A stretch of DNA of 64,000 bases from Mitsuokella multacida DSM 20544 (GTDB lineage: Bacteria > Bacillota > Negativicutes > Selenomonadales > Selenomonadaceae). Location: assembly GCF_000155955.1 (NCBI RefSeq), contig NZ_GG697141.2, forward strand, positions 1,396,086 to 1,460,085, given 5' to 3'. Made by a program: the position numbers and the translations under genes. The notes under the pieces are model-generated. The model was not told the DNA's origin, searched no databases, and saw nothing but the letters and a program-made list of their open reading frames with translations. Every line of letters begins with the position of its first letter. The first letter of the stretch is position 1. Positions 1 through 64,000 of this stretch are shown here, in pieces.

Positions 1-852
1 TTCGAGAATGCAAAATGGGCTTACACGCTCGGTGCTGCCATCGCCATCAAGAAGGGCTGCACGAAGGCTGCTGACGCCGCTAAGGCTATCGGCGAAGGCC
101 TCCAGGCTTTCTGCGTACCGGGTTCTGTTGCTGACCACCGCAAGGTCGGTCTCGGCCACGGCAACCTCGGCGCTATGCTCCTCTCTGAGGATGCTGGCTG
201 CTTCGCATTCCTCGCAGGCCACGAGTCCTTCGCAGCTGCTGAGGGCGCTATCGGTATCGCTAAGACGGCCAACAAGGTCCGCAAGAACCCGCTGCGCGTC
301 ATCCTCAACGGTCTCGGCAAGGATGCTGCTCAGATCATCAGCCGCATCAATGGCTTCACGTATGTCGTGACGGACTACGACTTCAAGACGGGCAAGCTCA
401 ACATCGTCGAGGAGATCAAGTACGGCACGGATCCGGAGCGTGCAAAGGTCAAGTGCTACGGCGCTGACTCCGTCCAGGAAGGCGTTGCCATCATGGAGCA
501 CGAAGATGTCGATATCTCCATCACGGGTAACTCCACGAACCCGACGCGCTTCCAGCATCCGGTCGCTGGCTGCTACAAGAAGGCTTGCATCGAGAAGGGC
601 AAGAAGTACTTCTCGGTCGCTTCGGGCGGCGGCACGGGCCGTACGCTCCATCCGGATAACATGGCAGCCGGCCCGGCTTCCTATGGTATGACGGATACGA
701 TGGGCCGTATGCACGGCGATGCTCAGTTCGCAGGTTCTTCCTCCGTTCCGGCACACGTCGACATGATGGGCCTCATCGGTGCAGGCAACAACCCGATGGT
801 CGGCATGACGGTCGCTGTCGCTGTTGCTGTACAGGAAGCAATGAACAAATAA
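1..852 (+). CDS. GGGtGRT family protein, C-terminal 283 residues (5' end outside window)
   Basis: The frame is open from base 1 to the TAA at 850-852, so the start lies upstream of the window. The visible 283 residues are rich in Gly and Ala and carry GGGTGRT at about residue 209, followed by a conserved-looking tail with AGPASYGMTD and HGDAQFAGSS stretches. This motif names the GGGtGRT family, which is widespread in anaerobes and, as I recall, often sits beside a NifU-like iron-sulfur scaffold gene; that neighbour would be upstream and cannot be seen. No signal peptide or membrane segment is visible in the part present. The biochemical role is not established. A strong hairpin follows the stop codon, so this is the last gene of its unit. 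Confidence 0.75.
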   Translation, partial: FENAKWAYTLGAAIAIKKGCTKAADAAKAIGEGLQAFCVPGSVADHRKVGLGHGNLGAMLLSEDAGCFAFLAGHESFAAAEGAIGIAKTANKVRKNPLRVILNGLGKDAAQIISRINGFTYVVTDYDFKTGKLNIVEEIKYGTDPERAKVKCYGADSVQEGVAIMEHEDVDISITGNSTNPTRFQHPVAGCYKKACIEKGKKYFSVASGGGTGRTLHPDNMAAGPASYGMTDTMGRMHGDAQFAGSSSVPAHVDMMGLIGAGNNPMVGMTVAVAVAVQEAMNK

Positions 853-910
853 TTCCCGCTGACGGGAAACTTGCATAGAGAGACGGCGCTCAAAAGGGCG
901 CTGTCAGGCA

Positions 911-949
911 GCAGAAGAGCCGCAATCCAAAAGGATTGCGGCTCTCTGC
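911..949 (+). terminator. Rho-independent terminator after the GGGtGRT gene
   Basis: A 13-bp perfect stem (916-928 with 933-945, AAAA loop) is extended by GCAG/CTGC after a one-base bulge. The T tail is short, so efficiency is uncertain. Confidence 0.7.
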
Positions 950-1005
950 TTTGTATCCCTGTCTTGCGTTCAGCCGCGCAAAAAAAAATTTGTTCATTTG
1001 ACCTA

Positions 1006-1033
1006 TTGACATTTTGACCAATTGTGGTACAAT
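1006..1033 (+). promoter_or_regulatory. Sigma-A type promoter of the Hsp20 gene
   Basis: TTGACA at 1006-1011, a 16-bp spacer and TACAAT at 1028-1033. It gives a leader of about 140 nt before the Hsp20 start. The rest of the 853-1177 gap holds only the preceding terminator and this leader. No CIRCE-type inverted repeat is visible. Confidence 0.6.
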
Positions 1034-1177
1034 GATAATTGAAGCGAGGGAGAGATCCCCGGAGGAGAGATCCAAAGGGACGAGAGCCCGAGGCTTCATC
1101 AAGAAGTTCAAGAGTTCCCGGACAGCAACACGCATCCGCGTGCCACTCCGGCAAGTTGCAGAAAGGGGATTTGCTTT

Positions 1178-1621
1178 ATGTTTGGTTTGGTTCCATTTGC
1201 ATCGCGTAAAGATCTCGCGAAAGAAGAGAATGCTTTTGATCGTCTGTTTGATGTCTTCGACGAGCCGTTCCTGACGAATTTCAAGGCACCGGACTTCAAG
1301 GTCGATGTCAAGGATAACGGCACGAGCTATGAGCTCACAGCTGAACTGCCGGGCCTCAAGAAAGAGGATATCTCCCTGACGTATGAAGACCATTACCTGA
1401 CGATTGCCACGAAGACGGCAGAGGATAACGACAAGAAGGACGAGAAGGGCAATTACGTACGCCGTGAGCGCCGCTCGACTTCGATGAGCCGTTCGTTCTA
1501 CATCGACAACATCGATGAGTCGAAAGCGACGGCGGAGTACAAGGACGGCGTCCTGACCGTCTGCATGCCGAAACTCACTGAGAAGGCAGAGCCTTCGCAC
1601 ACGATCAGCATCAACGGCTGA
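1178..1621 (+). CDS. Hsp20/alpha-crystallin family small heat shock protein
   Basis: This 147-residue protein is a small heat shock protein, an ATP-independent holdase that binds unfolding proteins in the cytoplasm. The alpha-crystallin domain runs from about residue 38 (FKVDVKDNG) to the C-terminus and includes the A-x-x-x-G-V-L-type motif as YKDGVLTVCMPK. The short N-terminal arm (MFGLVPF...) and a C-terminal tail ending in an I-x-I (ISI) motif are typical; that motif mediates oligomer contacts. Length is normal for bacterial Hsp20. The start is preceded by AAAGGGG. It is monocistronic, between its own promoter and a strong terminator. The long leader with potential pairing to the ribosome site could give temperature control, but this is inference. 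Confidence 0.93.
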   Translation: MFGLVPFASRKDLAKEENAFDRLFDVFDEPFLTNFKAPDFKVDVKDNGTSYELTAELPGLKKEDISLTYEDHYLTIATKTAEDNDKKDEKGNYVRRERRSTSMSRSFYIDNIDESKATAEYKDGVLTVCMPKLTEKAEPSHTISING

Positions 1622-1686
1622 ACGTGGCAGGGAATCGGCGTTTGAACCTAGTTTTCCCTCATAACTCTCTCTACGACATAGAATGA

Positions 1687-1732
1687 AGAGCCGCAGCTCC
1701 ACGAAAGTGGAGTTGCGGCTCTTTATTTTTTT
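1687..1732 (+). terminator. Rho-independent terminator of the Hsp20 gene
   Basis: A long GC-rich stem (AGAGCCGCAGCTCCAC with its complement, GAAA loop) is followed by a run of T residues at 1722-1732. Confidence 0.9.
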
Positions 1733-1811
1733 GTGATTATCATCTTTGCATGGACCCTTTTGGATGGCCATTATAATGATATTTAATTTCAATTAATTTA
1801 AACAAGTTGTA

Positions 1812-1875
1812 TTGACAATCGATATCAGTGGCTATAAGATAAGAAAAGATTTTCATTCAACGATAATGAATATCA
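1812..1875 (+). promoter_or_regulatory. Iron-operon promoter with two Fur-box-like sites
   Basis: TTGACA at 1812-1817 and TAAGAT at 1835-1840 (17-bp spacer) form a promoter. TGACAATCGATATCA at 1813-1827 overlaps the -35 and spacer, and CGATAATGAATATCA at 1861-1875 lies just downstream of the start point. Compared with the 7-1-7 Fur pattern TGATAAT-n-ATTATCA they match at 11 and 12 of 14 positions. Iron-responsive Fur repression of the receptor-to-tonB operon is inferred from this and from the operon content. The remainder of the 1622-1932 gap holds the Hsp20 terminator and AT-rich DNA. Confidence 0.6.
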
Positions 1876-1932
1876 AGAGATACCGCCGAAAATCAGAGGA
1901 TAAGAGCATCAAAGGATCAGAAGAGGTGTAGT

Positions 1933-4164
1933 ATGAGAGAACGTATCATGTACCGCAGGATTGCACTGGCTTTGGCCAGCATGGCCATTGTCTCACCGCT
2001 GGCCATGCATCCGGCCATGGCAGCGGCGGAGGACGAGGTCTACGACTTCGGCTCGAGCGACATCTATGCAGAGAAGTCGGCGGAACCAGCCCTAGAGACG
2101 AAGGCAGAGCCGGCTCCTGTGCAATCTCCTGTGGAACCGGTGACGGAAAACGAAGAAGAGGCTCCGGCTGCCTATGCGGGCGGCCAGGTCTCGACGTCTG
2201 TTCAGCTCGGCGTGTTCGGCGACCGCCCGACGCTCGATGTGCCGTTCAACATCACGGGATACACGAACAAGATGATGGAGGACAATCAGGTCGCGACGGT
2301 CGATGACGTCATCGTCCACGACCCGTCGGTCAGCGACCAGACGCTGTCGGGCGTGTCGAGCGCCTGGAACATCCGCGGTTTCAAAGCACAGCAGCAGGAT
2401 GTCCAGCTCAACGGCCTTTACGGCATCGCGCCGCGCTTCTACGGCGGCGTCGAGGGCGTGGACCGCGTCGACGTGCTCAAGGGACCGAGCGCCATCCTTG
2501 CCGGCATCGCGCCGAACGGCTCGCTTGGCGGCACGATCAACTACATCACGAAGCGCGCCGGCAGCGAGCCCTTGAACCGCGTCAAGATCTCGTACGGCAG
2601 CGACAGCGTCTTCACGCAGCAGGTCGACTTCGGCCGCCGCACGGATGACGGGAAGGCCGGCCTGCGCATCAATGTGCTGAACCGCAACGGCGAGACGTCG
2701 TTCGACGAGCACATGCGCACGGATTCCATCACGCTCGGTGCGGACTACAAGGGCGACCGCTACCGCCTCGGCTTCGACTACGGCTATGTCTACAACAAGG
2801 TCTCGGACCAGCAGTACCAGCTGACGATCGGCAGCAAGGCGCTTGCGACGATGACGAGCATGTTCAAGGTGCCGCGCGGCACGAAGTTCGGCGCTGACGG
2901 CGGCTACCGCTCCATCCATGAGCAGTACGGCATGCTGCACGGCGAGTACGACTTCAGCAAGGACTGGACGGGCTACTTCTCGTACGGCCTGCGCAACACG
3001 AAGATGGAGTACTTCTACAATAACTTCTCGCTCTCGGACCGCCTCGGCAATGCAACGATGAAGTACTCGTACAACAATCAGGTCAACAAGGCCGACTCGG
3101 GAGAGGTCGGCGTGCGCGGCAAGTTCTTCACGGGCGGGTTCAAGCACGAGCTCACGGTGGGGGCGAACCGCATCCACTACACGCGCTACATGAACAATCG
3201 CACGGTCAAGTCCGGCCTCAAGACGAATCTCTGGGATATCGACTTCCAAGTGCCGGAGAATCCCTACAGCTGGTCGGAGCCGAAGAACGACGAGAACACG
3301 TTCACGGGCGTCGCGCTGACAGATAATATCACGACGCCGAATGAGAAGTGGCAGTTCGTGCTCGGCGGCCGCGAGCAGCGCGTCAAGGTGGACACCTACG
3401 ACACGAAGACGGGCGCGGAAAAGACGCATTACGACGAGTCGGTCTTCACGCCGGCCCTTGCCGTCGTCTACAAGCCGCAGAAGAACATCTCGCTCTACGC
3501 CAACTACATGCAGGGCCTCGATGCCGGCGATTCTCTCGTCACGGATACGGATGCCTCGAACTACGGCGAAGCCTTTGCACCGTTCAAGACAAAGCAGTAC
3601 GAGGTCGGTGCGAAGTACGACTTCGGCAAGTGGGCGACGACGCTCTCGGCCTTTGCTATCAAGTCCCCGACGCTCATCGAAGACACGGCGACGAACCGTT
3701 ATGCGCCGAGCGGTGAAGTGCGCCATCGCGGCATCGAGTGGAATGTCGTCGGCGAGCCGCATAAGGGCACGCGCCTCATGGGCGGACTGATGTTCCTCGA
3801 TGCGACGTACCGCAATACGGCGGGCGGCCTCTACGATGGCAACCGCGTCGCGGCGACCTCGCGCTGGAACGCCGTTATGGGCCTCGAGCAGGACATCGCC
3901 TCCGTGCCGGGCCTGACGCTGACGACGAATCTGACCTACAACAGCTCGGCCTACACCAACGAGGCCAATAGCTTCCGCGTCTCGCCGTGGGCGACCTGGG
4001 ACCTCGGCGCGCGCTATAAGTTCAAGGCGGGTGGCGTGCCGCTCACGCTGCGCGGCGACGTCTACAACGTCACGAACCGCAACTACTGGCGCGCCCTGCA
4101 GAACAACGGCGTCTTCCTCGGCAAGTCGCGCACCTTCCTGCTCTCCCTGACGGCGGACTTCTGA
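1933..4164 (+). CDS. TonB-dependent siderophore receptor
   Basis: This 743-residue outer-membrane receptor probably imports an iron-siderophore complex. A signal peptide ends near residue 31 (HPAMAAAEDE). A Pro/Glu-rich linker to about residue 75 follows, then the plug domain (about 85-205, with WNIRGF, GVDRVDVLKGPSAILAG and GGTINYITKRA) and a large beta-barrel ending in Phe (SLTADF), the usual C-terminal outer-membrane insertion signal. The layout resembles FhuE/FpvA-type receptors. ATG 1933 is chosen because AGAGGTG lies 4 bases upstream; the ATG at 1948 would also give a clean signal peptide but has no spaced ribosome site. It is the first gene of an operon encoding all inner-membrane and energising partners. 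The ligand cannot be read from sequence. Confidence 0.93.
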   Translation: MRERIMYRRIALALASMAIVSPLAMHPAMAAAEDEVYDFGSSDIYAEKSAEPALETKAEPAPVQSPVEPVTENEEEAPAAYAGGQVSTSVQLGVFGDRPTLDVPFNITGYTNKMMEDNQVATVDDVIVHDPSVSDQTLSGVSSAWNIRGFKAQQQDVQLNGLYGIAPRFYGGVEGVDRVDVLKGPSAILAGIAPNGSLGGTINYITKRAGSEPLNRVKISYGSDSVFTQQVDFGRRTDDGKAGLRINVLNRNGETSFDEHMRTDSITLGADYKGDRYRLGFDYGYVYNKVSDQQYQLTIGSKALATMTSMFKVPRGTKFGADGGYRSIHEQYGMLHGEYDFSKDWTGYFSYGLRNTKMEYFYNNFSLSDRLGNATMKYSYNNQVNKADSGEVGVRGKFFTGGFKHELTVGANRIHYTRYMNNRTVKSGLKTNLWDIDFQVPENPYSWSEPKNDENTFTGVALTDNITTPNEKWQFVLGGREQRVKVDTYDTKTGAEKTHYDESVFTPALAVVYKPQKNISLYANYMQGLDAGDSLVTDTDASNYGEAFAPFKTKQYEVGAKYDFGKWATTLSAFAIKSPTLIEDTATNRYAPSGEVRHRGIEWNVVGEPHKGTRLMGGLMFLDATYRNTAGGLYDGNRVAATSRWNAVMGLEQDIASVPGLTLTTNLTYNSSAYTNEANSFRVSPWATWDLGARYKFKAGGVPLTLRGDVYNVTNRNYWRALQNNGVFLGKSRTFLLSLTADF

Positions 4165-4180
4165 CGAGGGGAGCGATAGA

Positions 4181-5176
4181 ATGGTATCCACAAAACGGGT
4201 GGCCTTGCTGGCTGTCGTACTGATTGCCGTGCTCGGCGCGCTCGCGCTCTTCTCGCTGACCGTCGGCATGCGCGCCATCCCGCTCTCTGGCGTGCTGAAT
4301 GCCCTGCAGTCTGCGGGCAGTCAGGAGCCGTCGGACCTCGTCGTCTGGACGCTGCGCCTGCCGCGCCTCTTGGCGGCGCTCGTCTGCGGCATGAGCTTTG
4401 CCGTGGCCGGCGCCCTCATGCAGGGTGTGACGAACAATCCGCTGGCCAGCCCGTCCATCCTCGGCATCAATGCCGGGGCGAGCTTCGGCCTGGCACTCGC
4501 GATGATCTTCCTGCCAGCGGCTTCGCTGCAGGTGACGATTGTCAGCGCCTTCTTCGGCGCGGCGCTCGCGACGGCCTTCATCCTCGTGCTGGCCTCACTC
4601 AAGCATGGCCTGACACCCGTCTACATCGCGCTGGCCGGCACAGCGGTCAGCGCTGTATTCTTAGCGGTCACGCAGGTGATCGTCGTCTTCTTCGACGTCG
4701 CGCAGGAGCTCAGCTACTGGACGGCCGGCGGCATCAGCGGCATCCGTATGACGGCAATCCTCGGCGTCGTGCCCTGGACCATCCTGGGGCTCATCCTCGC
4801 CGTGTCCGTCTCGCGCTCGGTGACACTGCTCTCCTTCGGTGAGGACATGGCCATCGGCCTCGGCGGCAGTCTCTCGCGCATCCGCCTGCGGGCGGGACTT
4901 GCCGTCCTGATTCTCGCGGGGTCGGCTGTGGCTGTGGCGGGGCCTGTCGGCTTTGTCGGCCTCGTCGTGCCGCACATCACGCGGCGCATCGTCGGCATCG
5001 ATTACCGCCTCGTCGTACCGTTCTCGGCCCTCTTGGGCGCACTTCTCGTGCTGGTCGCGGACATGGTCGCGAGGACCGTCTCTCCGCCGTTTGAGATCCC
5101 GCTCGGCGCCGTGACGGCGCTCGTCGGCGTGCCGTTCTTCCTCTATCTGGCCAACCGGAAGGAGGTGCGGGGCTGA
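4181..5176 (+). CDS. FecCD/BtuC-type iron-siderophore ABC permease, subunit 1
   Basis: This 331-residue polytopic membrane protein has the features of the FecCD family: a start SLTVGMRAIPL resembling the coupling of BtuC/FhuB, an N-terminal LRLPRLLAALVCGMSFAVAGALMQGVTNNPLASPSILGINAGAS segment (shown only by its short motifs NPLASP and LGINAGA), and the C-terminal GPVGFVGLVVPHI motif that contacts the ATPase. About ten transmembrane helices are expected. It lies 16 bp after the receptor gene and its stop overlaps the start of the second permease by one base (TGATG), so the two subunits are translationally coupled and probably form a heterodimer. Confidence 0.92.
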   Translation: MVSTKRVALLAVVLIAVLGALALFSLTVGMRAIPLSGVLNALQSAGSQEPSDLVVWTLRLPRLLAALVCGMSFAVAGALMQGVTNNPLASPSILGINAGASFGLALAMIFLPAASLQVTIVSAFFGAALATAFILVLASLKHGLTPVYIALAGTAVSAVFLAVTQVIVVFFDVAQELSYWTAGGISGIRMTAILGVVPWTILGLILAVSVSRSVTLLSFGEDMAIGLGGSLSRIRLRAGLAVLILAGSAVAVAGPVGFVGLVVPHITRRIVGIDYRLVVPFSALLGALLVLVADMVARTVSPPFEIPLGAVTALVGVPFFLYLANRKEVRG

Positions 5177-6177
5177 TGAAAAACAGGCACTACATCGCTA
5201 CATTTGTCATACTCGCGGCACTGCTTCTCGGCCTCTTCTTCCTGCACCTGCAGGCGGGCTTCCACTACTTCACGAAGGAACATCTGCTCGCCAGCCTCTT
5301 CTGCGGCGGCACGCCGGAGGAGCGGCTGACAGTCTTTGACTTCCGCATGGTGCGGTCCATCCTGGCCGTGCTCATCGGCATGGGCCTCGCCGTCTCTGGC
5401 GCGGTCTTCCAAACCATCTCCAAGAATGAGCTCGCGAGCCCGAGCCTCTTAGGCGTCAATGCCGGCGCGGCGCTCGCGGTCATGCTGCTGATCTACGGCA
5501 GCTCTTCGGCGACGGGCCTCGGCATCTGGCAGCAGCCGCTCGCGGCCGTCGCCGGCGGGGCTCTAGCGGCAGCTCTCGTCTTTTTCCTCTCGCACCGGCG
5601 CGGCCGCATGACGAGCACCTACAATCTGGTCCTCAATGGCATCGCCGTCACAGCGGGCCTGCACGCGCTACAGATCCTGCTGCTCGTCAGCCTCGATCCG
5701 ACGCGCTTCCAGCAGGTCAACACCTGGCTCATCGGCAGCATCTTCGGCAACAGCTGGACGCATGTCGACATCCTCTTTTTCATCGTGCTCGCCGTTCTGT
5801 TCTTCTTGCTCGCAAACCACGAGACGCTCGACCTTTTGGCCCTGCGCGAGGAGACGGCGCTCGGGCTCGGCCTGCGCGTGAGCCGCACGCGCTTCGTCCT
5901 CTTGATGGCGGCCGTCGTGCTCGCCTCATCCTGCGTTGCTGTCGGCGGCAGCATCGGCTTTGTGGGCCTCATCTGCCCGCATATCGCCCGGCGCCTCGTC
6001 GGCGTGGCGCACTGCCGCTATCTGCCGGTGACGGCGCTCTTAGGCGGCATCCTGCTCGTGGCAGCGGACTACACGGCGCGCATCATCATCGCGCCGGATG
6101 AGATGCTCGTCGGCCTCGTCGTCTCGCTGATCGGCGCGCCGTATTTCCTCTACATCCTCTTGCGCAGCAAGGGTTGA
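5176..6177 (+). CDS. FecCD/BtuC-type iron-siderophore ABC permease, subunit 2
   Basis: This 333-residue membrane protein is a second FecCD permease. It has LASPSLLGVNAGAA near the N-terminus and GSIGFVGLICPHIARRLVG near the C-terminus, both diagnostic of the family. It is related to but clearly distinct from subunit 1, as in FecC/FecD or FepD/FepG pairs. The ATG at 5176 overlaps the preceding TGA. About ten transmembrane helices are expected. Together with the following ATPase and lipoprotein it would form an importer for ferric siderophore delivered by the TonB receptor. Confidence 0.92.
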   Translation: MKNRHYIATFVILAALLLGLFFLHLQAGFHYFTKEHLLASLFCGGTPEERLTVFDFRMVRSILAVLIGMGLAVSGAVFQTISKNELASPSLLGVNAGAALAVMLLIYGSSSATGLGIWQQPLAAVAGGALAAALVFFLSHRRGRMTSTYNLVLNGIAVTAGLHALQILLLVSLDPTRFQQVNTWLIGSIFGNSWTHVDILFFIVLAVLFFLLANHETLDLLALREETALGLGLRVSRTRFVLLMAAVVLASSCVAVGGSIGFVGLICPHIARRLVGVAHCRYLPVTALLGGILLVAADYTARIIIAPDEMLVGLVVSLIGAPYFLYILLRSKG

Positions 6178-6208
6178 TCCACGTTACTATTTTGAAAGGA
6201 AGGAATCC

Positions 6209-7018
6209 ATGGAACTCAAAGCCAGGCATCTGAAGGCCGGCTACGACAAGAATGTCATCATCGAGGACATGAATCTGACCGTGCCGGCACACAAGGTGAC
6301 GGCGCTCATAGGCGCCAATGGCTGCGGCAAATCGACACTCCTCAAGACGCTCTGCCGCATCCAGCCGCCCCTCGGCGGCGAGGTGCTCTTGGACGGCCGA
6401 TCCATCTTCGCAGAGGACAGCCGTCAGCTTGCCAAGAAACTCGCCATTCTGCCGCAGAATCCGCAGGCCCCGGCGGGGCTCACCGTGCGGGAGCTCGTCA
6501 ACTACGGGCGCGCACCGCATCGCGCGCGCTTCTTCGCGCGCACGACGCAGGAGGACCGGCGCATGGTCGAGTGGGCGCTGCAGGAGACGGACATGACGGC
6601 GTTTGCCGACCGTCCCATCGAGGCGCTCTCAGGCGGACAGCGTCAGCGCGCCTGGATTGCGATGGCCATCGCGCAGGACACGGAGATCCTGTTTCTCGAC
6701 GAGCCGACGAGCTTTCTCGACGTCGCACATCAGATGGATGTGCTGACGCTCGTGCGCCATCTCAATACGGCCTACGGCAAGACGATTGTCATGGTCATCC
6801 ATGAGATCAACGAGGCCGCGCGCTTTGCCGACTACCTGCTCGCGATGAAGCACGGCACGCTGCTCTACGAGGGCACGCCGGACGAGGTCTTCACCAAGGA
6901 GATGCTCGCCGATGTCTTCGGCATCGACGCCGAGCTCCTGCGCGACCCGCGCACCGACCGGCCGCACTGCATCCCGTATGTGCGCGACCTGACGAAAGAG
7001 GAGAAGTCCTATGCGTAA
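6209..7018 (+). CDS. Iron-siderophore ABC transporter ATP-binding protein
   Basis: This 269-residue cytoplasmic ATPase of the FecE/FepC/FhuC family powers the two FecCD permeases. The Walker A is GANGCGKST at about residue 36, the ABC signature LSGGQRQR at about 139, Walker B ILFLDEPTSFLD at about 155, and the switch His lies in MVIHEINEA. The start is preceded by AAAGGAAGG. Its 3' end overlaps the next gene by 8 bases, tying expression to the binding protein. Length is normal for the family. Confidence 0.95.
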   Translation: MELKARHLKAGYDKNVIIEDMNLTVPAHKVTALIGANGCGKSTLLKTLCRIQPPLGGEVLLDGRSIFAEDSRQLAKKLAILPQNPQAPAGLTVRELVNYGRAPHRARFFARTTQEDRRMVEWALQETDMTAFADRPIEALSGGQRQRAWIAMAIAQDTEILFLDEPTSFLDVAHQMDVLTLVRHLNTAYGKTIVMVIHEINEAARFADYLLAMKHGTLLYEGTPDEVFTKEMLADVFGIDAELLRDPRTDRPHCIPYVRDLTKEEKSYA

Positions 7019-8114
7019 CTGTCTCTTGACCTGGGGCCTTCTCGCCGTGCTCACCGTGATGAGCCTCGCTCTTGGCGGCTGCGGCAGTCACGCTGCTTCT
7101 GGCAGCAAGAGCACGGCGCTCTTTGACCCCGCCGTGGTGCGCGCCGATACGCCCGAGGCCATCGACGCAGAGCTTGCGGCCCGCTTCGAGAAGACGAAGA
7201 AGGCTGCGGACAAGATGTTTGCCGAAGAAGAGGGTCATCTCGTCATCGCCCACAAGTACGGCAAGACCATCCTGCCCGAGCAGCCGCAGCGCATCGCCGT
7301 CATCGGCCTCGAGGACACGGCCGTCTCGCTCGACATTCCAATCGCGGCGGAGCACCTGACGAAATCCTCGTACCTCTACCCGCTGATGAAGGACAAGGGC
7401 ATCGCCAACATCCCCATCAATGCGGAGACGAAGACCATCAACCTCGAAGCCGTGCAGCAGGCAAAGCCTGACCTCATCCTCATGCGCGACAGCTACGACA
7501 AGAACGCCTACAATGCCCTCTCGAAGATCGCGCCGGTCGTCGCGCTCGACCTGCAGAAAGAGGAGGTCACGGCACTCGCGGCTGCGCGGGCCGTCGGGCA
7601 GCCGCAGAAGGGCGAGGCGCGGCTGCACGCTTACTACGGTCGCGTCAAGCAGGCGCGCATGGCCATCAAGGGCAATATCGGCGATGCTACGGTGGCATTC
7701 CTGCGCGTCATGCAGAAGGAGATCCGCCTCTACCCGTATTCAGCCAATGCGACGAACCGCTTCATGTACGAGCTCTTGAACCTCAGGCCGGACCCGATGG
7801 TCGTCGCGCTCGACAAGACGAAGAACAACCTCGCCATCTCGATGGAGTCCCTGCCGGACCTTCAGGCCGACTACCTCGTCATCTCGAGCGGCTACGGCGC
7901 AAGCAGCGCCGGCAGCAAAGAAGCGGCCGCCAAGCGCTACGAGGAACTGCGGAAAGACCCGCTCTGGCAGACCCTGCCGGCTGTGCGGGAAGGACACATG
8001 CTCGACGTCGATTCCATCATCTGGAATGCGCACGGGCTCATCGCGAAAGAAATGGCCATCCAGGACCTCGTGGACTGGCTTGGCTCTGGCAATAGTGAAA
8101 GAGAATCAGAATAA
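7011..8114 (+). CDS. Iron-siderophore ABC transporter substrate-binding lipoprotein
   Basis: This 367-residue protein has a lipoprotein signal peptide with lipobox LGGC (Cys at about residue 24). The periplasmic binding (TroA-like) fold begins around residue 80 with RIAVIGLEDTAVSLDIP and continues with KPDLILMRDSYDKNAYNALSKIAPVVALD, typical of FepB/FecB-type siderophore binders. An extra charged segment of about 50 residues between the lipid anchor and the binding domain (RFEKTKKAADKMFAEEEG) may act as a tether or spacer. The start overlaps the ATPase gene by 8 bases and is preceded by GAGGAG. It would hand ferric siderophore from the periplasm to the permeases. Confidence 0.9.
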   Translation: MRNCLLTWGLLAVLTVMSLALGGCGSHAASGSKSTALFDPAVVRADTPEAIDAELAARFEKTKKAADKMFAEEEGHLVIAHKYGKTILPEQPQRIAVIGLEDTAVSLDIPIAAEHLTKSSYLYPLMKDKGIANIPINAETKTINLEAVQQAKPDLILMRDSYDKNAYNALSKIAPVVALDLQKEEVTALAAARAVGQPQKGEARLHAYYGRVKQARMAIKGNIGDATVAFLRVMQKEIRLYPYSANATNRFMYELLNLRPDPMVVALDKTKNNLAISMESLPDLQADYLVISSGYGASSAGSKEAAAKRYEELRKDPLWQTLPAVREGHMLDVDSIIWNAHGLIAKEMAIQDLVDWLGSGNSERESE

Positions 8115-8126
8115 AAGGAGATCATC

Positions 8127-8768
8127 ATGGAACTTTTGACGACAGGAATCACGTTTTTCCAGAAGGGCGGCATCGTCATGTACGTGCTGCTGCTCTGCTC
8201 GCTCTTCGTGCTCTCAATCGGCATCGAGCGCGCCCTCTACTTCCGCCGCATGGATTCGGGGCGCGCCTTTGCGCGCGACTTCTACCTGGCCCTGGCCAAT
8301 GGCAAGCGCCAGCAGGCCGAGAAGCTCGCGGACGATGCGCGCGGCGCTCTTGCCGACATCCTGTTCGCCGTCATCACGAAGAAGCCGGAAGCCCGCAAGA
8401 ATCCCGCGACTTACATGGAAGTCCAGTCGGGCATCGCGCTCGCCAAGCTGCGCAAGCGCCTCTACTACCTCAGCGTCATCGTCACGATGGCTCCGCTGCT
8501 CGGCCTGCTCGGCACGATCAGCGGCATGATCACCTCGTTCTCCGTCTTCAATCTGGAGTCGGGCCAGGCCACGGCCATCACGGGCGGCGTCGGCGAGGCC
8601 CTGATCGCGACGGCCATGGGCCTCTGCGTCGCCATCATCGCCCTGACGGTCCACGCGTACTTCTCGCAGCGCATCGAGAACATCGTCACGGACATGGAGC
8701 AGTGCTTCTCGATGGTCGAGACGGCTGAAGCAGGCGATATCCATGGCGTCAAAGAGGAGGCCTCCTGA
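8127..8768 (+). CDS. exbB: ExbB/TolQ/MotA family proton channel protein
   Basis: This 213-residue inner-membrane protein has an N-terminal helix (about 15-33), a cytoplasmic loop, and two C-terminal helices with the family motifs APLLGLLGTISGMI and GVGEALIATAMGLCVAI. ExbB with ExbD uses the proton gradient to energise TonB. Its place between a siderophore ABC system and exbD-tonB identifies it as ExbB rather than TolQ or MotA. AAAAGGAG precedes the start. It overlaps exbD as TGATG. Confidence 0.92.
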   Translation: MELLTTGITFFQKGGIVMYVLLLCSLFVLSIGIERALYFRRMDSGRAFARDFYLALANGKRQQAEKLADDARGALADILFAVITKKPEARKNPATYMEVQSGIALAKLRKRLYYLSVIVTMAPLLGLLGTISGMITSFSVFNLESGQATAITGGVGEALIATAMGLCVAIIALTVHAYFSQRIENIVTDMEQCFSMVETAEAGDIHGVKEEAS

Positions 8769-9178
8769 TGAGACTACGGGACAGAAGGAGCTTCACGAAG
8801 CCGGAAGTCATGATCATCCCGATGATCGACATCATGTTCTTCCTGCTCGTCTTTTTCATGATCAGCACGCTCTACATGGTCAACCTCAAGACGGTTGACG
8901 TCAATGTGCCGAAGGCCGTGAGTGCTCAGACACAGATGAACGTGACCTACCTCGTCACGCTCAAGAAGGACGGCACGCTGTACCTCGAGGACCAGCCCAT
9001 CGAGGAGAAGGCCCTCATCAAGCAGGCGCAGCAGGAGAACCGCACGAGCAGCCACTTCGCCGTCGTCGTGCGCGCCGATGAGGGCATCGACTACGGCAAG
9101 GTCGTCGACCTGCTCGACCACTTCCGCAGCGCCGGCATCAGCCGGTTCGGGCTCGCAGCCGACGCGGGCGGGAAGTGA
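8768..9178 (+). CDS. exbD: ExbD/TolR family energy transduction protein
   Basis: This 136-residue protein has one N-terminal transmembrane helix (about 16-38). It contains the essential Asp of the family in IPMIDIMFFLLVFFM. The periplasmic domain follows, with LFLED-like (LYLEDQPI) and VVVRADEGIDYGKVVDLLD segments typical of ExbD. It works with ExbB as the proton-driven motor for TonB. The start overlaps the exbB stop, so the two are probably translationally coupled. Confidence 0.92.
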   Translation: MRLRDRRSFTKPEVMIIPMIDIMFFLLVFFMISTLYMVNLKTVDVNVPKAVSAQTQMNVTYLVTLKKDGTLYLEDQPIEEKALIKQAQQENRTSSHFAVVVRADEGIDYGKVVDLLDHFRSAGISRFGLAADAGGK

Positions 9179-9185
9179 GGCGCCG

Positions 9186-9926
9186 ATGGTTCGAGAAGAT
9201 AAAGAGAAGGCGGCCAGCTGGGGCATCTCCGCTATCGTCCACCTCCTCATCCTGCTGCTCGTCACCGCGACGGGCCTCTTCCAGGCCGTCTCATCAGAGA
9301 GCCATCCCGTCGACGTCGAGATCTACGACAATGTGACGGAGGATGAGCAGCCCACAGATGGCAGCGAGGCAGTCGAAGAGCAGACCGCTGCAGCTGAGGC
9401 AGCTGAGATGGGAGCACCGGCAATGGCCCCCATTGTCATCGACGAGAGCATCAAGGCCCCGGAGATCGAGAAGGAGACGAAGGCGGAGAAGCCGGAGAAG
9501 CCAGACAAGGAGAAGCCGGACAAGAATCCTTCGGCTGATGCGAAAGCGAATGCCAGCGATGCGAAGGGGACGAGCGGCGCCCCCGGCGGCAGGGACGGCG
9601 GTTTGGACAAGCCGCAGGGCGGCCCGGCCCGCGATCCGGCCCATGTCAAGCACGTCAAGGTGCGCGCGCAGCAGCTCAGCACCTCGCAGCCCGCGTATCC
9701 GATTGCTCTGCAGGCCCAAAAGGCCGTCGGCAGCGTCACGGTCAATTACATCATCAATGCGTCTGGCGGCGTCGAAAGCCCGCAGATCGAGGCGTCCTCG
9801 GGGTATCCTGAGATGGATGCCGCAGCGCTCGCGGCCATTGTGAACTTCACCTACAGACCCGCGCGCAACGACTACGATGAGCCCGTCAACACGCACGGAC
9901 GCTACACCTTCCGCTTCCATCCATGA
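9186..9926 (+). CDS. tonB: TonB energy transducer
   Basis: This 246-residue protein spans the periplasm and delivers energy from ExbB-ExbD to the outer-membrane receptor. It has one N-terminal helix (about 10-30) including a SxxxH-like SAIVH motif. A long Glu/Lys/Pro-rich stretch (about 90-125) follows, then a C-terminal TonB domain (about 160-246) with AYPIALQAQKAVGSVTV and FTYRPARND. ATG 9186 is chosen because GGGAAGTGAGG lies just upstream; an in-frame open extension further 5' reads through exbD and is not credible. It is the last gene of the iron operon. Confidence 0.9.
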   Translation: MVREDKEKAASWGISAIVHLLILLLVTATGLFQAVSSESHPVDVEIYDNVTEDEQPTDGSEAVEEQTAAAEAAEMGAPAMAPIVIDESIKAPEIEKETKAEKPEKPDKEKPDKNPSADAKANASDAKGTSGAPGGRDGGLDKPQGGPARDPAHVKHVKVRAQQLSTSQPAYPIALQAQKAVGSVTVNYIINASGGVESPQIEASSGYPEMDAAALAAIVNFTYRPARNDYDEPVNTHGRYTFRFHP

Positions 9927-9945
9927 TAGTATGATATCATGATGC

Positions 9946-9978
9946 AAAAAAACTGACCCATGCTGGGGTCAGTTTTTT
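9946..9978. terminator. Bidirectional terminator between tonB and nfo
   Basis: An A run, a stem CTGACCC / GGGTCAG and a T run lie between two convergent genes, so the hairpin can serve both strands. Confidence 0.85.
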
Positions 9979-9992
9979 CGTTTGTAGGAATA

Positions 9993-10838
9993 TTATTCCG
10001 CCGCTTCGCGCAGCATGGCAATCTCACGCGCGTAGCCGGCAGCGTCGTTCGGTGTTTCGAGGATGAAGGGCAGATCCTTGAGGGCCGGGTGGCGGATGAC
10101 GCGCACGAGCGCTTCAAGGCCAATCTCGCCCTCGCCAATGCGGGCGTGGCGGTCCTTGTGGCTGCCGCGCGCGTTCTGGCTGTCATTGAGATGGATGGCC
10201 TTGAGGCGCGAAAGGCCGATGACGCGGTCGAACTCCGTCAGCACCTCGTCGAGGTGCTCGCGGATGTCGTAGCCGCCGTCCCAGACGTGGCAGGTGTCGA
10301 GGCAGACGCCGAGCTTGTCACCCTGTTCGACGCGGTCGATGATGGCGCGCAGTTCCTCGAATGTGCGGCCGACCTCCGTGCCCTTGCCCGCCATCGTTTC
10401 CAAGAGGACTGTCGTCTGTTGGTCCGGCGTGAGGACATCGTTGAGTTGCTTGGCAATCAGAGCGATGCCCTGCTCGGCACCCTGGCCGACATGGCTGCCG
10501 GGGTGGAAGTTGTAGAGGTTGCCGGGCAGGTGCTCGAGCCGCTGCAGGTCGTCGGCCATCGCCTCGTGGGCAAAGCGGCGCAGGTTCTCCTTGGCCGCAC
10601 AGGCGTTCATCGTGTAGGGCGCATGCGCGACAAGCGTGCCGATATCGTGCTCGTCTTTGTAGTGCAGGAAGGCCTCGACATCCGCGAGGTCGAGCTCCTT
10701 CGCGCGGCCGCCGCGCGGATTGCGCGTGAAAAAGGCAAATGTGTCTGCATCGAGCTTGACCGCCTCATGACCCATGGCCAGGAATCCCTTGGACGAGGAG
10801 AGGTGGCAGCCGATGTGCAATCTATGTTCAATCGTCAT
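9993..10838 (-). CDS. nfo: Endonuclease IV (AP endonuclease)
   Basis: This 281-residue TIM-barrel enzyme nicks DNA 5' of abasic sites in base excision repair, using three metal ions. Motifs visible include [10 protein letters not shown] at the N-terminus, [54 protein letters not shown] (two adjoining motifs) and the final FILETPN. These supply the His, Asp and Glu metal ligands of the family. The ATG at 10838 has GGAG six bases upstream; a TTG four codons earlier is also in frame. Length matches the family. It stands alone, convergent with tonB. Confidence 0.96.
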
Positions 10839-10890
10839 ATTGTACTCCAATCTTTATCAATAATATTTATTTGTTATAGTATAGCATATA

Positions 10891-10926
10891 AAAAAGACGT
10901 CCGCATGAAATCTTGCGGACGTCTCT
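10891..10926 (-). terminator. Terminator of the AraC regulator gene
   Basis: Stem GACGTCCGC with its complement, followed on the minus strand by a run of T residues. It sits between the end of the AraC gene and the start of nfo. Confidence 0.8.
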
Positions 10927-10939
10927 TTCTATTGCGTCT

Positions 10940-11791
10940 CTATTGCGCCCATGCCTTGCGATACTTGCCGGGTGGCATGCCGACGATGTTGCTGAAGACG
11001 GATTGGAAATAGTTGGAATTGTTGTAACCGCACTGCATGGCGATGTCTGTAATCGTCATGTTGGTCGTCAGCAGGAGGGTCTGTGCTTCCTCGATGCGCC
11101 GACGGATGATATACTGCATCGGGGAGGAGCCCGTGAGGTCCTTGAATGTGTGGGAAAGGTAGTAGAGGTTGATGTGCAAGGCCTCGGCTATGTCAGCGAG
11201 CTTGAGGTCCTCGAGGTAGTGCGCATCGATGTACTCCTTGATACGCGTTCCCATCGTGAAAGAGGGATTCTCTTCGTTGCCTGCATCTTCTTCGGCCAGT
11301 GCCGTGACGGAGATGACGAGAGCTTGTGCGAGCGCAGCGCCAATCTCGCAGCGCTCATCGTCCTCTCCCTTGAGTGCTGCTAAGAGCTTCACTTCTTTGA
11401 GTAGTTGGCGCAGGAAGATGTGACGCCCGTCTTTGCCGAGTGGCAGAACGAGCGGTGCCTCGCTCTTCGTGAGATGCCCGGGCGCCAGTCCGCAGAGGTG
11501 GAGTGCACCGATGTGTATGGTAAAGGCCGTGAAGGAACTGCTCGTCTTGAAATCGTGGAGCGTATCGCTGTTGACCAGGATGAGGTCATCGGTGTGCAGC
11601 TGCAGGCTGCCCTCTTTGAGGTGCATGCGGCAGTGCCCTTTCTCGATGAAGAGAATCTCGGCGATTTCATGGTGCGATTTGAGCGTGCCGAACGATGTTG
11701 CGCCGTTGAGATTCTCAATGGATTCCAGGTGGGGCCGTCTGCCCATCTCGAATCGCGATTGTTTCGGGCTGCCAAATGGTAGGATAGACAT
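10940..11791 (-). CDS. AraC family transcriptional regulator
   Basis: This 283-residue protein has an N-terminal cupin-like sensor domain (EILFIEKGHCRMHLKEGS region) and a C-terminal AraC double helix-turn-helix (about 185-283; LKLADIAEALHINLYYLSHTFK and ITDIAMQCGYNNSNYFQSVFS). The ATG at 11791 has AAAGGT upstream; an earlier in-frame codon at 11842 lacks a ribosome site. It is transcribed divergently from the organophosphate transporter and phosphoesterase genes, so regulation of that pair is the simplest inference. Its C-terminus resembles the AraC proteins at 34947 and 40736, suggesting lineage-specific expansion. Confidence 0.9.
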   Translation of the reverse strand: MSILPFGSPKQSRFEMGRRPHLESIENLNGATSFGTLKSHHEIAEILFIEKGHCRMHLKEGSLQLHTDDLILVNSDTLHDFKTSSSFTAFTIHIGALHLCGLAPGHLTKSEAPLVLPLGKDGRHIFLRQLLKEVKLLAALKGEDDERCEIGAALAQALVISVTALAEEDAGNEENPSFTMGTRIKEYIDAHYLEDLKLADIAEALHINLYYLSHTFKDLTGSSPMQYIIRRRIEEAQTLLLTTNMTITDIAMQCGYNNSNYFQSVFSNIVGMPPGKYRKAWAQ

Positions 11792-11953
11792 AGATTTCGA
11801 CCTTTCTGCGCCAGAATACGGATAAATGCGAATTAAAAACAAAAATTATAAGTTTTCGCACAATGCTGGCCAAGAAATCAGAGAACTTCATGCCAACATT
11901 TCGGTATAATGAATTCCAGAAAGATCAGTTGATGATGATTTGTTGGTTGTCTC

Positions 11954-11982
11954 TTGGATGACTCAACCTTCATATCTATTAT
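11954..11982 (+). promoter_or_regulatory. Candidate promoter of the organophosphate transporter
   Basis: TTGGAT at 11954-11959, 17-bp spacer, TATTAT at 11977-11982. It lies in the 289-bp divergent gap between the AraC gene and the transporter, about 100 bp before the start codon. Confidence 0.45.
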
Positions 11983-12080
11983 TATACTGATAAATCACAA
12001 AAAATCCAGTCTTTTCCGGAGAGTCTGGAAAAAAGGAATAATCAAAGTTGCTTTTTCGTAGGAAAGGTAAGGTGGAGAAA

Positions 12081-13427
12081 ATGCTGAAATGGTTCCTGAC
12101 TGGACCGGATAAGCCTCGCATCCAAGACAAGGCTGTGGTCAAGAAGATGTATCATACAGCACGTGTTCAGGCTGTCACGGCCATGATCCTCGGCTATGGC
12201 ATGTATTACGTCATGCGCATGACGCTCGGCGTCGCCAAGAAGCCGATGCTCCAGGACGGCTTCACGCCGACGGAACTCGGCATGATGGGCGCGGGCATGC
12301 TCGTCGCCATCGCCATCGGCAAATGCGCAAACGGCTTTATTGCCGACCACTGCAATATCAAGAAGATCGTACCACTCGGACTGCTCGGCGCGGCCATCGT
12401 CAATGCCATCCTCGGCATGAGCAATACGACCTGGGTCTTCATCGTGCTCTGGGCTGTCAACGGCGTGTTCCAGAGCATGGGCTCAGCACCGTGTATCGTC
12501 TCCCTGTCACAATGGTTCGCCAAGAGTCAGTTAGCTACTTATTACGGCGTTTTCAGTATCGCACATTACGTCGGTGAAGGTGCCACCTATCTCGGCACTT
12601 CGATGATCATCGTCGCTCTCGGCTGGCATGCCGCCTTCTTCGTACCGGGCGTTGCCTGCATCGTGCTCGCATTCATCATGTACCGCTTCATGCGCGACCG
12701 GCCAGAGACGTACGGCCTGCCGTCTGCCAATGAGTTTGAGGGCGAAGTCGCCCAGGAAAAGAAAGAGCAGCAGGTTTCCACGAAGGAAGCACAGCTCATG
12801 GTCATCAAGAATCCGTACGTATGGCTGCTCGCCGCTGCGGCAATCTGCCTCGGCATCTCCCGTTATTCCATCTCGAGCTGGGGCGTCATCTTCCTGCAGG
12901 AAGCGAAGGGCTTTGACCTCGTGACGGCCGGCAGTGTCATGTCGCTCTCTCCAATCCTCGGCGGTGTCGGTTCCTTCTTCTCCGGCATCATCTCCGATAA
13001 GATCTTCCATTCGCATCATTCGGTCACGACGATCGTCTTTGGCATCATCATGCTGATTGGCATTGCTGGTGTCTGCTATGTACCGGCTGGCGATCCGACG
13101 CTCGCAGCAGTCTGCGTCGCCGTCTTTGGCTTCGGCCTCGGCGTCATCCTCTGCTTCGTCGGCGGCCTGCTCGCTGTTGATCTCTGCCCGCGCAAGGCGA
13201 CTGGTGCGGCGATGGGTGTTATCGGCCTGCTCGCTTATGGCGGTGCAGCTCTGCAGGATATCGTCAACGGCCTGCTGATGGATTCCGCGAAGGTCGTCGT
13301 CGACGGTGTCACGACGTATCACTTCGAGACGATCACGAACTTCTGGATTGCATCTGTCGCAATCATGACACTGCTCATCGTGCCGACCCTCTGGGCAAAG
13401 AAGCACGAGGATGCAGAAGAGAAATAA
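12081..13427 (+). CDS. MFS organophosphate:phosphate antiporter (GlpT/UhpT/UhpC family)
   Basis: This 448-residue, 12-helix membrane protein belongs to the organophosphate antiporter branch of the MFS. Evidence: family-like openings (RVQAVTAMILGYGMYYVMRMTLGVAKKPM), the KCANGFIAD loop-2 motif, and length. Known members import glycerol-3-phosphate or hexose phosphates in exchange for phosphate; UhpC-type proteins act as sensors. The ATG at 12081 has AGGTGGAG upstream and is preferred to the in-frame start at 12048. The gene directly downstream encodes a predicted cytoplasmic phosphoesterase, so this protein may bring in its phosphorylated substrate. The exact substrate is unknown. Confidence 0.85.
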   Translation: MLKWFLTGPDKPRIQDKAVVKKMYHTARVQAVTAMILGYGMYYVMRMTLGVAKKPMLQDGFTPTELGMMGAGMLVAIAIGKCANGFIADHCNIKKIVPLGLLGAAIVNAILGMSNTTWVFIVLWAVNGVFQSMGSAPCIVSLSQWFAKSQLATYYGVFSIAHYVGEGATYLGTSMIIVALGWHAAFFVPGVACIVLAFIMYRFMRDRPETYGLPSANEFEGEVAQEKKEQQVSTKEAQLMVIKNPYVWLLAAAAICLGISRYSISSWGVIFLQEAKGFDLVTAGSVMSLSPILGGVGSFFSGIISDKIFHSHHSVTTIVFGIIMLIGIAGVCYVPAGDPTLAAVCVAVFGFGLGVILCFVGGLLAVDLCPRKATGAAMGVIGLLAYGGAALQDIVNGLLMDSAKVVVDGVTTYHFETITNFWIASVAIMTLLIVPTLWAKKHEDAEEK

Positions 13428-13441
13428 AAGAAAAATTTGCA

Positions 13442-13482
13442 GAATCATTCTTTCCCCATTATGATGGGGGAAGAATGATTTC
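13442..13482 (+). terminator. Hairpin after the organophosphate transporter
   Basis: Long inverted repeat AATCATTCTTTCCCC with GGGGGAAGAATGATT. The following T tail is weak, so partial read-through into the phosphoesterase gene is possible. Confidence 0.55.
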
Positions 13483-13575
13483 CTGATGTGTAGAAATGAC
13501 CTCAGTTCCTAGGTGTACCGTTTTCTGGCTGCAGCTGAAGCGAGGACCATGGCAGGTTTCGGAGGACGATAATAT

Positions 13576-16485
13576 ATGGCAAAGAACATCATCAACGGGC
13601 CCTATCTCCTGGACCCGCGCGCTACGCAGATTACAGTGGCTTGGGAAGCCATCGTGCCGCAGGCTTTCAAGGTGACGGCACGGGCGGCTGACGGGACGGA
13701 GTATCCGGGGGCCGTCGCTTATCAGCGAGAAGAGAAGTGTCAGGAGTATCCGCAGGGCGCCTGTGTCTACACGGCTGTCATCGAGGGGCTGGAACCTGCG
13801 ACCGAATACGCTTATACGATTACAGGCGATGGTGAAGTCGCGGCAGCATCCTTCACGACACTGCCGGAAGCTCCTGGGCACCTCCATCTGCTGACGCTCT
13901 CGGACTCGCATCTCTTTCACAACAGTGCGTTCTTCAAGAAGGTCGTAGCGCAGGAGGCCCCGGAATTCATCTTGCATGGCGGCGATATTTCCTTTGGCAC
14001 AGGTTATCAGCATGACCAATACCAGGACAACTGGTTCCACAAGATACCAGAACTCCTTGCGCGCGTGCCGGCTTATTACATCCACGGCAACCACGACGAT
14101 GGTTCCTTTTACGATGCGTTCTTCACGGCGACGCAGGGGCGCACCGTCCATACGCCTGACGGCGGCAATACCTTCTCGTTTGATTACGGCCCAGCACATT
14201 TCACGCTGATCGACAGCAACCCCTGGGGGCTGTTTGAGATGAATGCCGTCAACTCGGAGATGCCGCTCGACCGGGAGACGCGCAAGCGTATCGATGATAC
14301 GCTCAAGTGGATTGAGGAAGATTTGACGAGTCCTGCTGCTAAGAAGGCGAAGTGGCGCATCCTCATGATGCATCATCCGTATACAGACCCGTTCAACAAC
14401 CGCTACATCGTGCCGATTGCCGAGCGGTGCAAGGCACAGCTCGTCCTCGGCGGCCATCTGCACTACTACATCAAGTCGGTGTCGGTCGACCCGAAGGTCG
14501 GCGCCCGCACCGTCTACATCTGCGAGGGCAGTGCGCAGGACCCCGAAGCGGAGTACACGCCGGCCAGAGAGGAAAAGCGCCTGTTCAGCGAATTCCCCGA
14601 AGTCACGGCGAAGGGCCGCAGCAATTACGGCATCCTAGACGTGACGGAGAAGGCCATCGATTACCGGCTCTATGGCTTCCGACAGGATGGCAGCCCCGAG
14701 CTCGTCGATACAATCCATCTGACGCATGATGAGCCTGAAATCACGTTCACGGATATCGAACTGCGCCGCTTGGACAACAACGGCAATGTCGAGGTCCGGG
14801 CGCTGGCCGAGAACCGGGGGACGTCCATGGCCGAAGCCGTCATCCACTTGCTCGACAACAAGTGCGAACACGCTATCAATCTCTTCGGCAATGAAGAGAA
14901 CAGCCAGGTCGCCGTGCTCGAACCGGGGGAGAAGCGCAAGCTCACGGCCGTCTATCAGGCTGTGCAGCCCGGTGAGCACACGCTGCGCGTCGGCGAAGCG
15001 GAGCTGAAGCTTGTCGTCTTTGAGCCGACACAGCTTTCCTTTGCGCACATGCGCGTGCGCGCCGGACAGGGCGAGGAGGCTGACTGCATGATCGCGGGCA
15101 TCGAGGCGACGAACAATCTCGATCACGAGATCTTCATCTCAGTCCCGCTTTACATCAACCAGCGCATCGCCGAGACGAAGAGCCTGTTCTTCCGCGGCCA
15201 CGAGAAGCGCTACATCGAATTCCACTACAAGTTCCAGCAGGGCGGCGAATATCAGGTCAACATCGCCGACCAGCTGCCGAAAGAAGTCTCGATTGAAGGC
15301 GGCATTCGCATCATCCCGCGCATCCTCGATAAGTCGGGACACGGCCATACGGCACTGCTGCACGGCTCACCGAAAGTCCGCGAAGTTGACGGCCGTATGG
15401 AGGTCGCACTTGAGCAGTACGGGGACTACATCGAGATTCCTGCGAGCCGCGATCTTCGCGCGCCGCAGGGCTTCACCGGTATGGTCTGGGCGGAAATCGA
15501 CCGTCTGGCACGGCCGAGCGAGATGGGACATAATCCGCTGATGGTCCGCGGCAAGTCCGTGGGCTGGGGCGCGACGTACTGCCTGCGCATGGTCGTAGAG
15601 CGTGCTGGCGGACTCAAGTGGGGCATCTGCCATGACATCACGGAGTATTCGTGGCAGGGCGGCGAGGCGAAAATCGGCGACTGGGCGCAGTACACGATGA
15701 CCTTTGACAAGCAGAGGGGCGGCGATTCGTACTGCGACGGCAAGCAGCTCGCTCATGTAGCGGGCATCTCCGATGACAGCGAGATCCGCCAGTGGGACGA
15801 TCAGCCGATCTTTGTCGGTTATTCCTACATCGGCCATGTCATCCCCGAGATCGGCCGCCCGAAGTACTTCACGCATCTGCCCGGCCGCATCGGCCAGGTC
15901 CGCTTTTATAAGAAGGGCCTGACGGCAGAAGAGAATGAAGCGATATACCGCAACCCCGAGGCAAAGGGCCCGGAGGATGAGGCACTAGCAGTCTGGCTTG
16001 ACTTTCGCAACATCCTCAAGGTCGGCACGCACACGACAGAGTGGCGCCATCCGGCCATCTACGACCCAGCATTCAAGACGCAGAAGAAGTACTGGCATTT
16101 CAAGCAGCTCAAGGCCAAGACGCACCTGCCTCTGCAGGCCAGCCTGCGGGCTACCGTGGAGGTATCGGATGACATGGCCACGGTCAAGGGCAGCCGCCAG
16201 ATCGTCCTGAAGGACGGCACGAATTATGTGGATATCTCGAATCTGCCAGAGGCGCAGTACCTGCGCATCGTGACGGACTTTGCGGCGGAAGTCGGCCCGG
16301 ACGGCACGTTTGTGCCGGAACTCCTCTCGTATCAGGTCGTGGCGGAGAATGAGCGCGACTTCACCGACATGTTCTGGTCGACGCGCCCAGACTGGGAGCG
16401 CGGCTGCTTCACCGGCGCCGTCGGTTTCCCACCAGTCGACCGTCTGCGCGACTACCCCGAATACACCGATGTCATCCACGGATGA
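13576..16485 (+). CDS. Large calcineurin-like metallophosphoesterase with LamG-like region
   Basis: This 969-residue protein has no signal peptide or membrane segment. Residues 1-100 resemble the N-terminal beta-sandwich of purple acid phosphatases. A calcineurin-like phosphoesterase domain follows with all metal-binding motifs: D110-S-H112, GGD at 135-137, GNHD at 171-174, MMHH ending at 267 and GGHLH at 292-296. After two beta-rich middle segments (about 380-580), residues about 580-800 look like a concanavalin/LamG fold (SGHGHTALLHG, GQVRFYKKGLTAEE). A last beta-rich segment follows. The start has GGAGGAC upstream. It follows an organophosphate transporter, so a phosphomonoester or diester substrate is plausible. 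The precise activity is unknown. Confidence 0.8.
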   Translation: MAKNIINGPYLLDPRATQITVAWEAIVPQAFKVTARAADGTEYPGAVAYQREEKCQEYPQGACVYTAVIEGLEPATEYAYTITGDGEVAAASFTTLPEAPGHLHLLTLSDSHLFHNSAFFKKVVAQEAPEFILHGGDISFGTGYQHDQYQDNWFHKIPELLARVPAYYIHGNHDDGSFYDAFFTATQGRTVHTPDGGNTFSFDYGPAHFTLIDSNPWGLFEMNAVNSEMPLDRETRKRIDDTLKWIEEDLTSPAAKKAKWRILMMHHPYTDPFNNRYIVPIAERCKAQLVLGGHLHYYIKSVSVDPKVGARTVYICEGSAQDPEAEYTPAREEKRLFSEFPEVTAKGRSNYGILDVTEKAIDYRLYGFRQDGSPELVDTIHLTHDEPEITFTDIELRRLDNNGNVEVRALAENRGTSMAEAVIHLLDNKCEHAINLFGNEENSQVAVLEPGEKRKLTAVYQAVQPGEHTLRVGEAELKLVVFEPTQLSFAHMRVRAGQGEEADCMIAGIEATNNLDHEIFISVPLYINQRIAETKSLFFRGHEKRYIEFHYKFQQGGEYQVNIADQLPKEVSIEGGIRIIPRILDKSGHGHTALLHGSPKVREVDGRMEVALEQYGDYIEIPASRDLRAPQGFTGMVWAEIDRLARPSEMGHNPLMVRGKSVGWGATYCLRMVVERAGGLKWGICHDITEYSWQGGEAKIGDWAQYTMTFDKQRGGDSYCDGKQLAHVAGISDDSEIRQWDDQPIFVGYSYIGHVIPEIGRPKYFTHLPGRIGQVRFYKKGLTAEENEAIYRNPEAKGPEDEALAVWLDFRNILKVGTHTTEWRHPAIYDPAFKTQKKYWHFKQLKAKTHLPLQASLRATVEVSDDMATVKGSRQIVLKDGTNYVDISNLPEAQYLRIVTDFAAEVGPDGTFVPELLSYQVVAENERDFTDMFWSTRPDWERGCFTGAVGFPPVDRLRDYPEYTDVIHG

Positions 16486-16498
16486 CAACCTTCTCCTA

Positions 16499-16540
16499 CG
16501 AGGACAGGATCTTGATAGATTCCTGCCCTCGTTTTTTGTT
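16499..16540 (+). terminator. Terminator of the phosphoesterase gene
   Basis: Stem CGAGGACAGGATC with GATTCCTGCCCTCG followed by TTTTTTG. Confidence 0.85.
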
Positions 16541-16598
16541 GATAGAAAAGATTTGAGGTGGGAATCATTCCGGTTGTTTACTGGATTGTATCTTTGGT

Positions 16599-16772
16599 GC
16601 GGGGACCTGTTTCGCCTGGAGGCGTGGAGTGACTGCCCGCAGGGCTGCGCCCCGACGAGGAGTGGCTTTGCTGGCGATGACGGAACGCCGCGGCAGGCGG
16701 CGAAGCTGCATTGATGCTCATTACATCATGGGGTGCATTCAACGGAACGCCGAAGCCGAAATAGGTCCCCAC
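16599..16772. repeat. Dispersed repeat with terminal inverted repeats (MITE-like), copy 1
   Basis: The left end reads GCGGGGACCTGTTTCGCC (16599-16616). The right end, on the minus strand, reads GTGGGGACCTATTTCGGC (16772-16755), so 15 of 18 positions match as terminal inverted repeats. Read on the minus strand, the interior resembles the DNA at 63838-64000: shared blocks include TATTTCGGCTTCGGCG, ACCCCAT, CTTCGCCGCCTGCC, CGGCGTTC and CCCTGCGGGCA. It lies between a terminator of the plus-strand phosphoesterase and the terminator of the minus-strand aldehyde dehydrogenase, a region with no credible gene. No transposase is encoded. Confidence 0.65.
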
Positions 16773-16797
16773 GCCTGACACTCGATGTGCGCAAATA

Positions 16798-16837
16798 AAG
16801 AAGGCGCCTGCATGCAACTCCATGCAGGCGCCTTCTT
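16798..16837. terminator. Terminator of the aldehyde dehydrogenase gene
   Basis: A 17-bp perfect stem (AAGAAGGCGCCTGCATG and complement) with a 6-base loop just downstream of the minus-strand dehydrogenase. The T tail is short on both strands. Confidence 0.75.
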
Positions 16838-16846
16838 GGCGATAGT

Positions 16847-18271
16847 TCAATCGAAATTCATGATAATGGTCTTCTCCTCCGTGAGCTCGCGGATGGCGTA
16901 CTCGGGGCCTTCTTTGCCCATGCCGCTGTCCTTGACGCCGCCGTATGGCATGTTGTCCATGCGGAAGCTCGAGCCGTCGTTGATGACGACGCCGCCTGCT
17001 TCAATGTGCTCGGCTGCGTAGTGGGCGATGTAGAGAGACGTCGTGAAGACGCCGGCCTGCAGGCCGTAACGAGAGTTGTTGACGCCGGCGACGGCCTCTT
17101 CAATCGTATCGTAGGGGATGATCGAGAAGACTGGTGCGAACGTCTCGTTCTTGACGACATCCATGTCCGGCGTGACATCCGTGAGAATGGTCGGCTCGTA
17201 GAAGGCACCGTGGCGATGACCGCCTGTCAGCAGCTTGGCGCCGGCTGCGACAGCGTCCGCAACCCAGCTTTCGATGCGGATGGCTTCTTTCTCGGCAATC
17301 ATCGGGCCGAGGCATGTCGTCTCGTCGCTGAGCTTGCCACCCTTGAAGTTCTTGGCGAAGGCGACGGCGTAATCGCAGAACTCTTGATAGATGCTGCGCG
17401 AGACGTAGACGCGCTGGCAGGAGATGCAGACCTGGCCGGCGTTGAGGAAGGCATACTTCGCCAGGAGTTCGGCGACCTTCTTGACGTCCTTGACGTCCTC
17501 GTGCACGACGTTGGCCGAGTTCGAGCCGAGCTCGAGGGCCACGCGGCGGAAGCCCGCGGCTTCCTGCAGGGACTTGCCGACGGGAACACTGCCCGTGAAG
17601 GAGAACATGCGGATGCGCGCGTCCTTCGTCAGGTAGTTGCCGACGAGCGCGCCCGGGCCGGTCAGCAGGTTGAGGCAGCCTGCTGGCAGTCCCGCTTCGC
17701 GGAAGACGTCGCAGAGCAGCGCGGCCGTCAGCGGCGTCGCGGAGGCCGGCTTGTAGATGACGGTGTTGCCAGCTGCGAGTGCCGGGCCGATCTTGTGAGC
17801 GGCGAGGTTCACCGGGAAATTGAACGGCGTGATGGCGCAGACGACGCCGAGCGGCTGGCGGATGGTGAAGGCGAGTTTATGCTGGCAGCCTGGTGCGCCG
17901 GCGAGCGGGATGGTCTCGCCCTTGAGACGCTTGGCTTCCTCGGCCGAGAGGATCAGCGTCTGGTAAGCGCGCCCAATCTCGCCACGGGCGTCGCGCAGCG
18001 GTTTGCCGGCCTCGGCCGACAGCGTCGCGGCAAATTCTTCTGTGCGCTCGCGCATGAGATTGGCTGCCTTGAGGATGATGGTATAGCGCTCATAGGGGGA
18101 GAGCTTGACCTCGCGGAAGGCCTTTTCGGCCGCGTCGACGGCAGCATGGCATTCTGCTTCACCCGCGACGGAAATCTCTGCGATGACATCATTCGTCTCT
18201 TTATTATAAACGGGGACGGTCTTCTCGGTCATGACGTCCTGACCACCGATGTACAAAGGCTGTTTTTTCAT
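16847..18271 (-). CDS. NAD(P)-dependent aldehyde dehydrogenase
   Basis: This 474-residue enzyme oxidises an aldehyde to the acid. It has the catalytic Cys in NAGQVCISCQR and the general-base Glu in ALELGSNSANVV. Cofactor-binding ITPFNFPVNLAAHK and the FTGSVPVGK loop are also present. It resembles lactaldehyde/glyceraldehyde-type dehydrogenases. It lacks the GQRCM-type active site I would expect of CoA-acylating methylmalonate semialdehyde dehydrogenase (IolA). GGAGGTAT precedes the ATG. It is 50 bp downstream of, and probably cotranscribed with, the DeoR/IolR-type repressor, opposite the iol operon. Oxidation of malonate semialdehyde or another aldehyde from inositol breakdown is inferred from context only. 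Confidence 0.87.
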   Translation of the reverse strand: MKKQPLYIGGQDVMTEKTVPVYNKETNDVIAEISVAGEAECHAAVDAAEKAFREVKLSPYERYTIILKAANLMRERTEEFAATLSAEAGKPLRDARGEIGRAYQTLILSAEEAKRLKGETIPLAGAPGCQHKLAFTIRQPLGVVCAITPFNFPVNLAAHKIGPALAAGNTVIYKPASATPLTAALLCDVFREAGLPAGCLNLLTGPGALVGNYLTKDARIRMFSFTGSVPVGKSLQEAAGFRRVALELGSNSANVVHEDVKDVKKVAELLAKYAFLNAGQVCISCQRVYVSRSIYQEFCDYAVAFAKNFKGGKLSDETTCLGPMIAEKEAIRIESWVADAVAAGAKLLTGGHRHGAFYEPTILTDVTPDMDVVKNETFAPVFSIIPYDTIEEAVAGVNNSRYGLQAGVFTTSLYIAHYAAEHIEAGGVVINDGSSFRMDNMPYGGVKDSGMGKEGPEYAIRELTEEKTIIMNFD

Positions 18272-18321
18272 GGGGATACCTCCTGTTTATTTATAATCTA
18301 TATACTGCCACGCCATAAATC

Positions 18322-19125
18322 TCAGCGTGTCATCGCGATCTTCTCGACTTCCTCCCTGCGTATCGTGTCTGGCGTAACGAGCTCGATGTGGTTGGCCGTG
18401 CAGTAGGAGACGTACTTCTCGGGTGGCATCTTGTTGGTCACGATGTATTGTACCTCTTTGAGCGTGCAATAGCTCATCAGGGAGGAGACGTCGAATTTGG
18501 AATCATCGACGAGCAGGAAGTGCTCGCAGTCCTTCTCGACGAGGCAGCGCTTGATCTCGCACTCGAGCGGTGAGGCGTTTGTCGCGCCATGCTCGAGTGA
18601 GATGCCCGTGCTCGCGAGGAAAACCTTCGATATATTATAGCGGCGCAGGACCTGGATGACCTGTGGCCCGACGAATGCCTTGGACGGGGTGAAGAGAGAG
18701 CCGCCCGTCGCGAGGACATTGAGGTTGCTGTAGTTGGAAGCTGCATTGATGACGTGGACGCTCGCCGTGACGATGGTCAGGCGGCGTTTCTCCGTGAGAT
18801 ACGGAATCATGTGCATCGTGGTCGTGCCGGAGTCGATGTAGACGACATCGCCGTCGTGGACGAAGTCGGCTGCCATGCGGGCAATCTGTTTCTTGGCCTC
18901 GGTGTTGCGGTTCTCACGCGAAGCGAAAGGTTCAGGATTGCCTGCTGGCTCTGCGAGGACGATGCCTCCGTAGACCTTCTTGATGACGCCCTGCTGCTCG
19001 AGCTCCGCAATATCGCGCCGGATGGTGTTCTTGGAGACCTGGAAGGTATCACAGAGATCATTGATGGAAATGTTGTGCACATTCTTCAATAATTCATGGA
19101 TACGATTGATTCGATCGATTTTCAT
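18322..19125 (-). CDS. iolR: DeoR family repressor, probable IolR
   Basis: This 267-residue regulator has an N-terminal DeoR helix-turn-helix (about 5-57; ISINDLCDTFQVSKNTIRRDIAELEQ split over two helices). The C-terminal DeoRC sensor domain has YIDSGTTTMHMIPYL, TGGSLFTPSKAFVGP and VEKDCEHFLLVDDSKF, which in this family senses a phosphorylated sugar intermediate. It is divergent from the inositol operon. In Bacillus, IolR is also a DeoR protein and is relieved by the phosphorylated intermediate made by IolC. Sites matching the Bacillus IolR pattern occur in the facing promoter and upstream of the distant iolG-like gene, so IolR is a well-supported but unproven name. Confidence 0.85.
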   Translation of the reverse strand: MKIDRINRIHELLKNVHNISINDLCDTFQVSKNTIRRDIAELEQQGVIKKVYGGIVLAEPAGNPEPFASRENRNTEAKKQIARMAADFVHDGDVVYIDSGTTTMHMIPYLTEKRRLTIVTASVHVINAASNYSNLNVLATGGSLFTPSKAFVGPQVIQVLRRYNISKVFLASTGISLEHGATNASPLECEIKRCLVEKDCEHFLLVDDSKFDVSSLMSYCTLKEVQYIVTNKMPPEKYVSYCTANHIELVTPDTIRREEVEKIAMTR

Positions 19126-19238
19126 GAGAGATCACCTGTTTCTACTGCCTGGGGTACACGACGCGTCGAATCATCTCGCAACACGTGCCAACAGACATTC
19201 AAGAAATAACCAATTTATGGGTATGTTTGTTTATACTT

Positions 19239-19267
19239 ATTATAAGCGAATTGCCTGATAGAAACAA
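19239..19267 (-). promoter_or_regulatory. Promoter of the repressor-aldehyde dehydrogenase unit
   Basis: On the minus strand TTGTTT (19267-19262), a 17-bp spacer and TATAAT (19244-19239). A weak IolR-like 9/11 match (plus strand 19196-19206) lies downstream and could give autoregulation. Confidence 0.5.
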
Positions 19268-19421
19268 GAGAAACCAGAAAAAAACATACTATATTCAAGG
19301 AACTGATGTCAGCTTGCTGGCAACCTTTACCCATATTTATCATATAGAATCGTGATGATTACTCATGATTATCAGAAAAAATAAAATTCCGCAAAATCTT
19401 GCCAAAAAGACCAAAATAGTA

Positions 19422-19480
19422 TTGACAAGTTGAGCCGAAAGTATTAAATTAGAGCCATAAGGTAATCAAAAGGTAATCAA
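19422..19480 (+). promoter_or_regulatory. iol operon promoter with tandem 11-bp IolR-like operator
   Basis: TTGACA at 19422-19427 and TAAATT at 19445-19450, 17-bp spacer. Immediately downstream, AAGGTAATCAA occurs twice in perfect tandem (19459-19469 and 19470-19480). Within it TAATCAAAAGG (19463-19473) fits the Bacillus IolR operator pattern WRAYCAADARD, as I recall it, at all 11 positions; the next repeat fits at 9 of 11. Binding here would block transcription start. The rest of the 397-bp divergent gap holds only the repressor promoter and AT-rich DNA. Confidence 0.65.
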
Positions 19481-19522
19481 CAACAGCGTTGATACTATCA
19501 TCAGAATAGGAGAGTGGACAAC

Positions 19523-20692
19523 ATGGGTTATACGTTTATGGTTCCGGCAAAGATCATCTCGGGCACGAATGTCGTCGAAGAACTCGGCCAGCACATCCAG
19601 GGCAAGGGCACGAAAGCCCTGATCGTCACGGATCAGTTCATGGTGAAGTTTGGCAATGCAGCGAAAGTCGAGAACGCACTCGCTAAGGCAAATATCCCGT
19701 ACGTCACCTTCGCTGGTGCAAATTCGGAGCCGACGGATAAGATCGTCGATGCTGGCCTGAAGGTATACCGTGAAGAAGGCTGTGACTTCCTCGTCGCACT
19801 CGGCGGCGGCAGCCCGATGGATACGGCAAAGGCTATCATGTTCATGTCGACGCAGCCGGAAGGCAAGAAGATCAACGAGTTCATGCACGTCAACATCGAC
19901 ATGCCGGTCCCGTATCTTGTCGCTATCCCGACGACGGCCGGCACGGGCTCTGAGGTCACGAAGAACACGATTATCGCTGACACGGAGAACAACGTCAAGA
20001 TGTTGCTCGGCGGCCCGTCCATCATTCCGGCACTCGCTGTTGTCGACCCGACCTTCACGATGACGGCTCCTCCGTCTGTCACGGCTGCTACGGGCATCGA
20101 TGCGCTTTGCCATTCGATCGAGGCTTACACGAGCCGCAAGGCACAGCCGCTGACCGATACGTTCGCACTCTCGGCCATCAAGAAGATCCACAAGAACCTG
20201 CCGATCTGCTATAAGGACGGCAAGAACGTCGAAGCTCGCCTGCAGATGAGCATCGCAGCGACGGAAGCCGGCATTGCCTTCAACAATGCCTCCGTCACGA
20301 TTGTCCATGGCATGAGCCGTCCGATCGGTGCTCTGTTCCATATTGCGCACGGTGTCTCGAACGCCATCCTGCTGCCGGCCTGCATGAAGTTCGCCATTGA
20401 GGAGAACACGGCACGCTTCGCCACGATTGCCCGCGCTATGGGTGTTGCGGATGATGCGACGCCGGACCATGATGCAGCAGAGGCATTCGTTGCAGAGGTC
20501 ACGCGCTTCTGCAAGAAAGTCGGCATTCCGTCGGCAGAGTCCCTGCTCGAGCAGCGCGGCTTCACGAAGGAAGACTTCCTCGCACAGCTCGACAAGATGG
20601 CTTCCGATGCACTCGAGAGCGGCAGCCCGCAGAACACGATGCGCATCCCGACGAAGGAACAGCTCATCGAGATCTACAAGGAACTCTTCTGA
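19523..20692 (+). CDS. Iron-containing (group III) alcohol dehydrogenase, first gene of iol operon
   Basis: This 389-residue NAD(P)-dependent dehydrogenase has the GGGSPMDTAKA nucleotide loop and AIPTTAGTGSEVT. The metal-ligand region includes ALCHSIEAYTS and the paired His residues of VHGMSRPIGALFHIAHG. The family reduces aldehydes or oxidises primary alcohols with Fe or Zn. ATG 19523 is chosen over a GTG three codons earlier because AGGAG is correctly spaced from it. It is placed before the aldolase that should release malonate semialdehyde, so reduction of that aldehyde to 3-hydroxypropionate is an attractive inference, as is 1,3-diol or lactaldehyde metabolism. The substrate cannot be read from sequence. 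Confidence 0.88.
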   Translation: MGYTFMVPAKIISGTNVVEELGQHIQGKGTKALIVTDQFMVKFGNAAKVENALAKANIPYVTFAGANSEPTDKIVDAGLKVYREEGCDFLVALGGGSPMDTAKAIMFMSTQPEGKKINEFMHVNIDMPVPYLVAIPTTAGTGSEVTKNTIIADTENNVKMLLGGPSIIPALAVVDPTFTMTAPPSVTAATGIDALCHSIEAYTSRKAQPLTDTFALSAIKKIHKNLPICYKDGKNVEARLQMSIAATEAGIAFNNASVTIVHGMSRPIGALFHIAHGVSNAILLPACMKFAIEENTARFATIARAMGVADDATPDHDAAEAFVAEVTRFCKKVGIPSAESLLEQRGFTKEDFLAQLDKMASDALESGSPQNTMRIPTKEQLIEIYKELF

Positions 20693-20731
20693 TTTCGCAA
20701 GAATCCGCATGATAGAATAGGAGGGGTGGTC

Positions 20732-21574
20732 ATGCCACTCGTACATTTGACAGACCTCATAAGTAAACCGGACAATACCTACGCGATCGGCGCGTTCAAT
20801 GTCTCGGATATGGAAATGGCCATGGGTGCCATCCAGGCGGCAGAAGAGCTCGAGGCTCCTCTGATCCTGCAGATCGCAGAAGGCCGTCTGCGCTATTCGC
20901 CACTCGACCTGCTCGGCCCCGTGATGATCGCGGCCGCCAAGAAGTGCAAGATGCCGACGGCCGTTCATCTCGACCACGGCAGCACGATGGAGACCATCAA
21001 ACTCGCACTCGACCTCGGCTTTACGTCCGTCATGTTTGACGGTTCGAAATACCCGCTCGATGAGAACATCGCCCGCACGAAGGAAGTCGTTAAGCTCGCC
21101 AAGAGCTATGGCGCTGACGTCGAGGGTGAGATCGGGCGCGTTGGCGGTGCAGAGGGCGACTACAAGAGCGTCGACGTCCTCGTCACGAGCGTCGAGGAAG
21201 CCAAGCGCTTCGCCGAGGAGTCCGGCATCGATGCGATGGCCGTCGCCATCGGCACGGCACATGGCAACTACAAGGAGAAACCGCAGCTCCGCATCGACCG
21301 CCTCAAGGAGATCCACGCAGCTGTCAAGACGCCGCTCGTCCTGCACGGCGGCACGGGCCTGACGGAAGCGGACTTCCGCAACTGCCTCGCCAACGGCATC
21401 CAGAAGATCAACATCGCCACGGCATCGTACGACGCTTCGGCAGCGAAGATCAAGGAAGTCGCCGCAGCAAATCCGCAGGCCAAGTACTTCGACTTCAGCG
21501 ATGCCATCGTACAGGGAACCCGCGAGAATGTCAAGAAACACATGCATATCTTCGGTCTCGAACATAAGGCATGA
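20732..21574 (+). CDS. iolJ: Class II aldolase, probable 6-phospho-5-dehydro-2-deoxy-D-gluconate aldolase
   Basis: This 280-residue zinc aldolase has AVHLDHGS (Asp and His ligands), a Glu-rich VEGEIGRVGGAEGD loop, IGTAHGNYK (zinc His) and VLHGGTGL (zinc His and phosphate site). Family members cleave fructose bisphosphate or related ketose phosphates. Lying directly before iolC-iolB-iolD, it most likely cleaves the phosphorylated product of IolC to dihydroxyacetone phosphate and malonate semialdehyde (IolJ role). Fructose-bisphosphate aldolase activity remains possible because the families are hard to separate. GGAGGGG precedes ATG 20732. Confidence 0.83.
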   Translation: MPLVHLTDLISKPDNTYAIGAFNVSDMEMAMGAIQAAEELEAPLILQIAEGRLRYSPLDLLGPVMIAAAKKCKMPTAVHLDHGSTMETIKLALDLGFTSVMFDGSKYPLDENIARTKEVVKLAKSYGADVEGEIGRVGGAEGDYKSVDVLVTSVEEAKRFAEESGIDAMAVAIGTAHGNYKEKPQLRIDRLKEIHAAVKTPLVLHGGTGLTEADFRNCLANGIQKINIATASYDASAAKIKEVAAANPQAKYFDFSDAIVQGTRENVKKHMHIFGLEHKA

Positions 21575-21587
21575 GGAGGATAAAGAA

Positions 21588-22622
21588 ATGGCACTCATTA
21601 GCTTTGATGAAAACAAGAAACGCGACGTCGTGCTGATCGGCCGCGTCACGCTGGATTTCAATCCGAATGAACTGAACCGCACCTTGGACAAGGTCAAGAC
21701 CTTCTCCATGTACCTGGGCGGCTCGCCGGGCAACATGGCCGTCGGTATCAACAAATTGGGCAAAAAGGTTGGCTTTATTGGATGTGTATCCGACGACCAG
21801 TTCGGCGACTTTGTCCTCAATTACTTCAATGAGCGCGGCATCGACACGTCCCAGATGACGCGCGCCAAGAACGGCGAGCGCATGGGCCTGACGTTCACGG
21901 AGATTAAGAGCCCGACGGAGTCGAGCATCCTGATGTACCGCGACCAGGTCGCTGACCTCGAGATCGCGCCGGAAGATGTCGATGAGCAGTACATCGCCGA
22001 CAGCAAGATCTTGATCGTCTCTGGCACGGCACTCTCGAAGAGCCCGTCGCGCGAGGCCTGCCTGCTGGCCGTCCAGTATGCAAAGAAGCACAACACGCGC
22101 GTCATCTTCGATATCGACTACCGTCCGTACAGCTGGCGCAGCAAGAAAGACATCCAGATCTACTACTCGCTGCTCGCGAGCATGGCGGATGTCATCATCG
22201 GCTCCCGCGATGAGGTCAACCTCACGGAAGGCCTCGACGAGGAGGCAACGGAGCCGGCCGATCACGTCATCGCTGAGAAGTACATCGAGCATGGCGCTAA
22301 GATCGTCATCATCAAGCACGGCAAGAAGGGCTCGATCGCTTACACGGCTGACAAGAAGGCTTACAAGGTCGAGTCGTACCACATCAAGCTCCTGAAGTCG
22401 TTCGGCGGCGGCGATGCTTACGGCAGCGCCTTCGTCTATGGCCTGCTCGCAGGCTGGACGGTCCCGCAGGCCCTGCAGCACGGCACGGCACACGCCGCTA
22501 TGGTCGTTGCCAGCCACAGCTGCTCGGATGCAATGCAGACGGTCGAGCAGATTGATGCATTCATGCAGGAGCATAAAGACGAGAAAGTCATCACGGAATT
22601 GGATTGGGAGGCAGCATTATGA
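21588..22622 (+). CDS. iolC: 5-dehydro-2-deoxygluconokinase (PfkB family)
   Basis: This 344-residue sugar kinase phosphorylates 5-dehydro-2-deoxygluconate, the product of IolB. It has the N-terminal GRVTLDFNP, GGSPGNMAVGINKLG and, near the C-terminus, the catalytic loop GGGDAYGSAF with the Asp base; the first residue of that loop is Gly where GAGD is common. Length agrees with bacterial IolC. GAGGAGG lies before the ATG at 21588; an earlier in-frame ATG falls inside the aldolase gene. Its stop overlaps the iolB start as ATGA, so iolC and iolB are translationally coupled. Confidence 0.92.
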   Translation: MALISFDENKKRDVVLIGRVTLDFNPNELNRTLDKVKTFSMYLGGSPGNMAVGINKLGKKVGFIGCVSDDQFGDFVLNYFNERGIDTSQMTRAKNGERMGLTFTEIKSPTESSILMYRDQVADLEIAPEDVDEQYIADSKILIVSGTALSKSPSREACLLAVQYAKKHNTRVIFDIDYRPYSWRSKKDIQIYYSLLASMADVIIGSRDEVNLTEGLDEEATEPADHVIAEKYIEHGAKIVIIKHGKKGSIAYTADKKAYKVESYHIKLLKSFGGGDAYGSAFVYGLLAGWTVPQALQHGTAHAAMVVASHSCSDAMQTVEQIDAFMQEHKDEKVITELDWEAAL

Positions 22623-23416
22623 GATTCGGTCGCTTAGGTCAGCTCAAGCACGGCTACAATGCAATGACGACGCGCGAGAGCGATATGCTCATGGATATCG
22701 GTTATCAGGAGATGGACGAGAACGAGATCGTCGAGTTCGAAGACCCGCTCCAGGAGACGGCATTCGTCATCACGACGGGCGATGTAGAGATCGCGTGGAA
22801 TGGTCAGAAAGAGATCATGCACCGCGAGTCGCTGCTCGATGAGAACCCGTACTGCCTGCACGTGCCGCACGGCGTCAAGGTCGTCGTCAAGGCGCTGAAG
22901 AAATCGGAGCTCCTGATCCAGAAGACCATCAACGACCGCGACTTCGCACCGGTCTTCTATCGCCCGAAGGATGTCCAGGCGGATGTCTTTGGCGGCGGTG
23001 TCTGGCAGGGTACGGCGGAGCGCACGGTCCGCACGATCTTCGACTACGACAATGCGCCGTACTCCAACATGGTCAACGGTGAAGTCATCATGACGCCGGG
23101 TTGCTGGACGGGCTACACGCCGCACAATCACCCGCAGCCGGAAGTCTACACCTATAAAGTCGATCGCCCGCAGGGCTTCGGCTGTGCTTTCATCGGCGAT
23201 AACGTCTTCAAGATCGAGGACAACACCTGGTCGGAGATCTCGGGTGGCTACATGCATCCGCAGTGCGCTGCACCGGGCTATGCCATCTGGTACAGCTGGA
23301 TGATCCGCCATCTCGACGGTGATCCGTGGAAGAAGACGCGCAACGACCTGCCGGAGCACACCTGGCTGCTTGAGCCGGATGCTGACTCGAAGATCTGGCA
23401 GCCGCACAAGAAATGA
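22619..23416 (+). CDS. iolB: 5-deoxy-glucuronate isomerase
   Basis: This 265-residue cupin enzyme isomerises 5-deoxy-glucuronate to 5-dehydro-2-deoxygluconate, after ring opening by IolD. Family features are visible: GTAERTVRTIFD, the metal-binding HNHPQPEVYTYK region, GGYMHPQCAAPGYAIWYSWMIRHL in two pieces, and the overall 260-270 residue length. Its ATG overlaps the iolC stop by four bases. It lacks a signal peptide and acts in the cytoplasm. Confidence 0.94.
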   Translation: MRFGRLGQLKHGYNAMTTRESDMLMDIGYQEMDENEIVEFEDPLQETAFVITTGDVEIAWNGQKEIMHRESLLDENPYCLHVPHGVKVVVKALKKSELLIQKTINDRDFAPVFYRPKDVQADVFGGGVWQGTAERTVRTIFDYDNAPYSNMVNGEVIMTPGCWTGYTPHNHPQPEVYTYKVDRPQGFGCAFIGDNVFKIEDNTWSEISGGYMHPQCAAPGYAIWYSWMIRHLDGDPWKKTRNDLPEHTWLLEPDADSKIWQPHKK

Positions 23417-23461
23417 TAGATCCGCAACGTGCATAAACGTGGCATAGTGGAGGGTATTCCA

Positions 23462-25411
23462 ATGGCTAAGACAATCAGACTCACGGTAGCACAGGCTCTC
23501 GTGAAGTTCCTCAATAATCAGTATGTAGAGTTTGACGGCAAAGAAGTGCCGATGTTCGAAGGCATCTTCGGCATCTTCGGCCATGGCAATGTCATCGGCA
23601 TCGGCCAGGCCCTCGAAGAGGACCCGGGCCACCTGATCATGCGCATGGGCCGCAATGAGCAGGGCATGGCACATGCAGCAATGGGCTTTGCGAAGCAGAA
23701 GCGCCGCAAGCAGATGTACGCTTGCACGTCCTCTGTCGGCCCAGGCGCTGCCAACATGGTCACGGCAGCTGCTACGGCTACGGCAAACTGCATCCCTGTC
23801 CTGTTCCTGCCGGGCGACACGTACGCTGACCGCCAGCCGGACCCGGTACTCCAGCAGATGGAGCAGACGGTAAGCCTGACGACGACGACGAACGACGCCT
23901 TCCGCGCAGTCTGCAAGTACTGGGATCGCGTCACGCGTCCAGAAGTCCTCATGACGGCCTGCATCAACGCGATGCGCGTCCTGACGGACCCGGCCGAGAC
24001 GGGTGCTGTCTGCATCGCTCTGCCGCAGGATGTCGAAGGTGAGGCCTGGGATTATCCGGATTACTTCTTCCAGAAGCGCGTCCATCACATCGACCGCATC
24101 AAGCCGTCCGAGCGCGCTATCGAAGAGGCCGTCAAGGCCATCGCGAAGGCAGAGCGCCCGCTGATGATCTTCGGCGGCGGCGTCAAGTACTCCGAGGCAG
24201 AGGCTGTCTTCCAGAAGTTCGCTGAGAAGTACGGCATCCCGTTCGGCGAGACGCAGGCCGGCAAGGGCACGATCACGTGGGAGCATGAGCTCAACATGGG
24301 TGGCGTCGGTGAGACGGGCGGCCTTGCAGCCAACACGCTCGCCAAAGATGCAGATGTCGTCATCGGCGTCGGCACGCGCTACACGGACTTCACGACGTCC
24401 TCCAAGTGGATCTTCCAGAACCCGAACGTCCAGTACGTCAACATCAACGTCTCCCGCTTCCATGCCTACAAGCTCGATGGCATCCAGGTCGTCGGCGATG
24501 CTGGTGCTGCTCTCGAGATGCTCGACGAAGCGCTCGGCAAGACGGGCTACCATGTCTCGGATGCGTATGCCGCTGACATCAAGGCAGCGAAGGCAGCTTA
24601 CACGAAGGAAGTCGAGCGTGTCTTCCACATCCAGTTCGGCGACAACTTCGTGCCGGAAGTCAACGATGACTTCGATTACAAAGCAGCTGAAAAGGCATAC
24701 AAAGAAGCAGTCGGCGAGACGCTGCCGCAGACGCGCGTCCTCGGCCTGCTCGAAGAGCACATGGACCCGAACGGCATCATCGTCGGTGCATCGGGCTCCC
24801 TGCCGGGCGATCTGCAGCGCGTATGGCGTCCGAAGACGGTCGGCAGCTACCATGTCGAGTACGGCTTCTCCTGCATGGGCTATGAAGTCAATGCGGCACT
24901 CGGCGTCAAGCTCGCTGAGCCAGAGCGCGAGGTCTATGCACTCGTCGGCGACTACGCTTACATGATGCTCCATTCGGAACTGCCGACGTCCATCGCTGAG
25001 GGCAAGAAGATCAACGTCATCGTGTTCGATAACATGCAGGGCGGCTGCATCAACAACCTCGAGATCGGCCATGGCCAGGGCAGCTACGGCACGGAGTTCC
25101 GCTTCCGCAACGAGAAGACGGGCCAGCTCGACGGCGCCTATGTACCGGTTGACTTCGCGATGAATGCCGCTTCGTACGGCTGCAAGAGCTACACGGCACA
25201 TACCGAGGAAGAGCTCATCGCCGCCATCGAGGATGCCAAGAAGCAGAAGGTCTCGACGCTCATCGACTGCAAGGTCATGCCGAAGACGATGGTTCATGGC
25301 TACGGTGACTGGTGGCGTGTCGGCATCGCACAGGTCTCGAAGAGCAAGAAAATCCACGACTGCTACGAGAATCTCATGAAGCCGCATTACGACGCAGCTC
25401 GTAAGTATTGA
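23462..25411 (+). CDS. iolD: 3D-(3,5/4)-trihydroxycyclohexane-1,2-dione hydrolase (ThDP enzyme)
   Basis: This 649-residue thiamine diphosphate enzyme hydrolytically opens the cyclohexane-dione ring formed by IolE, giving 5-deoxy-glucuronate. The order of domains is PYR (about 1-190, with [14 protein letters not shown]), central Rossmann (about 215-380, [14 protein letters not shown]) and PP (about 410-620). The ThDP/Mg motif begins at the [12 protein letters not shown] segment, with NNLEIG downstream. ATG 23462 has GGAGGG upstream and is preferred to an in-frame codon 11 codons earlier. Length matches IolD rather than acetolactate synthase. Confidence 0.94.
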
Positions 25412-25428
25412 TTTTTCCTGGTGTATGA

Positions 25429-25461
25429 GGGGCAGCTGCCGCTTCGGCGGCAGGGCAGCCC
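25429..25461 (+). promoter_or_regulatory. Stable intercistronic hairpin between iolD and iolE
   Basis: GGGCAGCTGCCGC-TTCG-GCGGCAGGGCAGCCC folds into a stem capped by a stable TTCG tetraloop. There is no T run, so transcript processing or protection of the upstream mRNA is likelier than termination. Confidence 0.55.
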
Positions 25462-25495
25462 TATTGTATAAATATAATTTTTGGGGGTTTATCAA

Positions 25496-26383
25496 ATGGC
25501 TAATATCAAACTTGGTATCGCTCCGATTGCTTGGACGAACGACGACATGCCGGATCTCGGCAAAGAGAACACGTTTGAACAGTGCGTCAGTGAGATGGCA
25601 CTGGCTGGCTTCACGGGCTGTGAGATCGGCAACAAGTACCCGAAAGATCCAGCTGTCCTCAAGAAGGCACTCGACCTGCGCGGACTCCAGATCGCCAGCG
25701 CATGGTTCAGCTCCTACCTCCTCACGCAGCCGTATGAGCAGGTGGAGAAGGATTTCATCAAGCACTGCGAATTCCTCAAGGCCATGGGCGCGAAGTTCTG
25801 CAACGTCGCAGAGCAGGGCACGAGCGTTCAGGGCAAGCTCGACAAGGCTGTTTTCCGCGATAAGCCGCATAACACGGAAGAGCAGTGGAAGACGCTCGCT
25901 GAAGGCCTCAACAAGCTCGGCGCTGTTGCCAAGAAGATCGGCCTGACGATGACGTACCATCATCACATGGGTACCTGCGTCCAGACGACGGAAGAGATCG
26001 ACCGCCTCATGGAGATGACGGATCCGGATCTCGTCTTCCTGCTCTACGATACGGGCCATCTCGTCTGCTCCGGTGAGGATCCGATCTACATCCTCAAGAA
26101 GTATCTGCCGCGCATCCGCCACGTGCACCTCAAGGATATCCGCATGGACATCCGCAACAAGGTCAAGGAAGAGAACATGAGCTTCCTCGCAGGCGTCCGC
26201 GCTGGCATGTTCACGGTTCCGGGCGATGGTGACTTCGACTTCGGTCCGGTCTTCGACATCATCAACGACAGCGACTATGACGGCTGGTTCATCGTTGAAG
26301 CTGAGCAGGATCCGGCAAAAGCCAACCCGCTCGAGTACGCGATCAAGGCTCGCAAGTACATCAAGGAAAAAGCACATATCTGA
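25496..26383 (+). CDS. iolE: Myo-inosose-2 dehydratase
   Basis: This 295-residue TIM-barrel enzyme dehydrates 2-keto-myo-inositol (scyllo-inosose) to the trihydroxycyclohexane-dione used by IolD. It opens with LGIAPIAWTNDDMPDLG, a signature of IolE. It shows MTYHHHMGTCVQT, LLYDTGHLVCSGEDP, HLKDIR and a late GWFIVEAEQDP, which supply metal ligands of the xylose-isomerase-like fold. ATG 25496 has GGGGG upstream. It is the last gene of the operon, just before a strong terminator. Confidence 0.94.
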   Translation: MANIKLGIAPIAWTNDDMPDLGKENTFEQCVSEMALAGFTGCEIGNKYPKDPAVLKKALDLRGLQIASAWFSSYLLTQPYEQVEKDFIKHCEFLKAMGAKFCNVAEQGTSVQGKLDKAVFRDKPHNTEEQWKTLAEGLNKLGAVAKKIGLTMTYHHHMGTCVQTTEEIDRLMEMTDPDLVFLLYDTGHLVCSGEDPIYILKKYLPRIRHVHLKDIRMDIRNKVKEENMSFLAGVRAGMFTVPGDGDFDFGPVFDIINDSDYDGWFIVEAEQDPAKANPLEYAIKARKYIKEKAHI

Positions 26384-26414
26384 TTGCCAAAAGGCGTTGG
26401 ATTTTCAAAAAGCT

Positions 26415-26452
26415 GCTCTTCTGTCCATCATGGGCAGGAGAGCCCTTTTTTT
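26415..26452 (+). terminator. Terminator of the iol operon
   Basis: Stem GCTCTTCTGTCC with GGGCAGGAGAGC (with G-T pairs), loop ATCAT, then TTTTTTT. Confidence 0.88.
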
Positions 26453-26501
26453 CTGCCGGTTCACCTCTTCCCTTGGATTCATCTAGAAAGGAATTATCCC
26501 T

Positions 26502-27917
26502 ATGGGCATCAGTATGATCGTCTTCAGCCTGATACTTTTGATGTTCTTCGCGTATCGTGGCTATTCCATCATCTTCATCGCACCGATTTTTGCCGTCGTC
26601 GCCGCCATCGGCAGCGGCCACGCTTCCATGCCGGTCTACAGTGAGATCTATATGACGAAAGCCGCGGAGTACATCAAGACGTATTATCCCGTCTTCCTGC
26701 TCGGCGCTGTCTTTGCCAAGATCATGGAGCAGGGCGGACTTGCGGCAGCTGTGGCCGACAAGATTGTCTCCGCTCTGGGACGCGACAAGGCCATCCTGGC
26801 CGTGCTGCTCGGCTGCGGTGTCTTGACGTACGGCGGCCTGTCTGTCTTCGTCGTCGCCTTTGTCATGTACCCGTTCGCGGCCATCCTCTTCAAGCAGGCG
26901 GATATCCCGAAGCGGCTGCTGCCGGGCCTCTTGTGGATGGGCATCTTCACCTACAGCATGGTGGCCATCCCCGGTACGCCGCAGATCCAGAACATCATCC
27001 CGACGTCGTTCTTCGGTACATCGACCTGGTCGGCTCCGGTGCTCGGCCTCATCGGTGCCGTGCTCTATTTCGGACTGGCCTGGGGCTGGATCAGTTATCG
27101 CCACAAGAAACTCAAGGAAAAGGGCGAAGGCTATGGTCATCACGTGCTCAATGAGCCGGAGGAATCGCGGGAGGCCCTGCCGGACTGGCGCCTGTCCTCG
27201 TTGCCACTTCTCTTGGTCATCGTGCTGAATCTTCTGATCAGCAATCCATTCCACTGGGAATGGGCGTATCACTGGGATCCTGAGAGCCTTGATAGTTTCA
27301 TCCCACTGCACCTGTCCCTGCTCGCCGGCGGTGTCGATAAAGTACAGGCCATCTGGTCCATCAATGCGGCCTTGATCGTGAGTTCCATCGCCGCAGCCGT
27401 CATTGGCCGCAGACGCTTGAAGCTCAAGGGCGGTCTCGCGAAGCCCATCAACACGGGTGCCATTGGCTCGACGACGGCCATCCTCAACGTGGCTTCAGGC
27501 TATGCCTATGGCTGTGTTATCGCGGCACTGCCGGCCTTCGCAATCATCAAGGACGCGCTGCTTAGCTTGCACCTCGGCAATGGCCCGCTCATGTCTGCCA
27601 TCGTGACGACGGGCATCATGACGGGCGTCACAGGTTCCTCTTCAGGCGGCATGACGATTGCCCTCGGCATGCTCGGGCAGGAATGGCTGGCATGGGCGCA
27701 GCAGATTGGCATGAGCGCAGATGTCCTGCACCGCATCATCTGCATGGCCTCGGAATGCATCGATACCGTGCCGCAGTCGGGCGCACTCGTCACATTGCTG
27801 GCCGTCTGCGGCCTGACGCATCGCGAGTCGTATTACGACGTCGTGATCCTGACGCTCTTGAAGACGCTCGTGGTCTTTGCTTGCCTCGGTGTCTACCTGA
27901 TGACCGGCATTGAATAA
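26502..27917 (+). CDS. GntP-type organic acid permease
   Basis: This 471-residue protein has about 12 hydrophobic helices. It shows features of the GntP (gluconate/organic acid) family: AKIMEQGGLAAAVADKI, GGLSVFVVAFVMYPFAAILFK in two parts, AIPGTPQIQN and a C-terminal TGSSSGGMTIAL with SECIDTVPQSGALVTLL. The family imports gluconate, glycerate, citrate-like acids or short-chain acids. GAAAGGAA precedes ATG 26502. It follows the iol terminator, so it may have its own promoter. The final 18 bases including the stop codon are tandemly duplicated just downstream. Substrate unknown; an organic acid from fermentation is plausible. Confidence 0.75.
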   Translation: MGISMIVFSLILLMFFAYRGYSIIFIAPIFAVVAAIGSGHASMPVYSEIYMTKAAEYIKTYYPVFLLGAVFAKIMEQGGLAAAVADKIVSALGRDKAILAVLLGCGVLTYGGLSVFVVAFVMYPFAAILFKQADIPKRLLPGLLWMGIFTYSMVAIPGTPQIQNIIPTSFFGTSTWSAPVLGLIGAVLYFGLAWGWISYRHKKLKEKGEGYGHHVLNEPEESREALPDWRLSSLPLLLVIVLNLLISNPFHWEWAYHWDPESLDSFIPLHLSLLAGGVDKVQAIWSINAALIVSSIAAAVIGRRRLKLKGGLAKPINTGAIGSTTAILNVASGYAYGCVIAALPAFAIIKDALLSLHLGNGPLMSAIVTTGIMTGVTGSSSGGMTIALGMLGQEWLAWAQQIGMSADVLHRIICMASECIDTVPQSGALVTLLAVCGLTHRESYYDVVILTLLKTLVVFACLGVYLMTGIE

Positions 27918-27935
27918 ATGACCGGCATTGAATAA
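27900..27935 (+). repeat. 18-bp perfect tandem duplication spanning a stop codon
   Basis: ATGACCGGCATTGAATAA occurs at 27900-27917 and again at 27918-27935. The first copy ends the permease gene (Met-Thr-Gly-Ile-Glu-stop); the second is non-coding. Confidence 0.97.
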
Positions 27936-27970
27936 CCATCGGCGGAAGATATCAGAAGGAGGGAGTCTCA

Positions 27971-28861
27971 ATGGATGAAGCGACAAGACGAAAGACGTAT
28001 TTCCTGTTGGCGGCGACGACCATCATCTGGGGCATCCAGCCGCTCTGCATCAAATGGCTCGTGGGGGTGTGGTCGCCTGTGACGATCACGGCCATGCGCT
28101 ACTACCTGATCGGTACGACGCTCCTGGCACTGTCCGTCTATCGCGGCGAGCATCTGCTGCCGCCGCGCGATTGTGTCCTCGGGCTCATCCTCATGGGGGC
28201 TACAGGCATCGGCCTCAACAATGTCATGCAGTTCACGGGGCTGGCCATCTCGACGGTGACGAACTGCACGCTGATTGCGGCGGCCAGTCCAGCTATCACG
28301 GCATTCATGGCGGTCATCTTCGTGCGCGAGCGGCTGAGCTTGCTGGCCTGGGGTGGCATTGTCCTGTCTTTTCTCGGCGCTCTGCTCGTCATCAGCCACG
28401 GCTCACTCGCCGTCATCGAGACGACGTCGTTCAATGAGGGCGATATTCTCTTCTTGCTCGCGCAGGTGGCTTGGACGACGTATTCCCTGATTGCCCTGAA
28501 AATTATGCGGCGCATGTCTGCGCTGCAGACGACGGGCTGGGCCGGGCTCTTCGGCGCCTTCATCGTGACGGGCTATGGATTGGCGACGGGGCAGTTTGCG
28601 CCCATCATGCTGACGCCCTCGCTCTGGGTTGCTTTTCTCTATACTGTCATCTTTGGCGGCATCATGGCCATGTTGTTCTGGAACATCGGTGTGCACAACG
28701 CCGGGGCCAGCGTTACTTCAATCTTCCAGAACATCACGCCGGTCGTCGGCATGATTGGCGGAGTCCTCTGCTTTGGCGAGATCATAGGCATCGAGGAGCT
28801 CCTCGGAGCAGCGGCTATATTCGCCGGCGTCTATCTGACGACACATAGCGGCCTTCGCTGA
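27971..28861 (+). CDS. EamA/DMT family transporter
   Basis: This 296-residue membrane protein has ten predicted helices arranged as two EamA repeats (about 5-140 and 150-290). It starts with the typical FLLAATTIIWGIQPLCIKWLV and ends with LLGAAAIFAGVYLTTHS. Such proteins export amino acids, nucleosides or other metabolites. GGAGGGAG precedes ATG 27971. It follows the GntP-like permease by 53 bp with no terminator between, so cotranscription is likely. The substrate cannot be inferred. It is only distantly similar to the DMT protein at 34070. Confidence 0.87.
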   Translation: MDEATRRKTYFLLAATTIIWGIQPLCIKWLVGVWSPVTITAMRYYLIGTTLLALSVYRGEHLLPPRDCVLGLILMGATGIGLNNVMQFTGLAISTVTNCTLIAAASPAITAFMAVIFVRERLSLLAWGGIVLSFLGALLVISHGSLAVIETTSFNEGDILFLLAQVAWTTYSLIALKIMRRMSALQTTGWAGLFGAFIVTGYGLATGQFAPIMLTPSLWVAFLYTVIFGGIMAMLFWNIGVHNAGASVTSIFQNITPVVGMIGGVLCFGEIIGIEELLGAAAIFAGVYLTTHSGLR

Positions 28862-28888
28862 CTGGCGGTGAGAGCTTAGATTTACTAG

Positions 28889-28926
28889 AAAAGCGGTCAA
28901 AATGGAAGGATTTTGACCGCTTTTTT
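28889..28926 (+). terminator. Terminator of the permease-DMT unit
   Basis: AAAAGCGGTCAAAAT with its near-perfect complement and TTTTTT. Confidence 0.9.
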
Positions 28927-29179
28927 ATTGTTTGCAGAGGGAAAGACAATATTTTATAGCAAGATAATTATCTGTTGGGGTAATAGTGCCATGAAAGTAT
29001 TGAAAATACTAAGGAATAAGGCAAAAGAAAATCATAACATACTCAATAAAAACAAGAAAATATAGATTAAATAGTTCGAAAAATATTAATATAGTATATA
29101 GATAAAGATAGAGATGAGGCACGACCTCATCCACAAGAATATGTTCATGTATCATTCAATCAATTGGGAGGGGTTTACA
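28927..29179 (+). other. AT-rich control region upstream of the first GPH symporter
   Basis: No gene is present. The region contains a small palindrome AGTATTGAAAATACT near 28997 and an AT-rich stretch with TATAGT/TATATAG candidates for a -10 box. A GATGAGG/CCTCATC hairpin (29113-29131) lies before the ribosome site. A specific -35 or operator cannot be assigned. Confidence 0.4.
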
Positions 29180-30571
29180 ATGAGTAATCCAGGAGCAGCT
29201 TCGGCTGAATCCGGTGCGCATCTGTCTTGGCTGACGCGTGTTGCGTACGGCCTCGGCGATACGGCACAGAACGTTGTCTGGGGTGCAATGGGCATCCTGA
29301 CATTCTTCTACACCGACTACGCCGGCATCGATCCGGCTATGGTCGGTCTGGTCATGTTGATTTCCCGTTGCTTCGATGGTTTCTCTGATGTCATCATGGG
29401 ATTCATCGTCGAGCGCACGAATTCAAAGTGGGGCAAATCAAGACCGTGGATTCTCTGGATGAGCGTGCCATTCGCTATTTCTATCGTCCTCATCTATACG
29501 GTACCGCAAGGTTCGTCAGCGATGCAGTTTGCATATCTGTTCGTAACCTACAACCTCTGCACGACGGTCTGCTACACGGCACTCAATCTGCCGTACGGCT
29601 CGCTGTCTGCGATGATGACGCGCTCCTCGAAGGAACGCGACATGCTTTCCATCACGCGTATGTGCCTGTCCCCTTGGGGCCGTATCCTTTCCGTATCGGC
29701 CACGCTGCCGCTCGTCAAGGTATTCGGTGATAACCAGATGGCCTGGGTCGAGGTCATGAGCGTATGGGCTGTCGTCGCGCTGCTCCTCCTGCTCTTCTGC
29801 TTCTCGAAGTGCAAAGAGACCGTCGTCATCGAGGCGCGCAAGAAGGTCGCGAAAGTACCGGTCGGCAAAGCACTCAAATGCCTTGCGGTCAATAAATACT
29901 TCTGGGCCGGCATGATCATCTGGATGATGCAGAACGTCATCTTCACGATCACCGGTACGATCCTGCCGTATTATTGCAAATACATCTTCATGGATGATTC
30001 TCTGTACAGTGGCCTGTACCTCTTGGAGACGCTCATCACAATCTTCGTCATGGCCGTCTTCAGCCCGAGACTCCTCAAGCGTTTCGGTAAGCGCAACATG
30101 AGCCTTTATGGTGTCATCATCTGCTTCGTCGGCCATGTGATCTTCTTGCTGAATCCGACAGACTTCAATTGGGTCGTCTTCAGCTGCGTGATCCGTGGTA
30201 TCGGCTTTGCGCCAGTCCAGTCCGTCATCTTCGGCTTCCTCGGCGATGCGGTTGAATATGGCCAGTGGAAGACCCATATCCGCCAGGAAGGCCTGATCTT
30301 CTCCGGCGGCTCCGTCGGCACGAAGGTCGGTTCCGGCCTCACGAGCGCAGCCCTCACGGGTCTGCTCTCCTACGTCGGCTATGTTGCCTCTTCTTCGGGT
30401 GCAGTCGCTCAGTCTCAGGACGTCATCAACATGATCGTCTCCATCTACGAATGGGGTCCGATCTTCGTCTGGGCCGTTCTGCTTCTCGTCCTGTTCTTCT
30501 ACAAGCTTGACAAGGTCTATCCGCAGATCATGCGTGACCTCGTCGCTCGTGAAGCAAAAGGCGAACTCTGA
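29180..30571 (+). CDS. GPH family (MelB-type) sugar:cation symporter, copy 1
   Basis: This 463-residue, 12-helix transporter belongs to the glycoside-pentoside-hexuronide:cation symporter family. Key segments are YGLGDTAQN, FFYTDYAGIDPAMVG, RCFDGFSDVIMG and ERTNSKWGKSRPWILW, all typical of MelB relatives, where the Asp residues bind the coupling cation. ATG 29180 has GGGAGGGG upstream and is preferred to a codon at 29114. It is strikingly similar, and equal in length, to the protein at 39226 (most residues identical by eye). The substrate is unknown; the location of copy 2 among inositol genes makes an inositol or related polyol a candidate. Confidence 0.88.
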   Translation: MSNPGAASAESGAHLSWLTRVAYGLGDTAQNVVWGAMGILTFFYTDYAGIDPAMVGLVMLISRCFDGFSDVIMGFIVERTNSKWGKSRPWILWMSVPFAISIVLIYTVPQGSSAMQFAYLFVTYNLCTTVCYTALNLPYGSLSAMMTRSSKERDMLSITRMCLSPWGRILSVSATLPLVKVFGDNQMAWVEVMSVWAVVALLLLLFCFSKCKETVVIEARKKVAKVPVGKALKCLAVNKYFWAGMIIWMMQNVIFTITGTILPYYCKYIFMDDSLYSGLYLLETLITIFVMAVFSPRLLKRFGKRNMSLYGVIICFVGHVIFLLNPTDFNWVVFSCVIRGIGFAPVQSVIFGFLGDAVEYGQWKTHIRQEGLIFSGGSVGTKVGSGLTSAALTGLLSYVGYVASSSGAVAQSQDVINMIVSIYEWGPIFVWAVLLLVLFFYKLDKVYPQIMRDLVAREAKGEL

Positions 30572-30587
30572 TATTTGCTATATGTAC

Positions 30588-30624
30588 AGCCGGCTTGTTC
30601 TAAGGATGGGCCGGCTTTGTTTTT
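30588..30624 (+). terminator. Terminator after GPH symporter copy 1
   Basis: AGCCGGC / GCCGGCT stem with a 15-base loop and a TTTGTTTTTG tail. It is close to the next ribosome site, so it may be leaky. Confidence 0.65.
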
Positions 30625-30647
30625 GAAATTTGGAAGGAGAGGGAACT

Positions 30648-31259
30648 ATGGAAAAGAACACTCTTGTCACGATCACGCGTCAGTATGGCAGCGGCGGCCG
30701 CGAGGTCGCTGATCTCGTGGCGAAGAAAATGGGCGTGCGCCGCTATGACCGCAAGGTCGTGGCGATGGCAGCGGAGAAGCTCGGCGATGAGGCGAACTTC
30801 CACGACCTCATCGAGCGCTCCTACAATGCACCGGACAACTGCCTCGGCAACCTCGGCGACTACGCCTACGAGCGCGTGCCGCAGCACAACCGCATGTACA
30901 TCGAGCAGGCCAAGGTCATCCTTCAGGTCGCGAAAGAGGACGGCAGCGCTGTCTTCCTCGGACGCTGCGCCGACTACATCCTCAAGGATCATCCGAATAC
31001 GTATTCCTTCTTCATCTACGCCGACGATGAGTTCCGCCTGACCCGCGCCAAGACGCATTATGCCGGCCATACGATCAAGGACCTCGACGCCGAGGACAAG
31101 CATCGCGAGCAGTACTATGCCTATTACACGGGCCGCACCTGGGGCGACCCGCAGAACTACGACCTTATGATCAACACGAGCAAGATCTCGCTCGAGGCCG
31201 CTGCTGACCTGATTATCTCCTACATCGAGCTGCGCCAGAAGAACGCAGCCAAGGCATGA
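30648..31259 (+). CDS. Cytidylate kinase-like family protein, copy 1
   Basis: This 203-residue protein belongs to the cytidylate-kinase-like group (Pfam PF13189 type). The start TLVTITRQYGSGGREVADLVAKK is diagnostic, as are VRRYDRKVV and SAVFLGRCADYILKDHPN in the lid/NMP region. The P-loop position reads GSGGRE and lacks the Lys-Ser/Thr of true CMP kinase, so nucleotide kinase activity is doubtful. ATG 30648 has GGAGAGGG upstream and is preferred to a codon at 30630. It lies behind a leaky-looking terminator after a GPH symporter; a second family member sits at 45414 between an aminotransferase and a permease. Its role is unknown. Confidence 0.8.
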   Translation: MEKNTLVTITRQYGSGGREVADLVAKKMGVRRYDRKVVAMAAEKLGDEANFHDLIERSYNAPDNCLGNLGDYAYERVPQHNRMYIEQAKVILQVAKEDGSAVFLGRCADYILKDHPNTYSFFIYADDEFRLTRAKTHYAGHTIKDLDAEDKHREQYYAYYTGRTWGDPQNYDLMINTSKISLEAAADLIISYIELRQKNAAKA

Positions 31260-31275
31260 CGTTTTTCATGGATGG

Positions 31276-32384
31276 ATTTACAATCTAAGTGCAACAGCTC
31301 CTAGACAACCAAATTAAAATGACACATAGACTTCTTTGCTATAATGGTGTTTGAAAAGAACTACCTATAACAAAAGGAGAGCCTATGTGCCACTACACAC
31401 ATCTTACACCATTTGAGCGAGAAAAGATACTCTTTTTTCTTGCTGAGGGCAGATCCATCACGGAGATCGCCCATCTGCTGAACCGGAGCAAGTCGACTAT
31501 CTCGCGTGAGCTTCGCCGCAATGCGGCTCCAGCTGGCCAACCTATGTCGTACTGCCCGTTGACTGCACATGCACTCTACAAGCAGCGCAGGGAAGCCTGT
31601 CGTCCGCATAAGCGCCTTGAACATGCACCACTACACTCCTACATCCAGATCTGCATCTTGGAGTACCACTGGTCGCCAGAAGAGATTGTTGGACGAATCC
31701 AACTGGAGCATGGCTGTCGGCTTGTCAGCGTTCCAACCATCTACCGTGCTATTCACGCGGGCCTGCTGAACCCGCCAGGGGCTTCAGCGAAGTTTGTACT
31801 TCGGAAGCTACGGCATCACGGGAAACGGCGTCGCAAGAAAGGCAGGGAAGAGCGTCGTGGTAAGTTCGTCATATCACACCCCATCGAAGATCGTCCTGCC
31901 AGCGCGGCGAACCGTTCCGTCCGAGGCCACTGGGAAGCGGATACCGTAGTGGGCAGGCAGGGAAAGGCATGCCTCGTCACATTGGTGGACCGGAAGAGCC
32001 GGTACTTGCTTGGTGGAAAAGCCATGGGCAAGACCGCTGCTGCAGTCAACAAGGTGATGTGTGAGGTGCTCTCGGGGCAGCCGCATTTGTCGGTCACGCC
32101 GGATCGAGGAAAGGAATTCTCGAAACATGCTCAGCTCAGAAAGGAGCTGAAACGTGTGACGTTCTACTTTCCTGCTCCACACCATCCGTGGGAGCGCGGG
32201 AGCAATGAAAACACCAATGGGCTTCTACGGGAGTTCTTCCCGAAAGGCAAGGACATCACGGATACGCCGGAGGATTACATCCAACGGAAGTACCATGAGC
32301 TGAACTTGCGCCCCAGAAAGTGCCTGGGCTACAAAACACCATATGAGGTCTATTTCTCAAAGGTGTTGCACTTAGCTTGACAAT
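31276..32384 (+). mobile_element. IS30 family insertion sequence
   Basis: About 1.1 kb containing a single transposase gene flanked by imperfect inverted repeats. The left inner end TAAGTGCAACA (31286-31296) is repeated inverted as TGTTGCACTTA at 32364-32374, with partial pairing continuing outwards to about 31276 and 32384. The right repeat contains the transposase stop codon, as in other IS30 elements. The outer boundaries are approximate, and no clear target duplication is seen. It is inserted between the cytidylate-kinase-like gene and the arsenic operon without breaking either. Confidence 0.85.
31385..32380 (+). CDS. IS30 family transposase
   Basis: This 331-residue transposase has an N-terminal helix-turn-helix (about 8-46; SITEIAHLLNRSKSTISRELRR split over the recognition helix). 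The C-terminal integrase core carries the DDE triad: D186 in HWEADTVVG, D240 in VTPDRGKEF and E275 in GSNENTNGLLREFFPKG. The frame is intact, so the element may still move. GGAGAG precedes ATG 31385. A basic stretch (GKRRRKKGREERRGK) precedes the catalytic core. Confidence 0.95.
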   Translation: MCHYTHLTPFEREKILFFLAEGRSITEIAHLLNRSKSTISRELRRNAAPAGQPMSYCPLTAHALYKQRREACRPHKRLEHAPLHSYIQICILEYHWSPEEIVGRIQLEHGCRLVSVPTIYRAIHAGLLNPPGASAKFVLRKLRHHGKRRRKKGREERRGKFVISHPIEDRPASAANRSVRGHWEADTVVGRQGKACLVTLVDRKSRYLLGGKAMGKTAAAVNKVMCEVLSGQPHLSVTPDRGKEFSKHAQLRKELKRVTFYFPAPHHPWERGSNENTNGLLREFFPKGKDITDTPEDYIQRKYHELNLRPRKCLGYKTPYEVYFSKVLHLA

Positions 32385-32392
32385 TCGCTTGC

Positions 32393-32430
32393 AAAAAAAT
32401 AAACCATCCATACGGATGGTTTATTTTTTT
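32393..32430. terminator. Bidirectional terminator downstream of acr3
   Basis: Perfect inverted repeat AAAAAAATAAACCATCC with its complement, ATAC loop. A and T runs flank it on both strands. It ends the minus-strand arsenic operon and insulates it from the IS element. Confidence 0.92.
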
Positions 32431-32437
32431 GCCATGT

Positions 32438-33484
32438 TTAGTTGCGGAAGTACTGCTGACTCGCATTGGCGATGCGTACGAGAGTCAGCATGACGGGAAC
32501 TTCGGTCAGCACGCCGACGGTCGTCGCAAGTGCTGCCGGACTCGTCACGCCGAACAGCGCGATGGCCACGGCGACGGCGAGTTCGAAGAAGTTCGAGGCG
32601 CCGATGAAGCCGGCTGGTGCGGCGATGGCAAATGGCAAGTGCAAGAGATAGCAGGTGCCGTAGGCCAGGCCGAAGATCAGGAAGGTCTGCAGGATCAGCG
32701 GCACGGCAATCAGCACGATGTGCAGTGGATTCTCGAGGATGACCTGTGCCTGTGAGCTGAAGATGATGACGAGCGTCAGCAGCAGGCCCCAGGTCGTCAC
32801 GCCATCGAAGCGGTGGACGAAGACCTGGTCGAAGTACGCCTGCCCCTTGCGGCGGATGACGGAGAGCCGCGTGAGGATGCCGCCAATCAGCGGGATGACG
32901 ACGAAGAGGAAGATGCTGAGAAACAGCACGTCGTAGGGTACGGTGACATGGGAGACGCCGAGAAGGAACTTGACGATCGGCACGAAGGCCACGAGGATGA
33001 TCAGGTCGTTCGTCGCGACCTGGATGACTGTGTAGGCCGGATTGCCGTGCGTCAGCGTGCTCCAGACAAAGACCATGGCCGTGCAGGGCGCTGCGCCTAG
33101 AAGCACAGTACCGGCGAGATAGGAGGTTGCGAGGTCATCGGGAAGCAGGGCGCGGAAGACAATGAAGAAGAAAGCGTAGGCGAGTGCGTACATCGTGAAC
33201 GGCTTGATGAGCCAGTTGGCGATCCAGGTCACAAAGAGCCCTTTGGGCGCCTTGCCGACGGCCTTGACGCTCTCGAAGTCGACCTTCATCATCATCGGGT
33301 AGATCATGAGCCAGATCAGGATGGCAATCGGGATGGAGATGCCGTCGACCTGCAATGTCGCGAGAAAGGCAGGTACGGCGGGCAGGAAATGGCCGATGGC
33401 GACGCCGACGACCATGCAGAGCAGCACCCAGACGGTCAGATAGCGCTGAAAGAAGTTGATGCCACTCATTTGTCCATGTTGCAT
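32438..33484 (-). CDS. acr3: ACR3 family arsenite efflux transporter
   Basis: This 348-residue membrane protein exports arsenite by the proton-motive force. Family features are FLAGTVLLGAAPCTAMVFVW-type text (short form GAAPCTAMVF, with the essential Cys), the early MMKVDFESVKA and THGNPAYTVIQVATNDL. A late GASNFFELAVAVAI segment is also present. Ten helices are expected. ATG 33484 has AGAGGTG upstream; reading further upstream in this frame runs into arsR DNA and is not credible. It lies 70 bp downstream of arsR in the same direction and forms a two-gene resistance operon. No arsC reductase is adjacent, which fits an anaerobe exposed mainly to arsenite. Confidence 0.93.
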   Translation of the reverse strand: MQHGQMSGINFFQRYLTVWVLLCMVVGVAIGHFLPAVPAFLATLQVDGISIPIAILIWLMIYPMMMKVDFESVKAVGKAPKGLFVTWIANWLIKPFTMYALAYAFFFIVFRALLPDDLATSYLAGTVLLGAAPCTAMVFVWSTLTHGNPAYTVIQVATNDLIILVAFVPIVKFLLGVSHVTVPYDVLFLSIFLFVVIPLIGGILTRLSVIRRKGQAYFDQVFVHRFDGVTTWGLLLTLVIIFSSQAQVILENPLHIVLIAVPLILQTFLIFGLAYGTCYLLHLPFAIAAPAGFIGASNFFELAVAVAIALFGVTSPAALATTVGVLTEVPVMLTLVRIANASQQYFRN

Positions 33485-33554
33485 AGAAAACACCTCTGGA
33501 TGAATAGACAGATAGAAATTCGTAAATATATAGACCGAAAAAATACTGCCGTCA

Positions 33555-33866
33555 TTAACGGCAGCGGCAGTCATCAGTCGGACTGTTCGTCGGGATATCC
33601 TGGCCGAGTGCTTGGAGATAGGAGGCAATCTCATCGAGCGCTTTGGCCTGGCGCGTGTAGTAGATCCACTTGCCTTCCTTGCGGCTCGCGACGAGCCCTG
33701 CATCGCAGAGAATCTTCATGTGATGCGAGAGCGTCGGTTGGGAGAGTGCCAGATCCTCGAGCAGCACGCAGGCGCACTGCTCCCCGCGCCCCAGGAGCTC
33801 GAGGATGTGCAGCCGGTTGGCATCGGCCAATGCTTTGAGGACTTTGACGGGTTCACTGGCAGCCAT
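33555..33866 (-). CDS. arsR: ArsR family arsenite-responsive repressor
   Basis: This 103-residue winged-helix repressor has the helix-turn-helix LALSQPTLSHHMKILCDAGLV and a metal-site Cys pair in GEQCACVLLEDL, analogous to the ELCVCDL motif of ArsR. An additional DCRCR at the C-terminus could supply further thiol ligands. Loss of DNA binding upon As(III) binding would derepress the operon. GGAGGTG precedes the ATG. A matching inverted-repeat operator lies upstream. Confidence 0.93.
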   Translation of the reverse strand: MAASEPVKVLKALADANRLHILELLGRGEQCACVLLEDLALSQPTLSHHMKILCDAGLVASRKEGKWIYYTRQAKALDEIASYLQALGQDIPTNSPTDDCRCR

Positions 33867-33892
33867 CTGTGAACACCTCCTTGTTTTGATAT

Positions 33893-33948
33893 ATTGATAC
33901 GCATCAATCTGATGAATTCAGTATACGACGACGATAGAGGGCTGTCAA
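33893..33948 (-). promoter_or_regulatory. ars operon promoter and ArsR operator
   Basis: On the minus strand TTGACA (33948-33943), a 17-bp spacer and TATACT (33925-33920) form a near-consensus promoter. Just downstream of the start point, ATTGATACGCATCAAT (33893-33908) is a 6-4-6 inverted repeat of the kind bound by ArsR/SmtB repressors. Confidence 0.78.
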
Positions 33949-34069
33949 GTTTTGGATAAGACAGGATAGTTGTAGAAAAAAGCAAGAATGTTATTTTATT
34001 TTTAGAGCGACGTGGTAACATAAGGAGTAAATATTGATTATCTTGGCATGACTATAGGAGGCGATTTCC

Positions 34070-34918
34070 TTGGCGAAGGCGCTTTGCTTGATTTACCTGA
34101 TCTGGGGCATGAACTGGGTCGTCATGAAGACGGCCAACACGTTCTTTCCGCCAATCACATTCGTGGCATACCGATTCCTGTTCGGTGCGCTCGTGCTACT
34201 GTCGGTCTGGTTCTGGCTGCACTTGCCGCTGCCGAAGAAGAAATACTGGCCGTGGATTTTCTTGACGGGCATCCTGCAGATGGGGCTCAACAACATTGCG
34301 GCGCAGACGAGCATGCTGACGCTTGGTGCTGGCATGGTCTCGGTGCTCAACTACAGCATGCCGGTCTTTGCGGCGGTCATGGCGCATTTCCTGCTCGGGG
34401 AGCGGCTGACCTGGCGCAAGGGCGCGGGCATCGTGCTGGCCATCGCCGGCATGGCTGTCCTCATGGATGTGCATGCGGGCGGCGATGCCACGGCCATCTG
34501 TATCGGCCTCCTGAGTGCCGTCTTCTGGGGCCTCGCGAGTATCTTCGTCAAACTCAAGCTATCGGATGTCAACCCGATCTCTCTGACGACGTGGCAAATG
34601 GTCTGCGCCTCGCTCTCGCTGCTCGTCTACACGGCCATCGTGCCGCAGGGGGAGGTCGTCTGGAATGCGGAATCCGTCCTCTGCCTGATCTACAACGGCG
34701 TCCTGGCGTCGGCACTTGCCTTCTTCCTCTGGAGCTGGATCTTGCAGCACATCGAGGTCAGCAAGGCGTCTGTCGCCGTGCTGGCTGTGCCGGTCGTCGG
34801 CGTCGTCGGCGGCATCCTCTGCCTCGGTGAGCCCATGACGCTGCACATCTTCTTCGGCATGATCATGATCATGGCCGGCATCTACATCGTTGTCACGCAT
34901 AAGAGACAGCCTGCATGA
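34070..34918 (+). CDS. EamA/DMT family transporter (TTG start)
   Basis: This 282-residue protein has ten predicted helices as two EamA repeats, e.g. CLIYLIWGMNWVVMKTA at the start, NYSMPVFAAVMAHFLLGERL at the end of repeat 1 and LGEPMTLHIFFGMIMIMAGIYIV at the end of repeat 2. A TTG at 34070 is chosen because AGGAGG lies eight bases upstream and no ATG is well placed. Such transporters often export amino acids or other metabolites; the substrate is unknown. It is divergent from arsR and convergent with an AraC gene, sharing a bidirectional terminator. Confidence 0.86.
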   Translation: MAKALCLIYLIWGMNWVVMKTANTFFPPITFVAYRFLFGALVLLSVWFWLHLPLPKKKYWPWIFLTGILQMGLNNIAAQTSMLTLGAGMVSVLNYSMPVFAAVMAHFLLGERLTWRKGAGIVLAIAGMAVLMDVHAGGDATAICIGLLSAVFWGLASIFVKLKLSDVNPISLTTWQMVCASLSLLVYTAIVPQGEVVWNAESVLCLIYNGVLASALAFFLWSWILQHIEVSKASVAVLAVPVVGVVGGILCLGEPMTLHIFFGMIMIMAGIYIVVTHKRQPA

Positions 34919-34948
34919 AAAGAGCCCGCTCTTGAGCGGGCTCTTTTC
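34917..34948. terminator. Bidirectional terminator between DMT gene and AraC gene
   Basis: AAAAGAGCCCGCTC-TT-GAGCGGGCTCTTTT, a near-perfect inverted repeat between convergent genes. Confidence 0.92.
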
Positions 34949-35807
34949 ATGTCTGCGGCAAGGCGTTCTGGACCCAATCGCGTCGGTATTGGCCGGGGGT
35001 CATGCCGACAAGGCGCTTGAAGACGCTCTGGAAGTAATTGGAATTGTTGTAGCCGCAGGAGAAGGCAATCTCCGTTATGCTGCGGTCCGTGCCAATCAAG
35101 AGGTTCTGGGCCTCGCCGATGCGGCGGCGGATGATATACTGCATCGGCGAGTAGCCGATGTGCTCGCGGAACGCATGGGCGAGGTAGTAGGGGTTGAAGT
35201 TCAGTTCTGCAGCGATGGACTGCAAGGTGATGCTCTCGCGATAATGGGCGTCGATATAGGCCTTGACCGTGAGCCCGAGGGATTCCTGCTGCGGGCGCGG
35301 CGGCTGGCCGTGGCGTGCGAGTTCCTCGTCGAGCTTGCAGAGGATGGCGCAGGTGAGCTGGTCGAGTACGCATGGAGCGTCACCGGCCAGTGCCAACTGC
35401 ACAGCGGTGTGAAAGAGCGTGCGGACAGCGTCAAACTGCGCGTCGAGAGAGAGCTGTGGGGCGTAAAGCCGCCCTACCATCTCATTTGCCCGCCGACCCG
35501 GCAGCTGGAAATCGGAAACGCCCAGGCACGAGGTGGCGAGGTCTCCGTCAATCGTCGTCTCGTCGTGCAGGATGCCGCTGTCGAAGAACAGCACATCGCC
35601 CGGCGAAGCGAGGTAATGGCCCGTGTCAATGTTGAAGCTGCCGCGACCGCCGGTCACGAGGATGATCTCAGCGCGGTCCTCGTGTTGGTGCATGGTGCGT
35701 GGCAGTTTGCCATGGCGCGCATCGATTTCGCAGACACTGCGGAGCTTCCCCCCTGTGGGGACAGGCTCCGTTTTTTCTTGCCTGCGCGGGATGAAGTATT
35801 GTAGCAA
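34947..35807 (-). CDS. AraC family transcriptional regulator (TTG start)
   Basis: This 286-residue regulator has an N-terminal cupin domain (MHQHEDRAEIILVTGG and PGDVLFFDSGILHDE) that would bind a sugar-like effector. The C-terminal AraC double helix-turn-helix (about 185-280) contains ITLQSIAAELNFNPYYLAHAF and ITEIAFSCGYNNSNYFQSVF. The start is a TTG preceded by AAGGTGATC. The same TTG-CTN-CAA-TAY/T-TTC opening occurs in the AraC gene at 41575, supporting both choices. It is divergent from iolI and probably controls it or the following block. Its C-terminal half is very close to the AraC protein ending at 40736. Confidence 0.9.
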   Translation of the reverse strand: MLQYFIPRRQEKTEPVPTGGKLRSVCEIDARHGKLPRTMHQHEDRAEIILVTGGRGSFNIDTGHYLASPGDVLFFDSGILHDETTIDGDLATSCLGVSDFQLPGRRANEMVGRLYAPQLSLDAQFDAVRTLFHTAVQLALAGDAPCVLDQLTCAILCKLDEELARHGQPPRPQQESLGLTVKAYIDAHYRESITLQSIAAELNFNPYYLAHAFREHIGYSPMQYIIRRRIGEAQNLLIGTDRSITEIAFSCGYNNSNYFQSVFKRLVGMTPGQYRRDWVQNALPQT

Positions 35808-35951
35808 GGGATCACCTTCTCAAAAGCGCAAGATAATAGAGTGGTTTCAGGCAGGGGAGGGCCTTCTGGACGGGAAAGTCCCCACTGTCGGGCATCGGCG
35901 TGAGCAACGCAGCTGTCTGAAAACGGCAACAATCGAAAGGAATAACACGTC

Positions 35952-36034
35952 GAATCAAGATATAATAATATACAGAAACAAGAACAAACCTCGATACAGC
36001 CGAGAGGTCATCTCTATTATACCATGAGATGACC
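35952..36034 (+). promoter_or_regulatory. iolI control region: candidate promoter, weak IolR-like site and inverted repeat
   Basis: TATAAT at 35961-35966 overlaps GAATCAAGATA (35952-35962), which matches the IolR operator pattern at 9 of 11 positions; no good -35 is seen. Further downstream GGTCATCTC (36006-36014) and GAGATGACC (36026-36034) form a perfect 9-bp inverted repeat around TATTATACCAT, possibly a regulator site. No riboswitch is recognised in 35808-35950. Confidence 0.4.
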
Positions 36035-36077
36035 ATCTGGGGCAGACGGGGCAAAGCATCAGAAAAGGGGAATTGCA

Positions 36078-36917
36078 ATGAAACTCAGCATGAATGAAGC
36101 GACGGCACTCAAATGCAAGGGCACGTCACTCGAGCAGGACCTGGCTCTCTGCGAGAAGTACGGCTATGACATGATCGAGATCCGCACGATGGACTGTCTC
36201 AAGGATTATCTGGCAAAGCATTCGATTGACGAGCTGGCCGCGTATTTTGAATCGCATCCGGTCAAGCCCTGGGCTTTCAATACGCTCGAGTACTTCAACA
36301 ATCTGCCAGAGGCCGACTACAAGGAGACGCTGCGCAAGCTCCGCGAGATGTGCGAGTGGGGCAAGAAAATTGGCTGCAAGACCGTCATCACGGTGCCGAC
36401 TGTCGGACTCAAGAAAGTCACGCGCCAGGCCATCCGCAAGTCAACGCTGGCCTGTCTCAAGGAGATGGGCGAGATCTGTGGTGAAGCCGGCATGCGCCTT
36501 TCAGTTGAATTCCTCGGCCATCCGGAGGCGTCCATCAACGACTTCGGCGAGGCGTACGACATCATCCACGAGCTCGACATGGAGAATGTCGGCCTGACGC
36601 TCGACTGCTTCCACTTCCATGGCATGCATTCGAGCCTTGCGGACCTTGCGCAGGCGGACGGCAAGAAGATCTTCATCGTCCACCTCAACGATACGGAGGA
36701 CTTCCAGTTCGGCGCTCTGCGCGATGACGACCGCGTCTGGCCGGGCGATGGCTGCATCGACCTCGACGGCATCCTGCAGACGCTCAGGAAGATCGGTTGG
36801 GCACAGGACGTCCTGTCGCTCGAGCTCTTCCGTCCGGAGTACTACGCGATGCCGGCAGATGACGTCTACCGCATCGGCAAGGCAAAGAGCGAAGCCGTGA
36901 TCGCACGCAATTTCTGA
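36078..36917 (+). CDS. iolI: 2-keto-myo-inositol isomerase
   Basis: This 279-residue TIM-barrel enzyme converts 2-keto-myo-inositol to 1-keto-D-chiro-inositol. It matches Bacillus IolI throughout as I recall that sequence: NEATALKCKGTSLEQDL near the start, YDMIEIRTMDCLKDYL, a long block with SVEFLGHPEASINDF, LTLDCFHFHGMHS, GKKIFIVHLNDTEDF, DDDRVWPGDGCIDLDG and LELFRPEYY. Metal ligands Glu, Asp, His and Glu are present in those blocks. AAAAGGGG precedes ATG 36078. It begins the second inositol-related cluster, which suggests use of chiro-inositol or scavenging of inositol stereoisomers. Confidence 0.92.
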   Translation: MKLSMNEATALKCKGTSLEQDLALCEKYGYDMIEIRTMDCLKDYLAKHSIDELAAYFESHPVKPWAFNTLEYFNNLPEADYKETLRKLREMCEWGKKIGCKTVITVPTVGLKKVTRQAIRKSTLACLKEMGEICGEAGMRLSVEFLGHPEASINDFGEAYDIIHELDMENVGLTLDCFHFHGMHSSLADLAQADGKKIFIVHLNDTEDFQFGALRDDDRVWPGDGCIDLDGILQTLRKIGWAQDVLSLELFRPEYYAMPADDVYRIGKAKSEAVIARNF

Positions 36918-36986
36918 GAAAACCTTCCCTTCTCGGCAGGACATGGCATAATAGAGTGTAGTTGTCTGTAAGAGGAGGGAAATTTC

Positions 36987-37919
36987 ATGGCGATTGAAGA
37001 ACCAGGGGTGCTCTGGCGTGACGGTGTGTATTTCTATGCCGCCAGCAATTTTGCCAAGCAGCATCTCTTTTACCCGATGTGGGGAGCGACATACGAGCTC
37101 GATTCCCCGTACCGCATCCGGCGCGACTACATGGATGCCTATATGATCCAGTACGTCGCGCGCGGTGCACTTCACTTCAAGTTGCGCGGTCATCACTTTG
37201 TGGCCAAAGAAGGTGAGCTCGTGCTGCTCGCCTGCAGGGAGAAGAATGACTACTGGTCAGAGGGGACTGCGCGGGTCAAGTGGTTCCACTTCAACGGACG
37301 CGAGGTAGGCCCCTTGCTGGAACGCATCTACGAGACGAATGGCTCGGGCCATATGAGCACGTTCTTCGGCGCTCGTGTCGAGCCGTTGATCGATGATATC
37401 CTGCAGGGGCTCAAGTCGGGGAATTGCAGCGAGTTCCAGTTCTCGCGCGATCTCTACAGCATTCTCTGCCAGCTGGCAGAGCAGTCGTTGGAGAAGGAGG
37501 CACCAGCCGAGGAATCCGTCCGGCGGGCCGTTGCCTACATCCGCCGCCACTATGCAGAACCGCTCTCCGTGCAGGATATCGCGGAATCCGTGAGCCTGAG
37601 TCCGTATTACTTCACGCGGCTCTTCAAGCGCATCATGATGACGTCCCCGCACCTCTACCTGTTGAATCATCGGCTGGCCGAGGCCAAGAAGATGCTTGTC
37701 TACACGCGGGACAAGATCGACACGATCGCGGAGGCGACAGGCTTTCAGAGCAGCTCGTACTTTGTCCGGGCGTTCCATCGGGAGATGAACATGACGCCCA
37801 AGGCCTTCCGGCAGTATTTCTCAGCGGCGGGCACGCATAACCGCTATAAGTTCGAGCAAGAGGGGGGGTCTGACAGACAGGTGTCTGACAAATCGGGACT
37901 CCATGAGAGCAAAAAATGA
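36987..37919 (+). CDS. AraC family transcriptional regulator
   Basis: This 310-residue regulator has an N-terminal sensor (about 1-150, with MIQYVARGALHFKLRGHHF typical of cupin-type arms) and a C-terminal double helix-turn-helix (about 185-285; LSVQDIAESVSLSPYYFTRLFK and IDTIAEATGFQSSSYFVRAFH). A charged tail of about 25 residues follows. It differs from the other three AraC proteins, belonging to a separate subgroup. GAGGGAAA precedes ATG 36987. It lies between iolI and a Gfo/Idh/MocA dehydrogenase on the same strand and may control the dehydrogenase-symporter pair downstream. Confidence 0.9.
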   Translation: MAIEEPGVLWRDGVYFYAASNFAKQHLFYPMWGATYELDSPYRIRRDYMDAYMIQYVARGALHFKLRGHHFVAKEGELVLLACREKNDYWSEGTARVKWFHFNGREVGPLLERIYETNGSGHMSTFFGARVEPLIDDILQGLKSGNCSEFQFSRDLYSILCQLAEQSLEKEAPAEESVRRAVAYIRRHYAEPLSVQDIAESVSLSPYYFTRLFKRIMMTSPHLYLLNHRLAEAKKMLVYTRDKIDTIAEATGFQSSSYFVRAFHREMNMTPKAFRQYFSAAGTHNRYKFEQEGGSDRQVSDKSGLHESKK

Positions 37920-38048
37920 ACATTTTTCGGCAGGTGGTGATAATGACACCAAGACCTGACCATGATATTATAATAGCAGTTCAGAAAGAAACGCGCGCGA
38001 ATCATAAGAAATAATCATAATGTGATATTTTTATGAGGAGAGATTATC

Positions 38049-39068
38049 ATGGAAAAGGTTAAAGTCGGTATCGCTGGTCTCGGTCGTCTCGGCAAAGTCC
38101 ATGCCAATAATATTGCCTATAAGATCCCGAATGCAGAGCTCACGGCAGCCTGCTCCATCATGCCAGCAGAGCTGGAGTACGCGCAGAATGAACTCGGTGT
38201 GAAGGACGTCTACACGGATTTTGACGAGATGCTTGCGAAAGCCGATATCGATGCGGTAGCCATCGTCACGACGAGCGGCCTGCACTGCAGCCAGATCGCA
38301 AAGGCGCTCGATGCGGGCAAGCACGTTTTCTCGGAGAAGCCGCTCGGCGTTAACGTCGAGGAGTGCAAGCAGGCGGAAGTCGCAGTAGAGCGCCATCCGG
38401 AGCTTTCGTTCTTCCTCGGCTTCATGCGCCGCTTCGACCCGTCCTACGCCTATGCGATGGAGAAGATCAAGGCTGGCTTGATTGGCGAGCCGTACATGGT
38501 CAAGGCGACGGGCATCGACCCGGAAGCACTCGTGCAGGGCGCCATCCGCTTCGCACCGACGTCGGGCGGCATCTTCATCGACATGGCTATCCACGATATC
38601 GACCTCATGCGCTGGTTCCTCGGCGAGGATCCGGTCGAGGTCTATGCATCAGGTGCGACATTCAAGCATCCAGAATTCAAGGCGGCTGGCGATGATGAGA
38701 CGGGCGTGGCCATGTACAAGTGCAAGAGCGGCAAGATTGGCTTTGTCCATGTCGGGCGCACAGCACCGTATGGCTATCACGTTGAGACAGAGATCGTCGG
38801 CACGGAGGGCACGTTGCGCATCAGCCCGGTCCCGGAGAAGAATCTCTGCATGATCTACGATAAGAACGGCGCCGTCAAGGAATGCGTCAGCGGCTTCCCG
38901 GAGCGCTTCGCGCAGGCCTACCTGCTCGAGATGCAGGAATTCATCGATTGTGTCCAGACGGGCCGCAAGCCGGAAGTCAAGGTTTACGATGGCACGAAAT
39001 CAACACAGATTGCCTTTGCAACGACGCAGTCGTACAAGGAAGGGAAGCCAGTGGTCATTGACTACTGA
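38049..39068 (+). CDS. Gfo/Idh/MocA family oxidoreductase (inositol dehydrogenase-like)
   Basis: This 339-residue NAD(P)-dependent dehydrogenase has an N-terminal Rossmann fold with GIAGLGRLGKVHA, the catalytic-Lys motif SEKPLG at about residue 98, and GGIFIDMAIHDIDLMRWF, which carries the conserved Asp/His pair. Family members oxidise myo-, scyllo- or chiro-inositol, or other cyclitols and sugars. GAGGAGAG precedes ATG 38049. It is followed by a GPH symporter on the same strand and preceded by iolI and an AraC regulator. A role in oxidising an inositol isomer is inferred; it is clearly different from the iolG-like gene at 41886. Confidence 0.88.
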   Translation: MEKVKVGIAGLGRLGKVHANNIAYKIPNAELTAACSIMPAELEYAQNELGVKDVYTDFDEMLAKADIDAVAIVTTSGLHCSQIAKALDAGKHVFSEKPLGVNVEECKQAEVAVERHPELSFFLGFMRRFDPSYAYAMEKIKAGLIGEPYMVKATGIDPEALVQGAIRFAPTSGGIFIDMAIHDIDLMRWFLGEDPVEVYASGATFKHPEFKAAGDDETGVAMYKCKSGKIGFVHVGRTAPYGYHVETEIVGTEGTLRISPVPEKNLCMIYDKNGAVKECVSGFPERFAQAYLLEMQEFIDCVQTGRKPEVKVYDGTKSTQIAFATTQSYKEGKPVVIDY

Positions 39069-39098
39069 TTGCCATCGTCATCTGAATTAAATAGAAAT

Positions 39099-39139
39099 GG
39101 ATTCCAGCTGCGGCGATTTGTGTTGCAGCTGGTGAATCC
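39099..39139 (+). promoter_or_regulatory. Strong intercistronic hairpin
   Basis: GGATTCCAGCTGC pairs with GCAGCTGGTGAATCC. No T run follows, so this may be an mRNA-stabilising or attenuating structure between the dehydrogenase and symporter genes rather than a terminator. Confidence 0.45.
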
Positions 39140-39225
39140 GTACTTATCTGTACACTAGAAGAAGTCGGAATATTATTATCTTGTGGAAAAATCCGCATGC
39201 GATTACAGATTCAGGAGGGGTATTA

Positions 39226-40617
39226 ATGGGTAATCCGGCAAATGCTGCCGCAGAAAACAGCGGCAAATTGTCATGGCTCACACGCATCGCCTACGGCCTT
39301 GGCGATACGGCACAGAACATCGTCTGGGGTGCCATGAGCATCCTGACGTTCTTCTACACCGATTATGCGGGCATTGATCCGGCTATGGTCGGTCTCGTAT
39401 TCTTGATCTCGCGTTGCTTCGATGGCTTCTCAGATGTCATCATGGGATTTATCGTCGAGCGCACGAATTCCAAATGGGGTAAGTCGAGACCTTGGATCCT
39501 CTGGACGAGCGTACCGTTTGCATTATCAATCGTCCTCATCTATACTGTACCGCAAGGCTCCTCGGCCCTTCAGTTCGCGTATTTGTTCGTCACCTACAAC
39601 TTCTGCACAACCGTCTGCTATACGGCACTTAACCTGCCATATGGATCACTGTCTGCGATGATGACGCGCATCTCGAAAGAGCGCGACATGCTTTCCATCA
39701 CGCGTATGACGCTTTCGCCACTCGGCAAGATTCTCTCGGTATCGGCTACGTTGCCGCTCGTCAAGATGTTCGGTGATAACCAGATGGCCTGGGTCGAAGT
39801 CATGGGCATGTGGGCTGTCCTCGGACTCCTGTTGTTGCTCTTCTGCTTCTCGCAGTGCAAGGAGACCGTCGTCATCGAAGCGCGCAAGAAAGTCGCAAAG
39901 ATCCCGGTCGGCAAATCCCTCAAATGCCTGGCACTCAACAAGTATTTCTGGATGGCGATGACCATCTGGATGATGCAGAACGTCATCTTCTACATCACGG
40001 GCACGGTCCTGCCGTATTACTGCAAGTACATTTTCATGGACAGCTCGCTCTATTCCATCCTGTACCTGCTGGAGACTGGCCTGACGATCGGTTTTACGAT
40101 TGTTTTCTGCCCAGCACTGCTGCGCAAGTTCGGCAAGCGCAACATGAGCCTCATTGGCATCAGTGTCTGCTTTGTCGGTCATCTGATTTATCTGCTCAAT
40201 CCGCTCGATTTCAACTGGGTTGTCTTCAGCTGCGTCATCCGCGGCATCGGCTTTGCCCCGCTGAACTCCGTTATCTTCGGCTTCCTCGGCGATGTCGTCG
40301 AGTACGGCCAGTGGAAATTCCACATCCGTCAGGAAGGCCTGATCTTCTCGGGCGGCTCTGTCGGCACGAAAGTCGGCTCTGGCCTCACGAGTGCAGTCCT
40401 GACGGGCCTGCTCTCCTACGCAGGCTATGTCTCCTCGACGACGGCTGCCGCTGTTCAGCCGGACAGCGCCATCCAGATGATCATTGATCTTTATGAATTC
40501 GGTCCGATCTTTGTCTGGGTTGTCCTGCTGCTGATTCTCTGGGCTTATAAGCTCGATAAGCAGTATCCGCAGATCATGCGCGACCTCGTCGCACGTGAGG
40601 CGAAGGGCGAACTCTGA
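39226..40617 (+). CDS. GPH family (MelB-type) sugar:cation symporter, copy 2
   Basis: This 463-residue, 12-helix transporter has the same length and nearly the same sequence as the one at 29180, including YGLGDTAQN, FFYTDYAGIDPAMVG, RCFDGFSDVIMG and the identical C-terminus MRDLVAREAKGEL. Differences are scattered, for instance in the N-terminal 15 residues and around residues 295-310. AGGAGGGG precedes ATG 39226; an upstream in-frame codon at 39181 lacks a ribosome site. It follows an inositol-dehydrogenase-like gene, so import of an inositol isomer or inositol glycoside is the best contextual guess. Confidence 0.88.
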   Translation: MGNPANAAAENSGKLSWLTRIAYGLGDTAQNIVWGAMSILTFFYTDYAGIDPAMVGLVFLISRCFDGFSDVIMGFIVERTNSKWGKSRPWILWTSVPFALSIVLIYTVPQGSSALQFAYLFVTYNFCTTVCYTALNLPYGSLSAMMTRISKERDMLSITRMTLSPLGKILSVSATLPLVKMFGDNQMAWVEVMGMWAVLGLLLLLFCFSQCKETVVIEARKKVAKIPVGKSLKCLALNKYFWMAMTIWMMQNVIFYITGTVLPYYCKYIFMDSSLYSILYLLETGLTIGFTIVFCPALLRKFGKRNMSLIGISVCFVGHLIYLLNPLDFNWVVFSCVIRGIGFAPLNSVIFGFLGDVVEYGQWKFHIRQEGLIFSGGSVGTKVGSGLTSAVLTGLLSYAGYVSSTTAAAVQPDSAIQMIIDLYEFGPIFVWVVLLLILWAYKLDKQYPQIMRDLVAREAKGEL

Positions 40618-40676
40618 TTAAGATAAATCTGGATGCATGTGTGAATGGCACGCGCATCCAACCCATCCCAATTTTG

Positions 40677-40711
40677 CCCCGCAGGCATCCCAAGCCTGTG
40701 GGGATTTTTTT
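40677..40711 (+). terminator. Terminator after GPH symporter copy 2
   Basis: CCCCGCAGGC / GCCTGTGGGG stem followed by TTTTTTT. Confidence 0.9.
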
Positions 40712-40735
40712 GCTATCTAACGATGGTCAGGACGG

Positions 40736-41575
40736 TCAGACGGTCCATTTGCGGCGGTATTCGCCCGGCGTCATGTCGAGCGCGCCCTTGAAGACATTCT
40801 GGAAGTAATTCGAGTTGTTGTAGCCGACCTGGGCAGCGATCTGCGTGATCGTCATATCGGTGTTGATCAGGAGGTTCTGTGCCTCGCCGATGCGGCGCAG
40901 GATGACGTATTTCATCGGCGAGAGACCAATCTCTGCCTTGAAGAGGTGGGAGAGGTAGTAGGCATTCGTGTGCGTGGCAGTCGCAATGTCACCAAGGCGT
41001 ATAGCCTCTTTGTAGTTTTTGTCGATGAAGGCGCGGGCCCTGGCTGCGAGTGTCGGTGTCTGCTGCTCTTCTTGCAGGCCTTCCTCGCGCAGGAAGGCCG
41101 CGAGCTTGGTGATGAGTGCCATCGTGAGATAGTTGGCGATTTCAGCATGAGACTTCGCCTCCTTCTCGATGGCGTCAAAGAGGCTCTGGACCTCCGCGAA
41201 GTGCTGGCGCAGCGGCTGGACCGGGCAGTAACCATCAGGCAGCAGGTGGTCAGCGGGCAGGCCGTCGATGCGCAGTCCGCCAATCGCGATGCAGTAGGTG
41301 ACGAGGTTGCTGCCGCTGCCGCCGAACTCATCGTGGACCGTGCGGCTGTTGTAGATGATCAGGTTGCCCTTCTGTGCAGTGTAGCGCCGCCCATCGATCA
41401 TGTAGATTCCTGCTCCCTGTGAGACGAGCAGAAGCTCGCAGAGATGGTCGTGCTCATGCATGCTGCGGGGCATGTGCGAGGCGTCTGTGCCGACGTGGCA
41501 GACGTATTCGAGGCGCGGCGAGGAATTCTTGCAGAAGGTGGAGCGGTAGCGATGATCTGGAAAATATTGCAGCAA
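40736..41575 (-). CDS. AraC family transcriptional regulator (TTG start)
   Basis: This 279-residue regulator has an N-terminal cupin domain (MHEHDHLCELLLVSQG, NLIIYNSRTVHDEFGG) and a C-terminal AraC domain (about 175-275; IRLGDIATATHTNAYYLSHLFK and ITQIAAQVGYNNSNYFQNVFK). The TTG at 41575 is chosen because GGAGGGAG lies upstream and the opening Leu-Gln-Tyr-Phe matches the AraC gene at 35807; an ATG at 41608 has no ribosome site. It is convergent with the symporter and could regulate the symporter or the iolG-like gene. Confidence 0.88.
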   Translation of the reverse strand: MLQYFPDHRYRSTFCKNSSPRLEYVCHVGTDASHMPRSMHEHDHLCELLLVSQGAGIYMIDGRRYTAQKGNLIIYNSRTVHDEFGGSGSNLVTYCIAIGGLRIDGLPADHLLPDGYCPVQPLRQHFAEVQSLFDAIEKEAKSHAEIANYLTMALITKLAAFLREEGLQEEQQTPTLAARARAFIDKNYKEAIRLGDIATATHTNAYYLSHLFKAEIGLSPMKYVILRRIGEAQNLLINTDMTITQIAAQVGYNNSNYFQNVFKGALDMTPGEYRRKWTV

Positions 41576-41885
41576 AATACTCCCTCCTGATAGATCGGAT
41601 GCATACAATGCATTACATTATAAGATTATCGTTCCGTATCGTATACTGTCTCTATTTTAACAGATTGTGCAGTTGAGTGCAAACAATTTATCAAAAAATT
41701 ATCATAAATAGACCAATAGATAACATATATCAGCTGGCTTTACGACAACGGTTCTGTACACGAAAAAGGACCCTCGGGGAAGGGTCCTTTCTTCTGGTAT
41801 GGAACCATGCGGCAGGGGGTGCCGCATGGAGAGGAACGAAGGAACAAAGAAATAAACAGATTAGATGGATTGGGAGAGCCCCAGA
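41576..41885. other. Gene-free stretch between AraC gene and iolG-like gene
   Basis: It holds the AraC ribosome site and presumed upstream AT-rich control DNA to about 41740, then the terminator of the minus-strand iolG-like gene. No further gene, RNA or repeat is recognised. Confidence 0.5.
41763..41790 (-). terminator. Terminator of the iolG-like gene
   Basis: AAAGGACCCT / AGGGTCCTTT stem with loop CGGGGA and, on the minus strand, a T run. Confidence 0.8.
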
Positions 41886-42911
41886 TCAAAGACCATACTG
41901 AGCGCGGATCTCAGCGATCTTGACCGGACGATGCTCGTCGACGGACTTCTTAGCAGCGAGGCCGATGAGGACCGGCTGCAGACCATCATTTGCATTGACC
42001 GGCGTCGGCGTGTCGTTGACGATGGCTTCGATGAACTGATCGACTTCGTTTGCATAAGCCATCATGTAGCGCTCGAGGAAGAAGAACATCGGCTTCTCAG
42101 CGATGACGCCATCCTTGCAGCTGTAAACAGCATTGGAGTCAGAATCGTTGGAGATGGCGACGCAGCCCTTCGTGCCGAAGACTTCAGCGCGCTGGTCGTA
42201 GCCGTAGCAAGCTGCGCGGCAGTTATCGATGACAGCCGTAGCGCCGTTGTCGAGCTTCAGCGTGATGATGGCCGTATCGATGTCGCCAGCCTTGCCGATT
42301 TCCGGATCGACCGTGACAGAGCCCTCTGCATAGACTTCTTCGACTTCTGCGCCGGAGAGGTAACGGACCATATCGAAATCATGAATCGTCATGTCGAGGA
42401 AGATACCGCCGGAGATTTTTACGTAGTCGATGGAAGGCGGCTCCGGGTCACGCGACGTGATCTTGATGATCTGCTGCTTGCCGACTTTGCCAGCGACGAC
42501 AGCATCGCGGATGGCCTTGAAGTTGTGGTCGAAGCGGCGGTTGAAGCCGACCTGGTATTTCTTGCCCGTCTCTTTGACGACATCGAGGACTTCCTTGATC
42601 TTGTTGACATCGTGGTCAATCGGCTTCTCGCAGAAGACGTGTTTGCCGGCGCGCAGTGCCTCGATCGAAAGCGGGGAATGCTGGTCCGTCGAAGCGCAGA
42701 TGAGAACAGCCTCGATTTCCGGGTCGTTGAAGATGTCATGGTAGTCCTTCGTCGTGTTCTCGATGCCGATGGACTTAGCCCAAGCTTCCGTCTTCTCGTT
42801 CATGAACGGATCGGCAATCGTCTTGACCGTTGCGTTCTTGACGAACTTCGAGATGCTCTCGCCATGTACATGGCCGATGCGGCCTGCGCCGATAATACCA
42901 ACTTTAATCAT
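41886..42911 (-). CDS. iolG: Inositol 2-dehydrogenase (Gfo/Idh/MocA family)
   Basis: This 341-residue NAD-dependent enzyme probably oxidises myo-inositol to 2-keto-myo-inositol, the entry step of the pathway. It opens with MIKVGIIGAGRIGHVHGESI as in IolG (Rossmann GxGxxG). It has CEKPIDHD with the catalytic Lys at about residue 97, GFNRRFDHNF and GGIFLDMTIHDFDMVRYL with the conserved Asp and His. ATG 42911 has AAAGGCGG upstream; an upstream in-frame codon at 42959 is less likely. It is a single-gene unit about 16 kb from the main iol operon, but its promoter carries a full match to the IolR operator pattern. Confidence 0.9.
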   Translation of the reverse strand: MIKVGIIGAGRIGHVHGESISKFVKNATVKTIADPFMNEKTEAWAKSIGIENTTKDYHDIFNDPEIEAVLICASTDQHSPLSIEALRAGKHVFCEKPIDHDVNKIKEVLDVVKETGKKYQVGFNRRFDHNFKAIRDAVVAGKVGKQQIIKITSRDPEPPSIDYVKISGGIFLDMTIHDFDMVRYLSGAEVEEVYAEGSVTVDPEIGKAGDIDTAIITLKLDNGATAVIDNCRAACYGYDQRAEVFGTKGCVAISNDSDSNAVYSCKDGVIAEKPMFFFLERYMMAYANEVDQFIEAIVNDTPTPVNANDGLQPVLIGLAAKKSVDEHRPVKIAEIRAQYGL

Positions 42912-42969
42912 TGTGATAACCGCCTTTCCCTTGACTACTAATGAACAATTTTTTGTCATCTATATTGTT

Positions 42970-42997
42970 CTTCTTGATTAACTTTATGTTTATTATA
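42970..42997 (-). promoter_or_regulatory. iolG promoter region with IolR-like operator
   Basis: On the minus strand TATAAT lies at 42997-42992. Just downstream, TAATCAAGAAG (42980-42970) matches the Bacillus IolR pattern WRAYCAADARD at all 11 positions. The -35 is not clear. The placement relative to the -10 is the same as at the iol operon promoter. Confidence 0.6.
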
Positions 42998-43245
42998 GCA
43001 TGGAAGTTACCGTATCGTCTTCAATTTTTTGGTGTAATTTTTTGAAAAATACAGGAATCCTGTGGGCGGGGCAGGGCATGGCGGAGACGATACTATAAAA
43101 TCTTGCTGTCATGATGGCAACTGATGCAGAACGATAGAGATTGATAGCAATCACTGTAGGGGAAGAAGATATTTTGACCATGAGCTTGTTTTGCAGTATA
43201 TTGAAGGAAAATCAAATGACGAGAAACACGAGAGAGGGTGAGGAT

Positions 43246-43800
43246 ATGGATTATCTCGTACACAATATCGCCATCAACCTCAACCACATCCGCAAGGCCA
43301 AGGGCATGAGCCTCGATGTGGTGGCGGAGCAGACGGGCGTGAGCAAGAGCATGCTTGCGGCCATCGAGAAGGGGGCGGCCAATCCGTCCATCGGCGTGCT
43401 CGGTAAGATCATGAGCGGCCTGCGCATCGAGCTGACGGACCTCACGCAGTCGCCGCGTCAGGATGCCTACCTCGTCGACGTCGAGAAGCTGACGCCGACG
43501 AAGGACGTCGCGGGCGAGTACCGCGTCTGGACCTGTTTCCCAATCGCGGACAACCATGTGGTCGAGATCTACCGCATCGACGTCGAGCCGGGCGGCACTT
43601 ACCGCAGTGGCGGGCATGGCGAGCGGACGAAGGAGTACGTGTTCGTATTGGAGGGGGAGCTCTCGCTTGAGCTCGCCAACCAAAAGGTCTACACGATCGA
43701 AGCGGGGCAGTCCTTCCGCTTCTCGTCGGAAGAGGAGCACATCTACCGCAATCACGGCAAAGAGAAGATAAGCTTTGCTTCGTTCTTTGTAGTCAGCTGA
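43246..43800 (+). CDS. XRE family regulator with C-terminal cupin domain
   Basis: This 184-residue protein has an N-terminal lambda-repressor-like helix-turn-helix (about 8-65; LDVVAEQTGVSKSMLAAIEKG) and a C-terminal cupin (about 110-180; GGTYRSGGHGERTKEYVFVLEGEL and GQSFRFSSEEEHIYRNHG). Members of this class sense small ligands and control catabolic or transport genes. ATG 43246 is chosen for its GAGGGTGAGG upstream; ATG 43216 (AAGGA) is nearly as good and would add ten residues. It is followed by the aminotransferase cluster, so it may control it. Confidence 0.87.
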   Translation: MDYLVHNIAINLNHIRKAKGMSLDVVAEQTGVSKSMLAAIEKGAANPSIGVLGKIMSGLRIELTDLTQSPRQDAYLVDVEKLTPTKDVAGEYRVWTCFPIADNHVVEIYRIDVEPGGTYRSGGHGERTKEYVFVLEGELSLELANQKVYTIEAGQSFRFSSEEEHIYRNHGKEKISFASFFVVS

Positions 43801-43863
43801 GCTGCCGAGTGCATACATAGTGCAATATAATGGACAAAATTAGCGTTTTTTGCAAAATAATGC

Positions 43864-43970
43864 TTGACGTATCGATTTTTGTGTGATATATTGTACCCAT
43901 GCTAAAGATAAAGATGCAGATGGCAAGGACGCCAGACAGATATCCGCGAGGATGATGTCTGGCGCCTTTT
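43864..43970 (+). promoter_or_regulatory. Promoter, short leader and terminator-like attenuator before the aminotransferase
   Basis: TTGACG (43864-43869), 17-bp spacer and TATATT (43887-43892) form a good promoter. The transcript would start near 43899. About 75 nt later it meets a strong hairpin (GCCAGACAGATATCC with GGATGATGTCTGGC, plus flanking pairing) ending in TTTTTT near 43970. A 17-codon frame starting at ATG 43899 and ending inside the hairpin contains AGG, AGA, CCG and CGA codons. The aminotransferase starts 84 bp after the terminator. This could be a leader-peptide attenuator, an unknown riboswitch or a small RNA gene. Confidence 0.5.
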
Positions 43971-44054
43971 TTATTTCACGCATCTATCTTGACTGTTATC
44001 ATCTAATCTTATCGCGTAGAGAATCTATGGGAGCTTGACAGGGAGGAATCCATC

Positions 44055-45272
44055 ATGAAACTCAAGGATACGGGTCTTACGGCAGCAGACATCAAGGCAA
44101 AAGTGAAGAAATACATGATTGAGACGTATGAGCGTTTTGATTTCCTCGCCGAGACGGCGAAGGACCAGTACATGTACGATGAGAACGGCACGCCGTATCT
44201 CGACTTCTACGCAGGCATTGCGGTCAACAGTGCCGGCAACTGCAATGAGAAGGTCGTCAAGGCTGTCCAGGAACAGGCCGCTGAGATCATGCAGACGTTC
44301 AACTATCCGTACACGATCCCACAGGCTCTCCTGGCTGAGAAGGTCTGCACGACGATTGGCATGGACAAGATCTTCTTCCAGAGCACGGGCACCGAGGCCA
44401 ACGAGGCCATGATCAAGATGGCCCGCAAGTACGGCATCGAGCACTACGGCCCGAACCGCTACCACATCGTCACGGCGAAGATGGGCTTCCACGGACGCAC
44501 GTTCGGCGCGATGTCGGCGACGGGCCAGCCGGGCAATGCCTGCCAGGTCGGCTTCGGCCCGATGGCGTACGGCTTTTCCTACGCGCCGTACAATGATCTC
44601 GAGGCGTTCAAGGCAGCCTGCACGGAGAACACCATCGCCATCATGATCGAGCCGGTCCAGGGCGAGGGCGGTGTCCATCCGGCCACGAAGGAGTTCATGG
44701 TCGGCCTGCGCAAGTTCTGCGACGAGAAGGGCATGCTGCTGCTGATCGATGAGGTCCAGACGGGCTGGTGCCGCACGGGTAAGGTCATGAGCTACATGCA
44801 TTACGGCATCAAGCCGGATATCGTCTCGATGGCAAAGGCACTCGGCGGCGGCATGCCAATTGGCGCCATCTGCGCGCGTGAGGAAGTCGCGAAGGCCTTC
44901 ACGATGGGCTCGCACGGCACGACGTTCGGCGGCCATCCGGTCTGCTGCGCCGCGGCGCTCGCCGAGGTCAATGAACTCCTCGACCGCGACCTCGCCGGCA
45001 ATGCTGAGAAAGTCGGCGCTTACCTGCGCGCGAAGCTCGCCGAACTGCCGCATGTCAAAGAAGTCCGCGGCCAGGGCCTGCTCGTCGGCTGCGAGTTCGA
45101 CGATACGATCTCCGGCGTCGAGGTCAAGCACGGCTGCTTCGACCGCCATCTGCTCATCACGGCCATCGGCAAGCACATCATCCGCCTGATCCCGCCTCTC
45201 ATCATCACGGAGGCCGACTGCGACAAGGCTGTGGCCATCATCAAGGAGACGGTGGAGAGTCTGAGCAAGTAA
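44055..45272 (+). CDS. Class III pyridoxal-phosphate aminotransferase
   Basis: This 405-residue enzyme of the acetylornithine/4-aminobutyrate/beta-alanine transaminase class moves an omega- or alpha-amino group to a keto acid. It shows FFQSTGTEANEAMIKMARK, MGFHGRTFGAMSATGQP, IMIEPVQGEGGVHP, LLIDEVQTGWCRTG (cofactor Asp) and the PLP Lys in SMAKALGGGMPIG. GGGAGG precedes ATG 44055. It lies upstream of a cytidylate-kinase-like gene, an amino acid permease and an iron alcohol dehydrogenase in the same direction. Substrate cannot be fixed; beta-alanine:pyruvate or GABA transamination would link to a semialdehyde handled by the alcohol dehydrogenase. Confidence 0.9.
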   Translation: MKLKDTGLTAADIKAKVKKYMIETYERFDFLAETAKDQYMYDENGTPYLDFYAGIAVNSAGNCNEKVVKAVQEQAAEIMQTFNYPYTIPQALLAEKVCTTIGMDKIFFQSTGTEANEAMIKMARKYGIEHYGPNRYHIVTAKMGFHGRTFGAMSATGQPGNACQVGFGPMAYGFSYAPYNDLEAFKAACTENTIAIMIEPVQGEGGVHPATKEFMVGLRKFCDEKGMLLLIDEVQTGWCRTGKVMSYMHYGIKPDIVSMAKALGGGMPIGAICAREEVAKAFTMGSHGTTFGGHPVCCAAALAEVNELLDRDLAGNAEKVGAYLRAKLAELPHVKEVRGQGLLVGCEFDDTISGVEVKHGCFDRHLLITAIGKHIIRLIPPLIITEADCDKAVAIIKETVESLSK

Positions 45273-45307
45273 AGAGCCATTCCATTATTCCATCATACAG
45301 CAAGTAC

Positions 45308-45358
45308 AGCAAGGGAGCTGTTGCAGGAGCAAGTCTTCTGCAACAGCTCTCTTGCTTG
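45308..45358 (+). terminator. Hairpin after the aminotransferase
   Basis: AGCAAGGGAGCTGTTGCAG pairs with CTGCAACAGCTCTCTTGCT. The tail is TGCTTGT rather than a T run, so termination may be partial. Confidence 0.5.
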
Positions 45359-45413
45359 CTTGTATCCATGGATACCAATTCGATATACCTCCAGGAAAGG
45401 GAGATGAATCTCT

Positions 45414-46184
45414 ATGGAGCATGCACCGAAAACGAAGGAGAAAAAGAAAGTCATCATCACGGTGGGCTGCGAATACGGCTGCGGCGGCCCGGCACTTGCC
45501 CGGAAAATCGCCGCGGACTACGGCATCCCGTGCTACGACCGCGACCTCATCGATGCGATCATCGAGGAAGCGGGCTTCTCGAAGGACCTCTTGGATAAGG
45601 CAGAGAAGGCGCAGGAAATCCGCGGCCGCGATGTCACCATCAATCCAGCCAAGCTCGGCGCGATCAAGTACCACAACCTGACGGACCGCGTCGTCTTCCT
45701 GCAGCGCGAGACGGTCAAGCGCCTCGCCGCGCGCGGCTCGTGCGTCTTCGTTGGCCGCTGTGCCGACCACATCCTGCGCCATCAGGAGAAGTGCCTCAAC
45801 GTCTTCATCTACGCGCCGAGCGCCGTGCGCCTCGAGAATGTCATGAAGGCTCACAGCCTCAATAAGACGGATGCCAAGCTTCTCATCAAGAAGAGCGATG
45901 AAGACCTGCACGCGCGCTACAAGCAGGTGACGGGCACGTACCGCGGCGACCGCCACAACCGCCACCTGCTCATCGATTCCTCGCTTCTGGGAATCGACCG
46001 CACGGCGAAGCTCATTGAAGAAGTCGCGTCTGAGGTGTTTGGCATCGAGGGATGCCAGGACATCGAAGGGGCTCTCGTGCGCAAGGGCACAAAGGACGCG
46101 GTGACCGCCGCTGCTTCATCGATCGGTGAGACGGACACCGCGCCGGACAAGCCGCCTGTAGCTACTGCTGAGATGGGAGTGTGA
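45414..46184 (+). CDS. Cytidylate kinase-like family protein, copy 2
   Basis: This 256-residue protein is a second cytidylate-kinase-like member. KVIITVGCEYGCGGPALARKIA corresponds to the P-loop region, followed by IPCYDRDLIDAII and a GSCVFVGRCADHILRHQEKC block like that of copy 1. The P-loop reads GCGGPA and lacks the usual Lys and Ser/Thr, even more altered than copy 1. A low-complexity C-terminal tail of about 45 residues is extra. GGAAAGGGAG precedes ATG 45414. Its 3' end runs to within 5 bases of the permease start, so the two are cotranscribed. The function is unknown; a role in regulating the neighbouring permease is a guess from context. Confidence 0.78.
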   Translation: MEHAPKTKEKKKVIITVGCEYGCGGPALARKIAADYGIPCYDRDLIDAIIEEAGFSKDLLDKAEKAQEIRGRDVTINPAKLGAIKYHNLTDRVVFLQRETVKRLAARGSCVFVGRCADHILRHQEKCLNVFIYAPSAVRLENVMKAHSLNKTDAKLLIKKSDEDLHARYKQVTGTYRGDRHNRHLLIDSSLLGIDRTAKLIEEVASEVFGIEGCQDIEGALVRKGTKDAVTAAASSIGETDTAPDKPPVATAEMGV

Positions 46185-46189
46185 ACGTC

Positions 46190-47731
46190 ATGGAACAGAA
46201 GACATCATCCTTTGACCGGGTGCTCGGCGCCTGGGATATTCTCGTCATCGCCTTTGGCGCGATGATCGGCTGGGGCTGGGTCGTCTCGACCGGCACGTGG
46301 ATCCAGGATGGCGGCATCCTGGGCGCAGCCATCGGTTTCCTCATCGGCGGTATCATGATTTTCTTTGTCGGTCTCACGTATGCCGAGCTCACGAGCGCCA
46401 TGCCACAGTGCGGCGGCGAGCATGTCTTCAGCCACCGCGCGATGGGGCCGATTGGTTCCTTCATCTGCACTTGGGCCATCGTCCTCGGCTACGCCAGTGT
46501 CGTCTGCTTCGAGGCCTGCGCGCTGCCGACCATCATTACCTATATCTTCCCGGGCTTCCTGCAGGGCTACCTCTACACGGTTGCCGGCTTCAAGATCTAC
46601 GCCTCGTGGCTTGCCGTCGCCGTCGGCATGAGCCTGCTCATGACCTGGATCAACATCCGCGGCGTCAAGGCAGCGGCGAAACTCCAGACCATCCTGACCG
46701 TCATCATCGGCGCGGCCGGTATCCTGCTCATCGTCGCTTCGGCCATCACGGGCAGCGTCTCGACGCTCGCGCCGCAGGCCTTCGTCGGTGAGGATACGGG
46801 CACGACGATCAAGGCCGTGCTCGCCGTCGCCGTCATGACGCCATTCTACTTCATCGGTTTCGATGTCATCCCGCAGGCCGCGGAAGAGATCAAGGTGCCG
46901 CTCAAGAAGATCGGCAGCATCCTCATTCTCTCTGTCGTCTGCGCCGTGCTCTTCTACGCGCTCGTCATCGTCGCCGTCGGCCTCGTGCTGACCGGACCGG
47001 AGATCCTCGCCTCTGAGAACGGCACGGGACTCGTCACGGCCGATGCCATGGCCAAGGCGATGAACTCCGCGACGATGGCGAAGGTCATCATCATCGGCGG
47101 CATGTGCGGCATCATCACGAGCTGGAACTCCTTCCTCATGGGCGGCAGCCGTGCGCTCTACTCCATGGCGGAGTCTTACATGGTGCCGAAGTTCTTTGCG
47201 AAGCTTCACCCGCAGTACAAGACGCCGGTCAACGCGCTCTACCTCATCGGCTTCCTCTCCATCCTCGCGCCGTTCGCCGGCCGCAAGATGCTCGTCTGGA
47301 TCGTCGATGCCGGCAACTTTGCCTGCTGCGTGGCCTACTGCATGGTCGCCGTCTCCTTCCTCATCCTGCGCAAGAAGGAACCGGACCTCGAGCGCCCGTT
47401 CAAGGTCGCGCACTACAAGATCGTCGGCGGCCTCGCCGTCCTCATGTCGGGCTTCATCGTCGCGCTCTACGTCATCCCGAATTCCGGCGCGACGCTCGTC
47501 TGGCAGGAGTGGCTCATGGCCGGCGGCTGGGCTGTGCTCGGCGTCATCTTCGGCGTCGCCTGCAAGCGCAAGTACAGAGAGCGCTTCGGCCTGCTCGTCG
47601 ACATCATCTCGAACGAGGATGCAGTGGCCTTGCAGTCGAGCGACGAGGAGATCTCGGTCGCACTCGACCGCGCCATCGACGATGCCATCGACAAGATCCT
47701 TGCCGAGCGCAACCTGACGCCAGCATCATAA
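46190..47731 (+). CDS. APC superfamily amino acid permease
   Basis: This 513-residue protein has 12 or more hydrophobic helices and the APC start pattern LGAWDILVIAFGAMIGWGWVVS, where the GxG-type break binds the substrate amino group. Later it has FYFIGFDVIPQAAEEIK and SRALYSMAESYMVPKFF, also typical. A cytoplasmic tail of about 60 residues (FGLLVDIISNEDAVALQS) follows the last helix. ATG 46190 is preferred to a GTG nine bases earlier by spacing from GGGAG. It lies downstream of an aminotransferase, so the substrate may be the amino donor, for example beta-alanine, GABA or glutamate; this is inference. Confidence 0.87.
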   Translation: MEQKTSSFDRVLGAWDILVIAFGAMIGWGWVVSTGTWIQDGGILGAAIGFLIGGIMIFFVGLTYAELTSAMPQCGGEHVFSHRAMGPIGSFICTWAIVLGYASVVCFEACALPTIITYIFPGFLQGYLYTVAGFKIYASWLAVAVGMSLLMTWINIRGVKAAAKLQTILTVIIGAAGILLIVASAITGSVSTLAPQAFVGEDTGTTIKAVLAVAVMTPFYFIGFDVIPQAAEEIKVPLKKIGSILILSVVCAVLFYALVIVAVGLVLTGPEILASENGTGLVTADAMAKAMNSATMAKVIIIGGMCGIITSWNSFLMGGSRALYSMAESYMVPKFFAKLHPQYKTPVNALYLIGFLSILAPFAGRKMLVWIVDAGNFACCVAYCMVAVSFLILRKKEPDLERPFKVAHYKIVGGLAVLMSGFIVALYVIPNSGATLVWQEWLMAGGWAVLGVIFGVACKRKYRERFGLLVDIISNEDAVALQSSDEEISVALDRAIDDAIDKILAERNLTPAS

Positions 47732-47774
47732 GCCTTATAATTGAATGGAACAAGATAGAAGGGGAGTTACGTCC

Positions 47775-48920
47775 ATGAATGAATTCGCGTTTTCCATCCC
47801 ACAGGATATCCTCGTCGGCCGCGGCACGGCCGAGCGCCTTGCTGAGGCAGCCAAGAAGATTGGCGGCACGCATGCCTTCATCATATCAGGGCCACATCTG
47901 ACGAAGATGGGCCATGTCAAGCACTGCGCGGACCTCTTGGCTGCTGCGGGCATCCCCGCAGACATCTTCAGCGGGACGGAGGGCAATCCATCTGTCGAGA
48001 CGGTCGCGAAGGCCGCCGCTGCCTACAGGGAGAGCGGCGCCGACTTCATCGTCGCCTTTGGCGGCGGCTCGCCGATGGACGTAGCCAAGGCCGTGGCTGT
48101 CGTCGCCAAGTACGGCGGCAGCATCACGGACTATGAGGGGGGAGGAAAGGTGCCGGGCGACATCATCCCGCTGATCGCCATCCCGACGACGGCCGGCACG
48201 GGCTCGGAGGCCACGGCCTTCTCGGTCATCACCGACCATGCGCGCAACTACAAGCTGACGGTCTTCAGCTACAAGCTCATTCCGAAATACGCCATCCTCG
48301 ATGCCGATTTCCTCACGACGGCGCCGGCCCGCGTTGCCGCCGCATGCGGCATCGACGCGATGGTCCACGCCATCGAAGCCTACATCTCGCGCGCGGCCTC
48401 GCCGTTCTCCGATGCGATGGCGGAGAAGGCGCTCGAGCTCATCGGCGGCAACATCCGCCGCTACGTCGCCAACCGCGCGGACGTCGAGGCGGCCGAGGCG
48501 ATGCTGACGGGCTCGCTCTTCGCTGGCATTGCCTTCTCGTGGGCGCGCCTCGGCAACGTCCACGCGATGAGCCATCCCGTCAGCGCCTACTTCAACGTGC
48601 CGCACGGCGTGGCCAATGCCATCCTGCTGCCGACCATCATGGAATTCAACGCGCTTGCCGACCAGGGCAAGTACAGGAAGATCTATGCGTACATCGCCAA
48701 CTGCGAGGTACCAGAGGACTTTGAGCCAATCGATCTAGTGGCACTCCTTCGCGAGCTCAATGTCGTACTCGGCATTCCAGCCACCCTACACGATGCCGGC
48801 GTTACGGCAGAGTCCTTTGAAGCCATGGCTGATGATGCCATGAAGAGCGGCAACATCGCCGTCAATCCGCGGACGACCACGAAAGCGGATGTCCTGGCCC
48901 TCTACCGAAAAGCGCTTTGA
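47775..48920 (+). CDS. Iron-containing (group III) alcohol dehydrogenase
   Basis: This 381-residue enzyme has the nucleotide loop FGGGSPMDVAKAVA, IPTTAGTGSEATAFS and the metal-ligand segments AMVHAIEAYISRAASPFSD and VHAMSHPVSAYFNVPHGVANAILLP. GGGGAG precedes ATG 47775. It is the last gene of the aminotransferase-permease cluster. With a transaminase beside it, reduction of the semialdehyde product of an omega-amino acid (for instance malonate or succinate semialdehyde) to the hydroxy acid is a reasonable hypothesis. It is a distinct paralogue of those at 19523 and 49011. Confidence 0.88.
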   Translation: MNEFAFSIPQDILVGRGTAERLAEAAKKIGGTHAFIISGPHLTKMGHVKHCADLLAAAGIPADIFSGTEGNPSVETVAKAAAAYRESGADFIVAFGGGSPMDVAKAVAVVAKYGGSITDYEGGGKVPGDIIPLIAIPTTAGTGSEATAFSVITDHARNYKLTVFSYKLIPKYAILDADFLTTAPARVAAACGIDAMVHAIEAYISRAASPFSDAMAEKALELIGGNIRRYVANRADVEAAEAMLTGSLFAGIAFSWARLGNVHAMSHPVSAYFNVPHGVANAILLPTIMEFNALADQGKYRKIYAYIANCEVPEDFEPIDLVALLRELNVVLGIPATLHDAGVTAESFEAMADDAMKSGNIAVNPRTTTKADVLALYRKAL

Positions 48921-48940
48921 ATAGAAACACAGTTGTATGC

Positions 48941-48975
48941 CAAAAGAGGCTGCCGGAACGGCAGCCTCTTTTGGT
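48941..48975. terminator. Bidirectional terminator between two alcohol dehydrogenase genes
   Basis: CCAAAAGAGGCTGCC-GGAAC-GGCAGCCTCTTTTGG, a perfect 15-bp inverted repeat between convergent genes. Confidence 0.9.
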
Positions 48976-49010
48976 GCAGTGGGGGGTGAGTTTTAGGGGT
49001 CGATGAAGGA

Positions 49011-50189
49011 TCAGAGCGTGGAGTCGACCCAGTCGCCTTCGTAGGCGCGGCGGTAGAGCTCGACGACCTCGTCCTTCGTGTACTTGCGAGGGCTCGTCAG
49101 AGCGCAGGCATCCTTTAGCGCATTGCCAGCCATGAGCTCGAAGTCTTCCGGCTGGACGCCGAGTTCCTTGAGTGTCTGTGGGATGCCGACCTCGCGGCTC
49201 AGGCGGCGGATGGCATTGATGCCTTTGTCGGCGGCCTCATTCGTGCTGAGGCCGTCAATTACTTCGCCCATCGCACGAGCGATGTCGCGGAAGCGGTTGA
49301 GGTTGCTGATGAGGTTGAACTCGCAGACGTACGGTAGCAGGATGGCGTTGCAGACGCCGTGCGGCAGGTTGTAGAAACCGCCGAGCTGATGGGCCATGGC
49401 ATGGACATAGCCGAGGGAAGCATTGTTGAACGCGATGCCGGCGAGGTACTGGCCATAGGCCATCTTGTCGCGGGCGTAGAGGTAATCGCCATTGGCGACG
49501 GCTTTCGGCAGGTACTTCTGGATCATGTTGATGGCCTGCAGGGCAGCGGCATCCGTCAGCGGGTTCGCAGCGGAGGAGACATAAGCCTCGATGGCATGCG
49601 TCAGAGCATCCATGCCCGTTGCGGCCGTGAGGCGCGGCGGCATGCCCTTCATGAGGACCGGGTCGTTGATTGCGATCTGCGGCGTGACGCGCCAGTCGAG
49701 GATGGCCATCTTGACCTTGCGGCGCGTATCCGTGATGATGCAGAAACGCGTGATCTCAGAAGCCGTGCCGGCCGTCGTGTTGATGGACATCAGCGGGACC
49801 ATCTTGTTCTTGGAGATGTCGATGCCCTCGTAGTCGTAGATTTCGCCGCCATTGGCCGCAATCAGGCCGATGGCCTTGGCGCAGTCGTGCGAGGAACCAC
49901 CGCCGAGGGAGATGATGCTGTCGCAGCCCTGTTCCTTGAAGGCCTTGACACCAGCTACGACGTTCTTGTCCGTCGGGTTCGGCTCAGCACCGCCGAAGAT
50001 GTAAGTCGGCAGGCCCTCATCCTCGAGGATCTTCTTGACTTGGTCGGCCATGCCGGATTTTGCGAGGAAGGCATCTGTGACGATCATCGGATGTGTGCCG
50101 TCGAGGCTCTTCATGAGCTTGCCGGCTTCGTTGACAGCACCTTCACCAAAGACATTGCGGGTTGGCAGGAAATAATACGTTAACGACAT
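49011..50189 (-). CDS. Iron-containing (group III) alcohol dehydrogenase
   Basis: This 392-residue dehydrogenase resembles 1,3-propanediol and butanol dehydrogenases: YYFLPTRNVFGEGAVNEAG, LGGGSSHDCAKAIGLI, NTTAGTASEITRF, DALTHAIEAYVSSAANPLTD and VHAMAHQLGGFYNLPHGVCNAILLP. The His and Asp metal ligands are in place. GGAGGTCT precedes the ATG. It is divergent from a LysR regulator, which may control it. A weak IolR-like 9/11 match (plus strand 50241-50251) follows its TATAAT, too degenerate to rely on. The substrate is unknown. Confidence 0.9.
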   Translation of the reverse strand: MSLTYYFLPTRNVFGEGAVNEAGKLMKSLDGTHPMIVTDAFLAKSGMADQVKKILEDEGLPTYIFGGAEPNPTDKNVVAGVKAFKEQGCDSIISLGGGSSHDCAKAIGLIAANGGEIYDYEGIDISKNKMVPLMSINTTAGTASEITRFCIITDTRRKVKMAILDWRVTPQIAINDPVLMKGMPPRLTAATGMDALTHAIEAYVSSAANPLTDAAALQAINMIQKYLPKAVANGDYLYARDKMAYGQYLAGIAFNNASLGYVHAMAHQLGGFYNLPHGVCNAILLPYVCEFNLISNLNRFRDIARAMGEVIDGLSTNEAADKGINAIRRLSREVGIPQTLKELGVQPEDFELMAGNALKDACALTSPRKYTKDEVVELYRRAYEGDWVDSTL

Positions 50190-50492
50190 GGTAAAGACCT
50201 CCTTGCAGGACTCTGCATCTTGTTATCTTTTGTTTTATCTCGTTTTGATGTCTTTATTATAGTACAGAATTTACTATAAGTATAATACTAGATATTTTAT
50301 TAAATACATAATAATAACTATATGGTAAAATAAAAAAGAATCATGAATATTATGCATTAAAATATTGAAAATCAAGGATTCTTGCTGTGTCTGTGATCAT
50401 GTTATGAAAATCACAATTATCATGATTTACATAAGAACTTATAGATTCAATAGGATTAATCCTATATTACTCTTGTTGGGGGAGGAATTTAC
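50190..50492. other. AT-rich divergent control region (alcohol dehydrogenase / LysR)
   Basis: It contains a TATAAT on the minus strand (50261-50256) for the alcohol dehydrogenase and long AT-rich runs. No coding sequence or RNA is recognised. A LysR binding site is expected here but no convincing T-N11-A repeat can be singled out. Confidence 0.4.
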
Positions 50493-51425
50493 TTGGAAAT
50501 CCGTCACTTCCATTACATCCGCACCATCTATGAGACGGGCTCCATCTCGCGCGCGGCGGAGAAGCTCTACATCTCGCAGCCGTCGCTCTCGCAGCTCCTG
50601 AAGAGCGTCGAGAAGAAAGTCGGCGCGCCGCTCTTCGACCGCGGTTCGCAGCCGCTGCGCCCAACGACGATCGGGCAGAAGTACCTCGAGACGGCGCAGC
50701 GCATCATGGAACTCGACACGGAGTTCCACCGCTACGTTGAGGATGAGCTCGGCTGTGCGCAGGGCAACCTCGTCGTCGGCAGCTCGCCGTTCCGCAGCAC
50801 GTACTTCCTCGCCTCGTTCCTGCCCGAGTTCCAGGAGAAGTACCCGGGTATCCGCTTGCAGCTCGCGGAGCACACGTCGAAGCGGCTCGAAGAGGCCGTG
50901 CTCTCGGGGGACGCTGACCTCATCATCGCGACGCAGCCCGTCGATGCCAACGCCTTCTCGTTTGCCGAGCTCTACTCTGAAGAGATGGTCCTTGTCCTGC
51001 CGGCAGGGCATGAGCTCTCGAAACAGTACCACCTGCCGCAGGACTGCCGCGGGACACTGCCTCTGCTGCCGATTGGCCTCCTGAAGGATACGCCGTTCAT
51101 CCAGATGCACAGCGAGCAGAAACTCCACCAGCAGCTGCTCTCGCTCTGCGAGGAGGCCGGCTTCACGCCGAAGATCTATCTGCAGACGCGCAGCATGGAG
51201 ACGGCGCTAACGCTCGCAGCAGCGGGCCTTGGCGCGACTCTGCTGCCGATGACGCTCCTGCGCGCCTTCCAGCCGAAGACGCGGCCGTGCTATGCGGCAC
51301 TGCCGACGCGCCCGCGCCGCCATGCGCTCGTCGCCTGGCGCAAGAAATCGTATCTGTCGCATGCTGCGCGCGCCTTTATTGACTCGCTCGTCAATTACTG
51401 TCGCGACAAGGGCGACGATATATAA
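50493..51425 (+). CDS. LysR family transcriptional regulator (TTG start)
   Basis: This 310-residue regulator has an N-terminal winged helix-turn-helix (about 1-60; GSISRAAEKLYISQPSLSQLLKSVEKKVG in two helices) and a C-terminal periplasmic-binding-like effector domain (about 90-295). The TTG at 50493 is preceded by GGGGGAGG at good spacing. It is transcribed divergently from an iron-containing alcohol dehydrogenase, the standard LysR arrangement for a regulator and its target. The effector is unknown. Confidence 0.93.
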   Translation: MEIRHFHYIRTIYETGSISRAAEKLYISQPSLSQLLKSVEKKVGAPLFDRGSQPLRPTTIGQKYLETAQRIMELDTEFHRYVEDELGCAQGNLVVGSSPFRSTYFLASFLPEFQEKYPGIRLQLAEHTSKRLEEAVLSGDADLIIATQPVDANAFSFAELYSEEMVLVLPAGHELSKQYHLPQDCRGTLPLLPIGLLKDTPFIQMHSEQKLHQQLLSLCEEAGFTPKIYLQTRSMETALTLAAAGLGATLLPMTLLRAFQPKTRPCYAALPTRPRRHALVAWRKKSYLSHAARAFIDSLVNYCRDKGDDI

Positions 51426-51436
51426 CATCATTATGT

Positions 51437-51478
51437 AAAAAAAGAGAAGCCCCGAGTTTTACCCGGGACTTCTCTTTT
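51437..51478. terminator. Bidirectional terminator between LysR and RpiB-family genes
   Basis: AGAGAAGCCCCG / CGGGACTTCTCT stem with one mismatch, flanked by an A run and TTTTA. Confidence 0.85.
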
Positions 51479-51504
51479 ACCGTTTCGGTATGATGGTTTC
51501 GTGA

Positions 51505-51966
51505 TTATTTGACGGCCACGCAGTGCTTGGCATCGATTTCCTGGACTTTCTTGACGCGGCGGCGGTACTTCTCGGCCGTCAGCGGGTCCGTGTGCATCCA
51601 GGTCTTGACGATTTCCATAGCGATTGCCGGTCCGATGATCTTGCCGCCGAGGCAGAGCACATTGCTGTCATTGTGCTGGCGGGCGAGGGCCGCGCAGAAC
51701 GGGTCCTGGCAGACGACGGCGAAGATGCCGCGCAGTTTGTTGGCGATCATTGCGCTACCGTAGCCGACGCCGTCGACGAAGATGCCGCGGTCGCATTCGC
51801 CCTTGGCGACGGCGAGGGCAGCCGGGTAGACGAAGTCCGAGAGGTCGCACGACTCCTCGTCGTACGTGCCGAAATCCTTGATCTCATGGCCCTCGCTCTC
51901 GAGGTATGCCTTGATCTCGTTCTTGAGCTTCGTGCCCGCATGGTCATTTGCCATTGCAATCTTCAT
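51505..51966 (-). CDS. RpiB/LacA/LacB family sugar-phosphate isomerase with altered active site
   Basis: This 153-residue protein belongs to the RpiB family of ribose-5-phosphate and related aldose-ketose isomerases. It keeps ANDHAGTKLK (phosphate/His site), the glycine-rich GYGSAMIANKLRGI loop, QHNDSNVLCLGG with His98 and the C-terminal R-rich YRRRV segment. The residue aligned with the catalytic Cys65 of E. coli RpiB (CGTGxG) is Asp65 (VDGVGYG). GGAGGAAT precedes the ATG. It is monocistronic and convergent with the LysR gene. It may isomerise a different sugar phosphate, such as a tetrulose phosphate; this is inference. Confidence 0.85.
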   Translation of the reverse strand: MKIAMANDHAGTKLKNEIKAYLESEGHEIKDFGTYDEESCDLSDFVYPAALAVAKGECDRGIFVDGVGYGSAMIANKLRGIFAVVCQDPFCAALARQHNDSNVLCLGGKIIGPAIAMEIVKTWMHTDPLTAEKYRRRVKKVQEIDAKHCVAVK

Positions 51967-52041
51967 GGTAATTCCTCCTGTTCATCGTTTCGATGCCATT
52001 GTTTCCTTCATTATAGCAGATGTCGGAGAGAGATGGGCAAC

Positions 52042-52070
52042 AAAAAAGGCTTTCGATTTCTCGAAAGCCT
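52042..52070 (-). terminator. Terminator of the tRNA-Thr unit
   Basis: AGGCTTTCGA / TCGAAAGCCT stem; on the minus strand it is followed by TTTTTTG. Confidence 0.85.
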
Positions 52071-52081
52071 GATGTTCCAGA

Positions 52082-52157
52082 TGGAGCTGATTATAGGACT
52101 TGAACCTACGACCTGCTCATTACGAATGAGCTGCTCTACCAACTGAGCTAAATCAGC
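52082..52157 (-). tRNA. tRNA-Thr (anticodon CGT), second gene
   Basis: The minus strand folds as a 76-nt tRNA. Acceptor GCTGATT pairs with AATCAGC, the D arm is GCTC/GAGC and the anticodon stem GCTCA/TGAGC bears loop TTCGTAA (anticodon CGT, reading ACG). The T arm has TTCAAGT and CCA is encoded. It is identical to the copy at 52164 and six bases downstream of it in the transcript. Confidence 0.95.
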
Positions 52158-52163
52158 GAAATA

Positions 52164-52239
52164 TGGAGCTGATTATAGGACTTGAACCTACGACCTGCTC
52201 ATTACGAATGAGCTGCTCTACCAACTGAGCTAAATCAGC
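52164..52239 (-). tRNA. tRNA-Thr (anticodon CGT), first gene
   Basis: Identical in all 76 positions to the copy at 52082, with the same CGT anticodon and encoded CCA. It lies about 30 nt downstream of a consensus promoter. Confidence 0.95.
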
Positions 52240-52269
52240 ATCTGTCGCTTGTCGCAACTGACAAGATAT

Positions 52270-52298
52270 AGTATATCGATTTCGGGCGGCCGTGTCAA
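52270..52298 (-). promoter_or_regulatory. Promoter of the tandem tRNA-Thr unit
   Basis: Minus strand TTGACA (52298-52293), 17-bp spacer, TATACT (52275-52270). Confidence 0.8.
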
Positions 52299-52367
52299 TC
52301 TTTTTTTTGCGATTCCGCAAAATTTTTTTGAGATGCAGGGAATCCGATGAAATTCATGGTTTTCTAA

Positions 52368-52396
52368 TTGGAAAGCAGGAATGACATCCGTATAAT
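52368..52396 (+). promoter_or_regulatory. Promoter of the exported TPR protein gene
   Basis: TTGGAA (52368-52373), 17-bp spacer, TATAAT (52391-52396). Confidence 0.6.
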
Positions 52397-52448
52397 ATAG
52401 AATAAGTAGTTAGCAAGGTACACTATTTAGATGAGGATGGTGTTGGAT

Positions 52449-53489
52449 ATGAAGAGGTTGTGGCGGGCCTGCCTCGTGCTGATGGCAGCCGTCTGTATCG
52501 GACTGGGCGGGCAGGGGCCTGCCGAAGCGGCGCCGCAGGTCATCGAGGCGACGGGCGTCTACATCATGGGGGACAACGACTCCCCGAAGATTGCGCGCGA
52601 TGCGGCGCGGCAGGAGGCCATGCGCGCGGCCGTCGAGAAGGCCGGCGTCTACGTCGAGAGCTATTCGCGCACGAAGAACATGCAGCTGACCGAGGACGAT
52701 GTCAAGATGATTTCCGGCGCCGTGCTCAAGGTCATCAAGGAGGACTCTGTGCCGGAGCTCTCGGGCACGACCATGAAGTACACGGTCCATCTGACGGCGG
52801 AAGTTGACACGGACAACATCGACTTCAAGGCCCTGATGGCCAAGAAGGATGAGGTCGAGAAGCTGCAGCAGGAGCGCGATGCCCTCAAGAAGCAGAATGA
52901 GGAGCTCTTGCAGCAGTACCAGAAGGCCAACGGCCAGGAGAAGAAAAAGCTCGGCACGCGCCTCGAGACGAGCTACGACTACGGCAAGATCTTCGACCGC
53001 AGTATGGGCAACATCCAGCGCAGCGAGTACACGAAAGCCATCGACGAGCTCACGACGCTCATCGGGGACCGCCAGGTGACGGGCAACCCACGCGCCTATG
53101 CCTACTACCTGCGCGGGCGCGCCTACTACGGCCTCAATCGGCCGCACGAAGCACTCGAGGACTTCAGCGCGGCCAATACGACAACGCACGATAACACAAC
53201 GTATCCCATCTGGCGCTGCCACCAGTACGAGGGCCTTATCTACTATGACGAGGGTCGCTACGACGACGCCGTGCGCGAGCTCGAGATTGCTTGGAACTAC
53301 TCCGACAAGCAGGATCAGGCGCTCGCCAACGACCTGCGCACTGCGCGCCAGGCAGCTGAGCGTGCCAAGAACCCGCCACCAGAGCCCACACCGCAGCCCG
53401 ATGACCGCGACTCCGGCAGCGCAGGCGGCCGCGTCGACTGGACGAAGATCATCACCGACATCATCATCCACTCGATGGACAAAGGCTGA
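52449..53489 (+). CDS. Exported protein with LPP20-like N-terminal domain, coiled coil and TPR-like repeats
   Basis: This 346-residue protein has a Sec signal peptide cleaved near GPAEAAPQ. A domain at about 30-125 has the pattern ATGVYIMGDNDSPKIARDAARQEAMRAAVEKAGV, reminiscent of LPP20/FlgT-type periplasmic domains. A charged coiled coil (about 130-170; EKLQQERDALKKQNEELLQQY) follows, then two or three TPR-like helical pairs (about 190-290; AYAYYLRGRAYYGLNRPHEALEDF), a Pro-rich linker and a short C-terminal helix. ATG 52449 gives a clean signal peptide; ATG 52431 is an alternative. The function is unknown; a periplasmic or envelope scaffolding role is plausible. Confidence 0.65.
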   Translation: MKRLWRACLVLMAAVCIGLGGQGPAEAAPQVIEATGVYIMGDNDSPKIARDAARQEAMRAAVEKAGVYVESYSRTKNMQLTEDDVKMISGAVLKVIKEDSVPELSGTTMKYTVHLTAEVDTDNIDFKALMAKKDEVEKLQQERDALKKQNEELLQQYQKANGQEKKKLGTRLETSYDYGKIFDRSMGNIQRSEYTKAIDELTTLIGDRQVTGNPRAYAYYLRGRAYYGLNRPHEALEDFSAANTTTHDNTTYPIWRCHQYEGLIYYDEGRYDDAVRELEIAWNYSDKQDQALANDLRTARQAAERAKNPPPEPTPQPDDRDSGSAGGRVDWTKIITDIIIHSMDKG

Positions 53490-53498
53490 TACCATCGG

Positions 53499-53527
53499 AT
53501 TCCCGCCATCAGGCGGGAATTTTTTTG
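53499..53527 (+). terminator. Terminator of the TPR protein gene
   Basis: TTCCCGCC-ATCA-GGCGGGAA followed by TTTTTTT. It overlaps the csoR promoter by only a few bases. Confidence 0.9.
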
Positions 53528-53528
53528 C

Positions 53529-53577
53529 TTGACAGATACCCCCTTATGGTATAGTATAAAATACCGTTAGGGGGTAT
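53529..53577 (+). promoter_or_regulatory. csoR-copA promoter and CsoR operator
   Basis: TTGACA at 53529-53534 with TAGTAT at 53552-53557 (17-bp spacer). ATACCCCCTTATGGTAT (53536-53552) and ATACCGTTAGGGGGTAT (53561-53577) form an inverted repeat with the GC-box pattern of CsoR operators, covering the spacer, -10 and start point. Confidence 0.75.
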
Positions 53578-53582
53578 ATTTT

Positions 53583-53945
53583 ATGTGTGCATGTGAAAAG
53601 ACAAAGAACGTGGCTGCAGCAGGTACGGAAGGTACAGAAGAAAAGTCCTGCTGCGGCTGCGTCAAGCATAAATACCGCGATAAGGACAGCAAGGAGTACA
53701 AATGCCTTGTCTCGCGCCTGCGGCGCATTGAGGGCCAGGTCCGCGGCGTCTGCAAGATGGTCGAGGAGGACCGCTACTGCGTCGATATCCTCACACAGGT
53801 CAGCGCCATCCAGTCGGCACTCAATGCCTTCAACAAGGAATTGCTCGCGCAGCACATCAAGTCCTGCGTGGTCGACGATATCCGCGCCGGCCACGATGAG
53901 GTCGTCGATGAGCTTGTCGCGACCTTGCAGAAAGTTATGAAGTGA
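53583..53945 (+). CDS. csoR: CsoR family copper-sensing repressor
   Basis: This 120-residue four-helix-bundle repressor lacks a conventional HTH. It has the CsoR copper site Cys66 (RYCVDIL), His91 and Cys95 (QHIKSC), with spacing 25 and 4 as in Mycobacterium CsoR. The usual LRRIEGQVRGVCKMVE second-helix motif is also present. An unusual N-terminal extension of about 40 residues contains CAC and CCGC clusters and could bind extra metal. It precedes copA by 43 bp, and a matching operator lies in its promoter. Copper binding would release the operon. Confidence 0.92.
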   Translation: MCACEKTKNVAAAGTEGTEEKSCCGCVKHKYRDKDSKEYKCLVSRLRRIEGQVRGVCKMVEEDRYCVDILTQVSAIQSALNAFNKELLAQHIKSCVVDDIRAGHDEVVDELVATLQKVMK

Positions 53946-53988
53946 CCCATCGTTTTCCCAATAGCCACCAAGGAGGCTGAAATCCAAG

Positions 53989-56607
53989 ATGAAGAAAGAA
54001 CAATTCACGATCACGGGCATGACATGCTCGGCCTGCTCGGCCCGTGTAGAGAAGGCTGTCGCGAAAGTCGACGGCACGAAAGACGTCAGCGTCAACCTGC
54101 TGACGAACAGCATGCAGCTCGAGTACGATGAGGCGAAGACGAATGTGCCCGCTATCATCAAGGCGGTCGTCGACGCCGGCTACGGCGCCTCGGTCAAGGG
54201 GCAGAAGGCAGCAGCACAGGCCGCCCCACAGGAGGACCCCGTCAAGAAGAGCATTGCGGAGATGAAGCACCGTCTCATCTGGTCCATCATCTTCCTGCTG
54301 CCGACGATGTACATCTCGATGCACGGCCTCTTTGAGCGGCTCTTCGGGCTGCCGGTGCCGGCTTTTATCAGCACGATCTTCGATGGGCCGGAGAACGCCA
54401 TCACGTTCGCGTTCTCGCAGTTCCTGCTCGTGCTGCCGATCATGTACCTCAATCGCCGCTACTACATTGCGGGTTTCCGCAATCTCTTCCGCGGCGCGCC
54501 GAACATGGACAGCCTCGTCGGCATGGGCTCGATGGCAGCGGCGCTCTTCGGCGCCTTCGCGATCTTCCGCATGGGCTGGGGCTTCGGCCATGGCGACATG
54601 GCGCTCGTGCAGGAGTACAGCACGAACCTCTACTTCGAGTCGGCCGGCATGATCGTCACGCTGATCACCGTCGGCAAGTACCTCGAGGCGCGCGCAAAGG
54701 GACAGACGAGCAAGGCGCTCGAGAAGCTCATGGACCTCGCGCCGAAGCAGGCCTGTGTCGTGCGCGGCGGCGTGGAGCAGACCATCCCCGCGGAAGAACT
54801 TGTCGCGGGCGATGAGATCATCGTGCGCCCGGGCGAGCGCATCCCCGCAGATGGCACAGTGCTCTCCGGCACGACGAGCATCGACGAGTCGGCCATCACG
54901 GGTGAGCCGATCCCTGTGGAGAAGCATGCGGGCGACAAGGTCACCTCGGCCACGATCAACAAGCAGGGCTCCATCCACTTCCGCGCGGAGCGCGTCGGCG
55001 AGGACACGACGATCAGCCAGATCATCCGTCTCGTCGATGAGGCGAGTGCCTCGAAGGCGCCGATTGCGCGCACGGCCGACAAGATCGCGGGCATCTTCGT
55101 GCCGGCTGTCATCACGATTGCTGTCATCGCGGGCGGTATCTGGCTCGCGATGGGCGCGAGCGTCGAATTCGCGTTCTCGATCGCCATCTGCATCCTTGTC
55201 ATCTCGTGTCCGTGCGCACTCGGACTCGCGACGCCGGTCGCCATCATGGTCGGCACGGGCAAGGGCGCGGAGAACGGCATCCTCATAAAGTCGGGCGAGG
55301 CCCTCGAGGTCGCGCAGTCCGTCGACACGGTCGTCATGGACAAGACCGGCACAATCACGGAGGGCCGTCCGGAAGTCACCGGCATCGTGACGGCAGACGG
55401 TGTCACGGAGCAGCAGCTCCTCGCAATTGCGGCCGGCCTCGAGCAGGGCAGCGAGCATCCGCTCGCGGAAGCCGTTATGGCGGCGGCCAAAGTGAAGGGC
55501 ATCGCGCCCAGAGAGATGACGGAATTCCGCGCACTCTTCGGCCGCGGCGTCGAGGCGAAAGCGGACGGACATGCCTATGCGGCCGGCAATGCAAAGCTCA
55601 TGGAGGAGAAGGGCGTCGACCTCAAGGATTACGAAGCCCAGCTCGCTGCTTTCTCTGATGACGGCTGCACGCCGCTGATCTTCGCGCAGGATGACCGCGT
55701 CATCGGCATCCTCGCTGCCGCCGATGTGGAGAAGGCGACGAGCCGTGAGGCTATCGCGCGCTTCCACGAGATGGGCATCGATGTCGTCATGCTGACGGGC
55801 GACAACGCGCGCACGGCTGAGGCTATCCGCCGCCGCATGGGCATCGAGAAGGTCATCGCCGGCGTGCTGCCGGAGAACAAGGCAGAGCACATCAAGGCGC
55901 TGCAGGCGGCAGGCCACCGCGTCGCGATGATCGGCGACGGCATCAACGATGCGCCGGCACTCGCGCAGGCCGACCTCGGCATCGCCATCGGCGCAGGCAC
56001 AGATGTCGCCATCGAGAGCGCCGATGCCGTGCTCATGAAGAGCGACCTCCTCGACGCGGTCAGCGCCATCCGCCTCTCGAAGGCCGTGCTGAAAAACATC
56101 AAGGAGAACCTCTTCTGGGCGCTTATTTACAACGTCATCTGCATCCCACTCGCGGCAGGCATCCTCTATCCGGCCTTCGGCATCAAGCTCTCGCCGGTCA
56201 TCGGCGCCGCGGCCATGAGCATGTCGAGCGTCTGCGTCGTCATGAACGCCCTGCGCCTGCGCTTCTTCAAGCCAGACCATGGCGCGAGCGCGAAAATTGA
56301 GGCAGGACAGACGGCAGCCGCCGTCTCTACTGATAGACATGAGGAAAAAGCTGCCATCCCGGTAGCCGAAACACAACCTGTACAGGAGAAAGAAGCGATA
56401 AGAATGGAAAAGACACTGAAGATCGAGGGCATGATGTGTGCCCACTGCCAGAAGCATGTTCACGATGCACTCGCCAAGATGGACGGCGTCACGGACGTCA
56501 CCGTCGACCTCGAAGGCGGCAAGGCAGATGTCAAGGCAACCCACGACATCTCCGAGGCGGATTTCCGCAAGGTCATCGAAGAGGCCGGCTACGAGCTCGT
56601 AGGCTGA
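53989..56607 (+). CDS. copA: Copper-exporting P-type ATPase with N-terminal and fused C-terminal HMA domains
   Basis: This 872-residue P1B-type ATPase exports Cu(I). Order of parts: HMA domain with GMTCSACS (Cys13, Cys16); transmembrane helices; actuator TGEP; CPC metal site in [10 protein letters not shown]; phosphorylation [23 protein letters not shown]; final helices. After residue about 760 a 45-residue linker leads to a second HMA domain (806-872) with GMMCAHC (Cys817, Cys820), like a CopZ chaperone. A C-terminal HMA is rare in CopA. Met806 is preceded by AGGAGA, so internal initiation could also give a free 67-residue CopZ. AAGGAGG precedes ATG 53989. Confidence 0.95.
56404..56607 (+). 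CDS. Possible separately translated CopZ-like chaperone (internal start in copA)
   Basis: The last 67 codons of copA form a complete HMA domain that begins exactly at an ATG (56404). AGGAGAAAGAAG lies upstream at 56384-56395. The product would be of usual CopZ size with the [10 protein letters not shown] copper loop. Whether ribosomes start here is untested; the sequence spacing is acceptable but not ideal. Confidence 0.3.
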
Positions 56608-56637
56608 GTCAAAAGATATCGATTCCTGATTTCTAAA

Positions 56638-56665
56638 GGGCAGCGCAGATGCGCTGCTCTTTTTG
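56638..56665 (+). terminator. Terminator of the csoR-copA operon
   Basis: GCAGCGC-AGAT-GCGCTGC stem followed by TCTTTTTG. Confidence 0.85.
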
Positions 56666-56731
56666 CTTGCTGCGGCGGCGCCTGCTATAATAAAAAGTGT
56701 CTATCGTGTTGATGCATGGAGGGGAACCAGA

Positions 56732-59530
56732 ATGAAACGAGGGGAACGCATCTACGCATACATCCAGCAGGGCTCGGAGGCCTGGCCGGGGGACCAGGTC
56801 ACGGGGCGCATCGGGTTTGATGCGCAGCAGATCGCGGCGGCGTTGGATATCTTGCGCAATAATGTTTCGAAAGAGCTCAATGAACTGCACCGTCAGGGGA
56901 AGATCGTGAAGTTCTTGGGCCGTCCAGTCCTGTACTTCGACAAGGCTTGCCTGGAGTCGGCACTCGGCGTGGAGCTCGGTGAGGGGGCCTGCCAGTTTGA
57001 CGACGTCGAGGCCATCAGCCAGTCGAAGGCGCCGGCGGAGCCGGAGAATCCCTTTGCGCGGCTCATCGGTGCGGATAGGAGCCTCAAGCGTCAGGTCGAG
57101 CAGGCCAAGGCGGCGATACTCTATCCGCCTGATGGTCTGCACACGCTGATCGTCGGCCAGACGGGCGTCGGCAAGACACTCTTTGCTCACATGATGTTCG
57201 AGTACGGCAAGACCATGCACCGCTTCGCGGAAGACGCGCCGTTCGTGACGTTCAACTGCGCGGATTACTACAACAATCCGCAACTCTTGATCTCGCATGT
57301 CTTCGGTTACGTCAAAGGCGCGTTCACAGGCGCTGAGCAATCAAAGGCGGGCCTCGTCGAGGAGGCAGACGGCGGCGTGCTCTTTCTCGATGAAATCCAC
57401 CGCTTGCCACCTGAAGGTCAGGAGATGATCTTCTACTTCATGGATACGGGCACATTCAACCGTCTCGGCGAGACGCGGCGCAGCCGACAGGCCAAGGTCC
57501 TGATCATCGGGGCGACGACAGAAGATCCCGACTCGGTGCTGACGAAGACCTTTGTGCGGCGCATCCCGAACATCATGAAGATCCCGCCGCTCGCGGAGCG
57601 CAGTTCAGGCGAGAAGCTCGACATCATCAAGCTGATGTTCCAAGATGAGGCGCAGCGCGTCAAGAAGCCAATCCGCGTGGGCGTGGAGACAATAAAGGCG
57701 CTCGTCGGCAGCATCGGCAGCGGCAATGTCGGCCAGCTCAAGTCGAACATCAAATTGCTCTGCGCGCAGGCTTTCTTGAGTGGCATCGACAGCCCCGAGG
57801 GCATCGAGGTTGACTTCAAGATGCTGCCGCAGCAGATCCGCAATGGCCTCTTGACGCTCTCGGCCAACCGTCAGGCACTGGCCGAGGTCACGAAGGCTCT
57901 CGGCAGTGATTCGTGCATCATCGTGCCGCCGGGGCCCGAATTCCAACTGACGGATGCGGATAGTGGCGTGGAGCCTTTTAACCTCTACCAGGTCGTCGAG
58001 GCGAAGGTCGATCTCCTGAAGGGCGAGGGTATCAGCAGCGATCTCATCAAGCAGATCCTTGCGACGGACGTCAACATCTATGTGCGCAATCTCTACAACA
58101 AGAAGCACTCCGTCAACATGACGACGCGGGAGCGCCTGCTCAAGATCGTCGACGCCTCGCTCGTCGACTTTGCGGAGCATGTGGCGCTCTATGTGCAGAA
58201 GCGCATGAATTCGAGCTACCACGACCGCTTCCTCTATGCATTCAGCCTGCACCTCTCAGCCTTCCTCAAGCGGGTCAAGTCGAAGGATGTGCCGCATAAG
58301 GAACTCGAGGGCGCCGTGCCGCAGGACTCGCTCTGTCTCGAGGTGGCGCAGGAAATCGGCAGCCTTATCGAGAAGCACTACCACATCGAGGTGCCGCGCG
58401 TCGAGATTGAGTACATCGCCCTGTTGCTGGAGTCATCGCAGGAGGATGACCTCGATGACCGCGTCGTCATCGTCGTCGCGACGCACGGCCAGAGCACGGC
58501 GACTTCGATGGTCGAGGTCGCGCAGCGCCTGTTCGGCACGACGGATGTCAGCGTGCTGGCCGTCGACATGCCACTCGAGGTCCGGCCGCAGGCCGTGCTC
58601 GACAAGATGACGGCTATGCTGAAGTCCATGCACTGCCTCAAGGGCGTCCTGATTCTCGCGGATATGGGCTCGCTCTGCAATCTCGGTCCGAGCTTGGAGA
58701 AGAGCATCGAGGTTCCCGTCCGCACGATCGACATGGTCTCGACGCCGCTGATCCTCGAGGCCATGCGCAAGGCAGAACTCGCGGGCATGGACCTCGATGG
58801 GCTTTACGACTCCCTCGCGAGTTTCCACGGCTATGAGGCGCGTGATGTCACGAAGGATGAGGAGCTCGCGAAGGTGACAGACGACGGTCGCGTCGTCGTG
58901 ACGATCTGCTCGACAGGACAGGGAACGGCGCTCAAGCTCAAGTCACTCGTCGAGGATATCCTGCGCGGTGCGGGTCAGTCCTTGCCGGTCATCCCTGTCG
59001 GCCTCGTCAAGCTTGAGGAGCGGCTGCAGGAGATTGCGGAGGGCCATCGCATCGTGGCGGCCGTCGGCGTCAAGAAGCCGGCGATGCGCATCCCCTTCAT
59101 CCCGCTCGAGGCCATCATTGACGGGGCGGGCGAAGCGGCGCTCTTAGAGATCGTCACGGGCAGCCGCGGCACCGTTAGGCCCAGGCAAGGCAGCCGCGTC
59201 GTCCAGAACCTCTGCGCAGAGTCACTCCGAAAGTTCCTGACGTACCTCAATCCCGAGAAGGTCCTGCCGCTTTTGATGGAGTTTGACCAGCGACTCGAAG
59301 CGGGGCGCGCGGAGCCCTTGGCTAATCCCCTGCGCATCCGCCTGCTCGTCCACTGCGGCTGTGCGCTCGAGCGCTGCGTCATGCGCAAGCCGCTGCACTA
59401 TGGCGGGAATCCTGCTGAGCTCGACCGCAGGAAGGTCCAGCAGCTGCAGAAGGCGGCGGAGCTCTTCTCGGAGAAACTCCACCTGACGCTGGCCACGGAT
59501 GAGTACTATTTCATGGCCGAAATGATCTGA
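56732..59530 (+). CDS. LevR-type sigma-54 activator with PTS regulation domains
   Basis: This 932-residue regulator activates sigma-54 promoters of PTS operons. Order: an N-terminal winged HTH (about 1-75); an AAA+ domain with GQTGVGKT at about 140, the sigma-54 contact loop GAFTGA at about 195 and LFLDEIHR at about 218; PRD1 (about 460-570, with phosphorylatable His in AFSLHLSAF and IEKHYHIEVPRVE); an EIIA-man-like domain (about 570-700; VIVVATHGQSTATSM); an EIIB-gat-like domain (VVVTICSTGQGTALKL at about 720); and PRD2 at the end (RIRLLVHCGCALERC). ATG 56732 has GGAGGGG upstream. It directly precedes the mannose-family PTS operon, which has a -24/-12 promoter. Confidence 0.93.
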   Translation: MKRGERIYAYIQQGSEAWPGDQVTGRIGFDAQQIAAALDILRNNVSKELNELHRQGKIVKFLGRPVLYFDKACLESALGVELGEGACQFDDVEAISQSKAPAEPENPFARLIGADRSLKRQVEQAKAAILYPPDGLHTLIVGQTGVGKTLFAHMMFEYGKTMHRFAEDAPFVTFNCADYYNNPQLLISHVFGYVKGAFTGAEQSKAGLVEEADGGVLFLDEIHRLPPEGQEMIFYFMDTGTFNRLGETRRSRQAKVLIIGATTEDPDSVLTKTFVRRIPNIMKIPPLAERSSGEKLDIIKLMFQDEAQRVKKPIRVGVETIKALVGSIGSGNVGQLKSNIKLLCAQAFLSGIDSPEGIEVDFKMLPQQIRNGLLTLSANRQALAEVTKALGSDSCIIVPPGPEFQLTDADSGVEPFNLYQVVEAKVDLLKGEGISSDLIKQILATDVNIYVRNLYNKKHSVNMTTRERLLKIVDASLVDFAEHVALYVQKRMNSSYHDRFLYAFSLHLSAFLKRVKSKDVPHKELEGAVPQDSLCLEVAQEIGSLIEKHYHIEVPRVEIEYIALLLESSQEDDLDDRVVIVVATHGQSTATSMVEVAQRLFGTTDVSVLAVDMPLEVRPQAVLDKMTAMLKSMHCLKGVLILADMGSLCNLGPSLEKSIEVPVRTIDMVSTPLILEAMRKAELAGMDLDGLYDSLASFHGYEARDVTKDEELAKVTDDGRVVVTICSTGQGTALKLKSLVEDILRGAGQSLPVIPVGLVKLEERLQEIAEGHRIVAAVGVKKPAMRIPFIPLEAIIDGAGEAALLEIVTGSRGTVRPRQGSRVVQNLCAESLRKFLTYLNPEKVLPLLMEFDQRLEAGRAEPLANPLRIRLLVHCGCALERCVMRKPLHYGGNPAELDRRKVQQLQKAAELFSEKLHLTLATDEYYFMAEMI

Positions 59531-59570
59531 TACACTGTTGCCTGATGTCGGGCACAGTGTATCTTTTTTG
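59528..59570 (+). terminator. Terminator of the LevR-type gene
   Basis: GATACACTGT(TG)CC / GG(GC)ACAGTGTATC stem followed by TTTTTTG. Confidence 0.9.
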
Positions 59571-59593
59571 ACGATAAAGTGCGATACAGTATC

Positions 59594-59630
59594 AAAACAA
59601 TAGAAAAATAGAGAAATAGAGTATTGTTTT
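59594..59630 (+). promoter_or_regulatory. Candidate upstream activator site for the LevR-type regulator
   Basis: AAAACAATA (59594-59602) and TATTGTTTT (59622-59630) form a perfect 9-bp inverted repeat about 100 bp upstream of the -24/-12 promoter, the usual place for an enhancer bound by a sigma-54 activator. Confidence 0.5.
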
Positions 59631-59707
59631 TGAGTGATATAGTATTGATTGAACTGAATTGAAAGCAAAGACTTACGGAACCCCCTTCTGCGTGCACCTG
59701 CACAAGA

Positions 59708-59748
59708 TGGCACAGATTTTGATACACAAAGTTGGCACGCATCTTGCA
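59708..59748 (+). promoter_or_regulatory. Sigma-54 (-24/-12) promoter of the PTS operon, with a second near-match
   Basis: TGGCACGCATCTTGCA at 59733-59748 fits the sigma-54 consensus TGGCACrnnnnTTGCw perfectly. A second site, TGGCACAGATTTTGAT at 59708-59723, has one mismatch (TTGAT) and lies 25 bp upstream. Together with the LevR-type activator, this predicts RpoN-dependent expression of the mannose-family PTS. Confidence 0.88.
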
Positions 59749-59794
59749 TTGTATTAAGGCAGAGGTAAGGGATTTATCAAAGGAGGTATAGCCA

Positions 59795-60232
59795 ATGTTC
59801 GCTATCATAGTCGGTACGCATGGCCTTTTCGCGAAGGAACTCGTGCGCTCGTGTGAGATGATCTGCGGAGAGCAGAAGAACGTCCGCGCGGTGACGCTCG
59901 TTCCGGGCGAGGGGCCGGACGATGTCGTCAAAAAGTATGAGGAAGCCATCAAAGAGCTCGACTGCTCGGGCGGTGTGCTCTTCCTCAACGACCTCTTTGG
60001 CGGCAGCCCGTACAACGCAGCCTGCCGTCTCGTCATCGCGAATGAGGCGTACGGCATCGTGACGGGCGTCAACCTGCCGATGCTCATCGAGATGTGCAGC
60101 GCACAGATGATGGACGAGGGCCTGAGCATCCAGGAACTCATGGAAAAGGCGGCAGAGGCTGGCAAGAGCGGCATGCAGTTCTTCCACGCCAGCCAGATTG
60201 CCGATGATGATGAAGAGGAGGATGATCTGTAA
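59795..60232 (+). CDS. PTS mannose-family EIIA component
   Basis: This 145-residue cytoplasmic protein accepts phosphate from HPr on the His of VGTHGLFA (about residue 9) and passes it to EIIB. It also has FLNDLFGGSPYNAA and VTGVNLPMLIEM, conserved in the family. The acidic C-terminal tail (DDDEEEDDL) resembles the linker that joins IIA and IIB in fused ManX proteins. AAAGGAGG precedes ATG 59795. It overlaps EIIB by one base (TAATG). Confidence 0.95.
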   Translation: MFAIIVGTHGLFAKELVRSCEMICGEQKNVRAVTLVPGEGPDDVVKKYEEAIKELDCSGGVLFLNDLFGGSPYNAACRLVIANEAYGIVTGVNLPMLIEMCSAQMMDEGLSIQELMEKAAEAGKSGMQFFHASQIADDDEEEDDL

Positions 60233-60708
60233 TGAAAATCGTATTAGCAAGAATCGATGACCGCCTGATTCACGGTCAGGTCGCCACAGTCTGGTCGAAG
60301 GCGACGAACTGCCAGCGCATCATCGTCTGCGACGATGAGGTCGCCAAGGACAAGATCCGCTCGACGCTGTTGAAGCAGGTCGCGCCGGCCGGCATCAAGA
60401 GCCATGTCGTCGACCTCGCAAAGGCCGTGCGCGTCTACAACAACCCGAAGTACGAGAACGACCGCTGCCTGCTGCTCTTCACGAATCCGTCGAGTGTCCT
60501 GTACCTCGTCGAGCACGGTGTGCCGATCAAGAGCGTCAACATCGGCGGCATGAGCTTCCACGAGGGCAAGCATCAGATCACGAGCGCTGTCTCGGTCGAT
60601 GATACGGATATCGCCGCGTTCAAGAAGCTCAACGAGATGGGCATTGAGCTGGAGATCCGCAAAGTAGATACAGATAAGAAGCAGAATCTCATGGATGTCT
60701 TGAAATAA
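60232..60708 (+). CDS. PTS mannose/fructose-family EIIB component
   Basis: This 158-residue protein transfers phosphate to the incoming sugar. The phosphorylated His is in RIDDRLIHGQVATVW (about residue 15). Further family signs are NIGGMSFHEGKHQIT and VDDTDIAAFKKL. GAGGAGG, within the end of the EIIA gene, is its ribosome site, and the start overlaps the EIIA stop. Length matches stand-alone IIB of this family, for example LevE or AgaB types. Confidence 0.95.
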   Translation: MKIVLARIDDRLIHGQVATVWSKATNCQRIIVCDDEVAKDKIRSTLLKQVAPAGIKSHVVDLAKAVRVYNNPKYENDRCLLLFTNPSSVLYLVEHGVPIKSVNIGGMSFHEGKHQITSAVSVDDTDIAAFKKLNEMGIELEIRKVDTDKKQNLMDVLK

Positions 60709-60716
60709 CAGCAGTC

Positions 60717-60751
60717 CTCATCCGGGAATCGAGGGGGATTTCCCGGATGAG
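60717..60751 (+). promoter_or_regulatory. Intercistronic hairpin between EIIB and EIIC genes
   Basis: CTCATCCGGGAA pairs perfectly with TTCCCGGATGAG (12 bp). No T run follows. It may protect the IIA-IIB part of the message or reduce read-through, giving different amounts of soluble and membrane components. Confidence 0.5.
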
Positions 60752-60891
60752 CCCATCCTCGCGACGACTTTTGCACATCGCACATCGCAAATTGAAAATC
60801 AGATTGAGAATCAGGTAAACAAGTAAATCGGGTAATCCATCAATCAACAAGAATCCAATAAGGATTCAACAAGAAATTGGAGGGGAACATC

Positions 60892-61704
60892 ATGGAACTT
60901 AGCAGTCTGCAGATCCTTGCAATCTTCATTGTGTCTGCTGTTGCCGGCATGGGCTCCGTTCTCGATGAGCTTCAGACGCATCGTCCGCTCATCGCCTGCA
61001 CGTTCACGGGACTCATCCTCGGCGATATCACGACCGGCATCATTATCGGTGGTACACTTGAAATGATCGCACTGGGATGGATGAACATCGGTGCTGCCAT
61101 GGCACCAGATGCCGCCCTGGCATCCGTCATTTCGACCATCCTCGTCATCGCAGGCCATCAGACCATTGGCGCGGGCATCGCGATTGCCATGCCGCTCGCC
61201 GCAGCTGGCCAGGTGCTCACGATCCTCTGCCGTACGCTCACCGTCGTCTTCCAGCATCAGGCTGACCACTATGCTGAGAAGGGCGAGCTGCGCGGCATCG
61301 ATATCTGCCATCTCGGCGCTCTGCTCATCCAGGCACTGCGCGTCGCTGTCCCGTCGACACTCGTTGCCATGTATATCGGCACGGGCGCAGTCGAGGCCAT
61401 GCTCGCAGCCATCCCGCCGGTCATCACGGGCGGCCTTCAGGTTGCCGGCGGCTTCATCGTCGTCGTCGGTTATGCGATGGTCATCAACATGATGGGCGCG
61501 AAGTACCTCATGCCGTTCTTCTTCCTCGGCTTTGTCATCGCAGCGTTCACAACGTTCAACCTCGTTGCACTCGGTGTCATCGGCCTTGTCTGCGCCATCG
61601 TCTACATCCAGCTCAATCCGAAGTACGCTCAGCTCGCTGCAGCGCCGGCTTCGTCGGAGTCCTCTTCGGATGCGGATGACGACCTTGACGATGAACTGGA
61701 TTGA
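60892..61704 (+). CDS. PTS mannose-family EIIC membrane component
   Basis: This 270-residue integral membrane subunit forms the sugar channel with EIID. It shows ELQTHRPLIACTFTGLILGDI (short motif THRPL), GGTLEMIALGWMNIGAAMAPDAALASVIS and the ILVIAGHQ segment typical of ManY/LevF. GGAGGGG precedes ATG 60892. A Ser/Asp-rich tail ends in DDLDDELD. Sugar specificity (mannose, fructose, sorbose, N-acetylgalactosamine and others) cannot be told. Confidence 0.94.
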   Translation: MELSSLQILAIFIVSAVAGMGSVLDELQTHRPLIACTFTGLILGDITTGIIIGGTLEMIALGWMNIGAAMAPDAALASVISTILVIAGHQTIGAGIAIAMPLAAAGQVLTILCRTLTVVFQHQADHYAEKGELRGIDICHLGALLIQALRVAVPSTLVAMYIGTGAVEAMLAAIPPVITGGLQVAGGFIVVVGYAMVINMMGAKYLMPFFFLGFVIAAFTTFNLVALGVIGLVCAIVYIQLNPKYAQLAAAPASSESSSDADDDLDDELD

Positions 61705-61722
61705 GGAATGGAGGGAAATACG

Positions 61723-62547
61723 ATGGAGAAGAAACTGACAAAGAGCGATTTTTTCTGGGCGTTCATCCGTTCGAACTTCCTGCAGGGCTCCTGGAACATG
61801 GAGCGCATGCAGGCACTGGGCTTTGCTTTCGGCATGGTGCCAATCCTCAAGCGCCTCTACACGGGTGAGGAGCTCAAGCAGGCCATGAAGCGTCACCTGG
61901 AATTCTACAACACGCAGCCGTTCGTCACCGCACCGATTATCGGCATCACGGCGGCCATGGAGGAGAAGAAGGCCAATGGTGCCGACATCCCCGATGGCGT
62001 CATCAACGGCATCAAGGTCGGCATGATGGGCCCGCTGGCCGGCGTTGGCGACCCGATCTTCTGGGGCACGCTGCGCCCGATTACCGCAGCCCTCGGCGCA
62101 TCGTTCGCCATCTCCGGCAGCATCCTCGGCCCAATCATCTTCTTCGTGCTCTTCAACTTCGTCCGCCTCTGGGTGCGCTGGTACGGCATCAAGTACGGCT
62201 ACGCCAAAGGCACGGACATCGTCCAGGATGTCGCTGGCAACCGCCTGCAGAAACTCACGGAAGGTGCCTCTATCCTCGGTCTCTTCGTCATGGGCGCCCT
62301 GGTCAACAAGTGGACGAGCGTCAACATCCCGGTCGTTGTCTCGCAGATCACGAACGCCAAGGGCGAAGTCGTCACGACGACGGTTCAGACCATCCTCGAT
62401 CAGCTGATGCCTGGCCTGATCCCGTTGCTCATGACGTTCGCATGCATGGCTTTGATGAAGCGCAAGGTCAACGCGATCTGGATCATATTCGGCCTCTTCG
62501 CACTCGGCATTGTCTGCTATGCCCTCGGCATCATGAATGTCAAATAA
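61723..62547 (+). CDS. PTS mannose-family EIID membrane component
   Basis: This 274-residue subunit pairs with EIIC. Conserved segments are RSNFLQGSWNMERMQALGFAF, RHLEFYNTQPFVTAPIIGITAAMEE and GPLAGVGDPIFWGTLRPI, all diagnostic of ManZ/LevG. A C-terminal membrane segment ends the protein. GGAGGG precedes ATG 61723, 18 bp after the EIIC stop. It is the last gene of the PTS operon before a terminator. Confidence 0.95.
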   Translation: MEKKLTKSDFFWAFIRSNFLQGSWNMERMQALGFAFGMVPILKRLYTGEELKQAMKRHLEFYNTQPFVTAPIIGITAAMEEKKANGADIPDGVINGIKVGMMGPLAGVGDPIFWGTLRPITAALGASFAISGSILGPIIFFVLFNFVRLWVRWYGIKYGYAKGTDIVQDVAGNRLQKLTEGASILGLFVMGALVNKWTSVNIPVVVSQITNAKGEVVTTTVQTILDQLMPGLIPLLMTFACMALMKRKVNAIWIIFGLFALGIVCYALGIMNVK

Positions 62548-62583
62548 AGTGCATTCTGTCTCATGGAACAAAATCCATGATCT

Positions 62584-62620
62584 GCAACGCCTTTTCCTCA
62601 AGGAGAAGGCGTTGTTTTGC
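62584..62620 (+). terminator. Terminator of the PTS operon
   Basis: CAACGCCTTTTCC-TCAA-GGAGAAGGCGTTG followed by TTTTGC. Confidence 0.88.
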
Positions 62621-62629
62621 ATGAAACCC

Positions 62630-62658
62630 TTTACATTTTTAGATGAATTCCGTAAAAT
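62630..62658 (+). promoter_or_regulatory. pfkA promoter
   Basis: TTTACA (62630-62635), 17-bp spacer, TAAAAT (62653-62658), about 100 bp before the start codon. Confidence 0.65.
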
Positions 62659-62758
62659 AAAGAAGGAAATGGAATCAGGCTATTTGATTATCCTGCTGCA
62701 TGAAACGGTGGGATGATTGGGATAAGTATGGAATCGATGGAATAGGAGAGATGTTCCC

Positions 62759-63724
62759 ATGATCAAAAAAGCGATTGCTGTAATGACATCTGGCGGCGAC
62801 AGCCCGGGCATGAATGCTGCGGCACGTGCCGTTGTCCGTACGGCACTTTACGAGGGTGTAAAAGTCTATGGCATCAACAACGGCTACCAGGGCATGCTCG
62901 ATGACGATATCGAGGAGCTCACGAGCCGCAGCGTCAGCGACCTCATCCAGCGCGGTGGCACGTTCCTCGGAACGGCTCGCTGCCCGGAGTTCAAGACGCC
63001 GGAAGGCCGTCGTAAGGGCTATGAAAACCTCGTGAAGCGTGGGATTGAAGGCCTCGTCATCATCGGCGGCGATGGCAGTCTGACAGGCGGCTCGCTGCTT
63101 TCGAAAGAGACGGGCCTGCCAATCGTCGGCCTGCCGGGCACGATCGACAACGATGTCTGGGGCATGGACTACACGATCGGCTGCGACACGGCAGCCAACA
63201 CGATCGTCGATGCCATCAACAAGCTGCGCGATACGGCTTCGGCACATCGCCGCATCATGCTCGTCGAGGTCATGGGCCGCAACTCCGGCTGGCTGGCCAT
63301 GATGTCCGGCATCGCGGGCGGCGCTGAGTTCGTCCTCGTCCCGGAGGTCAAGTTCAACATCGACACGATGTGCGAAGAGATCAAAGAGATGTATGACGCA
63401 GGCAAGCGCTACAGCATCATCGTCGTAGCGGAAGGCGCTGGCTCGGCCATCGAGATCGGCAAGGCCGTCGAGGAGAAGACGGGCATCGATACGCGCGTAT
63501 CGGTCCTCGGCCACATCCAGCGCGGCGGTTCGCCGACGGTCGAAGACCGCATGAAGGCCTCGATGCTCGGCGAGAAGGCCGCTCTGGCCATCATCTCGGG
63601 CGCATCGGACGTCGTCTTCGGCTTCAACGAAGGCAAGGTCGTGGCGGTCAACCTCTTCGAGGCCGTCAACAACACGAAGACCCTGAACCCAGAGCTCGTA
63701 CGCCTCGCACGCGTGCTGGCCTGA
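62759..63724 (+). CDS. pfkA: ATP-dependent 6-phosphofructokinase
   Basis: This 321-residue enzyme phosphorylates fructose 6-phosphate in glycolysis. Motifs: TSGGDSPGMNAAARAVVR (ATP loop), GGTFLGTARC, IGGDGSLTGG, the catalytic PGTIDND with the Asp base, VEVMGRNSGWLA and GHIQRGGSPTVEDR. The GGDGS element (Gly at the position that selects ATP over pyrophosphate) indicates an ATP-dependent enzyme. AGGAGAG precedes ATG 62759. It is monocistronic, and follows a sugar PTS that would supply hexose phosphate. Confidence 0.97.
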   Translation: MIKKAIAVMTSGGDSPGMNAAARAVVRTALYEGVKVYGINNGYQGMLDDDIEELTSRSVSDLIQRGGTFLGTARCPEFKTPEGRRKGYENLVKRGIEGLVIIGGDGSLTGGSLLSKETGLPIVGLPGTIDNDVWGMDYTIGCDTAANTIVDAINKLRDTASAHRRIMLVEVMGRNSGWLAMMSGIAGGAEFVLVPEVKFNIDTMCEEIKEMYDAGKRYSIIVVAEGAGSAIEIGKAVEEKTGIDTRVSVLGHIQRGGSPTVEDRMKASMLGEKAALAIISGASDVVFGFNEGKVVAVNLFEAVNNTKTLNPELVRLARVLA

Positions 63725-63750
63725 TCGGAATCAGTAATTCAAGACAGAAT

Positions 63751-63793
63751 AAAAGAGCTGCTACCCAAGCGAGTTGGGTAGCAGCTCTTTTTT
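63751..63793 (+). terminator. Terminator of pfkA
   Basis: AAAAGAGCTGCTACCCAA with its complement and TTTTTTG. Confidence 0.92.
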
Positions 63794-63837
63794 GCCAATG
63801 GAGTTATATTCTTAGTATACGCACATCGTATCATTGA

Positions 63838-64000
63838 AGGCGGGGAGGCATGTATTTCGGCTTCGGCGCTCAGCTGAATGGACCCCATGGCCATATCCTC
63901 ATGGAGGCTTCTTCGCCGCCTGCCACGGCGTTCTGACATCGCATGCTCTGCCTCGTTCTTCTTGGGGCCCATCCCTGCGGGCAATCGCTTCGCTTCTGCA
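63838..64000. repeat. Dispersed repeat, copy 2 (runs off the window end)
   Basis: From GGCGGGGAGG onward, this plus-strand DNA resembles the minus strand of 16772-16599: TATTTCGGCTTCGGCG (63853-63868) is shared exactly, followed by TGAATG.ACCCCATG, CTTCGCCGCCTGCC, CGGCGTTC, CATCGC and CCCTGCGGGCA. No credible gene lies here. The far end of the element is outside the window. Confidence 0.6.

Follow-up and report, generated by a model that had tools for sequence, protein, structure and literature searches.

A folded interspersed repeat family of Mitsuokella, possibly kept in place at gene ends after spreading as head-to-head pairs

It has long been an open question whether the small folded repeats scattered through bacterial genomes are parasitic or functional. 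BOX, RUP and SPRITE repeats are enriched between convergent genes together with IS elements and are read there as tolerated parasites (PMC3049150, available excerpts). REPs are shorter, 20–40 bp, and carry a GTAG or CGTC tag (PMC3733652, available excerpts), and the enterobacterial repeat units RU-1 (127 bp) and RU-2 (168 bp) are intergenic and MITE-like (PMC2759123, available excerpts). Here we analyse a repeat family first flagged in a window of 64,000 nt from the genome of Mitsuokella multacida DSM 20544 (G000; 2.58 Mb, 6 contigs) and compare its fold, its genomic sites, its copy arrangement and its divergence between species with those of the described systems.

Two intergenic stretches of the window had been proposed to be related in opposite orientation, and they are. 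Copy 1 occupies window positions 16597–16774 on the plus strand (C6:1412682–1412859; 178 nt, 165.9 bits with a covariance model), and copy 2 occupies positions 63842–64000 on the minus strand and is truncated by the window end, its outer 20 bases extending to the end of C6:1459927–1460105 (177.3 bits); blastn identity between the two is 74–75%. We performed the search of the complete genome that the original prediction had suggested and obtained 44 blastn matches for copy 1 (E up to 1) and 44 for copy 2, fragments counted in both. The covariance model recovers 38 full-length copies at 131–188 bits, 34 of which were used to train it and match by construction, and a further 4 matches that are weaker, partial or on the opposite strand. 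The 34-copy alignment (A2) leaves out two shortened tandem copies at C4:149k and the copies at C5:704532 and C6:747794. Module length is 178–182 nt in 36 of the 38 copies and 178–189 nt overall. The alternative outcome, two copies only and similarity confined to a conserved gene, did not arise; the full copies number 38 and are intergenic. It is close to certain that both flagged stretches are members of one folded interspersed repeat family.

The outermost element of the module is stem P1 (~20 bp), whose inner part is conserved; it is followed by a small hairpin, P2, and by an 8-bp stem, P3, which encloses a conserved core with hairpin P4 and a free loop on either side of it. In copy 1 (all features on the plus strand), the P1 5′ arm at 16597–16614 pairs with the 3′ arm at 16757–16774. 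These are the segments first described as left and right terminal inverted repeats; their complementarity stands, their reading as conserved transposon ends does not, since they vary between copies, and the supposed terminal repeats form the outer stem of a single fold specific to one strand. The conserved inner part of P1 has a 5′ side at 16615–16632, with near-invariant columns in alignments A1 and A2 and a similar sequence in a second genus (g21, containing G022 and others), and a 3′ side at 16738–16755 (family consensus ~GGAGCGACGAAGCC), to which g21 again has a similar block. P2 (GCCCGCAGGGC) lies at 16635–16645, the P3 arms at 16646–16653 and 16730–16737, the left variable loop at 16654–16673, the core with P4 at 16675–16704 and the right variable loop at 16705–16729. 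Conservation of the flanks stops ~15 nt upstream (5′ tail, 16583–16596 in copy 1, family consensus ~GTAACTNAGG) and ~20 nt downstream of the module (3′ tail with CGATGT, 16775–16790, family consensus ~CGATGTNAAC, weaker). Integron attC sites have inverted core boxes ending GTT...AAC, and the module tails do not look like such boxes.

Comparison of the copies supports this predicted structure and, with it, the earlier suggestion that the element could fold. In a MAFFT alignment of the 38 copies the outer arms diverge widely between copies yet remain complementary inside each one, and RNAalifold predicts 40 pairs, 30 of them with double changes that keep the pair. For 34 of the 38 copies, 97.2% of cells remain paired (80.8% in shuffles), 31 of 41 pairs are changed on both sides (16.6), 216 cells are double-changed (49.5) and the covariation score is 0.472 (0.146); none of 500 shuffles matched any of these four measures. 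Because the shuffles leave the relatedness of the copies in place, more weight falls on two other comparisons: (i) sliding the partners by 1–3 columns, after which 36–46% of cells pair in the same 34 copies, and (ii) genus g21, which keeps the fold: in a structure-fitted alignment of 18 sequences 96.2% of cells are paired and double changes affect 53 cells, compared with 14.8, and a MAFFT alignment made independently from 11 copies has kept double changes in 16 of 47 pairs. The blocks CGCCTGCARGA and CGGAGCGAYGAAGCCGAAA are nearly common to Mitsuokella and g21. Covariation backs P1 (19 of 20 pairs) and P3 (two-sided changes in 6 of 8 pairs). P2, with two-sided variation in one of three counted pairs, and P4, whose pairs are invariant or changed on one side, hardly vary and are therefore beyond the reach of covariation, so that P4 is drawn without its support.

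Two further pairings were considered and rejected. Pairing between the two variable loops is no stronger within a copy than between swapped copies (−10.19 versus −10.28 kcal/mol, p 0.99); own loop pairs outdo shuffled loops (−8.79 kcal/mol, p 0.002), which we attribute to composition or to motifs in common. A candidate pseudoknot of CGCCTGC with GCAGGCG in the core, noticed by eye, fails in three copies with CGCTTGC, which covary with the P1 3′ arm and mostly not with the core. Rfam 15 gave nothing above gathering score at the window copies, at 20 loci or at 18 further loci; at permissive E-values copy 1 gave weak sub-threshold matches only (best 25.3 bits, outside the module), and a permissive scan of one g21 copy gave no match.

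We determined how single copies evolve at their sites by comparison with a second Mitsuokella species (G001), in which the flanking genes of 15 of 16 fetched stretches resemble those around a G000 copy. Twenty-two candidate pairs were aligned, and 12, then 11, hand-chosen as clearly one-to-one, were used, leaving out tandem or flipped pairs, the probable exchange of C4:85568 and C5:636023, and a mini-copy; choosing by clear correspondence may favour well-kept copies and should not itself favour arms over loops. Across the 12 pairs, 58 of 982 paired sites differ, against 20 of 527 conserved unpaired and 234 of 631 variable unpaired sites; the low rate of the conserved class is in part built in, because that class was drawn up from this very alignment, which does not hold for the paired class. 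Double changes keep a pair in 16 cases and break one in 3, although 8 of these 16 are carried by the twelfth pair (L021/L123), which is doubtful and was therefore dropped from the 11-pair comparison. Single changes in the 12 pairs keep a pair in 16 cases and break one in 4. Of 20 single-sided stem changes between orthologues, 16 give G.U and 2 give A.C, an excess that rests on these 18 changes. In the 11 pairs, 32 of 659 sites differ in the 5′ part (4.9%), 23 of 523 in the 3′ part (4.4%) and 29 of 316 in the core (9.2%), against 68 of 280 (24%) in the left and 34 of 155 (22%) in the right loop, plus gaps, which are many in the right loop, and 128 of 599 (21%) and 93 of 575 (16%) in the flanks, again plus gaps and with the flanks partly coding. 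Slow arms, drifting loops and flanks and the preference for G.U over A.C together look like selection in place and not like the decay of a dead MITE. Function in place, short of proof, appears to be the better reading of this small set of orthologues.

The sites at which the copies lie agree with the initial placement of the element at gene ends. We grouped the G000 copies by hand into 27 sites and called genes by codon scoring, longest-frame calls being unreliable: 16 sites are convergent, 10 codirectional and 1 divergent. Of the 49 gene junctions of the window 7 are convergent, including the one that holds copy 1 (Fisher p 7e-5 against 16 of 27), and for single copies at convergent sites the module 3′ end is nearer to a gene end than the 5′ end in 13 of 14 cases. 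The 3′ end faces an opposite-strand gene in 26 of the 38 copies, so that transcription from the nearest gene would yield the strand that does not fold. Where neighbouring genes are codirectional the sense is mixed, with both neighbours on the module strand in 10 and both opposite in 7 of 38 copies in G000, and in 6 and 4 of 14 in G022; at five convergent sites a listed terminator on the module strand lies between the upstream gene and the module. It is thus plausible that the folding strand is transcribed at some sites, whereas for other sites this is doubtful. The terminators originally placed beside both copies are recovered in part: an automatic scan lists one at copy 2, and the putative hairpins around copy 1 (~16498–16538 and ~16798–16837) were seen by eye and are absent from the output of two automatic terminator scans.

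Genes for tRNA lie close to several modules (L063 3349–3915, L013 1327–1400, L005 2229–2301, L138 1795–1943), and in L063 a module has a tRNA gene on each side. In the window, positions 52085–52239 hold two adjacent tRNA genes on the minus strand with identical Rfam scores.

The reading that we favour, at just under an even chance, is that these ~180-nt repeats folding on one strand spread as non-autonomous head-to-head pairs, have become nearly immobile in Mitsuokella and are kept for a local usefulness. The family would originally have moved as such pairs, solo copies would be what is left after the loss of a partner, and the present Mitsuokella copies would move little if at all. The folded strand, probably as read-through RNA, would do something useful locally; candidate roles are protection of transcript 3′ ends or a block to read-through between convergent genes, and the module would most likely act as a folded spacer at the 3′ ends of genes. 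A possible formulation, which we put forward tentatively, is that the family is a new structured bacterial RNA class that spread as a mobile head-to-head pair, was then domesticated and now has its single copies selected at gene 3′ ends. The free loops provide each copy with a built-in neutral control, which makes constraint measurable site by site. Should further strains show the same signal, the family would offer dozens of natural replicates for the role of a folded gene-end element and a model of spread as a paired unit followed by persistence as solo copies; if domestication is true, a dispersed bacterial repeat would have turned from a parasite into a regulatory element of local effect, and the change could be seen in individual copies.

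The rival that survives best, although we regard it as unlikely, is a purely selfish MITE- or BOX-like repeat, whose fold would be needed by the mobilisation machinery, whose convergent sites would be tolerated and which would do nothing for the host. The arrangement of neighbouring copies (within 600 bp of each other; G001 and G017 counted in fetched stretches only) is relevant to both readings. Opposite-facing neighbours always stand minus-then-plus, with their 5′ ends facing, in 44 cases (G000 6, G001 2, G017 8, G179 28) against 0 plus-then-minus; the count excludes 15 of 79 model matches that are weak, opposite-strand, overlapping or cut, none of which makes a plus-then-minus pair by eye. 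Same-direction neighbours number 5 in G000, 3 in G001 and none in G017 or G179. The spacers of the G179 pairs are uniform, 114–121 nt in 25 of 28, and the eight G017 pairs lie within related units whose ends are AAATTGCAGTTT...AAACTGCAATTT or near variants of these. In G017 we count 19 forward and 20 reverse occurrences of the 12-mer AAATTGCAGTTT (0 for the sequence written backward), and ten units, 277–882 bp long, have both ends within the fetched loci, out of 39 end sites. The strict head-to-head order together with inverted-end units makes a mobile ancestor likely, and we infer a mobile ancestry of the family at this strength. Target-site duplications, which the original prediction had suggested looking for, were not seen consistently in the ten G017 units (by eye), nor at three compared Mitsuokella sites, none of which is a clean empty site. 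Of the MITE-like or palindromic element proposed at the outset, the dispersal, the one-strand fold and, in G017, the units with inverted ends are borne out, and mobility in Mitsuokella itself is not. In the G017 loci L133, L134 and L136–L140, the spacer between paired modules contains a near-palindrome around ACATCGATGT, half of which, CGATGT, recurs in the module 3′ tail and inner core.

A selfish repeat would also agree with the patchy distribution. Matches were found in at least 31 of the 189 genomes of a family sample (158 without a match under strict filters; counted by genus, 5 of 30), and in at least 33 of the 380 genomes of a class sample, all but two of these in the same family; the filters of the large searches were stricter and few candidates were scored per genome (14 in the family sample), so that the counts are lower bounds, and G015, found in another search, is missing from both. 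A distant blastn search with copy 1 gave no match in plasmids and phages, and a search of viral contigs with an exact pattern found nothing. The single-contig genome G179 has 67 matches; the early ones hinted at clustering near the origin, an idea dropped because the full list is distributed round the chromosome, with a higher density to one side of dnaA. The convergent bias, in turn, is that of pneumococcal repeats and IS elements (PMC3049150, available excerpts).

Remnants and partial deletions point the same way. At the copy 1 site, G001 retains only a remnant, the last ~40–45 nt of the module, so that at least some copies are dispensable. At C6:1144700 a full copy in G001 corresponds to the outer hairpin alone in G000 (among the alignments listed); at C5:701k G001 retains ~40 nt of one partner of a G000 pair; and at C5:704k a G000 pair is absent from G001, which has ~50 unalignable bases there and keeps a neighbouring partial-copy remnant. 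None of the three compared G000 sites without a full G001 partner is a clean empty site, as each holds remnants or unalignable DNA. Five G000 sites (C6:330724, C6:731354, C6:1036044, C5:688429 and C5:779463) and one G001 copy (L117) fall outside the comparison and could be recent insertions. Against the selfish reading, as to loss and REARRANGEMENT, the compared G000/G001 sites show only changes of tandem copy number, inversions, probable exchanges and losses. At C5:573120–573746 (L063 621–1247), for instance, three tandem modules stand in the direction of the genes and G001 has one. The genes there are, from their translations, presumably purN and purH; we take the names pfkA, hemC and aldehyde dehydrogenase from recognised translations in the same way. 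The copies at C4:85568 and C5:636023 look exchanged with L112 and L113 of G001, P3 pairs included (among the alignments listed), which suggests ectopic recombination or conversion. The compared orthologues also keep their arms and 3′ part 4–5 times better than loops and flanks, which is unexpected for selfish copies that no longer move.

It is less probable still, and in our estimate improbable, that the module is a site at the DNA level, with a single-stranded or cruciform structure bound by gyrase, by a REP-type HUH/Y1 enzyme or by a recombinase and with the pairs serving as inversion or binding sites. The long palindrome, the strict head-to-head pairs, the convergent placement and the mixed sense elsewhere would suit such a site, and so would the inversions between the two species. 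The latter concern the pfkA-site segment (~440 bp at the copy 2 site, with module remnants at its other edge), the pair at C6:664547/664838 and the gene at C5:634k. The copy 2 site has the look of recombination within a head-to-head pair with loss of one partner, and ordinary recombination of inverted copies with each other could account for all these inversions. Just past the window end, at C6:1460170–1460370 (L118 ~1815–2030), another long palindrome lies beside copy 2 in the inverted segment, with the form GGGGATG.CCGGGCAA ... TTGCCCGG.CATCCCC and an inner GAATCTATTTTTTCCC inverted repeat.

The asymmetry between the strands also speaks against a DNA-level site. The plus strand of copy 1 folds with z −4.2, a value reached by none of 200 dinucleotide shuffles, and the minus strand with z −2.0, matched by 3 of 200. 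The stems of A2 contain 41 G.U cells spread over 19 column pairs, 10 A.C cells spread over 10, and 29 other mismatches, in line with the G.U excess between orthologues. A duplex or a cruciform treats both strands alike; given the asymmetry, the folded strand is more likely to be RNA or single-stranded DNA. The preference for G.U over A.C marks one strand, and in head-to-head pairs the folding strand is present on each of the two chromosome strands. A ~180-nt fold with a conserved unpaired core, moreover, far exceeds the size of a REP.

A family of trans-acting RNAs, for example a sponge that binds a protein, in which total copy number and not the site matters, is quite improbable. The conserved, purine-rich unpaired core common to two genera and the constant length, together with the 38 full copies in G000 and the 67 matches in G179, speak for it. 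The module has, however, neither the own promoter nor the own terminator of a free-standing small RNA gene: the promoter score upstream is 3.90 against 4.04 for shuffled sequence, with 5.92 for the gene control, and no terminator is part of the module, an own-strand terminator within ~140 nt downstream being found in 5 of 38 copies. There are also only 3 matches in the congener G002 and 22 in G177. Around the G002 copies (L127, L128, L129) the flanks contain no reading frame more than 60% identical to the fetched G000 stretches around copies, and these copies may therefore occupy different sites.

Template switching is known for quasi-palindromes, and P1 is a long, near-perfect one, so that the compensatory pattern could be mutational, produced between the palindrome arms in replication and without selection; we consider this very improbable, as it leaves unexplained both the slow unpaired core relative to the variable loops and the preference for G.U over A.C. 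The decayed small gene family that similar peptides in one frame of copies 1 and 2 had suggested can practically be set aside, because lengths are spread over all three remainders modulo 3 (16/11/11), the best frame (−2) is open in 19 of 38 copies, and variation follows base pairing.

Among described systems, the Mitsuokella module most resembles the BOX and RUP repeats of Streptococcus pneumoniae, which are likewise small, interspersed, strongly folded, intergenic and gene-less, with an excess between convergent genes (PMC3049150, available excerpts). It differs in its host, in being one fixed module of ~180 nt and in its opposite-facing neighbours, which are always head-to-head; we set it beside BOX and RUP by description only, covariation and divergence of orthologous copies having been measured here for the Mitsuokella module alone. 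With REP, REPIN and BIME elements it shares a palindromic structure, neighbours that are often opposite and a position downstream of genes, between unidirectional or convergent ones (PMC3733652, available excerpts). Its length of 178–189 nt and its tags (GTAG in 3 and CGTC in 2 of 38 copies, within the 20 nt before the stem) both fail for a REP or REPIN, and that identity is rejected.

Like bacterial MITEs, the family is non-autonomous, short and folded, with G017 pairs inside inverted-end units; unlike them, it has outer arms that vary among the Mitsuokella copies, showed no target duplication and looks conserved in place in the compared orthologues. RU-1 and RU-2, compared by description only, are similar in size and intergenic position and belong to unrelated hosts (PMC2759123, available excerpts). 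A conserved fold, covarying stems and a conserved core are shared with the structured RNAs of Rfam, in which no family reached threshold for the copies tested. The repeat units RU-1 and RU-2 also carry the name ERIC. An earlier description of the family was not found in the Rfam scans or in a literature search of limited depth, made partly on excerpts, and the main text of PMC8040213 has no mention of Mitsuokella, Selenomona- or Negativicutes. In kind, the family belongs with the BOX/RUP-like repeats.
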